From positions 4,836,001 through 4,900,000 of the forward strand of contig NZ_CP118527.1 in the NCBI RefSeq assembly GCF_028885415.1: a DNA stretch of 64,000 nt, written 5' to 3'. The DNA comes from Streptomyces coeruleorubidus (GTDB taxonomy: Bacteria; Actinomycetota; Actinomycetes; Streptomycetales; Streptomycetaceae). A model generated the notes under the pieces. That model was given only the letters and a program-made list of their open reading frames with translations, made no database searches and was not told the origin of the DNA. The translations under genes and the position numbers were made by a program. Positions 1-64,000 of this stretch are shown piece by piece. The first letter of the stretch is position 1; each line of letters starts with the position of its first letter.

Positions 1-478
1 GCTCGTCCAGGAAGACCAGCTGCGGGTCGTGCACGAGGGCCTGGGCGAGCTTCACGCGCTGCTTCATGCCGGTCGAGTAGCCGCCGATGGGACGATAGCG
101 CTCCTCGTACAGGCCGACGTGGCGCAGGGTGTCGGCGGTGCGCTCGCGCGCGGCGGTGGGCGGCAGGCCGGACATGCGCGCCATGTGGACGACGAACTCG
201 GTGGCCGAGACGTCCGGCGGCAGGCAGTCGTGCTCGGGCATGTAGCCGACGCGCTCGCGGATGTCGGCGCCCTTGGTGGCGACGTCGAGGCCGAGCACTT
301 CGGCGCGGCCCTCGGTGGCGGGGGACAGACCCAGCAGGATCTTGATCAGTGTGGACTTGCCGGCTCCGTTGGCTCCGACGAGTCCGGTCACACCGGGCCC
401 GACGTCCACGGAGAGCCGGTCAAGCGCGGTCACCCTGGGGAACCGCTTGCTCAGGCTTTCGGTCGCGATCACAGTCAC
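1..478 (-). CDS. ABC transporter ATP-binding protein (3' end cut by window)
   Basis: This is the N-terminal ~159 residues of an ABC ATPase; the C-terminus lies outside the window. Read on the minus strand it starts VTVIATESLSKRF. It shows a Walker A motif GANGAGKS, a Q-loop region (GYMPEHD), the signature variant YSTGMKQRVKLAQAL and the start of Walker B (LVFLDE). The layout is that of single-domain drug/antibiotic-type exporters (CcmA-like), which normally pair with a membrane permease gene just downstream, here off the window. I chose the GTG at 478; a second GTG lies 6 nt further in. It is divergent from the hydrolase/SDR gene across a 186-bp gap. The substrate cannot be told from sequence. 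Confidence 0.9.
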   Translation of the reverse strand, partial: MTVIATESLSKRFPRVTALDRLSVDVGPGVTGLVGANGAGKSTLIKILLGLSPATEGRAEVLGLDVATKGADIRERVGYMPEHDCLPPDVSATEFVVHMARMSGLPPTAARERTADTLRHVGLYEERYRPIGGYSTGMKQRVKLAQALVHDPQLVFLDE

Positions 479-664
479 GCTTCGAAGGTAGGGGCAGCGG
501 TCGTGGCGGTCGTCACTCCGCAGAGCTGTCTTCAGGTCAACCTGGAGTAGTACGGGCCCTTAGGGGACCTGGTTCTTGAGAGTTACCACGACCGGGAACA
601 CGCGCGGGACCACGCCGGGGAGCACTCTATTGACGAACTCTCTAACAACTGTCAGATTCGCCGG

Positions 665-2422
665 ATGACGTTGCTCACGGGCGCGCGGGAGCGCTGGGTG
701 CGGACCGGCGGAGTCGAGCTGTGCGTGGCCGAGGTGGGTGATCCGCGGCGGCCGACGGTGATCCTGGTGCACGGCTACCCCGACAGCAAAGAGGTGTGGT
801 CCGAGGTCGCCGCGCGTCTCGCCGGGCACTTCCACGTGGTGGCGTACGACGTCCGCGGGCACGGCCGGTCGACGGCGCCGCGGCCGCTGCGGGGCGGGTT
901 CACGCTGGAGAAGCTGACGGACGACTTCCTGGCCGTCACGGACGCGGTCAGCCCGGACCGGCCGGTGCATCTGGTCGGGCACGACTGGGGCTCGGTGCAG
1001 GCCTGGGAGTTCACCACCGTCCGGCGCACCGAGGGCCGCATCGCCTCCTTCACCTCCATGTCCGGGCCGTCCCTGGACCACTTCGGCCACTGGATCAACG
1101 GGCGTGTGAAGCGGCCCACCCCGCGCCGGGTCGGCCAGCTCCTCGGGCAGGGCGCCAGGTCCTGGTACGTGTACCTGCTGCAGACGCCCGTGCTGCCCGA
1201 GCTGGCCTGGCGCGGGCCGCTCGGCAGGCTCTGGCCCCGGGTTCTGGAGCGCGTCGAGAAGGTGGCCCGGGGTGACTACCCGACCTCGTCCCTGCCGTCG
1301 GACGCGGCACACGGGGCCTGGCTGTACCGGGACAACGTCCGGCCCCGGCTGCGCAGGCCACGACCGGACGCGTACGCCCACGCGCCCGTGCAGATCGTGA
1401 CGCCCCTGGAGGACCGGTTCCTGTCGGAGCGGCTCCACGACGGACTGGAGCAGTGGGTTCCGCAGCTGACCCGCAGGACCGTTCAGGCGGGACACTGGAT
1501 TCCACGGACCCGTCCGGATCAGCTGGCCTCGTGGATCGAGGAGTTCGTGACGTCCGTGGAGAGCGGGCGGTCCCCGGTGGTGGCGAGCGGCAGGCACGCC
1601 GAGCGGTTCGGCGGGCAGCTCGTGCTGGTCACCGGGGCGGGCAGCGGCATCGGACGGGCGACGGCGCTGGCGTTCGCCGAGGCCGGCGCGCGCGTGGTGG
1701 CCGTCGACCGGAACGCGAAGGCGGCGGCCCGCACCGCCGAGTCGTCCCGCCTGGCGGGCGCTCCCGAAGCCTGGGCGGAGACGGTCGACGTCTCCGACGA
1801 GCAGGCCATGGAGAAACTCGCCGAGAAGGTCACCACCGAGTACGGGGTGGTGGACGTCCTGGTGAACAACGCCGGGATCGGACTGTCCGGTTCCTTCTTC
1901 GACACCACGCCGGAGGACTGGAAGAAGGTCCTCGACGTCAACCTGTGGGGTGTGATCCACGGCTGCCGGCTCTTCGGCCGGCGGATGGCCGAGCGCGGGC
2001 AGGGCGGCCACATCGTGAACGTGGCGTCGGCGGCGGCGTACCAGCCGTCCCGGGCGCTGCCCGCGTACAGCACCTCCAAGGCGGCCGTGCTCATGCTCAG
2101 CGAGTGCCTACGGGCGGAGCTCGCCGGGCAGGGGATCGGTGTGACGGCGGTCTGCCCCGGCTTCGTCAACACCGCCATCACGTCCACGGCGCACTTCGCC
2201 GGGGTCGACGCCGGCGAGGAGAAGCGGCTCCAGCAGCGCGCCGCCCGTCTGTACGGGCTGCGGAACTACCCGCCGGAGAAGGTCGCCGCCGCGATCCTGC
2301 GGGCGGTGGTGCGCAACCAGGCCGTGGTCCCGGTCACGCCGGAAGCGCGGGGCGCGCGCTGGCTGTCGCGGTTCGCGCCGGGGGCACTGCGGCGGATCGC
2401 GCGGATGAAGCCGCCGGTATGA
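665..2422 (+). CDS. alpha/beta-hydrolase and short-chain dehydrogenase fusion protein
   Basis: A 585-residue two-domain protein. Residues ~10-295 are an alpha/beta hydrolase of the epoxide hydrolase/haloalkane dehalogenase type: HGYPD at 36-40, nucleophile elbow GHDWGS at 105-110 with Asp107 as likely nucleophile, and a late His277 (AGHW). Residues ~315-585 are an NAD(P)-dependent short-chain dehydrogenase: TGAGSGIG at 323-330, NNAG at 401-404, Ser455, and the catalytic pair Tyr468/Lys472 in YSTSK. Both active sites look intact, so two steps on one substrate are plausible, such as ring opening or ester cleavage plus oxidoreduction. Fused proteins of this design are known in actinobacteria; the substrate is not known to me. 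No strong Shine-Dalgarno precedes the ATG. Confidence 0.88.
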   Translation: MTLLTGARERWVRTGGVELCVAEVGDPRRPTVILVHGYPDSKEVWSEVAARLAGHFHVVAYDVRGHGRSTAPRPLRGGFTLEKLTDDFLAVTDAVSPDRPVHLVGHDWGSVQAWEFTTVRRTEGRIASFTSMSGPSLDHFGHWINGRVKRPTPRRVGQLLGQGARSWYVYLLQTPVLPELAWRGPLGRLWPRVLERVEKVARGDYPTSSLPSDAAHGAWLYRDNVRPRLRRPRPDAYAHAPVQIVTPLEDRFLSERLHDGLEQWVPQLTRRTVQAGHWIPRTRPDQLASWIEEFVTSVESGRSPVVASGRHAERFGGQLVLVTGAGSGIGRATALAFAEAGARVVAVDRNAKAAARTAESSRLAGAPEAWAETVDVSDEQAMEKLAEKVTTEYGVVDVLVNNAGIGLSGSFFDTTPEDWKKVLDVNLWGVIHGCRLFGRRMAERGQGGHIVNVASAAAYQPSRALPAYSTSKAAVLMLSECLRAELAGQGIGVTAVCPGFVNTAITSTAHFAGVDAGEEKRLQQRAARLYGLRNYPPEKVAAAILRAVVRNQAVVPVTPEARGARWLSRFAPGALRRIARMKPPV

Positions 2423-2449
2423 CCCCAAGGCGCTTGATCTGAAGGCCAG

Positions 2450-2503
2450 TTGTCCACAGAGTCGCCAATTCCCCTGTGGATAACACCACTTGGCTGTGGA
2501 TCA
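2450..2503. promoter_or_regulatory. cluster of three DnaA-box-like 9-mers
   Basis: TTGTCCACA at 2450-2458 on the plus strand is the preferred Streptomyces DnaA box. TTATCCACA lies at 2475-2483 and TGATCCACA at 2495-2503, both on the minus strand. The three lie within 54 bp in the short gap upstream of kptA, with start-to-start spacings of 25 and 20 bp. They may titrate DnaA or regulate the downstream gene. Binding is inferred only from the motif. Confidence 0.55.
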
Positions 2504-2558
2504 AACCTCCAGGGGAAACTCGATCGCGTGATTCAGGTCTCTCCCGCACCCTGATGGG

Positions 2559-3107
2559 ATGGACGCAAGACGCACCGTCAAGGTGTCGAAGTACCTCTCG
2601 AAGCATCTGCGCCACCAGCCGGAGCAGATCAGGCTGGTCCTGGACGAGGGTGGCTGGGTCGCGATCGACACGCTGATCGCCGCAGCCGCCGCCCACGGCT
2701 TCCCCTTCACCCGTGACGAACTCGACCACGTCGTCGCCACCAACGACAAGCGGCGTTTCGCCGTCGAAGGCACCCGGATCCGCGCCAGCCAGGGCCACAG
2801 CGTCCAGGTCGACCTCGGCCTGCCGACGGCGACCCCGCCCGCGTACCTCTACCACGGCACCGTCGCCCGCGCCCTGGACGCCATCCGGGCCCAAGGGCTC
2901 AAGCCGATGAACCGGCATGCCGTGCATCTCTCACCCGACCGCGAGACCGCGACCCGCGTCGGCGCCCGCCGCGGCCGGCCGATCGTGCTGACCGTGGACG
3001 CGGCCGCCATGCACCGCGACGGTCATGTCTTCCATGTGAGCGCGAACGGTGTGTGGCTCACCCAGGCCGTACCGCCACGGTATCTGCGCCTTCCCGGCCC
3101 TCGCTGA
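2559..3107 (+). CDS. kptA: RNA 2'-phosphotransferase (KptA/Tpt1 family)
   Basis: A 182-residue member of the Tpt1/KptA family, which moves a 2'-phosphate from RNA to NAD+, giving ADP-ribose 1'',2''-cyclic phosphate. It begins with the typical [15 protein letters not shown] segment (Arg18-His19 belong to the conserved N-terminal lobe), followed by a winged-helix portion ([12 protein letters not shown], and NDKRRFAV in place of the usual DKKRF). The C-terminal ART-fold signature is [22 protein letters not shown], then HLSPDRETA and the closing [12 protein letters not shown]. Length is normal for the family. In bacteria the cellular role is unclear, as tRNA splicing of the yeast type is absent. 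It stands alone, and a parS site lies just after its stop codon. Confidence 0.95.
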
Positions 3108-3140
3108 CCTGCTGTGCAGGACGAGCCGCGCACGGTGACT

Positions 3141-3154
3141 GTTTCACGTGAAAC
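3141..3154. promoter_or_regulatory. parS site (ParB-binding, perfect)
   Basis: Exact GTTTCACGTGAAAC, between kptA and the oxidoreductase gene. Flanking bases (GGTGAC at 3134-3139 and GTCACC at 3159-3164) form an outer inverted repeat around it, so the site is inside a terminator-like hairpin. Confidence 0.9.
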
Positions 3155-3190
3155 ACCGGTCACCCGCGATGCCCCCTTAGGCTCGATGCC

Positions 3191-4093
3191 ATGAGTCTGC
3201 GTCTGAGCACCGTGATCCTCCCCTACCGCCGCTGGCAGGAGGGCGGCCGTGCGACCTGGACACGCGCCGAGCAGCTCGGCTTCCACACCGCGTACACCTA
3301 CGACCACCTGTCCTGGCGCAGCTTCCGGGACGGCCCCTGGTTCGGCGCCGTACCTACCCTCACCGCCGCCGCGACCGTCACCGACCGGCTGCGGCTGGGC
3401 ACCCTGGTGACCTCGCCGAACTTCCGGCACCCGGTGACCCTCGCCAAGGAGCTGATCTCCCTCGACGACATCTCCGGCGGGCGGGTCACGCTGGGCATCG
3501 GCGCGGGCGGCTCCGGCTTCGACGCCACCGCGCTCGGCCAGGAGCCGTGGACCCCGCGCGAGCGCGCCGACCGCTTCGCCGAGTTCGTCCCGCTGCTCGA
3601 CCGGCTGCTCAGCGAGGACGCGGTGTCGTACGAGGGCGACTTCTACTCGGCGCACGAGGCACGGAACATCCCCGGCTGTGTGCAGCGCCCCAGGCTGCCG
3701 TTCGCGGTGGCCGCGACCGGGCCGCGCGGGATGCGGCTCGCCGCCCGGTACGGGCAGGCCTGGGTGACCACCGGCGACCCCAAGCTGTACGAGAACGGCA
3801 CTCCTGAACAGTCGGTTCAGGCCATTCGCGATCAGGCGGAGAAGCTCGCCGACACCTGCGCCGAGATCGGCCGGGACATGAGCGACCTCGACAAGGTCCT
3901 GCTCACCGGATTCACCCCGGATCGTGGCGGCCCGCTCCAGTCCCTGGACGCCTTCGTCGACTTCGCCGGCCGGTACACGGAACTGGGCTTCACGGAGATC
4001 GTGCTCCACTGGCCCATCCCCGACTCGCCCTTCGCGGCGGACGAGAAGGCGTTCGAGCAGATCGCCATGGAGGCGCCGGCGCAGTTGCGCTGA
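3191..4093 (+). CDS. LLM-class (luciferase-like) flavin/F420-dependent oxidoreductase
   Basis: A 300-residue TIM-barrel oxidoreductase of the bacterial luciferase-like family. Recognisable segments are the N-terminal [10 protein letters not shown] strand, AYTYDHLSW (the LLM DH motif), the [24 protein letters not shown] block and the following [15 protein letters not shown], then the late GLTEI-type strand [10 protein letters not shown]. These blocks fit F420- or FMN-dependent members common in Streptomyces. The substrate is not predictable. The gene is monocistronic, with no clear Shine-Dalgarno before the ATG. About 70 bp beyond its stop codon, 13 bp of its terminal sequence (AGTTGCGCTGAGG) is repeated. 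Confidence 0.9.
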
Positions 4094-4264
4094 GGTCCCT
4101 CGGGCGGCTCGGGTGCGGTCGGGCCGAGGCCTGGGGCGGCTCCGGTGGAGTTGCGCTGAGGCCCCCTGCGGGAGCCGCCTCGCGACGTTCCTGGTGAGGG
4201 CGGTATCCACTCACCTGTGCGGACTCCCGCCCGCCCGTGCAGGCATATGCGGGACAATGGCCGG

Positions 4265-5134
4265 GTGACCTCAGCGACCCGACAGCCCGAGACCGCGGCC
4301 GAGACCCTCCCGCCGCGGCTGATAGCCACCGACCTCGACGGCACGCTGCTGCGTGACGACAAGTCGGTGTCCCCCCGCACGGTGGCCGCGCTGGCCGCCG
4401 CCGAGGAGGCGGGCATCGAGGTCTTCTTCGTCACCGGCCGCCCGGCCCGCTGGATGGACGTCGTCAGCGACCACGTGCACGGCCACGGCCTGGCGATCTG
4501 CGGCAACGGCGCCGCCGTGGTCGACCTGCACGGCGGCCCCGGCTCCCACCGGTTCGTGAAGGTACGGGAGCTGGAGCGGGCGAACGCGCTGGACGCCGTA
4601 CGGCTGTTGCGTGATGCGGCTCCGGGCACCGTGTACGCGGTGGAGCAGACGTACGGCTTCTACCAGGAGCCTGACTACCCCAAGCTGCACATGGAGATCC
4701 CCGACAGCCTCGCCCCGGCGGAGGAACTGCTGTCGCCGGACCACCGTGCGGCAGGGGAGCCGGTGCTGAAGATCCTCGCCTACCACCCCGAGATGGATCC
4801 CGACGCCTTCCTGACCCTGGCCCGGCTCGCCATCGGCGACCGTGCCAACGTGACCCGCTCCAGCCCCAGTGCCCTGCTGGAGATCAGCGGTCCCGGGGTG
4901 TCCAAGGCCAGCACGCTCGCCCTGTGCTGCGCCGAGCGCGGCATCTCGCACGAGCAGGTCGTCGCCTTCGGCGACATGCCGAACGACGTCGAGATGCTGA
5001 CCTGGGCCGGCCGGTCCTACGCGATGGGCAACGCCCACCCGGACGTGATCGCCGCGGCCTCGGGACGGACGGTCGCGAACAACGAGGACGGGGTGGCGGT
5101 CGTGATCGAGCAGCTGCTCACGGAACTGCCGTAG
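4265..5134 (+). CDS. HAD-superfamily hydrolase, Cof/IIB type
   Basis: About 289 residues with HAD type IIB layout: motif I LIATDLDGTLL with both catalytic aspartates, motif II FFVTGR, a C2 cap, a conserved lysine before motif III (SGPGVSKASTLALCC), and motif IV FGDMPNDVEML. It probably dephosphorylates small phosphorylated metabolites in the cytoplasm, as Cof-like enzymes do. The exact substrate is unknown. I chose the GTG giving VTSATRQ; an ATG 18 nt upstream and a GTG at 4217 are also in frame, and none has a convincing Shine-Dalgarno. Confidence 0.9.
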   Translation: MTSATRQPETAAETLPPRLIATDLDGTLLRDDKSVSPRTVAALAAAEEAGIEVFFVTGRPARWMDVVSDHVHGHGLAICGNGAAVVDLHGGPGSHRFVKVRELERANALDAVRLLRDAAPGTVYAVEQTYGFYQEPDYPKLHMEIPDSLAPAEELLSPDHRAAGEPVLKILAYHPEMDPDAFLTLARLAIGDRANVTRSSPSALLEISGPGVSKASTLALCCAERGISHEQVVAFGDMPNDVEMLTWAGRSYAMGNAHPDVIAAASGRTVANNEDGVAVVIEQLLTELP

Positions 5135-5209
5135 CTGTCGCGACTGCGGCCTGCGGCTCGCTGTGGCTGCGGCTGGCTGTAGCCGCGGCTGGCTGTGGCT
5201 CTCGCTGGG

Positions 5210-6268
5210 TCAGAGCGACACCCCTCGCGCCGCCAGCCATGACACCGGATTCACGGACGAGCCCATCTCCGGCGTGACCCTGGTCTCGAAGTGCAGGTGC
5301 GGTCCGGTGGAGTTGCCCGTACTGCCCGACTGGCCGATCCACTGGCCGGGGCTGACGTGCTCCCCCTGGTCGACCGCGACGGACGCGAGATGGGCGTACT
5401 GCGTGTAGTAGCCGCCCGCGTGCCTGAGCACGATCTCGATGCCGAAGGGCCCCCCGCAGGACACCTTCTCCACCCGGCCCTCGCCCACGGCCCGCACGGG
5501 CGTGCCGATCGGCACCGCGAAGTCCTGCCCGGTGTGCCGGCTCGACCACCGCGCACCGCCGCTGCCGTAGGACGCGGACAGCTCGTACGTCACCACGGGT
5601 GCGACCCAGTGGCTCGTGAAGCCCGTCTCCGGCTGGTCGAGCCGCACGGCCCCACGGCACGCCCCGGCGGCGACCGAGGCGTCCGCCTGACCCTGGAGCC
5701 GCGAGCGTGCCGTTTCCAGCTTCTGCTCGATGCCCGCCTTGAGGCCGGCGAGTTGCATGTTCCGCTTCTCCAGCGCCTGCCAGTGGGCCGCGGCCTTGGC
5801 CTCGTCCGCGGCGAGCCGTGCCTCGGCCCGGCGGCTCTTGGAGATCGCGTTGTTCACGGCGAGGTTCGTTTGCGAGAAGGCGTGCTGACCTCGCATCAGG
5901 TCGTCGGGGCCGTCGGCGAGGATCATCTGCGCGGCCACCGGCAGGCCACCGCTGGAGCGGTACTGGGCGCGGGCGAGCCGGCCCAGGTCCTCGTGCAGGG
6001 CAGCGATGTGCCGCCGCTGACCGTCCAGGAGTTTCTCGGCCCGCTGGGCTCTGGCCCGTTGCTCCTCGGCCTCCTCGCGCCCCGCCTCGTACTGCTGCGT
6101 CGCCACCGCGGCCTCCTCGTACAGCCGCGCCACCTCGGCGCTAAGGCCCGAGTCCCCGCCGGTGCCGCTCCCGGGTTCCTTGTGCGCCGCCGTCGGCCGG
6201 GCCGCGAGGACCGCCAGCGAACACAGCAGAACCGGAACGAGCAGCCGATGGCGGCGATATGAGCGCAT
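5210..6268 (-). CDS. secreted M23-family peptidoglycan endopeptidase with coiled-coil domain
   Basis: A 352-residue exported protein. The N-terminus has an Arg-rich start and hydrophobic stretch (LLVPVLLCSLAVLAA) ending near RPTAAH, a likely signal peptide. Residues ~45-210 are charged and heptad-like, as in EnvC/NlpD-type coiled coils. The C-terminal LytM/M23 domain has HTGQDFAVPIG (zinc ligands His and Asp) and HLHF (catalytic His and zinc ligand). It should cut peptide cross-links in the cell wall, or activate another amidase. The start is the ATG of MRSYRR; a longer in-frame reading exists but is translationally unlikely. It lies 103 bp downstream of cydDC on the same strand. Confidence 0.9.
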   Translation of the reverse strand: MRSYRRHRLLVPVLLCSLAVLAARPTAAHKEPGSGTGGDSGLSAEVARLYEEAAVATQQYEAGREEAEEQRARAQRAEKLLDGQRRHIAALHEDLGRLARAQYRSSGGLPVAAQMILADGPDDLMRGQHAFSQTNLAVNNAISKSRRAEARLAADEAKAAAHWQALEKRNMQLAGLKAGIEQKLETARSRLQGQADASVAAGACRGAVRLDQPETGFTSHWVAPVVTYELSASYGSGGARWSSRHTGQDFAVPIGTPVRAVGEGRVEKVSCGGPFGIEIVLRHAGGYYTQYAHLASVAVDQGEHVSPGQWIGQSGSTGNSTGPHLHFETRVTPEMGSSVNPVSWLAARGVSL

Positions 6269-6371
6269 GTCAGTGATCGTCACCCAGGCGGGTCGGCCCG
6301 GCCTGTTCTCGTCGTACGGCTGGGGGACCGGCTGCCCCGAACGGCTCAGTGCGGCGCTGGTCGTGTCCCCA

Positions 6372-9300
6372 CTAGGGCGCGGCCACCAGCGACTCCGACG
6401 CCGCCTCCCGCTCCGCCATCTCCCGCAACGGCCCGTCCACGGCCACCAGCTCCGCGTACGCCCCGCGCTGCACGACACGTCCCCGGTCCAGCACGATCAC
6501 CTCGTCCACCGCCTCAAGACCCGCCAGCCGGTGCGTGATGAGCAGCGTCGTACGGCCCTCGGTGGCGGCCAGCAGGTCGGCGGTGAGCGCGTCCGCGGTC
6601 GGCAGGTCCAGGTGTTCGGCGGGCTCGTCGAGCACCAGGACGGGGAAGTCGGCGAGGAGTGCCCGGGCCAGCGCCAGCCGCTGCCGCTGCCCTCCCGACA
6701 GCCGCGCCCCGTGCTCGCCGACGAGCGTGTCGAGCCCGTCGGACAGGCCGCCGGCCCAGTCCAGCAGCCGGGCCCGGCCGAGCACGGCACGCAGTTCGTC
6801 CTCGGTGGCGTCCTTCTTGGCGAGCAGCAGGTTCTCGCGCAGCGAGCTGTCGAAGAGGTGCGCGTCCTGCGCGCACAGCCCGACGAGCTTTCGTACGTCG
6901 TCCCCGTGCAGCGCGTATGCGTCCACGCCCGCCAGCGTGTACGAACCCGCGTCCGCGTCGAGGAAGCGCAGCAGCACCTGCGCCAGCGTCGTCTTACCGG
7001 AGCCGGAGGGTCCGACCACGGCGACCCGGCGGCCTTCTTCGAGGGTGAGGTCCAGCCCGGCGAGCGCGTCCCGGTTCTGCCCCGCGTGCCGCGCGGCCAG
7101 TGCCTTGACGGCGACCGGGAACGGCGACGCGGGCGCCTGCCGGGGGTGCTCGGGCTCCCCCACGGGCTCCGGGGCGTCCATCACCTCGTACACCCGCTCG
7201 GCGCTCCGGCGCACCCGCTGCCGGTACTGCACGGCGAGCGGCAGCCCGAGCACGGCCTCGAAGGCGGCCAGCGGCGTGAGGACGACGACGGCCATGGTCA
7301 CGCCGGTCAGCCGTCCGGCGGCGACCGCCTGGGCGCTGACCAGGGCGGCGGCCGTGACGGTCAGGCCGGAGATCAGCGCGGTGAGCCCGTCGCCGAGTGC
7401 CGTGGCGGTGGCGGCGCGCGAGGCGATCCGGGTGAGTGCCCCGTCGGCCTCGCGGGCCTGGGCGGTCCGCGCGGGCAGGGCACCGGCGACGGTCAGCTCC
7501 GCGGTGCCGGTGAGCAGATCGGCCACCCGCGTCGCGAGCACCCCGCGGGCGGGCGCCAGCCTGTGCTCGGCCCGCCGTGCGACGGCACCCGTGACAAGTG
7601 GCACGCCCGCCCCCGCCGCCAGCAGCCCGGCCGCGAGCACGGCCCCGGCCTCCGGCAGCAGCCACGCCGTGAAGCCGACGGACGCGGCCGACACGACGAC
7701 GGCCGCCCCGGTCGGCAGCAGCCACCGCAGCCAGTAGTCCTGCAACGCGTCCACGTCCGCGACGAGCCGGGACAGCAGATCGCCCCGGCGGGTCCGGCGC
7801 AGCCCGGCGGGCGCCAGCCGCTCCAGCCTGCGGAACACCGCGACCCTGGTGTCCGCCAGCATCCGCAGCACGGCGTCGTGCGAGACCAGCCGCTCGGCGT
7901 ACCGGAACACCGCCCGGCCGATCCCGAAGGCCCGTGTCGCCGTCACGGCCACCATCAGGTACAGCACGGGCGGCTGCTGCGAGGCCCGCGAGATCAGCCA
8001 CCCGGAGGTGGCCATGAGCCCTACGGCACTCCCGAGCGCGAGACTCCCGAGCAGCAGGGCGAGTCCCAGCCGGCCGCGCCGGGCACCGGACATGGCACGG
8101 ACGCGCGCGAGGACCCCGCCCGAAGCGGGCCGGCCGCCGGGCTTGGTCGGAGAGGCCGCGGCGGGCAGCTCGGCCTCGACGGAAACCGTTCCGGGATTCC
8201 GAACCGCGGCGGACGCGACGGGTACCGCGGAGGACGCGACAGGCACCGGGGCAATCCCGGGCTCCGCCAGCCGCACCACCCGGTCCGCCACCCCCAGCAG
8301 CGCCGGCCGGTGCACCACCAGCAGCACCGTCCGCCCGGCCGCCAGCCGCCGCACAGCCGTCACGACCTCGGCCTCGGTGGCCCCGTCCAGCGCGGCCGTC
8401 GGCTCGTCGAGCAACAGCACGGGCCGGTCCGCGAGGAACGCCCGGGCCAGCGCGAGCCGCTGCCGCTGCCCGGCGGACAGCCCGGCCCCGTCCTCGCCGA
8501 GCACGGTGTCCACACCCTCGGGCAGCGCATCCACGAACTCCAGCGCCCCGGCGTCCCGCAGCGCCCGCCGTACGGCGTGGTCGTCGGCGTCGGGCCGCGC
8601 CAGCCGTACGTTCTCGGCGATCGTCCCGGCATACAGATGCGGCCGCTGCGGCACCCACGCGATCCGGGACCGCCACTGCTCCAGGTCCACGTCGGCGAGG
8701 TCGACTCCCCCGATCCGCACGCGCCCCTCGGTCGGCTGCACGAACCCCAGCAGGGCGTTGAGCAGCGTCGACTTGCCGGCGCCGCTCGGCCCGACGAGCG
8801 CGACCGTCTCCCCGGGCTCGACGGTGAAGGACGCGTCCGAAATAGCGTCCGCCGAACGCCCCGGGTACCGGACGGTCACGCCCTCGAAGGACAGCGCACC
8901 TTCCGGCACGGCCCCGGAGCCGGATGCCGGGACGGGCGTCTGAAGGACCTCGAAGATCTCCTCGGCCGCGGCGAGCCCCTCCGCCGCCGCGTGGTACTGC
9001 GCCCCGACCTGCCGCAACGGCAGATACGCCTCCGGCGCCAGAATCAGAATGACCAGGCCGATGTACAGGTCCATCTCGCCATGCACCAGCCGCATGCCGA
9101 TCGTCACGGCGACCAGCGCCACCGAGATCGTCGCGAGCAGCTCCAGCGCGAAGGAAGAGATGAAGGCGATCCGCAGCGTCCGCATGGTCGCCTGCCGGTA
9201 CTCGCCGGTGATCCGCCGGATCGACTCGGCCTGCGCCTTGGCCCGCCCGAAGACCTTCAGCGTCGGCAGCCCCGCGACGACGTCCAGGAAGTGACCGGAC

Positions 9301-9896
9301 AGCCGTGACAGCAGCTGCCACTGACGGTCCATCCGGGACTGGGTGGCCCAGCCGATCAGCACCATGAAGACCGGGATGAGCGGCAAGGTGCCCACGATGA
9401 TGGCCGCGGAGACCCAGTCCTCGGTGACGATCCGCGCCAGCACCGCCACCGGCACGACCACCGCGAGACCCAACTGCGGCAGATACCGCGAGAAGTAGTC
9501 GTCGAGGGCGTCGACACCCCGGGTGGCCAGGGCGACCAGCGAACCGGTCCGCTGCCCGCTCAGCCAGCCCGGCCCCAGCTGAGCGGAACGCTCCAGCAAC
9601 CGCCGCCGCAGCTCGGACTTCACCGCCGCGCTCGCCCGGTGCGCGGCGAGCTCGGTGAGCCAGCCGACCAGCGCCCGGCCGACCGCGACGGCCGCCAAGA
9701 GCAGCAGGGGAGTGCCGAGTTCGGACACCGCCATGCGGTGCTGGAACGCGCCGACCACCACCTCGGCGATGAGCATCGCCTGGGCGATGACCAGCCCCGC
9801 CCCGATCGCCCCCAGGGCGATGACCGCCACCAGGAAGACCCGGGTGGCACGGGCGTACCGGAGCAGACGCGGATCGATTGGTTTCACGTGAAACAC
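6372..9896 (-). CDS. cydDC: fused CydD-CydC thiol ABC exporter
   Basis: A 1,174-residue fusion of two half-transporters, each a six-helix membrane domain plus ATPase. The CydD half has Walker A GPSGAGKS at 369-376, signature LSAGQRQRLALARA and Walker B VLLLDEPTAALD. A linker rich in Ala/Pro/Val follows. The CydC half has Walker A GPSGSGKT near residue 965, LSGGQRQRLALARA and VLVLDEP. In bacteria CydDC exports cysteine/glutathione and is needed for assembly of cytochrome bd, in keeping with cydA and cydB immediately upstream. Separate genes are usual in proteobacteria; a fusion is typical of Streptomyces. The first codons (GTG-TTT-CAC-GTG-AAA) are themselves a parS site, so the true start may be this GTG or slightly downstream. 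Confidence 0.95.
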   Translation of the reverse strand: MFHVKPIDPRLLRYARATRVFLVAVIALGAIGAGLVIAQAMLIAEVVVGAFQHRMAVSELGTPLLLLAAVAVGRALVGWLTELAAHRASAAVKSELRRRLLERSAQLGPGWLSGQRTGSLVALATRGVDALDDYFSRYLPQLGLAVVVPVAVLARIVTEDWVSAAIIVGTLPLIPVFMVLIGWATQSRMDRQWQLLSRLSGHFLDVVAGLPTLKVFGRAKAQAESIRRITGEYRQATMRTLRIAFISSFALELLATISVALVAVTIGMRLVHGEMDLYIGLVILILAPEAYLPLRQVGAQYHAAAEGLAAAEEIFEVLQTPVPASGSGAVPEGALSFEGVTVRYPGRSADAISDASFTVEPGETVALVGPSGAGKSTLLNALLGFVQPTEGRVRIGGVDLADVDLEQWRSRIAWVPQRPHLYAGTIAENVRLARPDADDHAVRRALRDAGALEFVDALPEGVDTVLGEDGAGLSAGQRQRLALARAFLADRPVLLLDEPTAALDGATEAEVVTAVRRLAAGRTVLLVVHRPALLGVADRVVRLAEPGIAPVPVASSAVPVASAAVRNPGTVSVEAELPAAASPTKPGGRPASGGVLARVRAMSGARRGRLGLALLLGSLALGSAVGLMATSGWLISRASQQPPVLYLMVAVTATRAFGIGRAVFRYAERLVSHDAVLRMLADTRVAVFRRLERLAPAGLRRTRRGDLLSRLVADVDALQDYWLRWLLPTGAAVVVSAASVGFTAWLLPEAGAVLAAGLLAAGAGVPLVTGAVARRAEHRLAPARGVLATRVADLLTGTAELTVAGALPARTAQAREADGALTRIASRAATATALGDGLTALISGLTVTAAALVSAQAVAAGRLTGVTMAVVVLTPLAAFEAVLGLPLAVQYRQRVRRSAERVYEVMDAPEPVGEPEHPRQAPASPFPVAVKALAARHAGQNRDALAGLDLTLEEGRRVAVVGPSGSGKTTLAQVLLRFLDADAGSYTLAGVDAYALHGDDVRKLVGLCAQDAHLFDSSLRENLLLAKKDATEDELRAVLGRARLLDWAGGLSDGLDTLVGEHGARLSGGQRQRLALARALLADFPVLVLDEPAEHLDLPTADALTADLLAATEGRTTLLITHRLAGLEAVDEVIVLDRGRVVQRGAYAELVAVDGPLREMAEREAASESLVAAP
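9881..9894. promoter_or_regulatory. parS site overlapping the start of cydDC
   Basis: Exact GTTTCACGTGAAAC. On the minus strand it is read as Phe-His-Val-Lys in codons 2-5 of the cydDC reading frame, and the cydDC start overlaps it. Confidence 0.9.
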
Positions 9897-9899
9897 ACC

Positions 9900-10904
9900 T
9901 CAGTGCACGGTCTCGGCGATGTGCTGCGTACCGATCCGCTTGCGGAACACCCAGTACGTCCAGCCCTGGTAGAGCAGGACGACCGGGGTGGCGATCCCGG
10001 CACACCACGTCATGATCTTCAGTGTGTACGGGCTGGACGAGGCGTTGGTGACCGTCAGGCTCCAGTCCGGGTTCAGCGTCGACGGCATGACGTTCGGGAA
10101 CAGCGTCAGGAAGAGCATCGCCACCGTGGCCACGATGGTGAGCCCCGACAGGGCGAATGCCCAGCCCTCACGCCCCGCCCGCGCCGCGACCATGGCCACG
10201 GCGAGCGACGCCACGGCCGCGGCCAGTGCGACGAGCGACGCCCCATCACCTCGGTCGGACTGCGTCCACAGCAGGAAGGAGAGGGCCAGCAGGGCGGTCA
10301 CCAGCCCGACGCGCAGCGCCAGCTTCCGCGCCCGCTCCCGGATCTCCCCGACCGTCTTGAGCCCGACGAACACCGTCCCGTGGAAGGTGAACAGCGCCAG
10401 CGTGACCAGACCGCCCAGGAGCGCGTACGGGTTGAGCAGGTCCAGAACACCACCGGCGTAGTTGAAGTCCTGGTCGATCTTCACGCCCCGCACGATGTTG
10501 CCGAAGGCCACACCCCACAGGAAGGCCGGGATCAGCGAGGTCCAGAAGATCGCCGTCTCCCAGTTGCGCTGCCAGTTCTCCTCGGGCCGCTTGGCGCGGT
10601 ACTCGAAGGCCACACCCCGGACGATGAGGCAGACCAGGATGAGCAGCAGGGGCAGGTAGAAGCCGGAGAAGAGCGTGGCGTACCACTCGGGGAAGGCGGC
10701 GAAGGTGGCACCGCCCGCCGACAGCAACCACACCTCGTTGCCGTCCCAGACGGGACCGATGGTGTTGATCAGCACCCGCTTCTCGGGCCGGTTGCGCGCC
10801 AGCAGCTTCGTGAGCACACCGACCCCGAAGTCGAAACCCTCCAGGAAGAAGTAGCCGGTCCACAGGACGGCGATCAGAACGAACCAGACGTCGTGCAGTT
10901 CCAT
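9900..10904 (-). CDS. cydB: cytochrome bd ubiquinol/menaquinol oxidase subunit II
   Basis: A 334-residue polytopic membrane protein that begins MELHDVWFVLIAVLWTGYFFLEGFDFGVG, the conserved CydB N-terminus, followed by PVWDGNEVWLL and the FFTLFPNVMPS-like block (FLTLFPNVMPS), both diagnostic. CydB pairs with CydA to form the bd-type terminal oxidase, which reduces O2 to water using menaquinol. It lies 20 bp downstream of cydA and is followed after 3 bp by cydDC, so the three form one operon controlled from the cydA promoter. Confidence 0.97.
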   Translation of the reverse strand: MELHDVWFVLIAVLWTGYFFLEGFDFGVGVLTKLLARNRPEKRVLINTIGPVWDGNEVWLLSAGGATFAAFPEWYATLFSGFYLPLLLILVCLIVRGVAFEYRAKRPEENWQRNWETAIFWTSLIPAFLWGVAFGNIVRGVKIDQDFNYAGGVLDLLNPYALLGGLVTLALFTFHGTVFVGLKTVGEIRERARKLALRVGLVTALLALSFLLWTQSDRGDGASLVALAAAVASLAVAMVAARAGREGWAFALSGLTIVATVAMLFLTLFPNVMPSTLNPDWSLTVTNASSSPYTLKIMTWCAGIATPVVLLYQGWTYWVFRKRIGTQHIAETVH

Positions 10905-10924
10905 GACTGTGCAGCTCCCTCGGC

Positions 10925-12433
10925 CTAGTACGAGAAGGCCATCGGCTTGTCGGCGTCACGGGAGTCGCCGCCGATCTTCGTGGGCGGGTTGAGGTCGGCC
11001 TCGGTGAGCTCCGGCGGGCCCGCCTTGACGTACTTGACCAGCAGCTTGACCTCGACGACAGCGAGGATCGCGTACAGCGTGGTGAAGACGATCATCGAGG
11101 TGATGACCTCGGCCTGGGAGACACCGGGGGAGACCGCGTGCCGGGTCTGGAGCACGCCGTAGACGACCCACGGCTGGCGGCCCATCTCGGTGAAGATCCA
11201 GCCCCAGGAGCTGGCGATCAGCGGGAAGCCCAGGGTGAGGATCGCGATGCGCCAGTACCACTTGGTGAGGGTCGGACCGAGGGCCTTCTTCGGCAGGAGC
11301 ACGAGATGCGGCACCTCGTCCTCGCCCACCCGCAGATGCTGCGGCAGCATGAACTTCTTGCGGGTCAGCCACAACCCGGCCAGGCCGATGGCGAACGACG
11401 TCATGCCGAAGCCGATCATCCACCGGAAGCCCCAGTAGGCGACGGGGATGTTGGGCCGGTAGTCGCCGGGTCCGTACTTCTCCTGCTCGGCCTTGTTGAC
11501 GTCGTTGATGCCGGGCACGTACGAGGTGAAGTCGTCCTTGGCGAGGAAGGACAGCAGGCCGGGGATCTCGATGGCGACCTCGTTGTGCCCCTTGTCCACG
11601 TCACCGATGGCGAAGACCGAGAAGGGCGCCGGCTTCTCGCCGTCCCACAGCGCCTCGGCCGCGGCCATCTTCATCGGCTGCTGCTGGTACATGATCTTGC
11701 CGAGGACGTCGCCGCTGACCGCGGTGAGGAGACCGCCGACGACGACGGTGACGAGGCCCAGCCGCAGCGAGGTCTTCATCACGGGGATGTGCTTCCTGCG
11801 GACCAGGTGGAAGGCGGCGATGCCGACCATGAAGGCGCCACCGGTCAGGAAGGCCGCGGTGAGCGTGTGGAAGACCTGGGCGAGCGCGGTGTTCTGGGTC
11901 AGCACCAGCCAGAAGTCGGTGAGCTCGGCCCGCCCCTTGGCCTCGTTGATCCGGTAGCCGACCGGGTGCTGCATCCAGGAGTTGGCCGCGAGGATGAAGT
12001 ACGCCGACAGGATCGTGCCGATCGAGACCATCCATATGCAGGCCAGGTGGATCTTCTTGGGCAGCTTGTCCCAGCCGAAGATCCACAAGCCGATGAAGGT
12101 CGACTCGAAGAAGAAGGCGATCAGGGCCTCGAAGGCGAGCGGCGCGCCGAAGACGTCACCGACGAAACGCGAGTAGTCGGACCAGTTCATGCCGAACTGG
12201 AACTCCTGCACGATGCCGGTGACCACACCCATCGCGATGTTGATCAGGAAGAGCTTGCCCCAGAACTTCGTCGCCCGGAGGTACTTCTCCTTCTCCGTCC
12301 GCACCCAGGCGGTCTGCAGTCCGGCCGTCAGGGCGGCCAGCGAGATCGTCAGGGGGACGAACAGAAAGTGGTAGACGGTGGTGATGCCGAACTGCCATCG
12401 CGCCAGGGTCTCCGGCGCCAAAGCCAGGTCCAC
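10925..12433 (-). CDS. cydA: cytochrome bd oxidase subunit I
   Basis: A 502-residue subunit with about nine membrane helices. His ligands and family blocks are visible: ARWQFGITTVYHFLFVPLTI at the N-terminus (first haem b595 His), EFQFGMNWSDYSRFVGDVFGAPLA, the Q-loop region, PVAYWGFRWMIGFGM (Met ligand for b558) and GRQPWVVYG near the C-terminus. The loop between helices 6 and 7 is of the short type common in Gram-positives. The enzyme oxidises menaquinol at low oxygen. First gene of cydA-cydB-cydDC; a Rex operator lies just upstream, so expression should rise when NADH/NAD+ is high. Confidence 0.97.
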   Translation of the reverse strand: MDLALAPETLARWQFGITTVYHFLFVPLTISLAALTAGLQTAWVRTEKEKYLRATKFWGKLFLINIAMGVVTGIVQEFQFGMNWSDYSRFVGDVFGAPLAFEALIAFFFESTFIGLWIFGWDKLPKKIHLACIWMVSIGTILSAYFILAANSWMQHPVGYRINEAKGRAELTDFWLVLTQNTALAQVFHTLTAAFLTGGAFMVGIAAFHLVRRKHIPVMKTSLRLGLVTVVVGGLLTAVSGDVLGKIMYQQQPMKMAAAEALWDGEKPAPFSVFAIGDVDKGHNEVAIEIPGLLSFLAKDDFTSYVPGINDVNKAEQEKYGPGDYRPNIPVAYWGFRWMIGFGMTSFAIGLAGLWLTRKKFMLPQHLRVGEDEVPHLVLLPKKALGPTLTKWYWRIAILTLGFPLIASSWGWIFTEMGRQPWVVYGVLQTRHAVSPGVSQAEVITSMIVFTTLYAILAVVEVKLLVKYVKAGPPELTEADLNPPTKIGGDSRDADKPMAFSY

Positions 12434-12455
12434 GTCGCCGCTCCTTACATACGCT

Positions 12456-12471
12456 TGTGAAAGCGTTCACA
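12456..12471. promoter_or_regulatory. Rex (redox repressor) operator for cydABDC
   Basis: TGTGAAAGCGTTCACA is a perfect 16-bp match to the Streptomyces Rex site TGTGAANNNNTTCACA. It lies about 23 bp upstream of the cydA start codon. Rex is known to repress cyd operons in Streptomyces until NADH builds up. The rex gene is not in the window. Confidence 0.88.
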
Positions 12472-12547
12472 TTCACAAGCCATTATGCAGCACGGACTTT
12501 CGAGCCATTGAGGGGGTCCCCGTCGCGGTCAACCCCTTGGCGCGGAC

Positions 12548-12564
12548 TTCAACATATTGTTGAA
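12548..12564. promoter_or_regulatory. palindrome, candidate regulator-binding site
   Basis: TTCAACATATTGTTGAA has two perfect 7-bp arms around TAT and is A/T-rich in a G/C-rich setting. It lies 8 bp upstream of the ATG of the cyclophilin-like gene. The shape fits a MarR- or GntR-type operator; the cognate protein is not identified. Confidence 0.4.
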
Positions 12565-12572
12565 TCTGCGGC

Positions 12573-12965
12573 ATGCAGACACGGACACCGCTCCGGCTAC
12601 GGATCTCCTGGCCCGCAGGTCATCTCACCGCGACCCTCGACGACACCCCGACCACCCATGCCCTCGCCAAGGCGCTGCCCTTCGTCTCGACCGCCCGCAC
12701 CTGGGGCGAGGAGGTGTACTTCGACACAGGAGTGTCCGTTTCACGTGAAACGGACGCCCGGGAGGTTGTCGAGCCGGGCACGGTCGCCTTCTGGACCGAC
12801 GGCGACGCCCTCGCCCTCCCCTACGGGCCCACGCCGATCTCACGAGGCAACGAGTGCCGGCTCGCCAGCCCGTGCAACGTCCTGGGCCGCATCGACGGCG
12901 ACCCAGGAGTGCTCGCGACGGTGCGGGACGGCGACCCTGTGCGTGCGGAACTCGTCGACGCCTGA
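12573..12965 (+). CDS. cyclophilin-like fold protein (TM1367-type)
   Basis: A 130-residue protein with the WGEEVYFDTGV block, then VVEPGTVAFWTDGDALALPYGPTPISRG and NVLGRIDGD, a pattern I know from the small bacterial cyclophilin-fold family exemplified by TM1367. Such proteins are usually cytoplasmic and lack a proven prolyl isomerase activity. The segment VSVSRETDAREV is read through an exact parS site (Val-Ser-Arg-Glu-Thr), so this gene carries a chromosome-segregation site within its codons. It is monocistronic and convergent with the aminotransferase gene, with a 16-bp gap between stop codons. Confidence 0.72.
   Translation: MQTRTPLRLRISWPAGHLTATLDDTPTTHALAKALPFVSTARTWGEEVYFDTGVSVSRETDAREVVEPGTVAFWTDGDALALPYGPTPISRGNECRLASPCNVLGRIDGDPGVLATVRDGDPVRAELVDA
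12738..12751. promoter_or_regulatory. parS site inside a coding sequence
   Basis: Exact GTTTCACGTGAAAC, about 166 bp inside the cyclophilin-like gene, read in frame as V-S-R-E-T with the next base. Confidence 0.9.
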
Positions 12966-12981
12966 CCCGGCTCGCGGAGCC

Positions 12982-14061
12982 CTACAGCTCCTTGCGAAAC
13001 CCTTCCGCCACCTTCAGGAAGATGTCGTTCGCCTCGGTCTCCCCGACCGTCACCCGCACACCCTCACCCGGGAACGGCCGGATCACCACGCCCGCCTGCT
13101 CGCATGCCTGAGCGAACGGGACCGTGCGCTCCCCGAGTCGCAGCCACACGAAGTTGGCCTGGGTCTCGGGCACCGTCCAGCCCTGGGCGCGCAGCCCGTC
13201 GACCACGCGCGTGCGCTCACACACCAGCGACCCGACCCGGCCGAGCAGTTCGTCCTCGGCACGCAGCGAGGCGATCGCCGCCTCCTGCGCGAGCTGGCTC
13301 ACCCCGAACGGGACCGCCGTCTTGCGCAGCGCGGCGGCCACCGGCTCATGGGCGATGGCGAACCCGACGCGCAGACCGGCGAGGCCGTAGGCCTTGGAGA
13401 AGGTCCGCAGGACGCAGACGTTGGGCCGGTCGCGGTAGAGCTCGACACCATCCGGCACCTGGGGATCGCGGATGAACTCGCGGTAGGCCTCGTCGAGCAC
13501 CACCAGCACATCACCGGGCACGCGGTCGAGGAAGCGCTCGAGCTCCGCCCGCCGCACGACCGTGCCCGTCGGGTTGTTGGGGTTGCAGACGAAGATCAGC
13601 CGGGTCCGGTCGGTGATCGCGTCGGCCATCGCGTCGAGGTCGTGCACATCACCGGACGTCAGCGGCACCTGCACCGATGTAGCGCCGCTGATCTGCGTGA
13701 TGATCGGGTACGCCTCGAAGGACCGCCAGGCGTAGATGACCTCGTCGCCGGGCCCGGAGGTGGCCTGGATCAGCTGCTGGGCGACACCGACTGACCCGGT
13801 GCCGGTGGCCAGGTGGGAGAGGGGCACGCCGAACCGCTCGGACAGCTCGTTCATCAGCGCCGTACAAGCCATGTCCGGGTAGCGGTTGAAGTTGCAGGCC
13901 GCCGCCGTCACCATCTCCATCACACCCGGCAGCGGCGGGTAGGGGTTCTCGTTGGAGGACAGCTTGTAGGCCACCGGCCCGCCCGCGGCGGCCGGCTTGC
14001 CCGGCTTGTAGGTGGGGATCCCCTCCAGCTCGGCGCGCAGCTTGGGGCTCGTCTCACTCAC
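12982..14061 (-). CDS. hisC: histidinol-phosphate/aromatic aminotransferase (class I/II PLP)
   Basis: A 359-residue fold-type I aminotransferase of the HisC/Pat subgroup. Visible features: [12 protein letters not shown] near the N-terminus, [25 protein letters not shown], and the PLP lysine in [16 protein letters not shown]; the C-terminal [13 protein letters not shown] carries the carboxylate-binding Arg. It would transfer an amino group from glutamate to imidazole-acetol phosphate or to an aromatic 2-oxo acid. As Streptomyces normally holds another hisC in the his operon, this copy is likely a paralogue (HisC2/Pat). I chose the GTG start because AGGAGG lies 7 nt upstream. Confidence 0.9.
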
Positions 14062-14492
14062 CGCAGTCCTCCTCGCGAAGACCGGCGGCCCATGACCGCC
14101 GCCGACATCCAATGCTCCTCACCTTATGAGGATTCGGCGCCGCTGCGTATAGCCACGACGGAGCGACGAACGCCGGCCTCGTGGGCCCCACCGGCATCAA
14201 GGGCATCGCCCCACGAAGGCGTACGAATCCGGGGGCGCGCCGCACATATATCTACGCGCCGGTGGTGCACGCCGTAGCGCGCATCCCCCGTGCAGGTGAG
14301 TTGAGACCTCTTCGCAACATCGACCACTAGGCAGGCCCGTGCGGGCCGACACGTCACGTACTGGCATAGGAGCGCTCAACGCCCTTGTTTTCCAAAGCAA
14401 TTGACGTTAAATGATCATGCAGAAACGTGCCTGTCAACGCGCGCATATGCGTCCGCACTACCCCACCGCATGAGCCCTACTATCGGCTCGCC
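14062..14492. other. divergent promoter region, no gene seen
   Basis: About 430 bp between two divergent genes (aminotransferase and LacI regulator). I see no open frame with a good start, no tRNA and no perfect long palindrome. The stretch around 14390-14430 is markedly A/T-richer than its surroundings and probably carries the promoter of the LacI gene. Confidence 0.5.
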
Positions 14493-15605
14493 ATGACAGC
14501 AGCAGGGAAGCACCAGGTGAGCCGCGCGGAAACCTCACGTCGAGGCAGTCGGCCGGGTCGGGCGGGTATCAGAGACGTGGCCGCCGCCGCCGGAGTCTCC
14601 ATCACGACCGTCTCCGACGCCCTCAACGGCAAGGGCCGGCTCCCGGACGCCACCCGGCGCCATGTCCGCGAGGTCGCCGACCGGCTGGGCTACCGCCCCT
14701 CGGCCGCCGCCCGGACCCTCCGTACCGGCAAGTCGGGACTCATCGGCCTGACCGTGACGACGTACGGGGATGAACCTTTCACCTTCACCGAGTTCGCCTA
14801 CTTCGCCGAGATGGCGCGAGCCGCCACCTCCGCCGCGCTCGCCCGCGGCTACGCCCTCGTCATCCTGCCGGCGACCTCGCGCCACGACGTGTGGTCGAAC
14901 GTCGCCCTGGACGGCACGGTCGTCATCGACCCCTCCGACCAGGACTCGGTGGTCAGCGAACTCGTCCGGCAGGGTCTGCCGGTCGTCTCCGACGGACGCC
15001 CGGCCGGCTCGCTGCCGGTCACGGCCTGGGTCGACAACGACCACGAGGCCGCCGTCCTCGGCATCCTCGACCATCTGGCCGACGCCGGCGCCCGCCGCAT
15101 CGGCCTGCTGACCGGCACGACGACCGACACGTACACCCACCTGTCGACCACCGCGTACCTGCGCTGGTGCGAGCGCGTCGGCCAGGATCCGGTGTACGAG
15201 GCCTACCCGGCGCACGATCCGTGCGCGGGCGCCGTCGCTGCCGACCGGCTCCTGGCCCGCCCCGACCGGCCCGACGCGGTCTACGGGCTGTTCGACCCGA
15301 ACGGCACCGACCTGCTCGCCGCCGCCCGCCGCTACGGCCTGCGCGTCCCGGACGACCTGCTGCTGGTCTGTTGCAGCGAATCCACCGTGTACGCCAACAC
15401 CGAGCCGCCCATCACCACGCTCTCCCTGAAACCGCGCCGCATCGGCACGGCGGTCGTGCAGCTCCTCATCGACGCCATCGAGGGAGCGGACTCGGACCGT
15501 CCGGTGGAGCAGGTGATACCGACGGAGCTGATCGTGCGCACGTCGTCCCAGCGGCGCCCGCCGCGCACGACGGTCAGCCCGCCGCGGTCCCCCGAGGGGA
15601 CGTAG
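14493..15605 (+). CDS. LacI-family transcriptional regulator
   Basis: 370 residues. After an Arg/Ser-rich lead there is a LacI helix-turn-helix (GIRDVAAAAGVSITTVSDALNGKGRLPDATR...), the hinge (LGYRPSAAARTLRTGKSGLIGLTV) and a periplasmic-binding-protein-like effector domain with VVIDPSDQDS, DNDHEAA and RRIGLLTG, ending PITTLSLKPRRIGTAVVQLL. It should bind a palindromic operator and respond to a small sugar-like or nucleoside-like ligand. No transport or catabolic genes lie adjacent, so the target is not clear from context. Start chosen at MTAAGK; an upstream in-frame start exists but lacks support. The C-terminal 25 residues are a Pro/Arg-rich tail. Confidence 0.92.
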   Translation: MTAAGKHQVSRAETSRRGSRPGRAGIRDVAAAAGVSITTVSDALNGKGRLPDATRRHVREVADRLGYRPSAAARTLRTGKSGLIGLTVTTYGDEPFTFTEFAYFAEMARAATSAALARGYALVILPATSRHDVWSNVALDGTVVIDPSDQDSVVSELVRQGLPVVSDGRPAGSLPVTAWVDNDHEAAVLGILDHLADAGARRIGLLTGTTTDTYTHLSTTAYLRWCERVGQDPVYEAYPAHDPCAGAVAADRLLARPDRPDAVYGLFDPNGTDLLAAARRYGLRVPDDLLLVCCSESTVYANTEPPITTLSLKPRRIGTAVVQLLIDAIEGADSDRPVEQVIPTELIVRTSSQRRPPRTTVSPPRSPEGT

Positions 15606-15898
15606 CCCGTACACCCGGGTAAAGGGAAGTTCGCACTCCTGGGGAGAAACAGGGCCGGTCCCCCGGAGAGAAGGGATCGTTCTCGCGAAGAGAAGGAAAG
15701 CGAGGACGGTCACACGGTGGTCAAAGCCCGGCCCAATCGGGGCGAAAGCCGCGGTGAACTGGACTCTTGCTCTGATTCACCACCCCTGGGTCATCACATG
15801 GCGCGATCCGCATTCCTATGATGGGCCCACGACACCGACGGGCCGCTACGACCAGGCAGTCCGATGCGGTGCAGATGCGCGCGATGGTGGAGGGGTCG

Positions 15899-16975
15899 AT
15901 GACTCAGGGGGCCGGTCAGGGACCCGAGGTGGAGCGGACGGCGACGTTGCGCGACTTCCGGGTGCCCGCGTACGTCCACGAGGCCGGTCCGTACGTCGAC
16001 AGCGCCCACTCCGGCGAGGTGGCCCCGCCGACCGAGGAGACCTACCCCGAGGGGTACACGCCGACCGAGCGCGATCTTCCCGTGATCCACCGGGGCGACA
16101 CCGTCCAGGTGACCGTCGACCCCGAGGCCGTCGCAGCCCCGCAGGCCGACACCGGGCAGGGCCCGCTGTACGTGGTGGGTGACGTGCACGGCTACCTCGA
16201 CGAGCTGGTGGCGGCCCTCCAGGACAAGGGCCTCCTCGATGCCGCCGGTCACTGGTGCGCGGGCACCGCCCGGCTGTGGTTCCTCGGCGACTTCACCGAC
16301 CGCGGACCGGACGGCATCGGCGTGATCGACCTGGTGATGCGGCTGTCCGCCGAGGCCGCCGCGGCCGGCGGTTACTGCAAGGCGCTCATGGGCAACCACG
16401 AGCTGCTGCTGCTCGGCGCCAAGCGGTTCGGCGACACCCCCGTCAACTCCGGCGCGGGCACCGCCACTTTCCAGGCGGCTTGGCTGCTCAACGGCGGCCA
16501 GAAGACCGACATGGACCGCCTCCAGGACCACCACCTGCAGTGGATGGCCCGCCTGGACGCCGTCGAGGAGGTCGACGGCCACCTGCTCGTCCACTCCGAC
16601 ACCACCGCCTACCTCGACTACGGCCGCTCCATCGAAGAGGTCAACGACACCGTCCGCGAGACGCTCACGCGCAACGACGCGGACGAGGTCTGGGACCTGT
16701 TCCGCAAGTTCACCAAGCGGTTCTCCTTCCGCGACGAGGGCGGCGCGGACGCCGTGCGCTCCCTGCTCGATACGTACGGGGGCACCCGCATCGTTCACGG
16801 ACACAGCCCGATTCCGTATCTGCTGGGGGAAGTCGGTTCCGAGGAGGACGAGGACAGCACCGACCCCGTGGTCGAGGGACCGCACGTCTACGCCGACGGA
16901 CTCGCCATCGCCATGGACGGCGGCGTGACCATGGCCGGAAAGCTGCTGGTCCAGCAACTGCCGCTGGGTACGTGA
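15899..16975 (+). CDS. metallophosphoesterase, PPP-type protein phosphatase
   Basis: 358 residues with the full PPP metallophosphatase signature set: GDVHGY (GDxHG), GDFTDRGPDG (GDxxDRG), GNHELL (GNHE), a later HSD and HGHSP. These supply the two-metal centre for phosphomonoester cleavage, as in lambda-type Ser/Thr phosphatases and diadenosine tetraphosphatases. The N-terminal ~75 residues (RDFRVPAYVHEAG...) are low-complexity and not part of the catalytic fold. Start chosen at MTQGAG as GGAGGGG precedes it; in-frame ATGs lie 15 and 24 nt upstream. Protein targets are unknown. Confidence 0.9.
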   Translation: MTQGAGQGPEVERTATLRDFRVPAYVHEAGPYVDSAHSGEVAPPTEETYPEGYTPTERDLPVIHRGDTVQVTVDPEAVAAPQADTGQGPLYVVGDVHGYLDELVAALQDKGLLDAAGHWCAGTARLWFLGDFTDRGPDGIGVIDLVMRLSAEAAAAGGYCKALMGNHELLLLGAKRFGDTPVNSGAGTATFQAAWLLNGGQKTDMDRLQDHHLQWMARLDAVEEVDGHLLVHSDTTAYLDYGRSIEEVNDTVRETLTRNDADEVWDLFRKFTKRFSFRDEGGADAVRSLLDTYGGTRIVHGHSPIPYLLGEVGSEEDEDSTDPVVEGPHVYADGLAIAMDGGVTMAGKLLVQQLPLGT

Positions 16976-17164
16976 GCGTTCACCGGGCAGGCGTTTCCCG
17001 TCACAGGACCGGACCGGTGAGGGGTCAATTTCGGTAAACCCCCTGTCACGGCCCACCTTCACGGCTCTACCATCGGCTTATCCGTAGCAGGCTCCCCTCC
17101 GTTTCTGCCCGACGGCTCGTCAGCATGCCGAGCCCCAAGCCCTACGGAGCATCGGGGGATGCAC

Positions 17165-18025
17165 ATGAACAGCGTTCCGCAGCACCTGCTGAGCGAGGAC
17201 CGCCAGGAATACGAGCGGATCCTCGATGAGGCGCTGCGCTCCGCCCCACACCGTCCGGAGCTGGCCGCTGTCGGACAGCGGCTCAACCCCGAACAACTGC
17301 GCACCATGGCGCTGAACGCCACCGCGCTCATCACGGCGGCCGCGTCGACCGAGTACCAGCACTACGTCAAGGCCCGTGAGGAACTGCGCCATCCGGCGCC
17401 GTCCAGCCAACCGGCCGTGCGTGAATCCGGCTCCTCCGAGCCGGACACGGGCGCGGCGGGCCTCGCCGCCACCATGGGGGAGGTCGCCGAGACCGCCGGC
17501 GCGGGCGCCATCGCCGTCGTCGCCGTCCTCGCCCCCGTCCTCGCCGGAACCGCCGCGGCGATCTTCCTGCTCGTCGGCTACATCCTCCAGATGCTCAACC
17601 CCGAGCAGACGTTCGCCCGAACCATGCTCACCACGGGCTGGGTGTTCGGCGCCGTGACCGCGGTCGCGATTCTCGTCGCCGCGGTGGGACTGCTGATCAC
17701 CGCCCTGCGCAACAAGCCGACGGCCGAAAGCGGTCCGCACGGCGAACTGCAAAGGGAGGTGGACCAGGCCAGGGAGGCCTGGCGCGAGGCCCTGCTGGAA
17801 CAAGGCATCCTGCCCTTCCTCCGGGAGGCCCTCGTCGACCCGAGTGCGACCGCCGCGCTGCACCACACCTCCCCGTCCACGCCGGTCAGCCGCATCCCGC
17901 ACCTCGGCTACGACCGCCCGGGTTTCACCAGCCCGGAGGACGGCAACCCCGGCTCGCGGCCGAGCTTCAGCAGCCCGGACTACACCAGCCCGGACTTCGG
18001 AGGACCGGAACACCAGCCGGAGTAG
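17165..18025 (+). CDS. two-helix membrane protein with Ser/Pro-rich tail, function unknown
   Basis: 286 residues. Residues ~1-80 are soluble and helix-rich (LSEDRQEYERILDEALRSAP). Two hydrophobic segments follow, one around GAIAVVAVLAPVLAGTAAAIFLLVGYI and one around VFGAVTAVAILVAAVGLLITAL. The C-terminal ~100 residues are cytoplasmic or exposed, with a repeating motif of type F-(T/S)-S-P-(E/D) ending GGPEHQPE. I know similar Streptomyces hypothetical proteins but no function. Start set at the second ATG because the G-run lies 6 nt before it; the ATG 6 nt upstream would be too close. Convergent with thiC. Confidence 0.75.
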   Translation: MNSVPQHLLSEDRQEYERILDEALRSAPHRPELAAVGQRLNPEQLRTMALNATALITAAASTEYQHYVKAREELRHPAPSSQPAVRESGSSEPDTGAAGLAATMGEVAETAGAGAIAVVAVLAPVLAGTAAAIFLLVGYILQMLNPEQTFARTMLTTGWVFGAVTAVAILVAAVGLLITALRNKPTAESGPHGELQREVDQAREAWREALLEQGILPFLREALVDPSATAALHHTSPSTPVSRIPHLGYDRPGFTSPEDGNPGSRPSFSSPDYTSPDFGGPEHQPE

Positions 18026-18061
18026 CCGTGTGGTCAGCGCCAGGGGCCAGACCGCTCCCGC

Positions 18062-18096
18062 GGGCCAGGGGACCAGGGACCACCGGTCCCCGGCCC
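18062..18096. terminator. bidirectional terminator hairpin
   Basis: GGGCC-A-GGGGACC (18062-18074) pairs with GGTCCCCGGCCC (18085-18096), 12 bp with one bulged A. It lies between the convergent membrane protein gene and thiC. There is no U-tract, as is usual in Streptomyces. Confidence 0.6.
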
Positions 18097-18116
18097 TCGG
18101 CCTGTGTGCGGACGGA

Positions 18117-20076
<1,960 letters not shown>

Positions 20077-20155
20077 TACAAAAGGTGCCTCCACGCTAGC
20101 GGCAATTCTGGCGCGGTGAACAGAGGGCCCCCCTCGTTCTTGCGATGATCGGTCG

Positions 20156-21838
20156 GTGACCACGATGCAGCGTCCTCCTCACCCACCGCCCGAACCGCCC
20201 CGCGGATCCGGCGCCGGCAACGGCAACGGCCGTGGGCGCGAGCACGATTTCGCCGCCCCGGGCGGGCTGGGGCCTGCCCGGGGACAAGCGCCCGGGCACG
20301 GGCCCGGTCCCAGGAACGGGCAGGGCGCCGGCCCGGCCGGGGCGTATGGTGCCGGCTCCGGAGGCTGGCAGGGCTCCGGCCCCGATGGAGGCGACAGGCC
20401 CGGCGGAGGACACGGTCACGGGGGAGGTGACGGGTCCGGCGAAGACCATGGTCCCGGCGGAGGCGACGGTCACGGCGGCGGCCACGGGCACGGCGGCGGC
20501 GGTCACGGAAACGGACCCGGCCCCGCACCGGGCGGCGGACACGGGCACTCGCACAGTCACAACCACGGTCCTGCCACGCCCGTCTCCATGCATCTGCGCA
20601 AGGTCATCGCGGCGGTCCTCATCCCCTTCGCCGCTGCCGTGCTGGTCGGTCTCGCCGTGCTGTGGCCGGGTGGCGCCCCGCCGCACGAGCGCACCGGCGT
20701 CGGCTTCGACCGGCAGACGCAGCAGGCCTCGGTCACCAAGGTCGTGGAGGTGAGCTGCAAGGAGGCCGGCGCCTCGGGAGTCCCGCCGACCGGCGACACG
20801 TCCACCGCCGAGGGTTCCTCCGCGGTGCAGCAGGAGAACGGCACCTGCAAGCGGGCGACGATCCGGGTCGACAGCGGCAAGGACAAGGGCCGCACCTTCA
20901 CCGAGATCGTCCAGCCCGATCAGTCCCGTCAGCTGCACGAGGGCCAGGAGGTCGTGGTCGCCTACGAGCCCTCCGCGCCGAGGGACCTCCAGTACTCGGT
21001 CACCGACATCAACCGCCGCCTGCCCATGACGCTGCTCGCCGGCATCTTCGCCCTCGCCGTCGTGGTCGTCGGGCGGCTGCGCGGTGTCATGGCCCTGGTC
21101 GCGCTGGCCATCAGCTTCCTGGTGCTGAACCTCTTCATCCTGCCCGCCATCCTCCAGGGCTCGAACCCGCTGCTCGTGGCGGTGGTGGGCGCGAGCGCCA
21201 TCATGCTCATCGCCCTGTATCTGTGTCACGGCCTGTCGGCCCGGACATCCGTGGCGGTGCTCGGCACCCTCATCTCACTGCTGCTGATCGGCGTCCTCGG
21301 CTCGCTGTTCATCGGCTGGGCCGCGCTCACGGGCAACACCGACGACAACACCGGTCTGATCCACGGCCTCTACCCGACGATCGACATGAGCGGTCTGCTG
21401 CTCGCCGGCGTCATCATCGGCTCGCTGGGTGTGCTCGACGACGTGACGGTCACGCAGACGTCGGCGGTCTGGGAGCTGCACGAGGCCAACCCGTCCATGG
21501 GCTGGCGCGGCCTCTACCGCGCGGGTATCCGGATCGGCCGCGACCACATCGCCTCGGTCGTCAACACGCTCGTCCTCGCCTACGCGGGTGCCGCCCTGCC
21601 GCTGCTCCTGCTGTTCTCCATCGCGCAGAGCAGTGTCGGGACGGTCGCCAACAGTGAGCTGGTCGCGGAGGAGATCGTGCGCACGCTGATCGGTTCGATC
21701 GGCCTGGTCGCCTCGGTGCCGGTCACCACGGCCCTGGCCGCGCTGGTGGTCTCGGCCGACCGCCCGGGAGCGCAGCCCGCCGTGGAGGCCGCTGCGGCCC
21801 CGGCACGCGGGGGGAAGGGCCGACGTCGCAAGCGCTGA
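20156..21838 (+). CDS. YibE/F-family membrane protein with His/Gly-rich N-terminus
   Basis: 560 residues. The N-terminal ~140 residues are Gly/Pro/His-rich (repeats such as GHGGGDGHGGG and GHSHSHNHG). A first membrane helix follows (KVIAAVLIPFAAAVLVGLAVLWPG), then an extracytoplasmic segment with two or three Cys, then a cluster of about seven helices matching the YibE/YibF multitransmembrane domain, including SLGVLDDVTVTQTSAVWELHEANP, a recognisable family block. Function of YibE/F proteins is not established; transport is guessed. The His-rich part may bind metal. GTG start, no Shine-Dalgarno; an ATG 9 nt later is an alternative. Confidence 0.88.
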   Translation: MTTMQRPPHPPPEPPRGSGAGNGNGRGREHDFAAPGGLGPARGQAPGHGPGPRNGQGAGPAGAYGAGSGGWQGSGPDGGDRPGGGHGHGGGDGSGEDHGPGGGDGHGGGHGHGGGGHGNGPGPAPGGGHGHSHSHNHGPATPVSMHLRKVIAAVLIPFAAAVLVGLAVLWPGGAPPHERTGVGFDRQTQQASVTKVVEVSCKEAGASGVPPTGDTSTAEGSSAVQQENGTCKRATIRVDSGKDKGRTFTEIVQPDQSRQLHEGQEVVVAYEPSAPRDLQYSVTDINRRLPMTLLAGIFALAVVVVGRLRGVMALVALAISFLVLNLFILPAILQGSNPLLVAVVGASAIMLIALYLCHGLSARTSVAVLGTLISLLLIGVLGSLFIGWAALTGNTDDNTGLIHGLYPTIDMSGLLLAGVIIGSLGVLDDVTVTQTSAVWELHEANPSMGWRGLYRAGIRIGRDHIASVVNTLVLAYAGAALPLLLLFSIAQSSVGTVANSELVAEEIVRTLIGSIGLVASVPVTTALAALVVSADRPGAQPAVEAAAAPARGGKGRRRKR

Positions 21839-21946
21839 TGGCTCGCCGACTCCGAAGTCATCTGCCCCGCCGTACGGAGAAGCGTTCCTGCACAGCTCGG
21901 CGGCATCCGGTGAAGCGTTACTCCACCGTGCCGCCCGACGGATGTC

Positions 21947-22381
21947 TCAGCCGGCGCCCTGTTCCGCCAGGATGCGGTCCAGGGCCTCCTCGAGATGGGC
22001 ATCGAAGTCGGCGAGCGAGCCTTCCTGGCCCAGCGGCACCAGCTTGTCGGTGCGGTCGAGGAAGGCGACGAGCGGTGCCGTCGACGACCGGAACAGCGCC
22101 TGGTCACTGCCCACCTGAAGCCGGATCAGCACCTCGCCCAGCGAGTCCGGTTCAACGGGCGTGACCCGCACGTCGCCCTCCCCGCACGGCCGGCCGACTC
22201 CGTCGATCAGCAACTCCCGGCCGAAAGCCCATGTCACCGGGGCATCACCGGGCAAGTGGAAGGTGAGCCGTACGGCATAGGGATCACTGGTCTCATAGCG
22301 CAGCTCCACCGGAATGCGGAAGGAGAGCTCCTCGGACACGAGAAAGCTCATCATGACCTCTGCCTGTACGGACTCGCGCAT
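21947..22381 (-). CDS. ssgA: sporulation-specific cell division activator SsgA
   Basis: 144 residues, the length and sequence of SsgA: MRESVQAEVMMSFLVSEELSFRIPVELRYE, then DPYAVRLTFHLPGDAPVTWAFGRELLIDG, LIRLQVGSDQALFR and TAPLVAFLDRTDKLVPLGQE. SsgA-like proteins occur only in morphologically complex actinomycetes. SsgA marks sites of septation and branching and promotes sporulation-specific division with SsgB and FtsZ. Start at MRESVQ is preceded by GGGG at a suitable distance; an ATG five codons upstream is also in frame. It lies directly downstream of its activator gene ssgR. Confidence 0.96.
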   Translation of the reverse strand: MRESVQAEVMMSFLVSEELSFRIPVELRYETSDPYAVRLTFHLPGDAPVTWAFGRELLIDGVGRPCGEGDVRVTPVEPDSLGEVLIRLQVGSDQALFRSSTAPLVAFLDRTDKLVPLGQEGSLADFDAHLEEALDRILAEQGAG

Positions 22382-22480
22382 CGCTAACCCCGTCATTCGC
22401 CGTGGACTGGCCGGGAACGAACCTCTGACACTTGATGGAATCTTGCTGAACGTACACAGCAGATCACAAGGAGTGAGTTT

Positions 22481-23329
22481 TCACATACTGATAGAGAGTG
22501 CGAGCGACCCGAGCAGACGCCCGACTTCGCCCTGCAACTGGCGGGCCGCCGGCAGCAGCCTGTCCTCCTGGTGGGCGGGCAGGGAGATGGCCAGCGTCGC
22601 GGCCGTGGTGCCGAGGGTGAGCGGAATCGCCGCGCAGACGGCGCCCAGGGCGTACTCCTGACGCTCGATCACAGGTTCCATACGTCGCACCCGCTCCAGA
22701 CGGCGCAGCAGGCTGTGGTTGTCCCGCACGGTGTACGGCGTGAGGGCCTGCACCGGATAGCGGTCGAGGTGGTCCCGTCGGGCCTCCTCGTCCAGCTGGG
22801 ACAGCAGGCACTGCCCGATGGCGTGCGCGTGCCCGGTCTCCCGGAAGTCGGCCCACTCCTCGACCGCGGGAGTGCCCGGGGTGTCGGAGACGCACATGAC
22901 CTCGATCTCGCCCTCGCGGTACACCGCGTAGTACACGGGGACGCCGAGCATGTCCCGCCAGTGCGCGAGCGCGTCGACGACGGTGCTGCGACGTTTCTGC
23001 CGTGCCCCGCTGCTGCTCAGCCGCTCGGCAGCCTCACCGAGGAAGAACAGGCCCTTGTCCCGGCGCAGATAGCCCTCGTGCACGAGGGTGCGCAGCAGGT
23101 GGTAGGTCGTGGGCAGGGCCAGCCCGGTCTCCCGGGCCAGTTGCTTGGCGGGGGCGCCGTATTCGTGCGCGGCGACGGTCTCCAGCAGGCGCATCGCGCG
23201 CTGCACGGATCCGATGAGGGTCGCCGGAGGGGGTGGCGTGGCGGGAGGCGGCTGCTCGGAGGGGGACGCCGAGCGGGGTTGCGCGGGGACGGTGTGCAGG
23301 TGGACACGTGCGGTGTCAGCCGGGGCCAA
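22481..23329 (-). CDS. ssgR: IclR-family activator SsgR
   Basis: 282 residues: an Ala/Pro-rich N-terminus, an IclR winged helix (ATLIGSVQRAMRLLETVAAHEYGAPAKQLARETGLALPTTYHLLRTL) and an IclR effector domain (GVPVYYAVYREGEIEVMCVSDTPG, HAHAIGQCLLSQL). Its place immediately upstream of ssgA on the same strand is the conserved ssgR-ssgA arrangement of Streptomyces, where SsgR activates ssgA transcription in development. The start is a TTG preceded by GGGAG at 6 nt. The 99-bp gap to ssgA should hold the SsgR-dependent ssgA promoter. Confidence 0.93.
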   Translation of the reverse strand: MAPADTARVHLHTVPAQPRSASPSEQPPPATPPPPATLIGSVQRAMRLLETVAAHEYGAPAKQLARETGLALPTTYHLLRTLVHEGYLRRDKGLFFLGEAAERLSSSGARQKRRSTVVDALAHWRDMLGVPVYYAVYREGEIEVMCVSDTPGTPAVEEWADFRETGHAHAIGQCLLSQLDEEARRDHLDRYPVQALTPYTVRDNHSLLRRLERVRRMEPVIERQEYALGAVCAAIPLTLGTTAATLAISLPAHQEDRLLPAARQLQGEVGRLLGSLALSISM

Positions 23330-23536
23330 GGGTCACTCCCGAAGCGCGAGGGGGTAGACCGTGCCGATGGACACGGGTGGAGATGTACGCCGCTCGCGGG
23401 GGATGTCCCCGCGTCGAGTTCCGGACTCTATTCGTCTGCCACCGCACGCAGACGGCCCGGAGGGGAAACTTCCCCCGGCCGAGGGAACCGGCGGCCCCGG
23501 GTGTTTCCCGCTACCCCCACCGGTTTCCCACCGGTC

Positions 23537-23749
23537 TCACCAGTCGCTGCGCGACGAGGAACTCGACGTGAACTTCCGTACGACGTAGATCAGTCCACCG
23601 ACCAGCGCCACGAAGACCAGCACCTTGAAGAGCAGTCCGATGACGAACCCGACCACGCTGGCGATCAGCCCGCCGAACACGACCAGGGCGATGACCGGCA
23701 CCGCGATCCACTTCACCCACCACGGCAGTCCCGTGAAGATCTCTCGCAT
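23537..23749 (-). CDS. small membrane protein (DUF5326-like)
   Basis: 70 residues, MREIFTGLPWWVKWIAVPVI followed by two close hydrophobic stretches (ALVVFGGLIASVVGFVIGLLF and VLVFVALVGGLIYVV) and a Ser-rich end (SSSSSRSDW). It is an inner-membrane protein known widely in Streptomyces as a domain of unknown function. In-frame codons upstream of the chosen ATG look non-coding. It is the only gene in the A/T-poor interval between ssgR and the cupin gene, on the same strand as both. Confidence 0.75.
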   Translation of the reverse strand: MREIFTGLPWWVKWIAVPVIALVVFGGLIASVVGFVIGLLFKVLVFVALVGGLIYVVRKFTSSSSSRSDW

Positions 23750-23914
23750 CGCTCTCGCCCTTACCTCTCCGCCCGTTCGAGTGCCGGGTCCTGTCGGTAC
23801 CTCTGGATCTCTGATGTCCTGCACTCGATGCTAGGTCCGAAAGAGGGCCCGGCGGGGGCCTCGCGCCCCTTGTCTCCCCCTGACCGGACCCCTAGGGAAC
23901 CCCGAGACGGTCCG

Positions 23915-24232
23915 TCACCTCTCGGGCGGAGAGAAGACCACCAGCACCCTCAGGTCCTCGGTGATGTGGTGGAACTTGTGCGCGACGCCGGCCGGCACGT
24001 AGATCACGCTGCCGCGTGCCACCTGCGTCGTCTCCAGACCGACGGTGATCGCGGCGCGGCCGCTCACAACGAAGTAGACCTCGTCCTGATTGTGCGGCTT
24101 CTGTGGATCCTGATCGCCCGCATCGAGGGCGTACAGGCCGACTGACATGTTCTGCTCCCGCAGAAACTGCAGGTAGGCGCCCTCGTTGGCGGCGCGCTCC
24201 GCCTCCAGTTCATCCAGCCGGAATGCCTTCAT
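23915..24232 (-). CDS. small cupin-domain protein
   Basis: 105 residues, a single-domain cupin. Motif 1 is seen as PHNQDEVYFVVSGRAAITVG and motif 2 as RGSVIYVPAGVAHKFHHI, giving His and Glu metal ligands. Members bind a metal and may be dioxygenases, isomerases or simply sensors; the reaction is unknown here. Start at MKAFRLDELEAER with AAGG just upstream; a longer reading frame extends 20 codons but overlaps the promoter of the divergent membrane-protein gene. Confidence 0.82.
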   Translation of the reverse strand: MKAFRLDELEAERAANEGAYLQFLREQNMSVGLYALDAGDQDPQKPHNQDEVYFVVSGRAAITVGLETTQVARGSVIYVPAGVAHKFHHITEDLRVLVVFSPPER

Positions 24233-24292
24233 CGCCTTGTCCGCCCCTGCCTCTTGTGCCCATGTCCGATCAGGTCTGCCACGATCAGACAC

Positions 24293-24670
24293 ATGATGAA
24301 TTTCCTAGTCAAGACGATCGCCAACGCGGGTGCCCTGGCGGTCGCCGTATGGCTGCTCGACAAGATCACCCTGACCGGTGACAGCACGGGCAAGAAGATC
24401 GGCACCCTGATCATCGTCGCGCTGATCTTCGGCCTGGTGAACTTCCTGGTCAAGCCGGTCGTCAAGCTTCTCAGCCTCCCGCTGCTGATTCTGACGCTCG
24501 GCCTGTTCACCCTGGTCGTCAACGCGCTGATGCTGCTGCTCACCTCGTGGCTGGCCGACCAGCTCGACCTCAGCTTCCACGTGGAGGGCTTCTGGACGGC
24601 CGTCCTGGGCGGCCTGATCATCTCTGTCGTCTCCTGGGCGCTGAACGTCGTCCTGCCCGACAAGGACTGA
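24293..24670 (+). CDS. four-helix membrane protein of the phage-holin-like (PF04020) family
   Basis: 125 residues with four hydrophobic helices. The family pattern is clear: MNFLVKTIANAGALAVAVWLL, then KKIGTLIIVALIFGLVNFLVKPVVKLLSLPLLILTLGLFTLVVNALMLLLTSWLAD. It is called phage holin family IV by annotation pipelines but is a chromosomal membrane protein of unknown function. Two adjacent ATG codons serve as possible starts; no Shine-Dalgarno is visible. The low-molecular-weight phosphatase gene begins 6 bp after the stop, so the two are co-transcribed. Confidence 0.85.
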   Translation: MMNFLVKTIANAGALAVAVWLLDKITLTGDSTGKKIGTLIIVALIFGLVNFLVKPVVKLLSLPLLILTLGLFTLVVNALMLLLTSWLADQLDLSFHVEGFWTAVLGGLIISVVSWALNVVLPDKD

Positions 24671-24676
24671 GCGCGC

Positions 24677-25168
24677 ATGACGTACCGCGTCTGCTTCGTC
24701 TGCACGGGCAACATCTGCCGTTCACCGATGGCCGAGATCGTCTTCCGCGCGCGCGTGGCGGAGGCCGGTCTCGACGGCCTGGTAGAGGTCGACAGCGCCG
24801 GCACGGGCGGCTGGCACGAGGGCGACGGCGCCGACCCGCGCACGGTGGCCGTCCTGGCGGAGAACGGCTACGCCACCGGCCACACGGCCCGGCAGTTCCA
24901 GCCGTCGTGGTTCTCCCGCCTCGACCTGGTCGTCGCCCTCGACTCCGGCCACCTCAGGGCGCTGCGCCGCCTCGCTCCCACGGAACAGGACGCGCAGAAG
25001 GTGCGTCTGCTGCGTTCGTACGACCCCGCCGCAGGCGACGACCTCGACGTGCCGGACCCCTACTACGGAGGCGCCGAGGGCTTCGAGGAGTGCCTTGAGA
25101 TGGTGGAGGCGGCGAGCGCCGGTCTGCTCGCCGCGGTGCGTGGGGATGTGGAGGGACAGGCGGCATGA
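24677..25168 (+). CDS. ptpA: low-molecular-weight protein tyrosine phosphatase
   Basis: 163 residues. The catalytic P-loop is near the N-terminus, CTGNICRS at 9-16 (Cys9, Arg15), and the general acid Asp is in DVPDPYYGG. This is the classic LMW-PTP fold; the Streptomyces PtpA acts on phosphotyrosine proteins and influences secondary metabolism. Start ATG follows the previous stop by 6 bp, and its own stop overlaps the next gene by 4 bp (ATGA), so translation of ptpA and the PLP lyase is coupled. Confidence 0.93.
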   Translation: MTYRVCFVCTGNICRSPMAEIVFRARVAEAGLDGLVEVDSAGTGGWHEGDGADPRTVAVLAENGYATGHTARQFQPSWFSRLDLVVALDSGHLRALRRLAPTEQDAQKVRLLRSYDPAAGDDLDVPDPYYGGAEGFEECLEMVEAASAGLLAAVRGDVEGQAA

Positions 25169-26391
25169 GCGAATCCGAGACGGGCGACGCGCATCGGGTG
25201 ACAGGCGACGCCGGTCCGGCGGCGGGTGCCGCGGGGCGGGTGGCGCGCGCCGTCGACCAGGTGGCCGCGGATGCCGGTGACGGCACGCGCGCGGTGCGGG
25301 CCGGGCTGCCCGAGCCCGCCAAGTACGAGCCCGCCCTGCCCGGCCCGGTGTTCGCCGCCCACTACCACCTGCCGGGCGAGCCCACCGGCCCCTACACCTA
25401 CGGCCGTGACGAGAACCCGACCTGGACGCTGCTGGAGCGCGCCGTCGGCGAGCTGGAGGCGCCCGGCCAGGACGGCGTCGAGACGCTCGCGTTCGCCTCC
25501 GGCATGGCCGCGGTCTCGGCGGTGCTCTTCTCCCAGCTGCGCGCCGGGGACATATGCGTCCTGCCCGACGACGGCTACCAGGCGCTGCCCCTGGTGCGCG
25601 CCCAGTTGGAGGCGTACGGCATCGAGGTGCGCACCGCCCCTACCGGCGGTGATGCCCAGCTCGACGTCCTCGACGGCGCGAAGCTGCTGTGGATCGAGAC
25701 CCCGTCGAACCCCGGGCTCGACGTGTGTGACATCAGGCGGCTCGCAGAGGCGGCACATACGCGTGGCGCCCTGGTGGCCGTGGACAACACCCTCGCGACA
25801 CCGCTCGGCCAGCGCCCCCTGGAGCTCGGCGCCGACTTCGCGGTGGCCAGCGGCACCAAGCAGCTCACCGGTCACGGCGACATCCTCCTGGGCTACGTCG
25901 TCGGCCGGAACCCCGAGGCCATGGCCGCCGTACGCCGCTGGCGCAAGATCGTCGGTGCCGTTCCCGGGCCGATGGAGGCGTGGCTCGCGCACCGTTCCAT
26001 CGCGACGCTCCAGATGCGGGTCGACCGGCAGAGCGCGACGGCCCTGGCGGTCGCCGAGGCGCTGCGCGAGCGGCCCGAGGTGACCGGGCTGCGCTATCCC
26101 GGGCTGCCGGGCGACCCCGCGCACAAGATCGCCGCGCAGCAGATGCGGCGCTTTGGGTGCGTGGTGTCGTTCACGCTGCCCACGCGCGCGCGTGCCGACC
26201 GTTTTCTCGACGCCCTGCGGCTCGTGGACGACGCGACGAGCTTCGGCGGAGTGCGGTCCACGGCCGAACGGCGCGGCCGCTGGGGCGGCGACGCGGTGCC
26301 GGAGGGCTTCATCCGCCTGTCGGTCGGCGCCGAGGATCCGGAGGACCTGGTGGCCGATGTGCTGCGGGCGCTGGACGCGTCGGCAGCCTGA
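25165..26391 (+). CDS. cystathionine gamma-lyase/synthase family PLP enzyme
   Basis: 408 residues. The Cys/Met-metabolism PLP fold is shown by YTYGRDENPTWTLLERAVGELE, ASGMAAVSAVLFSQLRAGD, WIETPSNPGLDVCDI, AVDNTLATPLGQRPLELGADFAVASGTKQ with the PLP lysine at 232, and a closing IRLSVGAEDPEDL. It should cleave or form C-S bonds of cystathionine-type substrates. The N-terminal ~45 residues are an Ala/Gly/Asp-rich extension not part of the fold. Overlaps ptpA by 4 nt. A strong terminator follows, closing the membrane protein-ptpA-lyase operon. Confidence 0.9.
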   Translation: MSESETGDAHRVTGDAGPAAGAAGRVARAVDQVAADAGDGTRAVRAGLPEPAKYEPALPGPVFAAHYHLPGEPTGPYTYGRDENPTWTLLERAVGELEAPGQDGVETLAFASGMAAVSAVLFSQLRAGDICVLPDDGYQALPLVRAQLEAYGIEVRTAPTGGDAQLDVLDGAKLLWIETPSNPGLDVCDIRRLAEAAHTRGALVAVDNTLATPLGQRPLELGADFAVASGTKQLTGHGDILLGYVVGRNPEAMAAVRRWRKIVGAVPGPMEAWLAHRSIATLQMRVDRQSATALAVAEALRERPEVTGLRYPGLPGDPAHKIAAQQMRRFGCVVSFTLPTRARADRFLDALRLVDDATSFGGVRSTAERRGRWGGDAVPEGFIRLSVGAEDPEDLVADVLRALDASAA

Positions 26392-26405
26392 CCCTCCCCC
26401 CCCAC

Positions 26406-26444
26406 GGACGGTCCGAGCCTCCCCCCTCGTGGCTCGGACCGTCC
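26406..26444 (+). terminator. hairpin terminator after the lyase gene
   Basis: Perfect stem: GGACGGTCCGAGCC (26406-26419) with GGCTCGGACCGTCC (26431-26444), 14 bp, loop of 11. It follows the lyase gene by 14 bp. Confidence 0.8.
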
Positions 26445-26590
26445 CCCGGTTCCGCGCGCAAGAACCGCGCGACCAAGGCTAGTTGACTCTCTGTCAGTGT
26501 CCAATCACAGTAGCGACAGAGACCTATCGACTTATTTATAGTTGGGCGCGGTCGGGGGGCCGGGAGCGGGGCCGAAGAGGGGAGAGCGGT

Positions 26591-27496
26591 GTGGATCTGG
26601 CCTTGCTGCGGACCTTCGTGACCGTGCACCGGGCCGGCTCCTTCACCCGCGCCGCCGCCCTGCTCGGCCTCTCCCAGCCGGCCGTCACCTCACAGATCCG
26701 CACGCTGGAACGGCAGCTGGGCCGCCCCCTGTTCCTGCGGCAGGCCCGTGGCGTGACCCCGACCAGCATCGGCGATGAACTCGCCCACAAGGCCGCACCG
26801 CATCTCGACGCCTTGGTGGAGATAACCGAGACCGGTCTCGACGACGACTCCTCCTTACGGACGCTGCACCTCGCCGGGCCTTTGGAGTTCACCGCGGAAC
26901 GGGCCCTGCCCGCCCTCACGGAACTGACCGGTGAGGACGGCCAGGGCTTCGCGTTGCGCGCTTCCTTCGGGAACGCCGAGGAAACGCTGGAAGGGCTTTC
27001 CGCCGGGCATCATGATCTGGCCATCAGCACAGCCCGTCCGCGCGGTGCCCTGCTCACGGCGACTGCGCTCTGCGACGAGGAGCACGTCCTGGTCGCCGCC
27101 CCGCGCTGGGCCGAACAGACCGGCGCCGGGCAGCCGGACCGCAAGCCGGAGCCGGCCCTGGAGCAGGTGCCCGTGGTGGAGGTGCACGAGTCGCTGCCCT
27201 TCGTCTCCCGCTACTGGGCCTCCGTCTTCGACTCGCGCCCGGCCGCCCCCGGCACCGTCGTCGTCCCCGACCTGCGTGCGGTCCTGGCGTGCGCGGTCGC
27301 GGGCGCGGGCCTGGCGGTGCTGCCCCGCTATCTGTGCGCCGCCGCGTTGGACGGGGGTGACGTCGTCGCCCTGCACGAGCCCGCGGTGCCGCCGCTGCGT
27401 ACGTACTTCCTGGTGGTGCGCACCGGGACGCTCGCGATGCCCCATATCGCGCGGGCCCACGAGTGGTTGCAGCGGGCGGCGGCCGACTGGTGCTGA
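26591..27496 (+). CDS. LysR-family transcriptional regulator
   Basis: 301 residues. The N-terminal winged helix is standard LysR: LALLRTFVTVHRAGSFTRAAALLGLSQPAVTSQIRTLERQLGRPLFLRQARGVTPT. The effector-binding half has the periplasmic-binding fold (LHLAGPLEFTAERALP, HHDLAISTARP, PDLRAVLACAVAGAGLAVLPRYL). Start is the GTG with GAGGGGAGAG just upstream. The preceding ~110 bp is A/T-richer than average and contains the promoter. No divergent target gene is present, as the neighbours run the same way, so the regulon is not clear. Confidence 0.9.
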   Translation: MDLALLRTFVTVHRAGSFTRAAALLGLSQPAVTSQIRTLERQLGRPLFLRQARGVTPTSIGDELAHKAAPHLDALVEITETGLDDDSSLRTLHLAGPLEFTAERALPALTELTGEDGQGFALRASFGNAEETLEGLSAGHHDLAISTARPRGALLTATALCDEEHVLVAAPRWAEQTGAGQPDRKPEPALEQVPVVEVHESLPFVSRYWASVFDSRPAAPGTVVVPDLRAVLACAVAGAGLAVLPRYLCAAALDGGDVVALHEPAVPPLRTYFLVVRTGTLAMPHIARAHEWLQRAAADWC

Positions 27497-27594
27497 GGAG
27501 GCGCCCGAGGGCGGGTGCCGGGTTGCGCGGGCGCAGATGCCGGCTGCCCGGACAGCGCCTCACCCTGAGGGCCCGTCCGGTGACGTTTCGCGAT

Positions 27595-27608
27595 GTTTCA
27601 CGTGGAAC
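27595..27608. promoter_or_regulatory. degenerate parS (one mismatch)
   Basis: GTTTCACGTGGAAC, one base from parS, 21 bp upstream of the Nudix start codon. Confidence 0.5.
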
Positions 27609-27629
27609 CAGCCGGGCCACATTTCACCC

Positions 27630-28112
27630 GTGACCGTCCGACCTGTGGTCAAGCGCACCGCCCGTGCCGTTCTGCTGGACGGTGACGACCTGATCCTGAT
27701 CAAGCGCACCAAGCCGGGCATGGATCCCTACTGGCTCACTCCCGGCGGCGGGGTCGAGCCCAGCGACTCGACCGTCGTCGACGCCCTGCACCGCGAGGTG
27801 TACGAGGAACTCGGCGCGAAGATCACCGACGTGGTGCCCTGCTTCGTGGACACGGTGGAGCACATCGGGGACGACGGCGGCGCGACCGGTGTGAAGGTGC
27901 AGCACTTCTTCGTCTGTCATCTGGAGTCCATGGACCCCTCCCTGCGCCACGGCCCCGAGGTGGACGAGCCCGTCGGCGAGTACGAGATCGTGCGCGTGCC
28001 CTTCACCCGGGTGGGAATCGCCTCCGTCCATCTCGTTCCGCTGTCGCTGCGGCACTACCTGGACGGCAACATCGAGGGCGTACGCGCCATGCACGCCCCC
28101 GACCTGGGCTGA
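27630..28112 (+). CDS. Nudix hydrolase
   Basis: About 160 residues. The Nudix box is present: GGGVEPSDSTVVDALHREVY plus EELGAKI, matching Gx5Ex7REUxEExGU. The N-terminus (VKRTARAVLLDGDDLILIKRTKPGMDPYWLTP) and later VKVQHFFVCHLES fit the fold. It hydrolyses a nucleoside-diphosphate-linked substrate, which cannot be named. I chose the GTG of VTVRPVV; no good Shine-Dalgarno is visible, and in-frame codons upstream run into the LysR gene in a different frame, so are not coding. Confidence 0.85.
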   Translation: MTVRPVVKRTARAVLLDGDDLILIKRTKPGMDPYWLTPGGGVEPSDSTVVDALHREVYEELGAKITDVVPCFVDTVEHIGDDGGATGVKVQHFFVCHLESMDPSLRHGPEVDEPVGEYEIVRVPFTRVGIASVHLVPLSLRHYLDGNIEGVRAMHAPDLG

Positions 28113-28125
28113 CACCGAGCGCGGA

Positions 28126-29727
28126 TCAGGACCCGGTCGCGACCAGTTCCTCCACGGAGTCATGCCGTATGCGCTCCGACGGGATGCCGATGTCCCGCAG
28201 GGCGTCCACACCGCTGCGGATCATCCCGGGCGGGCCCGACAGGTAGGCGTCGTACTCGTTCCACGGCCCGTAGGCGCGTACCGCGTCCGGAAGCTGCTGG
28301 TGTGCCTGCTGGTCGATGATCGCCCGGACCGAGAGCCAGGGGTGGCTCTGCTGGAGGCGGAGCATGGTGTCGATGTCGTACAGGTCGTGATCGGTGCGGG
28401 CCCCGTAGAAGACCTCGACCGGTCGGCGTTCCCCGTGCTCGGCGACGTCCTCGACCAGCGCCTTGATGGGGGCTATGCCGGTGCCGCCGCCCAGGCAGAG
28501 CAGTCCGCTGTCGGTGGTGTGGTCGACGGTCATGGAACCGGCGGGCGGGCCGAGCCGGACGATGTCACCGGGGCGGGCGCGGTGCACCAGGGCGTTGGAG
28601 ACCCAGCCCGCCGGGACGGCCTTCACGTGGAACGACAGCAGGCCGTCGGAGCGGGGCGCGGAAGCGAAGGAGTAGTGCCGCCATATCCGGGGCCACCAGG
28701 GGGTCTCCAGGCTCGTGTACTGCCCGGCGAGGAAGGGGTAGGGCTGGTCGGGGCGGACGGTGACGACCGCGACGTCCGGGGTCCTGAGGTCGTGCGCGAC
28801 GATCTCGGCGTACCACCAGGCCGGGGCACGCAGTTCGTCGGCAGCCGCCGCGTCGATCATGATCTGGGAGATCGCGGTGTACGTCCGGACCCAGGCCGCC
28901 TCCATCTCCTCGTCCCAGACCCCGGCGGCGTACTTGCTCAGCGCGCCGATCAGGCATTCGCCGACGGCCGGATAGTGCTCGGCACGCGTCCCGTACTTCC
29001 GGTGACCCCGGCCGAGATTCTGCAGGTAGTCGACCAGGACATCGGTGTTGTCGATGTGCTCGGCGGCCGTGAGCAGCGCCCTGAGCAGCCGGTCCCGCTG
29101 GGTGTCCATCGCGGCCGGGAAGAGCGAGCGCAGATCGGGGTGGCGGACGAAGAGCAGGGCGTAGAAGTACGAGGTGACCTTGTCGGCCACGGGCGCGACC
29201 TCTGCCATGGCACGGCGAATGAGGATGGCGTCCGGTGACGCTTCCGCGCCCGGGGCGGAGGCTGCTGGTTCCGGGGGCGACACCGGTGCGGGCCGCTGGG
29301 CGGATACGCGCGGCTCGGCGGGAGGAGCCGTGGCGGCGGCGAAGGGCGCCTGGGCCGGTGGGACCGTCGTGGGCGCGTGTCGTGGCGACGAGGCCGCGGG
29401 AGAAGGGGCGGAGGGTGCCGGAGAGGAGGTGGAGGGAGCGGCTATCGGGCCGGGCGCGGGTATCGCGTCCGGGGATTCGCGCTCCTGGTCCGGCGCACCC
29501 GTGCTCGCGCCGTCTGTCGTCGAGGCGGGTGGAGCCGCTGCGCCGTCTGCCGGTGCCGCCGGGTCGGCCGTCTGCCGGCCCACCGGGCGTATCACGGCCG
29601 GTCGACGGCCGTCCGGCGTCTCGGGCTCGTTACCCGGCGTCGGCGTCGGCTTGTTGCGGGGCGTGAACCAGCCGCCCCCGCCGCCAGAAGTGCCGTTGTC
29701 GGCCGACGTGGTGGTCGGAGCGTCCAT
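28126..29727 (-). CDS. flavohemoglobin-like protein with long disordered N-terminus
   Basis: 533 residues. Residues ~1-165 are low-complexity Pro/Ala/Ser/Thr-rich. Then a globin domain (IRRAMAEVAPVADKVTSYFYALLFVRHPDLRSLFP; proximal region GHRKYGTRAEHYPAVGECL), an FAD domain (PFLAGQYTSLETPWWPRIWRHYSFAS, the RxYSxA motif) and an NAD(P) domain (LCLGGGTGIAPIKALVED, LSGPPGMI). It resembles Hmp-type nitric oxide dioxygenases, but canonical flavohemoglobins are ~400 residues and lack such an extension. Nitric oxide detoxification is the family role; it is inferred here. The start at MDAPTTT has GCGAGG upstream. Confidence 0.87.
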   Translation of the reverse strand: MDAPTTTSADNGTSGGGGGWFTPRNKPTPTPGNEPETPDGRRPAVIRPVGRQTADPAAPADGAAAPPASTTDGASTGAPDQERESPDAIPAPGPIAAPSTSSPAPSAPSPAASSPRHAPTTVPPAQAPFAAATAPPAEPRVSAQRPAPVSPPEPAASAPGAEASPDAILIRRAMAEVAPVADKVTSYFYALLFVRHPDLRSLFPAAMDTQRDRLLRALLTAAEHIDNTDVLVDYLQNLGRGHRKYGTRAEHYPAVGECLIGALSKYAAGVWDEEMEAAWVRTYTAISQIMIDAAAADELRAPAWWYAEIVAHDLRTPDVAVVTVRPDQPYPFLAGQYTSLETPWWPRIWRHYSFASAPRSDGLLSFHVKAVPAGWVSNALVHRARPGDIVRLGPPAGSMTVDHTTDSGLLCLGGGTGIAPIKALVEDVAEHGERRPVEVFYGARTDHDLYDIDTMLRLQQSHPWLSVRAIIDQQAHQQLPDAVRAYGPWNEYDAYLSGPPGMIRSGVDALRDIGIPSERIRHDSVEELVATGS

Positions 29728-30280
29728 GGTGTGCCTCGCCTCGAGCATCTTTCGGTCGGTCTGCGCACTTCCCCAGTCGGAAGGTGCCTGCTTTCCCCCG
29801 TGGACGGACTGCGTTCCCATCCGGTGTCGCGGCCAATGCGGCCATATTCAACCCGTGTTTCGGCTCTGTACGGACAAGTAAGGCGAGAGTGTGACATTGG
29901 CCGCAGTACTCTCACCTGAGCTTCCCACTCGCCTGGGCGGCTCAGTCGCATAACCGGAAACGCGGGTCTTCGATCTCTCCGTCCCGTTAGGCTGCATTGC
30001 CCTGTATGCGGCCCACACAGAACGGGTCGCCCGCCCCGGACGTGAACCGGAGTCGACCCTACCGGCCACCGCTGTGCACACAAGTCCCCCCTTGCCCCGT
30101 CACGAATGAGGGCAGGGCGCGAATCTCGATACCGTCATAGCGGGCGACGGGCTTGTGTTTCACGTGAAACGTCTGGCGCCTGTCCGCGCCCTGTGCAGTC
30201 GGCTAAAACTGGCCAAAAGCTCGTATCTGTCCGGGGAAAGCGGTGGACGCCAGGGGCTCCGGTCGGACAGCCTGACCTGC
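29728..30280. other. intergenic region between divergent genes, holds a parS
   Basis: About 550 bp. It should contain promoters for the flavohemoglobin and the GNAT gene, and holds a perfect parS at 30157. I see no convincing coding frame or RNA gene. If the GNAT gene starts at the GTG at 30155, 126 bp of this would be coding. Confidence 0.5.
30157..30170. promoter_or_regulatory. parS site (perfect)
   Basis: Exact GTTTCACGTGAAAC upstream of the double-GNAT gene; an in-frame GTG at 30155 overlaps it and would read FHVK. Confidence 0.9.
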
Positions 30281-31147
30281 GTGCCGACTCCTTCCCTTGC
30301 CTCCCTGCCCATCCGCCGTCTGACGCTCCGCGACCTCGCCGCCTGCGCCGACTTGTCCGAGGACCGGGGGTGGCTACGGGAGGAGCACAAGTGGGGCTTC
30401 CTCCTCACGGCCGGGAAGGGCTACGGCATCGACGACCCCGACGGCGGCCTCGTGAGCGCCTGTGTCGTCACCGAGTACGGACCGCAGGAGCGCCCCGCCC
30501 TCGCGGCGATCGGCATGGTCCTGGTCGCCGCACGGCACACCCGACAGGGCGTGGGACGCCGACTGATGCGCCACGTCGTCTCCGCGATGGGCACCACACC
30601 CCTCACCCTGCACGCGACGCCGTACGGCCGACCCCTCTACGAGGAACTCGGCTTCAAGGTCACCGGGCGGGCAGAGATGGTGTGCGGGCGTTTCACTCCA
30701 GGCGGGCCGCAGCCGGCGGTCGCCACCCGTGCCGCGACCGCCGAGGACCTCACTGCGATCCTCCGGCTCGACGAGCAGGCGTTCGGGACCGACCGCACCC
30801 ACATCATCACCCGACTGCCGGCCTTCGCCGACCAGTTGCGTGTGGCGGAGGAGGACGGGCGGATCATCGGGTACGCGGCCGCCTGGCCCAACATGGACAC
30901 GCATGTCGTCGGCCCGCTCATCGCGCATGACACGTCGGTGGCCCAAGCACTCATCGCCTCCCTCGCAGCCCACACCGACCGTCCCCTGCGCACCGACATC
31001 GACGTACGGCACACCGAGCTGCTCGTGTGGGCGAAGGAGCGAGGTCTGGCGTCCGTCGCCTTCAACTCGGTGATGTCGTACGGGATCACCGAGCTGCCCG
31101 GGGACTGGCGTCGTCGGTTCGCCCCGGTCACGGTCGCGGCGGGCTGA
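30281..31147 (+). CDS. GNAT-family N-acetyltransferase, two GNAT-like lobes
   Basis: About 288 residues. The N-terminal lobe has the acetyl-CoA loop region GMVLVAARHTRQGVGRRLM followed by LHATPYGRPLYEELGF, typical of GNAT motif A/B. The C-terminal half has the related AATAEDLTAILRLDEQAFG segment and a YAAAWPNMDTHVVGPLIA strand. This matches the double-GNAT architecture in actinobacteria. Substrate unknown. The start is uncertain: GTG at 30281 (VPTPSLA) gives the shortest sensible protein, but the frame is open to 30155. Confidence 0.78.
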   Translation: MPTPSLASLPIRRLTLRDLAACADLSEDRGWLREEHKWGFLLTAGKGYGIDDPDGGLVSACVVTEYGPQERPALAAIGMVLVAARHTRQGVGRRLMRHVVSAMGTTPLTLHATPYGRPLYEELGFKVTGRAEMVCGRFTPGGPQPAVATRAATAEDLTAILRLDEQAFGTDRTHIITRLPAFADQLRVAEEDGRIIGYAAAWPNMDTHVVGPLIAHDTSVAQALIASLAAHTDRPLRTDIDVRHTELLVWAKERGLASVAFNSVMSYGITELPGDWRRRFAPVTVAAG

Positions 31148-31160
31148 AGGGCCCTGATAC

Positions 31161-31203
31161 GACGAACGCCGGCTCCCCAGGGGATCGGGGAACCGGCGTC
31201 GTC
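31161..31203. terminator. bidirectional terminator hairpin
   Basis: GACGAACGCCGG...CCGGCGTCGTC, with an inner CTCCCC/GGGGAA pairing across AGGGGATC. It sits between the convergent GNAT and HbpS-like genes. Confidence 0.65.
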
Positions 31204-31220
31204 TCGCTGAAGGGGCCCGG

Positions 31221-31643
31221 TCAGGCGAGGGCCTCCACGGCGGCTGTGGCGAAGGCGTGGTCCTGCTCCGGCGCACCACCGCCGACACCGATCGCGCCGA
31301 TCAGGCGGCCGTCGCGGTGCACCGGCACACCGCCGGCGATGAACAGCAGCGGCCGGTCGAGCGCGGTGGGCAGGGTGTGGAAGAGGCCTCCGGGCTGCAC
31401 GGCGTCCACGAGGTCGGCGGTGGGCGCGTTCAGCTGGAGGGCCGTGTAGGCCTTGCGGGTGCTGGTCTCGCCGGAGATCAGCACGGCACGGTCGTCACGC
31501 CGGAAGGCGAGCAGATGGCCGCCCGCGTCCAGGACGGTGACGCTCACGGTGACACCCGCTGCCTCGGCGGTACGCCGGGCGGCGGTGACGAGGACGTCGG
31601 CGTCGTGAATGGTCAGTGGGGCGACCGCGGTGGTGGTGCTCAT
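31221..31643 (-). CDS. HbpS/GlcG-like heme-binding family protein (DUF336)
   Basis: 140 residues of the GlcG/HbpS family: ADVLVTAARRTAEAAGVTVSVTVLDAGGHLLAFRRDDRAVLISGETSTRKAYTA, LFHTLPTALDRPLLFIAGGVPV and GAIGVGGGAPEQDHAFATAAVEAL. HbpS of Streptomyces is an extracellular heme-binding octamer that modulates the SenS-SenR two-component system. No signal peptide is visible here and no sensor kinase is adjacent, so a metabolic role is equally possible. The MFS gene lies 79 bp upstream on the same strand. Confidence 0.85.
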   Translation of the reverse strand: MSTTTAVAPLTIHDADVLVTAARRTAEAAGVTVSVTVLDAGGHLLAFRRDDRAVLISGETSTRKAYTALQLNAPTADLVDAVQPGGLFHTLPTALDRPLLFIAGGVPVHRDGRLIGAIGVGGGAPEQDHAFATAAVEALA

Positions 31644-31722
31644 GAGGTGGTTCTCCTAGAAACGTGCAGGGTCGTGCTGGTCCGGGCGGGGAAGAGGCGG
31701 CGAGCCTGGTCGGCCCGGTGGC

Positions 31723-32931
31723 TCAGTGGTGGACGGCGGTCCGCTGCTCGGCCGGCGCGGATCCCGTGACGACGGTGCTGGGGGCACCGGCACGGCGTTC
31801 GAGAGCGGCCGAGAGGAAGGCCAGGCCCAGGGCTCCCGCGGCCAGGGCGGCACCGACCCAGTTGGGGGCGGTGTAGCCGAAGCCCGCCGCGATCACGAGG
31901 CCGCCTAGCCAGGCGGACAGGGCGTTGCCGAGGTTGAAGGCGCCGATGTTCACGGCGGAGGCCAGCGTCGGCGCGCCGTGCGCCTGGTCGAGGACCCGCT
32001 TCTGGAGCGGCGGGACGCTGGCGAAGCCCAGGGCACCGATCAGGGCGATCGTGACGGCCGACAGCAGCTTGTTGTGCGCGGTGAGGGTGAACAGCGCCAG
32101 GACGACGGCCAGGGCGCCCAGGGAGACGTACAGCATGGGCATCAGGGCGCGGTCGGCGAACTTGCCGCCCACGAGGTTGCCGCCGACCATGCCGAGGCCG
32201 AAGAGGACCAGCAGCCAGGTGACGGAGCCGTCGGTGAAGCCAGCGGTGTGGGTCATCATCGGAGCGATGTAGGTGATGGCCGCGAAGACGCCGCCGAAGC
32301 CGAGGACGGTCATCGCCATCGCGAGCAGCACCTGCACGTTCTTGAAGGCGGCGAGCTCGTGCCGCAGGCGCACCCCCTCCGGCTTGGGCATGTCGGGGAC
32401 GAGTCGGGCGACACCGGCCAGGCCGATGACGCCGAGGGCGGCGACGATGCCGAAGGTCACCCGCCAGCCGACGGACTGCCCGACGAGCGTGCCCAGCGGG
32501 ACTCCGACGACGTTGGCGACGGTCAGGCCGGTGAACATCATCGCGATGGCTCCGGCCTTCTTGTCCGGGGCGACGAGGTCGGCCGCAACGACCGAGCCGA
32601 TACCGAAGAAGGCGCCGTGGGCCAGCGAGGCGACGACCCGGCCGATCAGCATGACGGCGAAGGCGGGAGCGAGTGCCGAGAGCAGGTTGCCGACGATGAA
32701 CAGGCCCATCAGCAGCATCAGCATCCGCTTGCGGGAGACCTTGGTGCCCAGAACGGTCATCAGCGGGGCGCCGAACATGACACCGAGCGCATAGCCGGTC
32801 ACCAGGTATCCGGCGGTGGGAATGGAGACCCCGTAGTCGCCCGCGACCTCGGGCAGCAAGCCCATGATCACGAACTCGGTCGTTCCGATTCCGAAGGCCC
32901 CGATCGCGAGGGCCAGAAGCGCGAGAGGCAT
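31723..32931 (-). CDS. MFS drug-type exporter
   Basis: 402 residues with twelve membrane segments. The start MPLALLALAIGAFGIGTTEFVIMGLLPEVAGDYGVSIPTAGYLVTGYALGV is the hallmark of the DHA1 subgroup (AraJ/YdhP/Cml-type) of efflux proteins. The motif A segment (LGTKVSRKRML) and motif C-like GFVIGNL region are seen. It likely exports an antibiotic or other toxic compound. It is divergent from a MarR gene, the usual layout of a drug-responsive repressor and its pump. The shared gap contains candidate operator TTGCA...TGCAA. Confidence 0.9.
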   Translation of the reverse strand: MPLALLALAIGAFGIGTTEFVIMGLLPEVAGDYGVSIPTAGYLVTGYALGVMFGAPLMTVLGTKVSRKRMLMLLMGLFIVGNLLSALAPAFAVMLIGRVVASLAHGAFFGIGSVVAADLVAPDKKAGAIAMMFTGLTVANVVGVPLGTLVGQSVGWRVTFGIVAALGVIGLAGVARLVPDMPKPEGVRLRHELAAFKNVQVLLAMAMTVLGFGGVFAAITYIAPMMTHTAGFTDGSVTWLLVLFGLGMVGGNLVGGKFADRALMPMLYVSLGALAVVLALFTLTAHNKLLSAVTIALIGALGFASVPPLQKRVLDQAHGAPTLASAVNIGAFNLGNALSAWLGGLVIAAGFGYTAPNWVGAALAAGALGLAFLSAALERRAGAPSTVVTGSAPAEQRTAVHH

Positions 32932-32984
32932 GGAGGGATACACCTTCCCAGACGATTGCAGGAGCGCTTTGCGTGCGCCCACAA

Positions 32985-33010
32985 TAGTTGCAGGCGCTGG
33001 CTACATGCAA
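32985..33010. promoter_or_regulatory. candidate MarR operator between exporter and marR
   Basis: TTGCA...TGCAA inverted repeat in the 143-bp divergent gap, roughly at 32987-33009, A/T-rich in context. It lies just upstream of the start of the exporter gene. Candidate only. Confidence 0.3.
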
Positions 33011-33074
33011 TCGCCGTCAATTGCGGTCCTGCTCTATCCTGGGTGTCAGCCGCTCCGGGACGGAGGAAACGCCA

Positions 33075-33539
33075 ATGACAGCGACGGACCCCGCGCTCAC
33101 CGCTCTCGCCCAGAGCTGGTGCGCCCTCTCTCTGCTGCACGGGAGAATCGAGGCCCACATCGAGCGCGCCCTACAGGCCAAGCACGATCTGAGCGCGCGC
33201 GAGTACTCCCTGCTCGACGTGCTGAGCCGACAGCACGACGGGGACGGAGGGCATCTCCAGATGAAGCAGGTCGCCGACGCGGTCGTTCTCAGCCAGAGCG
33301 CCACCACGCGTCTGGTCACCCGACTCGAGGACCGCGGACTGCTGGAGCGCTACCTCTGCCCCACCGACCGCCGGGGCATCTACACGAACGTCACCGAGGC
33401 GGGCCTCAAGCTGCTCGAAGAGGCACGGCCGACCAACGACACCGCCCTGCGCGAGGCCCTCGACGAGGCGGCGAAGAACCCCGAGCTGACCCCGCTGGTC
33501 CGAGTCGTGGAGACGCTGAAGGCTCCGGTGCCCGCGTAG
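33075..33539 (+). CDS. MarR-family transcriptional regulator
   Basis: 154 residues. Winged-helix MarR: LSAREYSLLDVLSRQHDGDGGHLQMKQVADAVVLSQSATTRLVTRLEDRGLLERYLCPTDRRGIYTNVTEAGLKLL, with the DxR wing (TDRRG). It should repress the divergent MFS exporter and itself and release upon binding a phenolic or drug ligand. Start ATG is preceded by CGGAGGAAACGCC. The recognition helix region LSQSATTRLVTRLE is canonical. Confidence 0.93.
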   Translation: MTATDPALTALAQSWCALSLLHGRIEAHIERALQAKHDLSAREYSLLDVLSRQHDGDGGHLQMKQVADAVVLSQSATTRLVTRLEDRGLLERYLCPTDRRGIYTNVTEAGLKLLEEARPTNDTALREALDEAAKNPELTPLVRVVETLKAPVPA

Positions 33540-33600
33540 AGGCCACTCGCACCAGCAGTTCCTGCGTAAGGTCCGGCCGTTGCTGCGTAGGGTGCGGCCC

Positions 33601-34053
33601 ATGGGAGATCTTGAGATACGCCCCGCGACCGCCGACCACGTACCCGCGATCGTCGGCATGCTCGCGGACGACCCCTTGGGCGCGCAGCGCGAGTCACCAG
33701 ACGACCTGACCCCGTACTTGACCGCGCTGGAGCGGCTCAGCGCCGACCCGAACCAGCACCTGGTCGTGGCGGTCCGGGAGGGCCGTGTCGTCGGCACGCT
33801 CCAGCTCTCGATCATTCCCGGGCTGTCCCGGCGCGGTGCGACCAGGTCGATCATCGAAGGCGTACGCGTCCATGCCGATGAGCGCGGCAGCGGCCTGGGA
33901 ACACAGCTCATCGAGTGGGCGATCGACGAATCCCGGCGGCAGGGCTGCCAGTTGGTCCAGCTGACCTCCGACACCACACGCACCGACGCCCACCGCTTCT
34001 ACGAACGGCTCGGTTTCACGGCCTCCCACACGGGCTTCAAGCTCCCGTTGTGA
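33601..34053 (+). CDS. GNAT-family N-acetyltransferase
   Basis: 150 residues. LEIRPATADHVPAIVGMLADDPLG, VVGTLQLSIIPGLSRRGATRSIIEGVRVHADERGSGLGTQLIEWA (acetyl-CoA loop) and FYERLGFTASHTGFKLPL, the usual GNAT ending. It closely follows the pattern of phosphinothricin or aminoglycoside-type small GNATs, but the substrate is not known. Start at ATG after AGGGTG. The gene ends 2 bp before the parS-centred palindrome that separates it from the convergent hydrolase. Confidence 0.88.
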   Translation: MGDLEIRPATADHVPAIVGMLADDPLGAQRESPDDLTPYLTALERLSADPNQHLVVAVREGRVVGTLQLSIIPGLSRRGATRSIIEGVRVHADERGSGLGTQLIEWAIDESRRQGCQLVQLTSDTTRTDAHRFYERLGFTASHTGFKLPL

Positions 34054-34055
34054 CC

Positions 34056-34103
34056 GACGTGGATGGGGCTCTGTTTCACGTGAAACAGAGCCCCATCCAC
34101 GTC
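34056..34103. terminator. 48-bp perfect palindrome with parS at its centre
   Basis: A perfect inverted repeat of 48 bp. Its central 14 bp (34073-34086) are an exact parS; the outer 17 bp on each side (GACGTGGATGGGGCTCT and its complement) form a long GC stem. It separates convergent genes, so it can serve both as a bidirectional terminator and a ParB site. Confidence 0.85.
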
Positions 34104-34108
34104 ACCGT

Positions 34109-35494
34109 CTAACCGATCCCACGCCAACCCTCCGGGTCGACCCCACCCGGCACCGGAGCCCCTTCGTCGTACGGCTGACGCGTGAACACGAACGAACCGA
34201 GGTCCAGATGGCTCACGGATCCGTCCGGCCGCCGTACGGCCTTCAGCAGCTCTCCGGCGTAGTAACCCTCCAGTCCGGTCCAGGTGCCATCGCCGTTCGG
34301 GCGGAACCGCGAGCGTCGCCCGTTGCCGGACAGCGGCTCCAGCGAGGCGAGCCCGTCGGCCGTGAGCCGCAGGGCGAAGGCATACGTGCCCCAATACCAC
34401 TGGCCCGTCAGCTCCAGCATCGACGGGTCGACATCACGCAGTGGCTTCCACGGGGCGGGGATGCGCGGCTCCGCCTCGGCGACGATACACACGAGATCGG
34501 CGGCGACACCGGATACCAGCGGTCCCGAGGTGCAGTTGGCCATCACGACCGCCGCCACGTCGTCCTCCACGCTGATGCTCACATTCGCCAGGAAGCCCGG
34601 CAGGGATCCGCTGTGCCCCACGAGCAGCCGGCCGTGCCGGCGCTGAATCTGCATGCCGAGGCCGTAGGCGTCACCGGACATCACGTCCGCGGCTTCCGCA
34701 GGCGCCGCCGGGGTCCGCATCTCCCGCAGGGACTCGGCGCTCAGCACCCTCTCGTCGCCCTTCACCAGGAAGGCCGCGAACCGGGCCAGGTCTGCCGTGG
34801 TCGACCAGAGTTGACCAGCGGGCGCCATACGACCGAGGTCCTCGGCGGGCTCGGGCAGCAGCACGTCGACCCAGGGGTGCACGGCCCAACCGCCCGCGTG
34901 CGGGGCCTGCGGTCGCACATCGGTCCGATCGAGCCCCAGTGGTTCGAGCACTTCACGCCGTAGTGCCTCCTCCCAGGAGGTCCCCCGCAGCTCCTCCACG
35001 AGCGCGCCCAGCAACGTGTAGCCGGGGTTCGAGTAGTGATGCCGTCGGCCGACGGGGTGCGGGAGAGGCTGCTCACCGAGCACGTCGGACAGTTCCGGCC
35101 GCAGGGACCCGGGTGTGCGCTCCCACCACGGACCGGGCGACTCGGCCGCCAGCCCGCCCGTGTGCGCGAGCAGTTCGGCGATCGTGGCCTCCCCCGCACC
35201 GGTGCCCGGCACGTACTTCTCCAGTGGATCCCCGAGGCCGAGGAGCCCCTCGTCCCGCAGGCGCATCACGAGAACGGCGGTGAAGGTCTTGGTGATCGAG
35301 CCGATGCGGTACTGGACGTGCTCGTCGGGCTCTTGCCCGTCCACCGATGTCCGGGCGCCGTGCCACACCGCCCGCCCGTCCCGGACGACGGCCGCGACCA
35401 GCGACGGGGCCCTCCCCTGCGCCTGAGCCACGGCGATCCGGTGCAGCAGCGCACGACTCGTTGCGGGAAGCAGCTCTTCCTGAGGTGTCGTCAT
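34109..35494 (-). CDS. serine hydrolase, class C beta-lactamase/DD-peptidase family
   Basis: 461 residues with the penicillin-binding fold triad: SITK (SxxK, nucleophile Ser), YSN in HHYSNPGYTLLG, and HSG in LLVGHSGSLPG. The N-terminal ~350 residues are the catalytic domain; the C-terminal ~110 residues (WYWGTYAFALRLTADGL) are a lipocalin-like extension typical of family members. No signal peptide is seen, so a cytoplasmic esterase/peptidase is likely. The start at MTTPQEE gives a normal length. The Tn7-like element inserted 53 bp upstream of the start codon, thus separating it from dnaB and possibly from its own promoter. Confidence 0.87.
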   Translation of the reverse strand: MTTPQEELLPATSRALLHRIAVAQAQGRAPSLVAAVVRDGRAVWHGARTSVDGQEPDEHVQYRIGSITKTFTAVLVMRLRDEGLLGLGDPLEKYVPGTGAGEATIAELLAHTGGLAAESPGPWWERTPGSLRPELSDVLGEQPLPHPVGRRHHYSNPGYTLLGALVEELRGTSWEEALRREVLEPLGLDRTDVRPQAPHAGGWAVHPWVDVLLPEPAEDLGRMAPAGQLWSTTADLARFAAFLVKGDERVLSAESLREMRTPAAPAEAADVMSGDAYGLGMQIQRRHGRLLVGHSGSLPGFLANVSISVEDDVAAVVMANCTSGPLVSGVAADLVCIVAEAEPRIPAPWKPLRDVDPSMLELTGQWYWGTYAFALRLTADGLASLEPLSGNGRRSRFRPNGDGTWTGLEGYYAGELLKAVRRPDGSVSHLDLGSFVFTRQPYDEGAPVPGGVDPEGWRGIG

Positions 35495-35542
35495 GGTCCA
35501 AGTCCACCTGGCCCGGCCCGGCGAGTCGACCTCATTTCGCCG

Positions 35543-35547
35543 TCGGC
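35543..35547 (+). repeat. target site duplication, left copy
   Basis: TCGGC, directly abutting the TGT end of the element; identical to the copy at 43100-43104. Confidence 0.92.
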
Positions 35548-35576
35548 TGTAGGTTCTCGCTTTCGGTGTCATATGC
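35548..35576 (+). repeat. left terminal inverted repeat of the Tn7-like element
   Basis: Begins TGTAGGTTCTCGCTTTCGG. Shares TGTAGG, TCTC, TTCGG and TCATA blocks with the right end read inward. A similar block GGTGTCATTTCC recurs at 35642, a possible second TnsB-binding repeat. Confidence 0.9.
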
Positions 35577-35913
35577 CGACGCTGTGACCTGGACGTCCCT
35601 CTTCAGTCTCACGACGTGTCCGCCGGCGGCTGTCTCAGACTGGTGTCATTTCCTCAGACTGTCCAGCAGGCTGCACCGCTGCCCAGGGGCGTCACGAACC
35701 TGCTTCGACACCCATCCGTTCCATCCGCTCGCACACGGTTACTGCTCGCTCGATGCGGCGTCCAACTTCCGCCGGTCGTGGAGCCCTTGGCCTGTGTGTG
35801 AGGAGCCGTTGCCCCGCGGGCCCGCTCGCCTGTTTCCAGGTTCGTTCAAGATTTGTTTATCTCAATCCACGAAGCTGAGCCGGCAACCTCTCGAAGGAAC
35901 CGGAAGGGATCAC
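35577..35913. other. left-end non-coding segment of the element
   Basis: About 340 bp between the terminal repeat and the cargo gene. It probably holds TnsB sites and the promoter of the secreted protein gene (an A/T-rich stretch at 35847-35872). I see no credible gene in it. Confidence 0.5.
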
Positions 35914-36390
35914 ATGCGAGCTGCACGGTTAACCGCAGGATCGACGGCCCTCGTCACCGCTGCGCTTGGGCTGATGGTGGCAACCGCTAGCCCCGCCTCC
36001 GCCGACGGCACGTGGGCCTATTACGGCACCAAGAACCCGATCACTTCCAGTGCCAGCACATGGCGCTGCGGCCCCACCGAATCGGTCAACGCTCTAGACG
36101 ACGTGTATGCGCAGGTCTGCGCGGTCAGGACGGTAGAACGGGACGGCGCACAGGCTGCGGTGATCATACGTAACAACTCAAACAAGATCCAGTCCGCCAA
36201 AGCATCGATGAGCCTGTGGAACGCGGCTGATAACAGCCAGGCCGGTTGGTGGGGTTGCGGCTCCACAGGACTCACGCCCAACGCGTGGACGGTGTGCTTC
36301 GGGAATACTCTCAACCCCAAGTTCGCTACGGTGTACGCGGATGGGGCCGTCAACGGTAGCGATTTCCTCGTACGGTCACCAAATGTCTGA
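35914..36390 (+). CDS. secreted cargo protein of unknown function
   Basis: 158 residues. Signal peptide: MRAARLTAGSTALVTAALGL then MVATASPASADG, with an AxA cleavage site near residue 31. The mature part (~127 residues) has four cysteines (in WRCGP, QVCAV, WGCGS, TVCFG), likely two disulfides, and a Trp/Asn-rich beta-type sequence. I do not recognise a family. The start is supported by GGAAGGG 6 nt upstream. It lies inside the Tn7-like element and runs opposite to the tns operon, so it is cargo. Might be a small extracellular binding or inhibitor protein; this is a guess. Confidence 0.75.
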   Translation: MRAARLTAGSTALVTAALGLMVATASPASADGTWAYYGTKNPITSSASTWRCGPTESVNALDDVYAQVCAVRTVERDGAQAAVIIRNNSNKIQSAKASMSLWNAADNSQAGWWGCGSTGLTPNAWTVCFGNTLNPKFATVYADGAVNGSDFLVRSPNV

Positions 36391-36540
36391 GCCTGAGCTC
36401 GCCAAGGTGGCACGAATCAGGCCCGGTGCCCAACGTCCTGTACGGCCGCCGGGCTGAGCAGATCGTGACGTACGCGGTCACTGCCATCTGACGACGTGGC
36501 CCCTGGCGATACGCTGGGGGCTTTCGTCATAGGGGCGGGG

Positions 36541-36753
36541 ATGAACGGGCCAGACATCGAAGAGGCGCGACGCCTCCTCCGTGAAGCGGACACTGCTGAC
36601 TCGTTCGGCACGTTGGACGCGGACGGCTGGGAGGACCTGGGCCGCCGCCTGGCGAAGGCCCTTCAACTGGATGACGCCCGCGTGGCGGAGAAGATGCCTT
36701 GGGCCCTGTGGGGCTATGCCATCGGGGCCCGCGAGGATCGCGAAGAGGACTGA
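36541..36753 (+). CDS. small acidic hypothetical protein (cargo)
   Basis: About 70 residues: MNGPDIEEARRLLREADTADSFGTLDADGWEDLGRRLAKALQLDD, largely helical and acidic, no signal peptide or membrane segment. The frame is open from GTG 36496, but the ATG at 36541 has GGGGCGGGG immediately upstream. It follows the secreted-protein gene by 150 bp in the same direction and ends 22 bp before the tniQ stop (convergent). No family recognised. Confidence 0.55.
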   Translation: MNGPDIEEARRLLREADTADSFGTLDADGWEDLGRRLAKALQLDDARVAEKMPWALWGYAIGAREDREED

Positions 36754-36775
36754 TGGCGTCCCCGTACCGGGAAGC

Positions 36776-38959
36776 TCACCTCCTCCTCGGGCGGCCCGGC
36801 TGAGACCCGGCAGGGCGGAGTTGAGCGCCGTTCTTCAGCAGTGCGAGACGGACGGTGGCGAGGCTGGTCCCCTCGCGGTCGGCGATGACCTGCAGCGAAA
36901 GGCAGTCTTGTTCGTACCAGGTGCGCCACTGCTCTACGCGGGTGGCGGTGTGCTGGGTGCGGCGAAACCGTGGTGGGCTCCAGTCGACGGGGTGCTGGGA
37001 GAGCAAGTAAGCGACGTGGGCGGTGTTGGTGTCCAGGGTGCGCGCGACGTGTGCGATGGAGAAGTTGCTGCCCGGTACGGCCTGGTGGAGCTGGGCGGCG
37101 CTGATGCTGTCCGGGTCGGGCCCGGGGAGCACGAGATGGAGGAGTGTGCGGGTGGGGAGCCGCGGCGCCCACTGGATGGGCTCGTCGATGCCGTGCTCGT
37201 CGAGGAGTGCGCGTGCGGTGTGATGCAGCAGTTGGGCCTCGGCGGGCAGGATCCGCCAGCAAAAGCGCTGGTACTGCTGGCGTTGAGAGCTGGTGGCGGG
37301 GGCGATGTCCGGGTGTGCGAGGTGCGCGGGCGAGCCGGTTAGTGTCTGGAAGATCCAGCGTTGGGCGTGCGCGGCATGTAGGCCGGGGCACGAGCGCAGT
37401 CGCCGCTGCAGCTTCAGCCAGGTCTGGGGGTCGATGAAACGGGAGCGGGCGGTGAACAGGGCGCGGCGGCGTGCGTAGTCGATGGGGGCGCCGTGCGCAT
37501 CGAGGTGGTCGGCCAGAAGGATCAGTACGCGCAGGACGTCGGCGCAGTCGCTGCGGTGGGTGAGGTCGGCGAGGAGCGTGGACACGTTGTGGCTGCTGAC
37601 AGTAGTGCCGGTCATGCGCGTCGCGGCGCGGATCGAGGTGGTGTTGCCGGCCACCAGGCAGGCGACGGTGAGGAGTTCGTCGGCGCGTTGGGCCACGGGC
37701 TTGCCGCTGGCACGGCGGGGGGACAGGCGCAGGGTCCATTCGGGCCACAGGGCGGTCGGAAGCATGCAGACCCTGGAGTCCTGGTTGGTCGGGGGGCGGG
37801 TGGAGTGGACGGCGGTGCGGTGGCGCAGGCGCGCCACCGGCATCAGCTTGGTCTCCCGGCTGCAGCGCAGGCCGGCTTCGAGTGCGGGCGAGATCGTGCC
37901 GCCGAGGGCGACGACGCTGGCGGGGTGGAGCGGGCGGCCGGTGGCGGCCACGCGGTCGGTCAGCCACTGCACGGCCCGGGCCGCGGTGCGGATGTTCTTG
38001 GCGCGCAGGATGCGGGTCGCTGCCGTGACCGCCACGGCAGCGGCAGCGGCGTCGCCGGGGGCGTAGTAGCTGTGCAGATCGATGCGCCGGATGATCGGCG
38101 CGCGCTGCGGGTCAGCGGGCAGAGGGTTGGCGCGGTAGCGCTCGAGACGGGCCACGACTTCGGGCGGGGCCACCGGGTGCAGGTCGCTGGATGTCGCGTG
38201 GCTGAGGACCAGCGCCCCCAGACTCTTCACATCGCGCAGTAGCACCCTCAAAGGCGCGCCGCCTGGCCCGTACAGCGGCCAGCGCACCATGCGACCTGGG
38301 GCCGCAAGGACGGTGTCGAGGAGGTGTTGGGTCTCTTCCAGGGCCCCGTCGGGAGCGATGGCGGTGACCGGGGTGTCGGCCAGGGGGTGGTGGCAGCGAG
38401 GGGGCCGTGGTCCGCCGCCTGGCGCCGCGCTCGAGCACAGCCCCGGACGGGGCGTTTCTGGCCGGGGGTGAGCGCGGAGGCGGGGGATGCGCCGGCAGGC
38501 CGGACAGCGATCGGCCAGCAGCACATGATGCCGGGCGCAGGCGAAGGACCAGCCCAGGCGCCAGGTCACTGGCCAGCGTCCGCCGTTGTCCGCCAGGCAG
38601 GCGGGGCAGAACCGGGACCCTGCCCGGCCCCACAGCACCTGTCGGTGCACCCGCCGCTGTTCGGGCGAGATCACCACCGCATGCCCGTCGAAGGGTTGAA
38701 GGGTCATCGCCACGAGAACGTCTTCGGTGACACCGGTGACCTCGGCGATGGCGGCCAGCTCGTCGGGGGTGGCCAGGGTGGTCCAGCGCGGCAGCACTGG
38801 GGCGGCCAGTGCTGGGTCGCGGTTCGGGAGGCCGAGTGCGCTGAGCACGTCCATGAATGGGCAGTTCAGGCGGGCGGCGAGGAACTCCAGCCAGGAGTCC
38901 AGGGCCTCGCCGGGATACGGCGCGCACCGGATCGGCAAGGACCGCCGCCCGGTTTTCAC
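36776..38959 (-). CDS. tniQ: TniQ/TnsD-like target-selection protein
   Basis: 727 residues, longer than classical TniQ (300-400) and longer than TnsD of Tn7 (508). The N-terminal TniQ domain begins CAPYPGEALDSWLEFLAARLN; a zinc-binding cluster follows with C118/C121 (FCPACL), C141 and H144/H145 (ACARHH) and C152/C155 (RCPACR). The C-terminal ~400 residues include helix-turn-helix-like segments (e.g. LQVIADREGTSLATVRLALL near the end and SIRAATRMTGTTVSSHNVSTLL). In Tn7, TnsD binds the target (end of glmS) and recruits TnsC. Here the element sits just past dnaB, so dnaB 3' DNA is the likely target. GTG start, overlapping tnsC stop by 4 nt. Confidence 0.9.
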   Translation of the reverse strand: MKTGRRSLPIRCAPYPGEALDSWLEFLAARLNCPFMDVLSALGLPNRDPALAAPVLPRWTTLATPDELAAIAEVTGVTEDVLVAMTLQPFDGHAVVISPEQRRVHRQVLWGRAGSRFCPACLADNGGRWPVTWRLGWSFACARHHVLLADRCPACRRIPRLRAHPRPETPRPGLCSSAAPGGGPRPPRCHHPLADTPVTAIAPDGALEETQHLLDTVLAAPGRMVRWPLYGPGGAPLRVLLRDVKSLGALVLSHATSSDLHPVAPPEVVARLERYRANPLPADPQRAPIIRRIDLHSYYAPGDAAAAAVAVTAATRILRAKNIRTAARAVQWLTDRVAATGRPLHPASVVALGGTISPALEAGLRCSRETKLMPVARLRHRTAVHSTRPPTNQDSRVCMLPTALWPEWTLRLSPRRASGKPVAQRADELLTVACLVAGNTTSIRAATRMTGTTVSSHNVSTLLADLTHRSDCADVLRVLILLADHLDAHGAPIDYARRRALFTARSRFIDPQTWLKLQRRLRSCPGLHAAHAQRWIFQTLTGSPAHLAHPDIAPATSSQRQQYQRFCWRILPAEAQLLHHTARALLDEHGIDEPIQWAPRLPTRTLLHLVLPGPDPDSISAAQLHQAVPGSNFSIAHVARTLDTNTAHVAYLLSQHPVDWSPPRFRRTQHTATRVEQWRTWYEQDCLSLQVIADREGTSLATVRLALLKNGAQLRPAGSQPGRPRRR

Positions 38960-40071
38960 CCGGCGGCCCGCCCACTACGCGGACGGCTGGTGGCCCACCG
39001 TGCATGAAGTGCGTATTCGAGTTCTCTGCGGGCTTGTTCGGCTGCCTCATCGTTCTTGACCTGGTCGAGCAGACCCCGGGTGAGGCGTTCAGTGCCGGTG
39101 CGCTGGGCGCGCTGACAGCCGCGGTTGATCAACGTCATCAGGGAGCCGATGTGCCCGGTTGAGCGGGCAAAGAGATAGTCCGACAAGTCATCGGCGAGCA
39201 TGCCGGGGTAGGTGCCGGCCAGGACGATGCGCTGTTCCAGGGCCAGGATCAGTTGTCGCCAGTGGCGGCGGCCCTGCTCGGTGTCGATGGTGAAGGGCGG
39301 CATGCCCAGGCGGGTGGTGCGCCGGCCGGTCTGGGCCAGGACTGTCTCGCCAGCGGACTCGCCCTCGCTGAACAGGCCCTTGTCCGCGAGTCCCACGCCG
39401 ACCTTGAGGAGGGTGACCGGGAACTCGTTGGCGATCCACTTGAGGTGATTGCTGACCTCGATGCCGCTGGTCTTGCGCCATTTGAGGAAGTGCAGGTCGT
39501 CCAGGATCAGCAGACGGACCTCGCAGGACAACACGCAGTCCAGGGCCTGGAGGCCGAACTGGGCGGCGGTGGAGGTTCGGCGTCCTGGGTGGCCGAAGAA
39601 CTCCAGCATGGCCCGGTTGAGGTCCTTCATTCCGGTATTGCCGGTGAGCCCCACCCGGCACACCGGCCATCGCTCGTGCCCCTGTGCAGTGAACGCGCCG
39701 TATTCGGCGATCTCCCGGCGGTGGAACTCCCGGGCGAAGGCGAGAACGGCGGTGGTCTTGCCCAAGCCTGGGAAGGCGTCGACAGCTACGGCCCCTTTCG
39801 CCTTGTCGCCGTCCTGAAGATTGCTGTCCAGGATGTCCCACAAGTCCCCATGCAGCGCGGCCAGTTGAGGGGTACGGATCGGTCCCAGGTTGGCGTGCCA
39901 CTCCCGCCGGGCACGGTCGTAGGCGGCCCGCGCCCTCTCGTTCAGGGCTCGGAGCATCTTCTGGTTCAGCCGCTCGGGCTGGGTACGGCGCGGCGCGTCG
40001 ACGAAGGTCTTGAAGTCCTCCTTGCGCGACAGCGCCAGGTTGCTCAGCCTGGGCGGGCCAGCCGAACTCAC
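38956..40071 (-). CDS. tnsC: TnsC-like AAA+ ATPase transposition regulator
   Basis: 371 residues. AAA+ ATPase with Walker A FPGLGKTT at 100-107 and Walker B LLILDDLHFL with Asp191/Asp192. The N-terminal segment (PERLNQKMLRALNERARAAYDRARREWH) and C-terminal RSTGHIGSLMTLINRGCQRA match the TniB/TnsC group. In Tn7 systems TnsC forms ATP-dependent filaments on target DNA, is recruited by TniQ/TnsD and activates TnsAB. GTG start overlaps the tnsB stop by 4 nt (GTGA). Confidence 0.93.
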   Translation of the reverse strand: MSSAGPPRLSNLALSRKEDFKTFVDAPRRTQPERLNQKMLRALNERARAAYDRARREWHANLGPIRTPQLAALHGDLWDILDSNLQDGDKAKGAVAVDAFPGLGKTTAVLAFAREFHRREIAEYGAFTAQGHERWPVCRVGLTGNTGMKDLNRAMLEFFGHPGRRTSTAAQFGLQALDCVLSCEVRLLILDDLHFLKWRKTSGIEVSNHLKWIANEFPVTLLKVGVGLADKGLFSEGESAGETVLAQTGRRTTRLGMPPFTIDTEQGRRHWRQLILALEQRIVLAGTYPGMLADDLSDYLFARSTGHIGSLMTLINRGCQRAQRTGTERLTRGLLDQVKNDEAAEQARRELEYALHARWATSRPRSGRAAG

Positions 40072-42194
40072 ACGTCCTCCAGGGCGTCCGCGTAGAAGTC
40101 GTCCTCGGCGGCGAAGCACTCCAGATCGGCTACGTCGTCATCACCCACCGCGGCCACCGGTTCGGGTACGTCTTCTTTCGCCGCCTCGGCCTGACCCAGG
40201 GCTGTGCGTACGGACGTAAGCGAGGCGACCGTCGCCGTACCGGTATCCGGAAGGTCGAGGGCGGCCTGTTCGCGCGAGACCCTCAGCGCCATGCGGCGCT
40301 CGGCGAGCGTGGTCCCCAGCCCGAGATTCCAGCGCTCCAGCAGGTCGGCGACCGCGAGCCGGTCGTCGGGATAGCGGTACTTCGCGGCAGCCAACTTCCG
40401 CGCGAACAGAAGAGCGTCCTCGCTCAGAGGCATGTGGACCGAGGGCGCGTGTTCCCAGGTCAGGGTGTGCCAGACGCGGGTGCCGGGGTCGCGGAAGTAG
40501 ATCCGGGTGACATCATCCGGGGCAACCTGGAACGGCCAGCCGTTCTTCACCTGGCTGTCGTACGGGCTGCGGATGCCCGGCTTGGGCAGGCCGGGACCGT
40601 TGTAGCGGCGGCGGCCGATCTCGACGCCGTAGTGCTGGATCGTGCGCCACTTCGTGGGCAGGAACTCGAAGGCGAGATCCCGGTCGCGGGGGGCCTCGAT
40701 GTAGCCGGCCCTCGCCATGCCGTGCTCGAACATCTGCGCCGGGGACATCCGCAGCCCCGGAACCCCCGGGTCGACCAGACCCGTGTGCGGCCTGCAGTGA
40801 TAGACCACCGCGGTCCACTCCCTGATGATCGACTCCAACTCGTCGAGGAAGAAGAACGCCTCGTCCTCCGGATGCTCGCCGCGGCAGTGGATGTCGGGGC
40901 CCTTGTAGCCGGGCAGCGCCTCCAGCAGTCCCTCTCGCAGGGTGCGGAAGTAGCGTTCCGCCGGTCCCTTGTCCCGGCCGGTGCGCAGCCGGGCGGGCTG
41001 GATCGAGATCGCCATCCGGCGGCAGACGCTGGTCAGATGCCCCGAGACATAGACCTTGCCGTGATCGACCACGAGTGTCTCGGGCACCAGCGGCGGCGAG
41101 GCCAACCCGGGACCGGTCGCTCCTTCGACGTCGACCAGGACCGTGCGCGGGATGCCGTGCTCGGGCCAGACCGCATGGCGCGGCCATTCCCACCCCGCCG
41201 GCCGCGGGCGGAAGCACTGGTAGAGCACCGCGCTGACATCCACGGCCTTGGTCGAGACCGGGGTGAGCCGGAGGCCGGTGATGCATCGGGTGTACCAGTC
41301 CATCGCGATAGTCAGCTCGGCCTGCACCCAGCGCAAGGTGAGCGGGTCGAAGGCGAACACGTCCAGCCGGGTGGTGTCCATCAGCACGTACTCGCCCGGC
41401 CGCGTCGGCCGCAGCTTCCCATACGGCCCCTCCGGCCGGTCGGCGATGTCCCTGTTCCGCTTCGTGCTCAGCCGGAACAGCGGATGCCGCCCCTCCAACT
41501 CGGCCAGGATCCGAAACGCCGTCGCCCGGCTCGGCTGCGGCACCACAGCCGGACCGAACCGGGCGATCACCCGGGCCCGCGTCCGCTCGATCACCAGCGT
41601 CCGCGACGGCTTCGACTGACCGGTGTGCTCGACCATTACCTCCACTGCGGTCTCCGCCCACCGCTCGTCGCCCGAGAGCCACGGTCGTCCCGACCGCCTT
41701 CGCTTCGGCGCCAGCCCAGCCTCACCGTGCTGCCGAAAGTCGGCGACCCACTGCTTCACCGTGCGGACGGACACACCGAGTTCCTCGGCTTTGGCCGCGT
41801 ACTTTGATTCGGCCGGGCCACCGGGCGGGTACTGAGGGCGGGGCTCGCCGGTGCGGGCGAATTCGGCGTGCCCTGAGCGATATCCCGTCAGGACCTCGCG
41901 GACATGCCCCGCCCGCTCCACGACCTTGTGCCGTTCGTCCTCGCCCAGCTGGTCCAGCACTACCGAGGCGATCTCCTCGACCTCGTCGGGTGATGGCCCG
42001 GCCTGCTCGGGGATGATCTCCGCGCGGTCGGAGAACAGCAGCTCTTTCAGTGCCAGTCGGAGGACCCGCCCATGCGCGTCCTCAAGGACCACCTCGTTGC
42101 CCGCCGTCGTCGCGGCCAGTTCGACCACCTCGACGCTCTCCCCGTCGTAACGGAAACGCGTGCCAACCCCGACCCGGGCCCTTGCGCCGCTCAT
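40068..42194 (-). CDS. tnsB: TnsB-like DDE transposase
   Basis: 708 residues of the Mu/TnsB transposase family. An N-terminal ~60-residue beta barrel-like part, then an HTH domain (KYAAKAEELGVSVRTVKQWVADFRQHGEAGL), then the RNase H fold with D273 (LMDTTRLD), D377 (VVDHGK) and E413 (PAERYF) as the catalytic DDE triad, then the Mu-C type beta domain (YGVEIGRRRYN). TnsB joins the 3' ends to target DNA, and with TnsA performs cut-and-paste. Start chosen at MSGARARV because it overlaps the tnsA stop (ATGA) and GAGGAGGGC precedes it. Confidence 0.95.
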   Translation of the reverse strand: MSGARARVGVGTRFRYDGESVEVVELAATTAGNEVVLEDAHGRVLRLALKELLFSDRAEIIPEQAGPSPDEVEEIASVVLDQLGEDERHKVVERAGHVREVLTGYRSGHAEFARTGEPRPQYPPGGPAESKYAAKAEELGVSVRTVKQWVADFRQHGEAGLAPKRRRSGRPWLSGDERWAETAVEVMVEHTGQSKPSRTLVIERTRARVIARFGPAVVPQPSRATAFRILAELEGRHPLFRLSTKRNRDIADRPEGPYGKLRPTRPGEYVLMDTTRLDVFAFDPLTLRWVQAELTIAMDWYTRCITGLRLTPVSTKAVDVSAVLYQCFRPRPAGWEWPRHAVWPEHGIPRTVLVDVEGATGPGLASPPLVPETLVVDHGKVYVSGHLTSVCRRMAISIQPARLRTGRDKGPAERYFRTLREGLLEALPGYKGPDIHCRGEHPEDEAFFFLDELESIIREWTAVVYHCRPHTGLVDPGVPGLRMSPAQMFEHGMARAGYIEAPRDRDLAFEFLPTKWRTIQHYGVEIGRRRYNGPGLPKPGIRSPYDSQVKNGWPFQVAPDDVTRIYFRDPGTRVWHTLTWEHAPSVHMPLSEDALLFARKLAAAKYRYPDDRLAVADLLERWNLGLGTTLAERRMALRVSREQAALDLPDTGTATVASLTSVRTALGQAEAAKEDVPEPVAAVGDDDVADLECFAAEDDFYADALEDV

Positions 42195-42910
42195 GCTGCC
42201 CTCCTCAATACCGCTGTGGGCCGCAGCGGGTGGGAAAGGTCGGTGCGCAGGCCATGCGTCCACAGCAGGTGGAAAGTCGCGGCCCGTACAAGAGATTCGG
42301 GCCTGTCAGGCAGCCGCCGTGCCGCCTGCCTGAGCGGGATGCCGTCGAGATCGACCTGGCGCAGCTCGTCCAAGAGCTCCGGGGCAAACAACCACCTGCG
42401 GCGATAGCCAGCCAGGAAGCGGATGTTTTCTAATTCCGTCTTGGGCGATTCGCTCCACACCTCGTACCGCCACCCGCGCGACTCCACCGCGCGTCGGGTC
42501 CACTCGAAGGTGGAGGCCACCACCGGCTCAGCCAGCGATCGCCGCGGCTTGACGTCCACCACCACGGGGCTCTGTTCAGTGACAAGGAGGTAGTCCGGGA
42601 TGTGCTTGCGGACTTGCCCGTCCACCACGGCCTTCAGCAAGAAGGGCTGAGCAGTGATGCCGTGCACGAAGGGATCGAAGTCTGCGGACAATAGCCGCGC
42701 GAGCTCCAGTCGCGACTCGTAGATCACATGACCACCGGTCGTCGCCGACCAGTAGGTCCCCGAGTAGTGCCTCTGCCCCTTGTACCAGCGAAACGTCCGC
42801 CATGGGGCGGCCGAGGCCAGCAGGCGAACCGGAGCCGCAGTCCACGGCCGGTCCTCGACAACTTCACCAGCGTACTGACGAACACTTACCGTCATAGCGG
42901 AATCGTCCAT
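42191..42910 (-). CDS. tnsA: TnsA-like 5'-end-cleaving endonuclease
   Basis: 239 residues. The restriction-enzyme-like active site is E65 in VIYESRLELARL, D106 in HIPDYLLV and K121 in VVVDVKPR, with D119 adjacent. It is the TnsA pattern (E..D..xVKP). The C-terminal ~80 residues (LLDELRQVDLDGIPLRQAARRL) form a helical region like TnsA_C. The protein cuts the 5' strands at the transposon ends, which makes the element cut-and-paste rather than replicative. It is the first gene of the operon; GGGGAG lies 6 nt before the ATG. Confidence 0.92.
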   Translation of the reverse strand: MDDSAMTVSVRQYAGEVVEDRPWTAAPVRLLASAAPWRTFRWYKGQRHYSGTYWSATTGGHVIYESRLELARLLSADFDPFVHGITAQPFLLKAVVDGQVRKHIPDYLLVTEQSPVVVDVKPRRSLAEPVVASTFEWTRRAVESRGWRYEVWSESPKTELENIRFLAGYRRRWLFAPELLDELRQVDLDGIPLRQAARRLPDRPESLVRAATFHLLWTHGLRTDLSHPLRPTAVLRRAA

Positions 42911-43070
42911 GGCACGCTCCCCACCCGGGTGATGGCCCTTATTGCCACGATGCTCGTCCCTGGTGCAGAGATGAATACGAGCCGGAGACCGTCACCCGAA
43001 AGAGTGGATGCGCTGAACAGCGAGTCTCAACGTCGCTTCATATGTGCTGCTGATATGCAGTCGCGCCCGA
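42911..43070. other. right-end non-coding segment of the element
   Basis: 160 bp between the right terminal repeat and tnsA. It should hold the tns promoter and TnsB sites. A block GCTTCATATG at 43035-43044 resembles the TTCATAA block of the right terminal repeat and TCATATG of the left, in plus orientation; a weak candidate for an extra TnsB site. Confidence 0.5.
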
Positions 43071-43099
43071 GATTATGAAGCCGAACTTGAGATCCTACA
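43071..43099 (-). repeat. right terminal inverted repeat of the Tn7-like element
   Basis: On the minus strand begins TGTAGGATCTCAAGTTCGG; pairs with the left terminus at 21 of 29 positions. Confidence 0.9.
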
Positions 43100-43104
43100 T
43101 CGGC
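43100..43104 (+). repeat. target site duplication, right copy
   Basis: TCGGC, directly abutting the ACA end of the element and 6 bp from the dnaB stop codon. Confidence 0.92.
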
Positions 43105-43110
43105 ACCGCC

Positions 43111-44592
43111 TCAGGTCTGCGCCATGTCCACGAACCGCGAGTAGTGACCCTGGAAGGCGACCGTGATCGTCGCCGTCGGGCCGTTTCGGTGCTTGGCCAC
43201 GATCAGGTCGGCCTCGCCCGCGCGCGGCGACTCCTTCTCGTAGGCGTCCTCACGGTGGAGCAGGATGACCATGTCGGCGTCCTGCTCGATGGAACCGGAC
43301 TCACGCAGGTCGGAGACCATCGGCTTCTTGTCCGTGCGCTGCTCGGGACCACGGTTCAGCTGGGAGAGCGCGATGACCGGGATCTCCAGCTCCTTGGCCA
43401 GCAGCTTGAGGTTACGGGACATGTCCGAGACCTCCTGCTGACGGCTCTCGGACCGCTTGGAACCACCGGACTGCATCAGCTGGAGGTAGTCGATGACCAC
43501 CAGCCGGAGGTCGTTGCGCTGCTTGAGGCGGCGGCACTTGGCACGGATCTCCATCATCGACAGGTTCGGGGAGTCGTCGATGTAGAGCGGGGCCGCCGAG
43601 ACGTCCGGCATCCGCCGGGCCAGGCGCGTCCAGTCCTCGTCCGTCATCGTGCCGGACCGCATGTGATGCAGAGCGACCCGGGCCTCGGCGGACAGCAGAC
43701 GCATCGCGATCTCGTTGCGCCCCATTTCGAGCGAGAAGATCACGCTCGGCAGGTTGTTCTTGATCGAGGCGGCCCGCGCGAAGTCCAGCGCGAGCGTCGA
43801 CTTACCCATGGCGGGACGCGCGGCGATGACGATCATCTGGCCCGGGTGCAGCCCGTTGGTGAGCGAGTCGAAGTCCGTGAACCCCGTGGGCACACCGGTC
43901 ATCTCGCCGCTGCGCGAGCCGATCGCCTCGATCTCGTCGAGCGCGCCCTCCATGATGTCGCCGAGCGGCAGATAGTCCTCGCTGGTGCGCTGCTCGGTGA
44001 CCGCGTAGACCTCCGCCTGGGCGCGGTTGACGATCTCGTCGACGTCGTCGTCGGCCGCGTATCCCATCTGCGTGATGCGCGTACCCGCCTCGACCAGGCG
44101 GCGCAGTACGGCCCGCTCGTGGACGATCTCCGCGTAGTAGGCGGCATTGGCGGCCGTGGGCACCGTCTGGACGAGGGTGTGCAGATACGAGGCCCCGCCG
44201 ACCTTGTTGATCTCGCCGCGCTTGGTGAGTTCGGCGGCGATAGTGATGGGGTCGGCCGGCTCGCCCTTGGCGTAGACATCGAGGACGGCCTGGTAGATCG
44301 TCTCGTGGGCGGGCTTGTAGAAGTCGTGGCCCTTGAGGATCTCGACGACGTCGGCGATGGCGTCCTTGGAGAGCAGCATGCCGCCGAGGACGGACTGCTC
44401 TGCCTCGATGTCCTGCGGTGGTACTCGCTCGAACGCCGGGCCGGCGTCGCCGTCCCATGCCCCGCTGTCCCGGCCGCGCTCGTGCTGCTCGTCGCGGCCC
44501 CGGGCTCCGTCGCCACGTCGGCGGGAGGCGGGCAGACGATCACTGGGACCGCTGTCGGCCCACGGGTCGTCCAAGGGCTCGGAAATGCTCAC
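43111..44592 (-). CDS. dnaB: replicative DNA helicase DnaB
   Basis: 493 residues, a complete DnaB. N-terminal domain: PPQDIEAEQSVLGGMLLSKDAIADVVEILKGHDFY. RecA-like motor: PTGFTDFDSLTNGLHPGQMIVIAARPAMGKSTLAL (Walker A), VVIDYLQLM (Walker B) and QLNRGPEQRTDKKPMVSDLRESGSIEQDADMV. The first ~50 residues are a charged Arg/Asp/Gly-rich extension. DnaB unwinds DNA at the replication fork as a hexamer. It has a GTG start with GGAGGAGGT upstream. The gene end is the insertion point of the Tn7-like element. Confidence 0.97.
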   Translation of the reverse strand: MSISEPLDDPWADSGPSDRLPASRRRGDGARGRDEQHERGRDSGAWDGDAGPAFERVPPQDIEAEQSVLGGMLLSKDAIADVVEILKGHDFYKPAHETIYQAVLDVYAKGEPADPITIAAELTKRGEINKVGGASYLHTLVQTVPTAANAAYYAEIVHERAVLRRLVEAGTRITQMGYAADDDVDEIVNRAQAEVYAVTEQRTSEDYLPLGDIMEGALDEIEAIGSRSGEMTGVPTGFTDFDSLTNGLHPGQMIVIAARPAMGKSTLALDFARAASIKNNLPSVIFSLEMGRNEIAMRLLSAEARVALHHMRSGTMTDEDWTRLARRMPDVSAAPLYIDDSPNLSMMEIRAKCRRLKQRNDLRLVVIDYLQLMQSGGSKRSESRQQEVSDMSRNLKLLAKELEIPVIALSQLNRGPEQRTDKKPMVSDLRESGSIEQDADMVILLHREDAYEKESPRAGEADLIVAKHRNGPTATITVAFQGHYSRFVDMAQT

Positions 44593-45052
44593 CGAGCCAC
44601 CTCCTCCCGTCCGCCGCAGCAGACCTCGCCGTGCCCCTCTTTTCTACGGCACGGCACTGACAAATGAGACGCCCAACTCCGGTTAGCCAGCGCCGGTTTT
44701 GTACTGATTTGAAAACCGGCGGACGGAGCGGGCGCCGGACCACGTTAGGCCTGTCGGCACCGTCAGCCAATCTGGTTATCCACAGGCCATGTGGACGACA
44801 GCCCAGATGCTGTGGAGAACTCCTCAAAACCTGTGCACGACCCGGTGGACAGGCCTGTGAACAAGCATCGAGCCGCCTCGAAGAGATGACTCTGACCTGC
44901 AGTTTTACCGTCCACCGGCTGTGCAGAAGAAAAACTTCCCCAACCGGCGCAAGATCGCTTCGAATGGTGCACAGCAGTGCGCACCGCTGGACGGAAGGTA
45001 AGGGGTGTAAAAGCTTTGCATCTCTTACCTGTGGACGATTAGATTGGTGCAC
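44593..45052. promoter_or_regulatory. dnaB/MATE divergent promoter region with DnaA-box-like sites
   Basis: 460 bp without a gene. DnaA-box-like 9-mers: TTATCCACA at 44776-44784 (plus), TCGTCCACA at 44790-44798 (minus), TTCTCCACA at 44811-44819 (minus) and TCGTCCACA at 45030-45038 (minus). Only the first is a close match. DnaA control of dnaB is inferred. Confidence 0.5.
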
Positions 45053-46390
45053 ATGACACAGGCCCCCGCGCGCCGCCGAGCCGGCCGGAGACAGCACGAC
45101 CGAGAGATCGTCGCGTTGGCCGTGCCGGCCTTCGGCTCCCTCGTCGCCGAGCCGCTCTTCCTCATGGCCGACACCGCCATCGTGGGCCATCTGGGCACAG
45201 CCCAACTCGCCGGCCTCGGCGTCGCCTCCGCCCTGCTGATGACCGCCGTCAGCGTCTTCGTCTTCCTCGCCTACGCCACGACAGCGGCGGTCGCCCGTCG
45301 TGTCGGCGCAGGTGATCTCCAGGCCGCCATCCGTCAGGGCATGGACGGCATCTGGCTGGCACTGCTCCTCGGCGCTGCCGTCGTCGCCGTCCTCCTGCCG
45401 ACGGCGTCCGCCGTCGTGGACCTCTTCGGCGCCTCGGACGCGGCGGCTCCCTACGCGATCACGTACCTGCGCATCTCCGCGCTCGGCATACCGGCCATGC
45501 TCATCGTCCTCGCCGCCACCGGAGTGCTGCGCGGCCTCCAGGACACCAAGACCCCTCTCTACGTGGCCATCGCCGGCTTCGTCGCCAACGGCGCTCTCAA
45601 CGTGGGGCTCGTCTACGGCGCCGACCTGGGGATCGCCGGCTCCGCCTGGGGCACTGTCATCGCCCAGTGGGGAATGGCCGTGGTCTATCTCGCGGTGGTT
45701 CTGCGCGGTGCGCGCAAGCACGGTGCCTCGCTTCGCCCGGACGCCGCCGGGATCAGGGCCTCCGCACAGGCCGGTGTGCCCCTGCTGGTCCGCACTCTCT
45801 CCCTGCGGGCGATCCTGATGATCGCCACGGCGGTCGCCGCCCGTCTCGGGGATGCCGACATCGCCGCACACCAGATCATCCTGTCCCTGTGGAGCCTGCT
45901 CGCCTTCGCCCTAGACGCCATCGCCATCGCGGGACAGGCCATCATCGGGCGCTACCTCGGAGCCGGTGACGCACAAGGTGCCCGCGACGCATGCCGTCGC
46001 ATGGTCGAGTGGGGGATCGCCGTCGGAGTCGTCCTGGGCGTTCTGGTCGTCATCACCCGCCCGGCGTTCCTGCCCCTGTTCACCAGTGACTCCGCGGTCA
46101 AGGACGTGGCACTGCCCGCCCTGCTCATCGTCGCCCTCTCACAGCCGATCTCCGGCATCGTCTTCGTCCTGGACGGAGTCCTGATGGGCGCCGGCGACGG
46201 CCCCTATCTGGCCTGGGCGATGCTGCTCACTCTGGCGGTCTTCACCCCAGTCGCTCTGCTGGTGCCGGTGCTGGGCGGTGGGCTCACCGCTCTCTGGGCC
46301 ACCATGACGCTGATGATGACCGTGCGGATGCTGACGCTGTGGCTCCGGACCCGCTCGGGCCGCTGGATCGTGACGGGCGCGACCCGCTGA
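45053..46390 (+). CDS. MATE-family efflux transporter (DinF type)
   Basis: 445 residues counted from an upstream GTG; 442 from the chosen ATG. About twelve membrane helices; LAVPAFGSLVAEPLFLMADTAIVGHLGTAQLAGLGVAS is the DinF-subfamily start and IAGQAIIGRYLGAGDAQGAR the second-half repeat. It couples export of cationic drugs or metabolites to a proton or sodium gradient. Conserved next to dnaB in Streptomyces. Ends in a parS-plus-terminator cassette shared with the convergent ribosomal operon. Confidence 0.92.
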   Translation: MTQAPARRRAGRRQHDREIVALAVPAFGSLVAEPLFLMADTAIVGHLGTAQLAGLGVASALLMTAVSVFVFLAYATTAAVARRVGAGDLQAAIRQGMDGIWLALLLGAAVVAVLLPTASAVVDLFGASDAAAPYAITYLRISALGIPAMLIVLAATGVLRGLQDTKTPLYVAIAGFVANGALNVGLVYGADLGIAGSAWGTVIAQWGMAVVYLAVVLRGARKHGASLRPDAAGIRASAQAGVPLLVRTLSLRAILMIATAVAARLGDADIAAHQIILSLWSLLAFALDAIAIAGQAIIGRYLGAGDAQGARDACRRMVEWGIAVGVVLGVLVVITRPAFLPLFTSDSAVKDVALPALLIVALSQPISGIVFVLDGVLMGAGDGPYLAWAMLLTLAVFTPVALLVPVLGGGLTALWATMTLMMTVRMLTLWLRTRSGRWIVTGATR

Positions 46391-46415
46391 CCCTCGGACT
46401 TGGTCCTCACTAACT

Positions 46416-46429
46416 GTTTCACGTGAAAC
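46416..46429. promoter_or_regulatory. parS site (perfect)
   Basis: Exact GTTTCACGTGAAAC, one base before the strong terminator stem between the convergent MATE and rplI genes. Confidence 0.9.
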
Positions 46430-46430
46430 G

Positions 46431-46468
46431 GCGATGGGGTCGCACCCCGAAGGGTGCGACCCCATCGC
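46431..46468. terminator. bidirectional terminator hairpin
   Basis: Perfect 17-bp stem GCGATGGGGTCGCACCC with its complement, loop CGAA (46448-46451). It separates the convergent MATE gene and rplI operon. Confidence 0.9.
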
Positions 46469-46492
46469 TCACTGCCTCAGCGAGCGCGGCAC

Positions 46493-46939
46493 TCAGGCCG
46501 CGACGACCTCGATGTTGACCTTGGCGGCAACCTCGGGGTGCAGACGCACGGACGTCTCGTGAGCACCGAGCGTCTTGATCGGCGAGCCCAGCTCGATGCG
46601 GCGCTTGTCGACCTCGGGGCCACCGGAAGCCTTGATCGCGGAAGCGATGTCGGCTGGGGTGACGGAACCGAAGAGACGACCGGCGTCGCCGGAGCGGACA
46701 GCCAGGCGGACCTTGACGCCCTCGAGCTGGGCCTTCACCTGGTTGGCCTGCTCGATGGTCTGGATCTCGTGGATCTTGCGAGCACGACGGATCTGCTCGA
46801 CGTCCTTCTCGCCACCCTTGGTCCAGCGGATAGCGAACTTCCGCGGGATCAGGTAGTTGCGAGCGTAACCGTCCTTGACGTCGACGACGTCGCCCGCGGC
46901 ACCGAGGCCGGAGACCTCGTGGGTGAGGATGATCTTCAT
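46493..46939 (-). CDS. rplI: 50S ribosomal protein L9
   Basis: 148 residues, [37 protein letters not shown] is the L9 N-domain signature; a long helix then links to the C-domain ([19 protein letters not shown]). L9 binds 23S rRNA domain V and helps keep reading frame. Last gene of rpsF-ssb-rpsR-rplI. GGGTG before the ATG. Confidence 0.98.
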
Positions 46940-46957
46940 GTGTCGGTCACCCTTCCC

Positions 46958-47194
46958 TTATCGCGCGGTGGAGGTGTAGGGCAGCAGCGCCATCTCACGG
47001 CTGTTCTTGACGGCCGTGGCGACGTCACGCTGGTGCTGCGTGCAGTTGCCGGTCACGCGGCGGGCACGGATCTTGCCGCGGTCGGAAATGAACTTCCGCA
47101 GCATGTTCGTGTCCTTGTAGTCCACGTACGTGACCTTGTCCTTGCAGAAAGCGCAGACCTTCTTCTTCGGCTTGCGCACAGGCGGCTTCGCCAT
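46958..47194 (-). CDS. rpsR: 30S ribosomal protein S18
   Basis: 78 residues, with [66 protein letters not shown]. The CxxC in the N-terminus (CAFC) together with C at GNC marks the zinc-binding (C+) form of S18. Streptomyces can hold a second, zinc-independent S18 regulated by Zur. Starts at ATG after AGGAG. Lies between ssb and rplI in the standard operon. Confidence 0.98.
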
Positions 47195-47238
47195 GGTGTA
47201 TCTCCTGTGTGATCAAGAAGTTGGGGTGCGAGCCCGCC

Positions 47239-47835
47239 CTAGAAGGGGGGCTCGTCCGAGTAGCCGCCGCCCTGCTGGCCGCCGCCGGAGCCACCGCCCC
47301 AGCCGCCGCCACCGCCACCGCCCTGGTTGCCACCGGCGGGAGCGCCGGTCGCCCACGGGTCGTCAGCGGGAGCGCCGCCGCCCTGCTGGCCGCCACCGGG
47401 GCCGCCGCCCCAGCCGCCGCCACCCTGGCCGCCACCGCCACCGCCGCCGTAGCCGCCCTGGCCACCGCGGCCGGTGGTCTTGGTGACCTTGGCCGTGGCG
47501 TTGCGCAGGCTGGCGCCGACTTCCTCGACGTCCAGCTCGTAGACCGTGCGCTTGACGCCCTCACGGTCCTCGTAGGACCGCTGCTTCAGCCGGCCCTGCA
47601 CGATGACGCGCATGCCTCGCTGGAGCGACTCGGCGACGTTCTCCGCCGCCTGACGCCAGACCGAGCAGGTCAGGAAGAGGCTCTCGCCGTCCTTCCACTC
47701 GTTCGTCTGGCGGTCGAAGGTGCGGGGAGTGGACGCGACACGGAACTTCGCGACGGCCGCACCGGAGGGGGTGAAGCGCAGCTCGGGGTCGTCGACAAGA
47801 TTGCCGACCACCGTGATGACGGTCTCGCCTGCCAT
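47239..47835 (-). CDS. ssb: single-stranded DNA-binding protein
   Basis: 198 residues. N-terminal OB fold (1-~110): [78 protein letters not shown]. Residues ~120-190 are an extended Gly/Gln-rich linker; the acidic tip SDEPPF ends the protein and would bind partner proteins. SSB coats single strands in replication and repair. This is the replicative-type ssbA in the rpsF operon, with GAGAGG before the ATG. Confidence 0.97.
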
Positions 47836-47906
47836 GGGGGAACCTCTCGGCGGGTTTGCTCTGGCTGCTTGCTACTCGAATCCCGGAATCAGCTGAGCGT
47901 GTGGGC

Positions 47907-48197
47907 TCAGTGCATCTCGGGACGGAGGACCTTGGTCCGGAGGACCGACTCGTTCAGGTTCATCTGGCGGTCGAGCTCCTTGACGACCGCAGGCTCGGCC
48001 TGCAGGTCGATGACCGAGTAGATGCCCTCAGGCTTCTTCTTGATCTCGTACGCGAGACGACGACGGCCCCAGGTGTCGACCTTCTCGACCTTTCCGCCGC
48101 CGTCACGGACGACAGAGAGGAAGTTCTCGATCAGCGGGGAGACAGCGCGCTCCTCGACGTCGGGGTCGAGGATGACCATCACCTCGTAGTGACGCAT
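47907..48197 (-). CDS. rpsF: 30S ribosomal protein S6
   Basis: 96 residues: [94 protein letters not shown]. It is the classic S6 sequence; S6 pairs with S18 in the 30S platform. First gene of the rpsF-ssb-rpsR-rplI operon; the start has a near-perfect AAAGGAGGT. The frame extends upstream but without coding character. Confidence 0.98.
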
Positions 48198-48460
48198 GTG
48201 GAACCCACCTCCTTTGGACTCAGCGGCCACGGTCGTTCCGTGGCAGGAGGGTTGTGATGCGTAGCAACGGTATCGGCCACCACTGACAGTCGGGGGTTCT
48301 GTGGAGAAACCCCTGCCGTGACATGGGCAGACACCGGTGCGGACGGTACAGAGTACCCGCACAGCGGCTTGCGGTTGAAATCCGGCCGCCAGGGCAGCCA
48401 ATCTGTACACATCGGGTGTGTATGGCGCTACGATGCGCCGACTTTCGCAGGAGGTGCCCT

Positions 48461-48778
48461 ATGGCACAGGCATTGCGACCCAACACCGCCGGCGGCCTCT
48501 TCGCCACGGACGGCAAGCCCCACCCCCTCCAGGACACCCTGCTCGCGGTGACCCTGGTGCTGGGCATCACGTCGTTCATCACGGCACTGGTCGACGAGGA
48601 CCTGCATCTGCTGAGCTCCTGGACCGGCCTGGTGGGCATTCTCACCGGTGCGTACGGCCAGTGGGTCTCGGAGACGACGAGGGAGCGCTTCGGCCTGATC
48701 CTCGGCCTCGGTGCCGCGGGCGTCGGGTTCTTCCTGGGCATGGCGCACGGCGGTCTCTTCGGCGGTCTCATCGACTGA
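48461..48778 (+). CDS. small three-helix membrane protein
   Basis: 105 residues: MAQALRPNTAGGLFATDGKPHPLQDTLLAVTLVLGITSFITALV, then LLSSWTGLVGILTGAYGQWVS and FGLILGLGAAGVGFFLGMAHGGLFGGLID. About three membrane segments. Widespread in Streptomyces as a hypothetical; function unknown. The ATG has GGAGGTG 6 nt upstream. Divergent from rpsF and followed by a terminator. Confidence 0.85.
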   Translation: MAQALRPNTAGGLFATDGKPHPLQDTLLAVTLVLGITSFITALVDEDLHLLSSWTGLVGILTGAYGQWVSETTRERFGLILGLGAAGVGFFLGMAHGGLFGGLID

Positions 48779-48810
48779 CGCCAGGGACATCCTTCTGAAC
48801 ACCGGGTGAC

Positions 48811-48835
48811 GCCCCGGCCGCCCACGGGCCGGGGC
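48811..48835 (+). terminator. hairpin terminator
   Basis: GCCCCGGCC (48811-48819) pairs with GGCCGGGGC (48827-48835), loop of 7. Follows the small membrane protein gene. Confidence 0.7.
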
Positions 48836-48943
48836 GAAGGTTCCGTACGCCCAACCGGCGCGCATCCAAGGCGCAGTAGGCTTCGCGCGAGAGCCGGAGC
48901 CCCTGACCCTATGGGGACACACCAGCCCGAGGAGCGCCCCGAA

Positions 48944-50065
48944 ATGAGCCTGACCCTGAGGACCATCAGTCGCGAGCAGCATCTGGCCTACATCCAGAGC
49001 CTGCCGTCGGCGAGCCACATGCAGGTCCCGGCCTGGGCTGACGTCAAGGCGGAGTGGCGCTCCGAGAACCTCGGGTGGTTCGACGACAGGACGGGCGAGC
49101 TGGTCGGTGCGGGTCTGGTCCTCTACCGGCAGCTTCCCAAGATCAAGCGCTACCTCGCCTATCTGCCCGAGGGCCCGGTCATCAACTGGTTCGCGCCGAA
49201 TCTCCAGGACTGGATCGAGCCGATGCTGGCGCACCTGAAGCAGCAGGGCGCCTTCTCGGTGAAGATGGGTCCGCCGGTGGTCATCCGGCGCTGGGAGGCC
49301 ACCTCCATCAAGCAGGGCATCCAGAACCCCGACGTGAAGCGGCTGCGCGACATCGAGGCCGACCACATCGAGCCGCGCGCCTTCGAGGTCGCCGACAAGC
49401 TGCGCCGCATGGGCTGGCAGCAGGGCGAGGACGGCGGCGCCGGCTTCGGCGACGTCCAGCCCCGCTACGTCTTCCAGGTACCGCTGGCCAACCGCTCCCT
49501 GGAAGAGGTCCACAAGAACTTCAACCAGCTGTGGCGCCGCAACATCAAGAAGGCCGAGAAGGCCGGCGTCGAGGTCGTCCAGGGCGGCTACCAGGACCTC
49601 GAGGAATGGCAGCGGCTGTACGAGATCACGGCCGTGCGCGACCACTTCCGGCCGCGCCCGCTGTCGTACTTCCAGCGCATGTGGACGGCCCTCAACAGCG
49701 AGGACCCCAACCGCATGCGGCTGTACTTCGCCCGGCACAACGGCGTGAACCTCTCGGCGGCGACGATGCTGATCGTCGGCGGGCACGTCTGGTACTCCTA
49801 CGGCGCCTCCGACAACATCGGCCGCGAGGTCCGGCCCTCGAACGCGATGCAGTGGCGGATGCTGCGCGACGCCTACGCGCTCGGCGCCACCGTCTACGAC
49901 CTGCGCGGTATCTCCGACTCGCTGGACGAGACCGACCACCTCTTCGGCCTGATCCAGTTCAAGGTGGGCACGGGCGGGCAGGCCGCCGAGTACCTCGGCG
50001 AGTGGGACTTCCCGCTGAACAAGCTGCTGCACAAGGCGCTCGACATCTACATGTCGCGCCGCTGA
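48944..50065 (+). CDS. femX: FemX-like peptidoglycan bridge aminoacyltransferase
   Basis: 373 residues of the FemABX family: HMQVPAWADVKAEWRSENLGWFDD near the start, the two GNAT-like halves, and VWYSYGASDNIGREVRPSNAMQWRMLRDAYALGATVYDLRGISDSLDETDHLFGLIQFKVGTGG, a strongly diagnostic block. FemX uses glycyl-tRNA to attach the first Gly of the peptidoglycan bridge to the L-Lys/DAP stem; Streptomyces has a Gly bridge. Start at MSLTLRT with GAGGAGCG upstream. The alanine racemase-like gene follows by 65 bp, a likely co-transcribed partner. Confidence 0.93.
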   Translation: MSLTLRTISREQHLAYIQSLPSASHMQVPAWADVKAEWRSENLGWFDDRTGELVGAGLVLYRQLPKIKRYLAYLPEGPVINWFAPNLQDWIEPMLAHLKQQGAFSVKMGPPVVIRRWEATSIKQGIQNPDVKRLRDIEADHIEPRAFEVADKLRRMGWQQGEDGGAGFGDVQPRYVFQVPLANRSLEEVHKNFNQLWRRNIKKAEKAGVEVVQGGYQDLEEWQRLYEITAVRDHFRPRPLSYFQRMWTALNSEDPNRMRLYFARHNGVNLSAATMLIVGGHVWYSYGASDNIGREVRPSNAMQWRMLRDAYALGATVYDLRGISDSLDETDHLFGLIQFKVGTGGQAAEYLGEWDFPLNKLLHKALDIYMSRR

Positions 50066-50130
50066 TGTCACCTTCAGTGCTTCCATACCTCTGATACACG
50101 GCAACCACGAGAAAGGTTCCAGGTCCGGCC

Positions 50131-51162
50131 ATGGCGCTCACGCTCTACGTCGACACCGCGCGCTGGCGGGCGCACCACAAGCACGTGCAGGAGCAGTTCC
50201 CGGGCCTCGTGCCGGTCTGCAAGGGCAACGGCTACGGCTTCGGGCACGAGCGGCTGGCGGAGGAGGCCACACGGCTGGGCTCGGACGTCCTCGCCGTCGG
50301 CACGACGTACGAGGCCGCCCGGATCAAGGACTGGTTCGGCGGTGACCTGCTCGTGCTGACGCCGTACCGGCGCGGCGAGGAGCCCGTGCCCCTGCCGGAC
50401 CGGGTCATCCGCTCGGTGTCGTCGATAGACGGCGTGTACGGCCTCGTCGGTGCCCGCGTGGTGATCGAGGTGATGTCCTCGATGAAGCGGCACGGCATCG
50501 GCGAGCAGGATCTGCCTCAGTTGCACGCCGCCATCGAGAACGTCCGCCTGGAAGGCTTCGCGATCCACCTCCCGCTGGACCGCACCGACGGCTCGGACGC
50601 GGTCGAGGAGGTCATCGGCTGGATGGACCGGCTGCGCGCCGCCCGGCTGCCTCTGCACACCATGTTCGTCAGCCACCTCAAGGCCGAGGAACTCATCCGG
50701 CTCCAGCAGCAGTTCCCGCAGACCCGGTTCCGTGCCCGCATCGGCACGCGGCTGTGGCTGGGGGACCACGATGCCACCGAGTACCGCGGGGCGGTCCTGG
50801 ACGTCACGCGCGTGGCCAAGGGCGAGCGCTTCGGCTACCGCCAGCAGAAGGCGGCCTCCGACGGCTTCCTGGTGGTCGTGGCGGGCGGTACGTCGCACGG
50901 GGTGGGCCTGGAGGCCCCCAAGGCGCTGCACGGCGTCATGCCGCGTGCCAAGGGCGTCGCCCGGGCCGGCCTCGCGACGGTCAACCGGAACCTTTCTCCG
51001 TTCGTCTGGGGCGGCAAGCAGCGCTGGTTCGCCGAGCCGCCGCACATGCAGGTCTCGATCCTGTTCGTGCCCGCGGACGCGCCGGAGCCGAAGGTCGGCG
51101 AGGAGCTCGTGGCCCATCTGCGGCACACCACCACGCAGTTCGACCGGATCGTGGACCGCTGA
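50131..51162 (+). CDS. alanine racemase-family PLP protein
   Basis: 343 residues of the alanine racemase fold: N-terminal barrel with PLP lysine K31 in CKGNGYGFG, then RIGTRLWLGDHDATEYRGAVLDV and a C-terminal beta domain with GGTSHGVGLEAPK. It differs from Alr: the usual catalytic Tyr motif (SMDQ..) is not evident, so activity and substrate are uncertain. Lying just behind femX, it may serve peptidoglycan precursor metabolism. Start at MALTLYVD; AAAGG is 20 nt upstream. Confidence 0.82.
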   Translation: MALTLYVDTARWRAHHKHVQEQFPGLVPVCKGNGYGFGHERLAEEATRLGSDVLAVGTTYEAARIKDWFGGDLLVLTPYRRGEEPVPLPDRVIRSVSSIDGVYGLVGARVVIEVMSSMKRHGIGEQDLPQLHAAIENVRLEGFAIHLPLDRTDGSDAVEEVIGWMDRLRAARLPLHTMFVSHLKAEELIRLQQQFPQTRFRARIGTRLWLGDHDATEYRGAVLDVTRVAKGERFGYRQQKAASDGFLVVVAGGTSHGVGLEAPKALHGVMPRAKGVARAGLATVNRNLSPFVWGGKQRWFAEPPHMQVSILFVPADAPEPKVGEELVAHLRHTTTQFDRIVDR

Positions 51163-51193
51163 GGGCACTCACCGACGGGTCCAGCACAGCAAG

Positions 51194-51225
51194 AAGGCCG
51201 TACACGGTTTCCCGTGTACGGCCTT
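51194..51225. terminator. bidirectional terminator hairpin
   Basis: Perfect 14-bp stem AAGGCCGTACACGG/CCGTGTACGGCCTT, loop TTTC. Followed by TTCGCG rather than a U-tract. Between the convergent PLP-protein and mannosyltransferase genes. Confidence 0.85.
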
Positions 51226-51238
51226 TCGCGTCGTTCAC

Positions 51239-52741
51239 TCAGAGCGAACCGCCCGTCGCGTCCCGCCTGCCCCACTCGACCTGGGGCCCGTCGAACTGAG
51301 CAGCCGCGCGCCGGGCGGGACGGGCCGCGGGGCCGAGGACGAAGACGTCCTGAGCGCCGTTGAGCACTCCGCCCGAGGGATCGTCCTCCCCGGACCGGCG
51401 GACAGGATCCCGCTCCGGCATGAAGATGTCGCGCACGACCATGACGCAGAGATACAGCGTGCCCAGCAGGTGCAGGCCGATGGCCCAGTGATAACCGTCG
51501 GTGGGCAGCCCCTTGTGGGCGTCTCCGCTGGTCGTGTACGCAAGGTACATCCAGATCCCCAGGAAGTAGGCCACCTCGCAGACCTGCCAGATCAGGAAGT
51601 CCCGCCACTTCGGCCGGGCCAGGGCGGCCAGGGGCACCAGCCACAGGACGTACTGCGGCGAGTAGACCTTGTTGGTGAGGATGAACGCCGCGACGATCAG
51701 GAAGGCCATCTGGGCGAACCGCGGGCGGCGTGGAGCCGTCAGCGCGAGCACCGCGACACCCGCGCAGCACACCAGCATCAGCAGCGTGGCGAGCGTGTTG
51801 ACGGTGTCGGTGCTGAGCGGGTTGTCCGAGTTCTGGGCCATGATCAGCCAGAAGGAGCCGAAGTCGACGCCCCGTTCCTGGCTGAACGTGTAGAACTTCG
51901 ACCAGCCCTCGAACGCGAAGAGCATCACCGGCCCGTTCACGACGACCCAGGCGATGATCGCACCGCCCAGGGCCGTCCCGAACTCACGCCACTTGCCCGC
52001 GCGCCAGCACAGCACCAGCAGCGGTCCGAGGATCAGGAAGGGATAGAGCTTGGCGGCCGTGGCGAGTCCCAGCAGGACACCGAAGGCGAGGGAGCGGCCG
52101 CGCGACCACATCAGCATCGCCGCGGCTGTCAGGGCGACCGCCAGCAGGTCCCAGTTGATGGTCGCCGTCAGCGCGGCGGCAGGCGCCAGGGCGACCAGCA
52201 GGCCGTCCCAGGGACGCCGGGCATGGGTGCGGGTCACGCAGACGGCGATGACGGACGCGCACACCATCAGCATCCCGGCGTTGACCATCCAGTACCACTG
52301 CTCCTGGTCCTGGATGCTGCCGCTGCCGGGCGTGAGCCAGGAGGCGACCTCCATGAAGACGCCGGTGAGCACCGGGTACTCCAGGTACTGCATATCGCCG
52401 GGGAGCTTGTCGAAGTACGGCACGAGCCCGTCGGCGAAGCCACGTCCCTGGTAGAGGTGCGGGATGTCCGAGTAGCACGCGTGCGTGTACTGGGAGCTGG
52501 CACCGAAGAACCAGGCGCCGTTGTAGCAGGGCGCCTTCTGGACCAGGCCGAGGGCGAACATGCCGATCGCCACCAGCGCGATCACCCGCACGGGAGTCCA
52601 CCAGGACGCCCCGAGCAGGGCACGCCGCCCGAGCGGGCCGCCGATCAGCTCGCTGCCGGCCGCGGCGACCTCGTCCTCATGGGTCGGCCGCACCGGCTCC
52701 GGCTCGTGGACGCTCGCTTGCGTCGATTCTGCACTGGGCAT
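51239..52741 (-). CDS. polytopic membrane glycosyltransferase (GT87/DUF2029)
   Basis: About 500 residues with ten or more membrane segments. Cytoplasmic N-tail, then TPVRVIALVAIGMFALGLVQKAPC, an extracytoplasmic loop (SDIPHLYQGRGFADGLVPYFDK) with acidic residues of the GT-C type, TINWDLLAVALTAAAML, and NKVYSPQYVLWLVPLAAL. GT-C enzymes of this kind transfer mannose or arabinose from polyprenyl phosphate. Start at MPSAEST after AGGA; the open frame reaches upstream through the parS site (reading FHVK). Function inferred from the family pattern. Confidence 0.85.
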   Translation of the reverse strand: MPSAESTQASVHEPEPVRPTHEDEVAAAGSELIGGPLGRRALLGASWWTPVRVIALVAIGMFALGLVQKAPCYNGAWFFGASSQYTHACYSDIPHLYQGRGFADGLVPYFDKLPGDMQYLEYPVLTGVFMEVASWLTPGSGSIQDQEQWYWMVNAGMLMVCASVIAVCVTRTHARRPWDGLLVALAPAAALTATINWDLLAVALTAAAMLMWSRGRSLAFGVLLGLATAAKLYPFLILGPLLVLCWRAGKWREFGTALGGAIIAWVVVNGPVMLFAFEGWSKFYTFSQERGVDFGSFWLIMAQNSDNPLSTDTVNTLATLLMLVCCAGVAVLALTAPRRPRFAQMAFLIVAAFILTNKVYSPQYVLWLVPLAALARPKWRDFLIWQVCEVAYFLGIWMYLAYTTSGDAHKGLPTDGYHWAIGLHLLGTLYLCVMVVRDIFMPERDPVRRSGEDDPSGGVLNGAQDVFVLGPAARPARRAAAQFDGPQVEWGRRDATGGSL

Positions 52742-52812
52742 GCCGCACATCCTGCCGTACGTGTCTGTCCATACGCCGAGGGCCGCCGCACCGGGTAGGT
52801 GCGGCGGCCCAT

Positions 52813-52826
52813 GTTTCACGTGAAAC
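52813..52826. promoter_or_regulatory. parS site (perfect), first of a pair
   Basis: Exact GTTTCACGTGAAAC upstream of the membrane glycosyltransferase gene; centre 22 bp from the next site. Confidence 0.9.
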
Positions 52827-52834
52827 ACCTTCGC

Positions 52835-52848
52835 GTTTCACGTGAAAC
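52835..52848. promoter_or_regulatory. parS site (perfect), second of a pair
   Basis: Exact GTTTCACGTGAAAC; 8 bp separate it from the previous site. It ends 23 bp before the end of the penicillin-binding protein gene. Confidence 0.9.
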
Positions 52849-52871
52849 ACCCAAGCCGGGCTATCGGTCGG

Positions 52872-55514
52872 CTATCCGGCGGGGCCTCCGAAGATGCCTC
52901 CGTTGCCGTTGCCTCTGGTGTTGCCGCCGGTCTCGCTGGTATCGCTTGGCAAGGGCGAGGGCGTCACGTCTCCGCCTGTACCTCCGCCGTTCTCCGTACC
53001 GCCGTCGTTCTCACACCCGAAGAACCCACAGGTGTCACTCGGCGACGGCGACGGAGACGTCGGAGTCTCGCTGGGCGTGGCGCTCGGCGACGAGGACGGG
53101 GTTTCGCTGGGCGTGATGCTCGGGGTCGGGGTCGGCGACGGAGCACCCAGCGCGTCCTGGATCTCGCCGATCTTCTCGGCCTCCGGGAAGCCGGGATCGG
53201 GCTTGCCCTTCAGCGCGGCCTTCATGTACTCGGTCCACACCTCGGTGGGAGTGTCACCACCGTGGATGGACGGCTCACCCGCCGTGCCGTTCATGGAGAG
53301 CAGCTTGGCGCTCTTGGGGTCCTCACGGAACATCGCGACCGAAGTCGACAGTTGCTGGGTGTAGCCGACGAACCAGGCCGACTTGTTCTCGTCCGTCGTA
53401 CCGGTCTTGCCGGCCGCCGTACGGCCCAATGCCAGCGCGTTCTTACCCGTACCGTTCTGGATGACGTTCTCCAGGACGTTCGTGACGTTGTTCGCCACAT
53501 TCTCGGGCATCGCCTGCGTGATGCGCGGCTTGTCGAAGCCTTCGACTTCTCGCCCGTTGAACTTGACGCTGGTCACCGAGTACGGGGCGGCCTGCTTGCC
53601 TGCGGCGGCGAACGTCGCGTAGGCGTCGGCCATGCGGATCGCACTGGGAGTCGACGTACCGAGCGCGAACGACGGGTTGAGGGTGGCGAAACTGGCGTCC
53701 AGGATGCCGGACTTCTCGGCCACGTCCCGCACGTTCCTCATCCCGACGTCCATGCCGAGCTGGACGAACGGGGTGTTGACGGACTGCTCCATCGCCTTAC
53801 GCAAGGTGATGTAGCCCCACGGGCGGTCGCTCTCGTTCTTCTGGAAGAACGGTGTGTTGTCCTTCTTCATGACATAGGAGCCGTCGTTGTTCCTGACCTT
53901 GAGACGGTCATTGCCGTTGTACTTGCTGAGCGGCGAGAGGGGACCGTCGCTCCGGTAGGTGCCGTGCTCCATGGCGGCGGCGAGCACGAACGGCTTCCAC
54001 GTCGAACCGACGGGGACACCCGAGGTGTCGGCGTTGTTGTTGAAGTGGCCCTTCTCGTAGCCCGCACCACCGTAGAGGGCGACGATCGCGCCGTCCTTGG
54101 GCTTCACCGACGCCGCGCCGAACTGGACGTGCTTGTCCAGCTCACGCTTCTCCGGCTGCAGTTTTTCCTTCTCGACCTTCTTGACGGCCTGGGCCAGCGC
54201 CTCGACCTTGTCCTTCTCGAAGGTCGTCTTGATCTGGTAGCCGCCTTGGTCGAACTCCCGCTCCGTGATGTTGGAGTGGTTCAGGACGTACTTCTTGGCC
54301 GTGTCCACCAGGTAGCTGATCTGGCCGCTCATACCCTTGGTCGCCTTGCGGCCCTGGGGCATGGGGTACCTCTTGATCGCCTCCTGGTACTTGGTGTCCG
54401 TCAGCTTCTTGTCTTTGTGCATCTGCTGGAGGATCCAGCTCCAGCGCACCTTGGACCGCTTGAGGTTGTCCTTGGCGTTCGCCGAGGTGTCGAGGCTCTC
54501 GTTGCCCGCGGGGTCGTAGTACGTCGGGCCCTTGAGCAGCGCGGCGAGGAAGGCGCACTCACTCGGCGTGAGCTCGTACGCGTCCTTGCCGTAATAGGTC
54601 TGTGCGGCAGCTTGGATGCCGTAGGCGCCACGGCCGTAGTACGAGGTGTTGAGGTACCCCTGGAGGATCTCGTCCTTGGTGAGCTTCGTGCCCACCTTGA
54701 TCGAGATGAACATCTCCTTGAACTTACGGCTGACTGTCTGTTCCTGGCTCAGGTAGGTGTTCTTGACGAACTGCTGGGTGATCGTCGACCCACCCTGCGT
54801 GTCAGCGCCCCGGGCCATGTTCGCCAAGGCGCGGGCGATACCCATGGGGTCGACGCCTGAGTCCTGGTAGAACGTCTTGTTCTCGGCCGAGATCACCGCC
54901 TGCTGCATGGCCTTGGGGATCCGGTCGATCGTGACGTTCTGCCGGTTCTGGCCGCTGCCCGTCGCGACCATCTGCTTGCCGTTGGACCAGTAGTAGACGT
55001 TGTTCTGGGACCGGGCTGCCGCGTTCTCCTCGTTGGGGACGCCCACCATGGCGTACCCGATGCCGGCCACGGCCACCAGGCTGCCGAAGAAGCCGATACA
55101 CAGACCGGAGACGAGCTTCCAGGACGGCAGCCATCGCTGCCAGCCGTACTTGCCGGCCCGCGGATAGTCGATCAGCCGCTTCCTGTCGGAGACGGCAGCC
55201 GCACGCCCTCGGCCCCGCCCGGGCCCCGTAGGCCCGACCGGGGCGGCGCGCCGGCCACCACGGCCCGGTTCGGCCGCTCTGCGGCGACCGCCTCCGGTGC
55301 CTCTCTGCGCCGCACGCCGGGCCTCGGCACGGCCGCCGTACGGACGCTCCTCACCCCCCGAGTCGTAGGAGCCCGACCCATAGGATTCGGACGGAGACCC
55401 GGTGGCGCCTCGCGGGGCCGCGCGGCGACCGGAGGACGAGCCGGACTGGCCGCGTCGGGCCGCGGCACGTCCGCCTCCCTGCGGCTGCGGCGGTTTGCGA
55501 CGGTGCTCGCTCAT
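52872..55514 (-). CDS. class A penicillin-binding protein (bifunctional)
   Basis: 880 residues. Cytoplasmic tail of ~130 residues rich in Arg/Gly/Ser, one membrane helix at 134-158, glycosyltransferase GT51 domain (catalytic region AENKTFYQDSG, E211; TITQQFVKN at 244-252; SYYGRGAYGIQAAAQTYYGK), and transpeptidase domain with SxxK S504 (STWKPF), SxN S578 (SVN), and KTGT at 703-706. C-terminal ~70 residues are Ser/Pro/Thr-rich with GCEND. It polymerises and cross-links peptidoglycan. The Pro/Ser tail is a common feature of actinobacterial PBPs. GAGGAG is ~10 nt before the ATG. Confidence 0.95.
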   Translation of the reverse strand: MSEHRRKPPQPQGGGRAAARRGQSGSSSGRRAAPRGATGSPSESYGSGSYDSGGEERPYGGRAEARRAAQRGTGGGRRRAAEPGRGGRRAAPVGPTGPGRGRGRAAAVSDRKRLIDYPRAGKYGWQRWLPSWKLVSGLCIGFFGSLVAVAGIGYAMVGVPNEENAAARSQNNVYYWSNGKQMVATGSGQNRQNVTIDRIPKAMQQAVISAENKTFYQDSGVDPMGIARALANMARGADTQGGSTITQQFVKNTYLSQEQTVSRKFKEMFISIKVGTKLTKDEILQGYLNTSYYGRGAYGIQAAAQTYYGKDAYELTPSECAFLAALLKGPTYYDPAGNESLDTSANAKDNLKRSKVRWSWILQQMHKDKKLTDTKYQEAIKRYPMPQGRKATKGMSGQISYLVDTAKKYVLNHSNITEREFDQGGYQIKTTFEKDKVEALAQAVKKVEKEKLQPEKRELDKHVQFGAASVKPKDGAIVALYGGAGYEKGHFNNNADTSGVPVGSTWKPFVLAAAMEHGTYRSDGPLSPLSKYNGNDRLKVRNNDGSYVMKKDNTPFFQKNESDRPWGYITLRKAMEQSVNTPFVQLGMDVGMRNVRDVAEKSGILDASFATLNPSFALGTSTPSAIRMADAYATFAAAGKQAAPYSVTSVKFNGREVEGFDKPRITQAMPENVANNVTNVLENVIQNGTGKNALALGRTAAGKTGTTDENKSAWFVGYTQQLSTSVAMFREDPKSAKLLSMNGTAGEPSIHGGDTPTEVWTEYMKAALKGKPDPGFPEAEKIGEIQDALGAPSPTPTPSITPSETPSSSPSATPSETPTSPSPSPSDTCGFFGCENDGGTENGGGTGGDVTPSPLPSDTSETGGNTRGNGNGGIFGGPAG

Positions 55515-55830
55515 CGAACGACTACTCCTCGGGCAGGCGCACCTTTGCGCGCCTGGAAACGGCGGCTGGTTTCCGGTCCCCCCGAAGTACGGATGCGGTC
55601 GGCCCCGCATTCATCGGTCCCGCATGCACCCGTACTACACCGAAGACGACGACGCTCTCAGGCGTCACTTGGTTCCCGGTGATGTGCATGGCGCACAGAC
55701 TACGCACCGCCAAAACCTGCCGAGGCCTGAAGTTCACCTCAAATCAGGCAACTCGCGTCCGATGAATCGGTGATGTGATCCCGTTCACCACACCCCCTCT
55801 TGTCGCATCCGGAAGGCCGTTCTATCGTCG
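55515..55830. other. promoter region of the penicillin-binding protein gene
   Basis: About 315 bp with no gene that I can support. It should carry the promoter of the penicillin-binding protein gene. Confidence 0.4.
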
Positions 55831-55853
55831 TGATGTATCGAGTCGATACATCA
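55831..55853. promoter_or_regulatory. PadR-type operator palindrome
   Basis: TGATGTATCG-AGT-CGATACATCA: perfect 10-bp arms, spacer 3. It has the ATGTAT/ATACAT core of PadR-family operators and lies ~80 bp upstream of the padR start. Confidence 0.7.
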
Positions 55854-55908
55854 GCGCGACACATCGGGCCGACACATCGACCTGAGACCTCGGACCGAGA
55901 CATCGGGT
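55844..55908 (+). repeat. five degenerate 13-bp tandem repeats upstream of padR
   Basis: Units at 55844, 55857, 55870, 55883 and 55896: CGATACATCAGCG, CGACACATCGGGC, CGACACATCGACC, TGAGACCTCGGAC, CGAGACATCGGGT. Consensus CGAnACATCGnnC. The first overlaps the right arm of the palindrome, so the array looks like repeated half-sites. Confidence 0.75.
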
Positions 55909-55931
55909 ACCGCGACAGAGAGGAGGCGACG

Positions 55932-56606
55932 ATGAGCCGGCGTTCCGGGATCCTCGAGTTCGCCGTACTCGGCCTGCTCCGCGAATCTCCGATGCACGGC
56001 TACGAGCTGCGCAAACGACTCAACACGTCACTGGGTGTATTCCGTGCGTTCAGCTACGGGACCCTTTATCCCTGCCTCAAGACGCTGGTCGCCAACGGCT
56101 GGCTGATCGAGGAGCCGGGGAACGACACCGAGGCCGCTCCCCTCACCGGCCGCCGAGCCAAGATCGTCTACCGGTTGACGGCGGAGGGTAAGGAGCACTT
56201 CGAGCAGTTGCTCTCGCAGACCGGGCCCGACGCGTACGAGGACGAGACATTCGCCGCCCGTTTCGCTTTCTTCGGGCAAACCTCACGCGATGTGCGCATG
56301 CGCGTGCTGGAGGGCCGCCGGAGCCGGCTGGAGGAGCGCCTGGAGAAGATGCGCCTCTCCCTGGCCCGGACCCGGGAGCGCCTCGACGACTACACGCTTG
56401 AGCTCCAGCGCCACGGGATGGAGTCCGTGGAGCGCGAAGTGCGCTGGCTGAACGAGCTCATCGAGAGCGAGCGGGCGGGGCGGGACCTGAAGGATTCCGC
56501 CTCGGGGGAGCCCGGTTCGCGTGACACCACATCTGGAGCGTCGGGCGGCCTGCCCCGGACCGGGGACGACCCCCGTCCGGATACGCCCGACGACACCGCC
56601 ACGTGA
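55932..56606 (+). CDS. PadR-family transcriptional regulator
   Basis: 224 residues. N-terminal winged helix LEFAVLGLLRESPMHGYELRKRLNTSLGVFRAFSYGTLYPCLKTLVANGWL; central TGRRAKIVYRLTAEGKEHF is the PadR wing. C-terminal Vir-like helical domain (RSRLEERLEKMRLSLARTRERLDDYTLELQRHGMESVEREVRWLNELI) then a disordered Ser/Pro-rich tail. It precedes ino1 by 45 bp on the same strand, so it probably regulates the inositol synthase gene and itself through the upstream palindrome. AGAGGAGG precedes the ATG. Confidence 0.93.
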   Translation: MSRRSGILEFAVLGLLRESPMHGYELRKRLNTSLGVFRAFSYGTLYPCLKTLVANGWLIEEPGNDTEAAPLTGRRAKIVYRLTAEGKEHFEQLLSQTGPDAYEDETFAARFAFFGQTSRDVRMRVLEGRRSRLEERLEKMRLSLARTRERLDDYTLELQRHGMESVEREVRWLNELIESERAGRDLKDSASGEPGSRDTTSGASGGLPRTGDDPRPDTPDDTAT

Positions 56607-56651
56607 GAGCCCGCTGAAGGGCCTCACTCGTACACACAGGGAGCAACCGGA

Positions 56652-57734
56652 ATGGGTTCGGTTCGCGTAGCCATCGTCGGTGTGGGCAACTGCGCCGCAT
56701 CGCTGGTGCAGGGAGTCGAGTACTACAAGGACGCCGATCCGGCGGCCAGGGTGCCGGGCCTGATGCACGTCCAGTTCGGCGACTACCACGTCCGCGACGT
56801 CGAGTTCGTCGCCGCGTTCGACGTGGACGCCAAGAAGGTCGGCCTCGACCTGGCGGACGCCATCGGCGCCTCCGAGAACAACACCATCAAGATCTGCGAC
56901 GTACCCAGCACCGGTGTGACGGTCCAGCGCGGCCACACCCTCGACGGCCTCGGCAAGTACTACCGCGAGACCATCGAGGAGTCCGCCGAGGAGCCGGTCG
57001 ACGTCGTCCAGGTCCTCAAGGACAAGCAGGTCGACGTCCTCGTCTGCTACCTGCCCGTCGGTTCGGAGGACGCGGCGAAGTTCTACGCCCAGTGCGCCAT
57101 CGACGCCAAGGTCGCCTTCGTCAACGCCCTTCCGGTCTTCATCGCCGGCACCAAGGAGTGGGCGGACAAGTTCACCGAGGCGGGCGTCCCGATCGTCGGC
57201 GACGACATCAAGTCCCAGGTCGGCGCCACCATCACGCACCGCGTCATGGCCAAGCTGTTCGAGGACCGGGGCGTCATCCTGGACCGCACGATGCAGCTGA
57301 ACGTCGGCGGCAACATGGACTTCAAGAACATGCTCGAGCGCGACCGCCTCGAGTCGAAGAAGATCTCCAAGACGCAGGCCGTCACCTCCCAGATCCGCGA
57401 CCGCGACCTGGGTGAGGGCAACGTCCACATCGGCCCGTCCGACTATGTCGCCTGGCTGGACGACCGCAAGTGGGCCTACGTCCGCCTCGAGGGCCGCGCC
57501 TTCGGTGACGTCCCGCTGAACCTGGAGTACAAGCTGGAGGTCTGGGACTCCCCGAACTCCGCCGGCGTCATCATCGACGCCCTGCGCGCCGCGAAGATCG
57601 CCAAGGACCGCGGCATCGGCGGTCCCGTGCTCTCCGCGTCGAGCTACTTCATGAAGTCCCCGCCCGTCCAGTACTTCGACGACGAGGCCCGCGAGAACGT
57701 CGAGAAGTTCATCAAGGGTGAGGTCGAGCGCTGA
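56652..57734 (+). CDS. ino1: inositol-3-phosphate synthase
   Basis: 360 residues, matching the actinobacterial form: [20 protein letters not shown] (NAD-binding GxGxxA-type), [15 protein letters not shown], then [37 protein letters not shown] and the catalytic-site lysines in [10 protein letters not shown]. It converts glucose-6-phosphate to inositol-3-phosphate with NAD+. In actinomycetes this feeds mycothiol and phosphatidylinositol. Probably regulated by the adjoining PadR. Length is as expected for the short bacterial form. Confidence 0.96.
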
Positions 57735-57767
57735 GGCGCCGCAACCAGTCGCTCCTGCCAGGGCTGT

Positions 57768-57800
57768 GAGGGTCCCCGGGTCGTACGACTCGGGGACCTT
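57768..57800 (+). terminator. hairpin terminator after ino1
   Basis: AGGGTCCCCGGGTCGT and ACGACTCGGGGACCTT form a nearly perfect inverted repeat with one G-T pair. Placed between ino1 and the MFS gene. Confidence 0.75.
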
Positions 57801-57823
57801 CTCCGTATGTGAGGCTGTGCCCC

Positions 57824-59086
57824 ATGGCCGTCGTCCGTGACCTGCGTGTCCTGTTGCGCTTCCAGGGCTTCAGGCGCCTGCTCGGCGTGCGCCTGCTCTC
57901 CCAGGGCGCCGACGGCGTCTACCAGGTCGCACTCGCCGCGTACGTGGTCTTCTCCCCGGAGAAGCAGACCTCGGCAGCCGCGGTCGCCTCCGCGATGGCC
58001 GTGCTGCTGCTCCCGTACTCCCTGGTCGGCCCCTTCGCCGGTGCCCTGCTGGACCGCTGGCGGCGCCGCCAGGTCCTGCTGTACGGCAGCCTGCTGCGCG
58101 CGCTGCTGGCTTCCGCCACGGCCCTGCTGATACTCAGTCCGGCTCCGGACTGGCTCTTCTACGTCTCCGCCCTGTGCGTCACCGCCGTCAACCGTTTCGT
58201 CCTCTCCGGCCTGTCCGCCGCCCTGCCCCGCGTCGTCGACGCCGAGCGCCTCGTCATCGCCAACTCCCTCTCCCCGACCGCCGGGACGCTGGCGGCGACA
58301 GCGGGCGGAGGTGTCGCCTTCGTCGTCCGCCTGGTCGTGGCGGACTCCGATGCCGCCGTGGTGCTCGTGGGAGCCGTGCTGTATCTGTGCGCGGCCCTGG
58401 CGTCGCTCAGCATGGCGCGAGAACTCCTCGGCCCCGACCGGAGCTTGGTGCGCGAGCGGATCGGGACGGCTCTCAAGAGCACCGCTCGCGACCTGGTGGC
58501 GGGCGTACGTCACCTGGCCGCGCCGCCGCGCCGGGAAGCGGCCTGGGCGCTCGCGGCGATGGCGCTGATGCGCTTCTGCTACGGCGCCCTGCTGGTGATG
58601 CTGCTGATGCTCTGCCGGTACGCGCTCACCACGACCCCGGACGACGGACTCGCCCTGCTGGGGCTGGCGTTGGGCTTCTCCGGCGCCGGCTTCTTCGCGG
58701 CGGCCGTGGTGACGCCCTGGACCGCCGGACGGCTCGGGCCGGGCCGCTGGATCGTCGTGTGCGCGGGAGCCGCCGCGCTGCTGGAGCCCGCTCTCGGGCT
58801 GCCGTTCGCCACGGCCCCTCTGCTGGCCGCGGCCTTCGTCCTGGGTCTGACCACCCAGGGGGCGAAGATCTCCACGGACACGATCGTCCAGTCCTCCGTC
58901 GAGGACGGCTTCCGTGGCCGGATCTTCTCGGTCTACGACGTCCTTTTCAACGTCGCTTTCGTCGGTGCCGCCGCCGTCGCCGCCCTGATGCTGCCGCCGG
59001 ACGGCCGATCCGTGCCGCTGGTGATCACGATCGCCGTTATCTACGCGGCAGTAGCTATGGCTATGGGCCGGTTTGGCCGCCAGTAA
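57824..59086 (+). CDS. MFS transporter
   Basis: 420 residues with about twelve membrane segments. N-half: LRVLLRFQGFRRLLGVRLLSQGADGVYQVALAAYVVF; the cytosolic loop DRWRRRQVLLYGSLLRA (motif A-like). C-half: LGFSGAGFFAAAVVTPWTAGRLGPGRWIVV. The pattern is that of the macrolide/multidrug efflux group (TMS 12). Conserved behind ino1 in Streptomyces. The start ATG follows GAGG by 9 nt. Confidence 0.88.
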   Translation: MAVVRDLRVLLRFQGFRRLLGVRLLSQGADGVYQVALAAYVVFSPEKQTSAAAVASAMAVLLLPYSLVGPFAGALLDRWRRRQVLLYGSLLRALLASATALLILSPAPDWLFYVSALCVTAVNRFVLSGLSAALPRVVDAERLVIANSLSPTAGTLAATAGGGVAFVVRLVVADSDAAVVLVGAVLYLCAALASLSMARELLGPDRSLVRERIGTALKSTARDLVAGVRHLAAPPRREAAWALAAMALMRFCYGALLVMLLMLCRYALTTTPDDGLALLGLALGFSGAGFFAAAVVTPWTAGRLGPGRWIVVCAGAAALLEPALGLPFATAPLLAAAFVLGLTTQGAKISTDTIVQSSVEDGFRGRIFSVYDVLFNVAFVGAAAVAALMLPPDGRSVPLVITIAVIYAAVAMAMGRFGRQ

Positions 59087-59210
59087 GTGTCACATCAATG
59101 ACACAGAGCCACATCTGGCCACTGCGGTGTCAGTGGGGACCGATAACTTACGTGGGTCTTATCTCGCGACATGTTCGCGTCACTCACCCATGTTCTAGGG
59201 GGACCCCCAA

Positions 59211-59720
59211 GTGACTACTCCGCCGCCCCAGGGCAACCCGTTCGCACAGGGCCAGCCCGCGGGTCAGCCCCAGGCCCCGTACCCGCCGCAGGGGGGCTAT
59301 CCCCAGCAGCCCGGCCAGCCCGGCTTCCCGCCCCAGGGTGCGGCTCCGTACGCTCCGGTTCCGCCGCAGCCGACCGGCCGCAAGCTCAGCTTCAAGACCA
59401 TCAAGAACATCGCCATCGTCATCGCGGTGGCGAGCATTGCCATCGGCGGCTACATAACCAGCCGGGACGACGCCAAGACGGCGGCCGTCGGCAGCTGCAT
59501 GCACCGCGGCAGCACCAACGACAACAACCCGGACCTCGAAGTCGTCGAGTGCAGTGACGCGAAGGCCCAGTTCGTGGTGCTGGCCAAGATCGAGGGCGCG
59601 TACCTCACTAAGACCATGGCGTCGAGCAAGTGCGAGGCCGAAGCCAAGGACTTCCAGTACACGTACACCGAGAGCGGTGACGGCAAGGACTTCCTGCTCT
59701 GCCTGAAGGACAAGAAGTAG
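59211..59720 (+). CDS. proline-rich single-pass membrane protein
   Basis: 169 residues. Residues 1-55 are Pro/Gln/Gly-rich (PPPQGNPFAQGQPAGQP and similar), then a membrane helix (IKNIAIVIAVASIAIGGYIT), then an extracellular domain of ~85 residues with four cysteines (GSCMHR, EVVECSD, SSKCEAE, FLLCLKD). Family known in Streptomyces as hypothetical, LppU-like in shape. Function unknown. GTG start; the AGGGGGAC stretch just upstream is the likely RBS. Convergent with the tRNA nucleotidyltransferase gene. Confidence 0.8.
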   Translation: MTTPPPQGNPFAQGQPAGQPQAPYPPQGGYPQQPGQPGFPPQGAAPYAPVPPQPTGRKLSFKTIKNIAIVIAVASIAIGGYITSRDDAKTAAVGSCMHRGSTNDNNPDLEVVECSDAKAQFVVLAKIEGAYLTKTMASSKCEAEAKDFQYTYTESGDGKDFLLCLKDKK

Positions 59721-59733
59721 GGCAGACACAGCG

Positions 59734-59765
59734 AGGGGCGGTGTTTCACGTGAAACACCGCCCCT
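59734..59765. terminator. 32-bp palindrome with parS at its centre
   Basis: A perfect inverted repeat with parS (59743-59756) at the centre and AGGGGCGGT arms. Lies directly behind the proline-rich membrane protein gene. Confidence 0.85.
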
Positions 59766-59779
59766 TGGCTCGTCTCCCG

Positions 59780-59809
59780 GGGGTCATGTTTCACGTGAAA
59801 CATGACCCC
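59780..59809. terminator. 30-bp palindrome with parS at its centre
   Basis: A perfect inverted repeat with parS (59788-59801) at the centre and GGGGTCAT arms. Its centre is 45 bp from the previous one, between convergent genes. Confidence 0.85.
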
Positions 59810-59820
59810 GTTTCACAGCC

Positions 59821-61290
59821 TCAGCCCTCCTGCTCGGCCCACCACTCCTTGAGCGCGGCCACCGCGGAGTCATACTCCATCGGCCCGTTCTCCAAGCGCA
59901 GCTCCAGCATGTGCTTGTACGCACGGCCGATGACCGGGCCGGGACCGACACCGAGGACCTCCATGATCTGGTTGCCGTCGAGGTCGGGGCGGATCGAGTC
60001 CAGCTCCTCCTGCTCCTGAAGCTTGGCGATCCGCTCCTCCAGACCGTCGTACGCACGCGACAGGGCCGCCGCCTTGCGCTTGTTGCGCGTGGTGCAGTCC
60101 GAGCGAGTCAGCTTGTGGAGGCGGTCGAGGAGCGGGCCGGCGTCACGGACGTAGCGGCGGACCGCCGAGTCCGTCCACTCGCCGGTGCCGTAGCCGTGGA
60201 AGCGCAGGTGGAGTTCGACCAGACGTGAGACGTCCTTCACCAACTCGTTGGAGTACTTCAACGCCGTCATGCGCTTCTTGGTCATCTTCGCCCCGACCAC
60301 CTCGTGGTGGTGGAACGAGACCCGGCCGTCCTTCTCGAAGCGACGCGTGCGGGGCTTGCCGATGTCGTGCAGCAGGGCGGCCAGGCGGAGGGTCAGGTCG
60401 GGACCGTCGTCCTCCAGCGCCATCGCCTGCTCCAGGACGATCAGCGAGTGGTCGTAGACATCCTTGTGCCGGTGGTGCTCGTCACGCTCCAGGCGCAGGG
60501 CCGGCAACTCGGGCAGCACGCGGTCGGCGAGGCCCGTCTCGACAAGCAGCGCCAAGCCCTTGCGCGGATACGGCGACAGGATCAGCTTGTTCAGCTCGTC
60601 GCGCACCCGCTCGGCCGAGACGATCTCGATACGCCCGGCCATCTCGTTCATCGCCGCGACCACCTCGGCGGCGACCTCGAAGTCGAGCTGAGCCGCGAAG
60701 CGCGCGGCCCGCATCATCCGCAGCGGATCGTCCGAGAAGGACTCCTCCGGGGTGCCAGGGGTACGCAGCACACGCGAAGCGAGATCCTCGAGCCCGCCGT
60801 GCGGATCGATGAACTCCTTCTCCGGCAGCGCGACGGCCATCGCGTTCACCGTGAAGTCACGGCGGACGAGGTCCTCCTCGATGGAGTCGCCGTACGACAC
60901 CTCAGGCTTGCGCGAGGTCCGGTCGTACGCCTCCGACCGGTAGGTGGTCACCTCGATCTGAAAGCGTCGATCAGCGTCTCCGACGCGGGCATCCTTCTGC
61001 GCTCCGACCGTGCCGAAGGCGATCCCGACCTCCCAGACGGCGTCCGCCCACGGGCGCACGATCTTGAGTACGTCCTGGGGGCGGGCGTCGGTCGTGAAGT
61101 CCAGGTCGTTGCCGAGGCGGCCCAGCAGCGCGTCCCGGACCGAGCCGCCGACCAGGGCAAGTGAGAACCCGGCCTCCTGGAAGCGGCGGGCGAGGTCGTC
61201 GGCGACAGGAGCGACCCGCAGCAGTTCACTCACCGCGCGGTGCTGCACCTGACTCAGGGCGCTGGGCGTTTCTTCGTTGACGTTCGGCAC
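59821..61290 (-). CDS. pcnA: CCA-adding tRNA nucleotidyltransferase
   Basis: 489 residues. Class II nucleotidyltransferase: LVGGSVRDALLGRLGNDLDFTTDARPQDV (GxxVRD and DxD catalytic motifs), RRDFTVNAMAVALPEKEFIDPHGGLEDL, DDPLRMMRAARFAAQL (template region), and a C-terminal HD domain (HLRHxHD-like: LAALLHDIGKPRTR). It adds or repairs 3' CCA on tRNAs; actinobacterial copies have the HD domain. GTG start (VPNVNEE), no Shine-Dalgarno. The frame runs open upstream but without family similarity. Confidence 0.94.
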   Translation of the reverse strand: MPNVNEETPSALSQVQHRAVSELLRVAPVADDLARRFQEAGFSLALVGGSVRDALLGRLGNDLDFTTDARPQDVLKIVRPWADAVWEVGIAFGTVGAQKDARVGDADRRFQIEVTTYRSEAYDRTSRKPEVSYGDSIEEDLVRRDFTVNAMAVALPEKEFIDPHGGLEDLASRVLRTPGTPEESFSDDPLRMMRAARFAAQLDFEVAAEVVAAMNEMAGRIEIVSAERVRDELNKLILSPYPRKGLALLVETGLADRVLPELPALRLERDEHHRHKDVYDHSLIVLEQAMALEDDGPDLTLRLAALLHDIGKPRTRRFEKDGRVSFHHHEVVGAKMTKKRMTALKYSNELVKDVSRLVELHLRFHGYGTGEWTDSAVRRYVRDAGPLLDRLHKLTRSDCTTRNKRKAAALSRAYDGLEERIAKLQEQEELDSIRPDLDGNQIMEVLGVGPGPVIGRAYKHMLELRLENGPMEYDSAVAALKEWWAEQEG

Positions 61291-61547
61291 AACAGAAGAG
61301 GGTACGTGGCCCGGGCCTCCCCGAGCTCCCCCTATTGCGCATGCAGACACATCCGTCAATACGCGCACAAGGGAGGCCCTTGAGATGGAGATGACCGCTC
61401 CCTGCCATACAGCGACATACCGGGCAGTGCGGTGCCGGGCCGCGATCTTGTGGAACGGACCGCGGCACTTCCCCTCAGCGCGCATCGTTACCATGCGTGG
61501 ACGCACATTCCGACGACCACTGACGACGACGAGGGACGGGCGAGCGC

Positions 61548-63944
61548 GTGGCCGAGGCGGCAGACTTCCAGGGGACCAGTGCCTCACCTGCCCGCCGGTG
61601 GCTGCGGCGCACCGGGGCACTGCTCGCCGGTGCGCCCCTGCTGGCCGGACTCCTCCAGTTGCCCGCCGCGACGCCGGCGGACGCGGCAGGGCTGGAGTCC
61701 CCGCAGACTGCCTCCGGCGCGGGCTCGGTGTCCGTCGCTGTCGACTCGCTCAGCCCCAGCGCCCCCGCCGAGGGGGACACGGTGACCGTTGCGGGCACGG
61801 TGACCAACACGGGCAAGCAGCCGGTCACCGACGCCCATGTCGACCTGCGGGTGGGGCCCTCGCTCAACACCCGCTCCTCCATCGACGCCCTCGCCAAGAA
61901 GAGCGACGACGTCCAGGGCCCCGCCGGCGAGCCGGTCGGCGGCAAGTACACCGAGAAATTCTCCAAGCTCACCCCCGGCGTCGCGGAGCCCTTCACCATC
62001 TCCGTGCCGGTCGACGAGCTGGACCTCGGCCAGGACGGCGTCTACCAGCTGGCCGTCGCGCTCTCCGGTGAGACCGCCGCGCAGCCCTGGGACCAGGTTC
62101 TCGGCGTCCAGCGCACGTTCCTGCCGTGGCAGCCGGAGGAGGCCGGCACGAAGACGAAGACCACGTTCCTGTGGCCCCTCGTCTCCGATGTCCATATGAC
62201 GGCTGAGACGGGGTCGAACGAGCAGCAGACGCCGGTCTTCAGCAACGACGACCTCGCCGAGGAGATCTCCCCCGGCGGCCGCCTCGAGCAGATGGTGTCG
62301 CTGGGCAAGGGCCTCGACATCACCTGGGTGATCGACCCGGACCTCCTGGCGTCCGTCGACGCGATGACGAAGAACTACCAGGTCAGGGGCGAGGACGGCG
62401 CCACCACCTCCGGCCGGCACCAGGCCGTCGCCAAGCAGTGGCTCTCCGAGCTCCAGCAGGCCGTGGCGGGCAAGGAGGTCGTCGCTCTGCCGTTCGGCGA
62501 TCCGGACCTGGCCTCGCTCGCCCACCACGGCACGACCGTCACCGGCTCGCTGAGCCACCTCAAGGAGGCCACCGACGCCGTCGACAACACGGTGCAGACG
62601 ATCCTCCACGTGAAACCGTCCACGGACTTCGCGTGGCCCGTGGACGGCGCCGTCGACCCGTCGATCATGAAGGTCGCGACCTCCGCGGGCGCCGACAAGG
62701 TGATCGCCCGCAGCGACAGCCTCCAGGACAACCTGTCGTACACGCCCTCCGCGGCCCGGCCCATCGGCGGCGGCACCACGGCTGTCGTCGCGGACTCCAG
62801 GATGTCCACGGCGTTCCAGGGCAACCTGACGAAGGCCTCCGCGTCCACGCTCGCCGTGCAGCGCTTCCTGGCCCAGAGCCTGACGCTCGGCCTCCAGACC
62901 GGCAAGCAGCGCAGCGTCGTCGTCGCCCCGCAGCGCACCCCCTCCGTGAACCAGGCGCAGGCGATGGCCGAGGCGCTGGGAGCCCTCCAGGGCGGGAACT
63001 GGTCCGAGTCGCAGGACCTCTCGGCAGCCGCCAAGGCCAAGCCGGACCCGGCGGCCAACAGGAAGGTGCCGCCCGCCTCCGCGTACCCCCCCTCGCTGAG
63101 CAAGCAGGAGCTGCCACGAGCCGCCTTCGAGCAGATCGCGAAGACACAGAAGAACCTCGACAACTTCAAGGTGATCCTCACCGACCAGTCCCGGGTGGTC
63201 ACCCCCTTCGGGCGCGCCATGAACCGCGAGATGTCCACGTCGTGGCGTGGCCGGGGAGTCGAGGCGGCGGGGTACCGCCAAGACGTCGAGTCCTACCTCG
63301 ACGGCCTGATCGACGGGGTCAAGCTGATCAAGAAGTCGGAGACCAAGCTCTCCGGCCGCAGCGCCATGATCCCGGTGACCGTCCAGAACAACCTGGTCCA
63401 GGGCGTCGAGCACCTGAAGCTGCGGCTCACGTCGCAGAACCCGACGCGACTCAAGATCGGCGGCAACGCCTACGAGGAGCGCCGGGTCGCGGTGAACGGC
63501 GGGCACAGCCAGTCGGTGAAGTTCACCACGTCCGCCAACGCGAACGGCCGTGCGAAGGTGGAGGCCCAGCTGTACACGGAGGACGGCCAGAAGTACGGCG
63601 AGCCCGTCACCTTCGACGTGAAGGTCACCGAGGTCACGCCCACCGTGATGCTGGTCATCGGCGGCGGCGTCCTGCTCCTGGTGCTCGCCGGCTTCCGTAT
63701 GTACACCCAGCGCAAGCGCGCCGCCGCCCGCGAGGCCGCCGAGGACACCGCCGGGGAGACGGACGACGACGTCGACAACCCGGTCGGTGCTCCGCAGAAC
63801 CCGGAAGCCCTGGGCGACCGTCTCAAGGAGGAGTCCGAGGACAGCTCGCGGGCAGACGCCCCGCAGCAGCCGAGTGACCCGGCCCCGGACACCGCACCGG
63901 AAAGCGCCGACCCGTCCGGCACGGGTGAGAGAGTGGACCGTTGA
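61548..63944 (+). CDS. large secreted/membrane-anchored DUF6049 protein
   Basis: 798 residues. N-terminal signal region (RRTGALLAGAPLLAGLLQLPAATPADA, AxA cleavage near residue 46), then an Ig-like part (AEGDTVTVAGTVTNTGKQPVTDAHVDLRVGP), a long central domain with a TIM-barrel-like polysaccharide-deacetylase-type topology by eye, another Ig-like domain (SAMIPVTVQNNLVQGVEHLKLRL), and a final membrane helix (TVMLVIGGGVLLLVLAGFRMYTQ) with an acidic tail. It is conserved next to murJ and pcnA in Streptomyces. Role unknown, envelope-related by context. GTG start. Confidence 0.85.
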   Translation: MAEAADFQGTSASPARRWLRRTGALLAGAPLLAGLLQLPAATPADAAGLESPQTASGAGSVSVAVDSLSPSAPAEGDTVTVAGTVTNTGKQPVTDAHVDLRVGPSLNTRSSIDALAKKSDDVQGPAGEPVGGKYTEKFSKLTPGVAEPFTISVPVDELDLGQDGVYQLAVALSGETAAQPWDQVLGVQRTFLPWQPEEAGTKTKTTFLWPLVSDVHMTAETGSNEQQTPVFSNDDLAEEISPGGRLEQMVSLGKGLDITWVIDPDLLASVDAMTKNYQVRGEDGATTSGRHQAVAKQWLSELQQAVAGKEVVALPFGDPDLASLAHHGTTVTGSLSHLKEATDAVDNTVQTILHVKPSTDFAWPVDGAVDPSIMKVATSAGADKVIARSDSLQDNLSYTPSAARPIGGGTTAVVADSRMSTAFQGNLTKASASTLAVQRFLAQSLTLGLQTGKQRSVVVAPQRTPSVNQAQAMAEALGALQGGNWSESQDLSAAAKAKPDPAANRKVPPASAYPPSLSKQELPRAAFEQIAKTQKNLDNFKVILTDQSRVVTPFGRAMNREMSTSWRGRGVEAAGYRQDVESYLDGLIDGVKLIKKSETKLSGRSAMIPVTVQNNLVQGVEHLKLRLTSQNPTRLKIGGNAYEERRVAVNGGHSQSVKFTTSANANGRAKVEAQLYTEDGQKYGEPVTFDVKVTEVTPTVMLVIGGGVLLLVLAGFRMYTQRKRAAAREAAEDTAGETDDDVDNPVGAPQNPEALGDRLKEESEDSSRADAPQQPSDPAPDTAPESADPSGTGERVDR

Positions 63945-63987
63945 GATGTCGTGGCCGGTGGGCCCGGGACGATGAGGTGGGGTAACC

Positions 63988-64000
63988 ATGAACGCGCCGT
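63988..64000 (+). CDS. start of a gene, probably lipid II flippase MurJ (cut by window)
   Basis: ATG at 63988 preceded by GAGGTGGGG 6 nt upstream; only four codons (MNAP) are visible. In Streptomyces a MurJ/MviN homologue follows the DUF6049 gene, which is the only basis for the name. Confidence 0.4.

Follow-up and report, generated by a model that had tools for sequence, protein, structure and literature searches.

The window analysed here is a stretch of 64 kb (bases 4836001-4900000) from a genome of 9.41 Mb in one contig, and contains an element of 7,552 bp, at positions 35548-43099, located between a gene for a beta-lactamase-family hydrolase and the replicative helicase gene dnaB. The features of the locus are the following.

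34109-35494, minus strand: beta-lactamase-family hydrolase (PF00144), flanking and outside the element, directly adjoining dnaB in the relative G123
35543-35547, no strand: left copy of the target-site duplication, TCGGC (sequence; the empty site of G123 reads CCGGC here)
35548-35576, plus strand: left transposon end, TGTAGGTTCTCGCTTTCGGTGTCATATGC; relatives with exact duplications have similar left ends
35555-35574, plus strand: TnsB-type end repeat TCTCNNNNTCGGNNTCATAT, no mismatch to a consensus that was drawn from these ends and is partly circular
near 35634: weaker, possible second left copy of the TnsB-type end repeat (repeat scan)
35914-36390, plus strand: cargo gene for 158 aa; the product matched no family and is probably secreted, from a by-eye reading of its signal peptide
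36541-36756, plus strand: possible cargo gene, ~70 aa (ORF only)
36776-38959, minus strand: tniQ, 727 aa, predicted TnsD-like target selector (PF06527, E 1.7e-20)
38956-40071, minus strand: tnsC, AAA+ ATPase (PF13401, PF05621; weak match to VchTnsC)
40068-42194, minus strand: tnsB, 708 aa, DDE transposase with D273/D377/E413 (matches to solved TnsB chains; residue positions)
42191-42910, minus strand: tnsA, 239 aa, endonuclease with E69/D106/K121 (NF033179, PF08722; residue positions)
42969-42988, minus strand: TnsB-type end repeat, 2 mismatches (repeat scan)
43053-43072, minus strand: TnsB-type end repeat with 3 mismatches, a level also reached at three places outside the element
43071-43099, minus strand: right transposon end, ...TGAGATCCTACA (sequence; end comparison and related elements)
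43073-43092, minus strand: TnsB-type end repeat, 1 mismatch (repeat scan)
43100-43104, no strand: right copy of the target-site duplication, TCGGC (sequence and border scan)
43111-44592, minus strand: dnaB, replicative helicase (TIGR00665), its 3' end the inferred attachment site, with recurrent insertion
43125-43160, minus strand: putative TnsD-type binding region, +23 to +58 if the spacing of Tn7 applies, overlapping a conserved CATGTCNACGAANCGNGAGTAGTG block (from Tn7 geometry and the constant spacing)

The element starts with TGTAGG and finishes with CCTACA, and direct alignment of both ends gave 21 matches in 29 positions, the figure that had been reported in the original prediction. In a scan of the borders (~2.1 kb against 1.4 kb) a single alignment reached this value, as four overlapping frames, and only the frame 35548/43099 was flanked by matching 5-mers. 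A chance inverted repeat was ruled out, since this alignment was alone in the region in reaching 21 of 29 and the ends are common to relatives. The 20-bp repeat TCTCNNNNTCGGNNTCATAT was found at up to 2 mismatches only three times in the whole window, each time in an end of the element. Clear putative TnsB-binding repeats appear in the right end, while the left end seems to carry one clear and one weak copy. The boundary could also be compared with an element-free relative, G123 (locus L035), whose dnaB end is 98% identical to that of the window. With the element and one copy of the duplication taken away, the window has 59 bp (counted by eye) from the start of the hydrolase to the stop codon of dnaB, and the spacer of G123 is equally long. 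This is the spacer length deduced beforehand, and the empty-site comparison then suggested gave the same boundary. The 5-mer that is duplicated in the window differs by one base in the empty site (CCGGC against TCGGC).

The four tns genes are open, overlap each other and conserve their catalytic residues. The ORF of tnsC reaches 40119, and its start was set at the 4-bp overlap with tnsB. TnsA matched PF08722 and, with an E value of 2e-76 in profile searches, NF033179 ('TnsA_like_Actin'), an actinobacterial TnsA family held at NCBI; it had no match by sequence among solved structures. The TnsB triad had been correctly anticipated for the 708-aa start. For TnsA, D106 and K121 stand as proposed, but the glutamate of the motif is probably E69, which lies in SRLE, rather than E65, following the usual motif assignment. 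TniQ is made of a TniQ core followed by C-terminal helix-turn-helix domains. By sequence it had no significant match among solved structures and a Foldseek search gave none at E≤0.001, the best one being TnsD (E 0.0028). This fold points to a protein of the TniQ/TnsD type that would bind the attachment site and recruit TnsC.

Outside tnsABC and tniQ the element has ~1.2 kb with two small plausible ORFs, and the 158-aa cargo protein gave no match against phages. When the ORFs of 12 bounded elements, obtained by simple and incomplete ORF calling, were clustered, no fifth conserved selector gene appeared, and clusters other than tnsA, tnsB, tnsC and tniQ had at most 3 members. A CRISPR-guided element was ruled out by the gene content, there being no room for genes of Cas effectors. 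Elements of the Tn5053/Tn402 family carry tni genes without TnsA, unlike the element described here. The set TnsA, TnsB, TnsC and TniQ, the imperfect inverted ends of the type TGT...ACA with a 5-bp duplication and the site-specific insertion beside a conserved gene identify the element as a real Tn7-like transposon. The original prediction of an intact one was thus borne out by the ends, the TCGGC duplication and the open tnsA, tnsB, tnsC and tniQ. No other close copies were found in the same genome. A distant tnsA-tnsB-tnsC set, 29-35% identical, is located elsewhere in the chromosome (L002, G000:C1:4545850-4549863), and near 9.35 Mb of the genome there is a distant match to TnsB that contains one stop.

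The tnsA end of the element sits 11 bp past the stop codon of dnaB. This gene had been treated only as a neighbour in the original prediction, which overlooked that these elements insert repeatedly at the 3' end of dnaB. In a survey based on TnsA, dnaB adjoins the tnsA end in 12 of 29 loci other than the window (in one of the 29, L012, the sequence stops at the end of the element and the neighbour is unseen). One further locus is beside a DnaB-like gene 40% identical overall, in which the last codons are alike. The pattern of a right end near the dnaB stop matched 47 of the 392 genomes searched; read backwards, it matched 19 of them. Thirty loci were read from the 47 positive genomes, the other 17 staying outside the count, and 26 of them were at dnaB and four elsewhere. 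The gap between the end and the dnaB stop was 7-11 bp in 25 of these 26 loci and 19 bp in one. The distance from the end to a CATGTC block in the last dnaB codons was also nearly constant, 19-23 bp in 25 of the 26, while the chance expectation for CCTACA at that position is ~0.002 per dnaB. Past the six terminal bases, the sequence fitted the end consensus in 21 of the 26 dnaB-side ends and did not in the other five. Outside the genus, four of 22 TnsA loci, from three actinomycete families, have an end 19-23 bp from the same block.

An insertion beside dnaB by chance, or by a simple preference for intergenic DNA without targeting, would be consistent with the presence of related TnsAB elements at other places, plasmids among them, but the near-constant spacing to the tail of dnaB in the genus and in three other families makes this explanation highly improbable. 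The tnsA side pointed toward dnaB in all 12 cases of the TnsA-based survey, in which inverted copies would have escaped notice because the flanks taken were 1.5 kb long, and in the five dnaB loci selected by their ends that keep window-like tns genes. Calling left and right by the end consensus was unreliable, the window's own right end being scored as left-like. In two genomes with an element end (L165 and L166) dnaB is apparently split by a ~1-kb insert, an intein or other insertion, as judged from tblastn pieces. Altogether, we consider it probable that this is a Tn7-like transposon homing to the 3' end of dnaB, a gene that appears to offer elements of this family a safe place to land. No report of dnaB as a Tn7-type attachment site was found in the literature covered, mostly titles and the first part of abstracts, with supplements and subscription papers outside its scope.

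Elements of this kind are common in the genus, since relatives of TnsA, close and distant, were detected in 169 of 295 genomes (E≤1e-3). The statement that Tn7-like elements are better known in proteobacteria and cyanobacteria has to be qualified in that they are not rare here. The other check put forward at the outset, the search for shared ends among related copies, gave 17 related elements in which the ends are canonical and the 5-bp duplication is exact, 18 with the window, in 52 tries at 50 different loci (L076 and L077 were tried twice). By batch, exact duplications were found in 11 of 26, 4 of 23 and both of two plasmids, plus the window; L157, in which the 5-mer matches and the left end is non-canonical, was left out of the count. 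Four of the bounded elements are short, L153 (615 bp), L210 (1240 bp), L206 (1671 bp) and L158 (3266 bp), each located at dnaB or at a second site, beside a DUF317 gene, described below. Their ends are canonical and their duplications exact, and since no window-like tns genes were detected in them, they look like non-autonomous derivatives, probably mobilised in trans. Two loci have signs of tandem insertion: L067 contains a second tnsA and a partial tniQ downstream, and L078 has the right end of an older element at its left border, with an apparent tandem insertion beside it. When named genome contigs were scanned with proteins as guides, a single weak locus came up.

Broken relatives, or relatives of which only the ends are left, are numerous, and the genome of the window has only one close copy, so that the element might be a genuine transposon that has lost the ability to move. 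We think this unlikely in view of the four open overlapping tns genes with their catalytic residues kept, the matching ends and the exact duplication; the element is probably still mobile.

The second recurrent insertion site is a conserved motif of 32 bp, lying upstream of a DUF317 (SPDY) gene. At up to 3 mismatches the motif was present in 24 of 246 genomes and absent from the genome of the window. The right end is found 8-9 bp from it in 6 of 25 places, and in L078 the gap is 11 bp; read backwards, the motif had no match among the matches listed. The motif acts as an insertion hot spot, as seen at L078:17388-17520 and in the loci L181-L205, and a similar stretch is present on two large Streptomyces plasmids. 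By-eye comparison of the tail of dnaB with the DUF317 site showed no shared motif in the same register. Further element sites lie at the 3' ends of gap (L092 and L093), a gene of the OmpA family (L079) and a GH15-like gene (L082), names given by eye from the translations, which suggests that these neighbours are further attachment sites.

TniQ was searched for in 150, 80, 80 and 120 genomes, with overlaps between these sets, and its relationships complicate the picture. The TniQ of the window belongs to a well-supported clade of which the two other members that could be placed, L078 (72% identical) and L086 (67%), its closest placed relatives, are at the DUF317 motif, while L080 and L148 could not be placed at a site. 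The other TniQs located at dnaB are ~28-35% identical to that of the window over most of their length. The simple rule of one target for each TniQ clade fails (23 rows compared), with dnaB-sited TniQs appearing in several lineages and other targets between them. The plasmid element L258 of S. scopuliridis, with an exact duplication GCGGC at a site other than dnaB, is nearly identical to the dnaB-sited L072 in TniQ (97.4%), TnsB (97.3%), TnsC (98.9%) and TnsA (94.2%). From this near-identity, one TnsABC-TniQ set appears able to go with dnaB as well as with a site on a plasmid. TniQ lineage therefore does not map simply onto target, given the DUF317 location of L078 and L086, the distance of the other dnaB TniQs and the split between L072 and L258. 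L070, which is at dnaB, and L082, beside the GH15-like gene, have close TnsB proteins and very different TniQs (898-903 against 596 aa) together with different targets, a comparison that favours TniQ as the selector.

The relatives at the DUF317 site might be taken to mean that the TniQ of the window recognises that site, or other plasmid DNA, and that the insertion at dnaB was directed by the TniQ of another element in the same cell or preceded a replacement of tniQ. The lack of the DUF317 motif in the genome (at up to 3 mismatches) would agree with this, and the short tns-less elements found at both sites make mobilisation in trans plausible. However, segment identities showed no block foreign to the clade, which rejects a mosaic TniQ in the window; the pair L072 and L258 shows one near-identical gene set fitting both kinds of site; and only two clade members have been placed, while at least 29 more near-full-length TniQ relatives at 65-80% identity are without a location. 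We regard a borrowed or exchanged selector as quite unlikely. A single selector may serve two target classes. In its complete form, one TniQ would have the 3' end of dnaB as a safe home in the chromosome and plasmids or plasmid-like DNA, including the DUF317-linked motif, as its second target, with neither TnsE nor CRISPR, and the short tns-less elements would share both homes and be moved in trans, a proposal that we offer as tentative and that could well prove wrong.

In the homing that we favour, TniQ would bind the conserved last codons of dnaB and, once bound, would recruit TnsC, both by analogy with Tn7; TnsC would bring TnsA and TnsB, which would excise the element and insert it 11 bp downstream of the dnaB stop codon, producing the 5-bp duplication, with the tnsA end toward dnaB and the essential gene left untouched. 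TniQ is in this scheme the putative protein that recognises dnaB.

In Tn7 itself, the end on the tnsA side adjoins an essential gene at its 3' end. The element of the window resembles it in this position, in having TnsA, TnsB, TnsC and a selector with a TniQ domain, in the 5-bp duplication and in the TGT...ACA ends. Tn7 inserts ~20 bp past the stop codon of glmS, and its TnsD site, within the last part of that gene, covers +23 to +58 counted from the centre of the duplication (PMC2918618); the conserved block of the window begins ~20 bp from the insertion. It is the same TnsD-glmS geometry applied to another gene, dnaB in place of glmS. The other difference is in the selectors, a single gene of TniQ/TnsD type (727 aa) and no apparent gene for TnsE. 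The two-pathway life of Tn7 resembles the apparent compatibility of one TniQ with dnaB and plasmids, here without a visible TnsE. Benler et al. 2021 (PMC8649781) described an Actinobacteria-dominated clade of Tn7-like transposons, of which they state that none had been characterised by experiment; it is like the window element in host phylum and gene set, and dnaB has no occurrence in the text. Tn7706 of Rhodococcus, as far as the available sections of its description go (PMC12915292), is also an actinobacterial element with tnsA, tnsB, tniB (tnsC-type) and tniQ, but it has 19 kb against the 7,552 bp of the window, is multicopy, is found on plasmids and horizontally acquired islands, and has no dnaB site reported in those sections. 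The attachment sites named in the accessible text of a 2024 review (PMC11406308) are glmS, comM, parE and tRNA genes, dnaB not being among them. The same portion describes CAST elements with TniQ-targeted parE, glmS or tRNA sites, similar in their protein-directed homing beside conserved genes and different in their Cas effectors, for which the window element has no room.

What sets the element apart from an ordinary Tn7-like transposon is the recurrent dnaB attachment site, together with the sign of a second target class. A kind of Tn7-like transposon that has been described as uncharacterised in Actinobacteria thereby receives an attachment site that is named and can be tested. The plasmid copy with a near-identical TniQ makes it testable whether one TnsD-type protein supports two target classes, and a dnaB-homing transposase could place large DNA at one neutral, conserved spot in Streptomyces and other actinomycetes.
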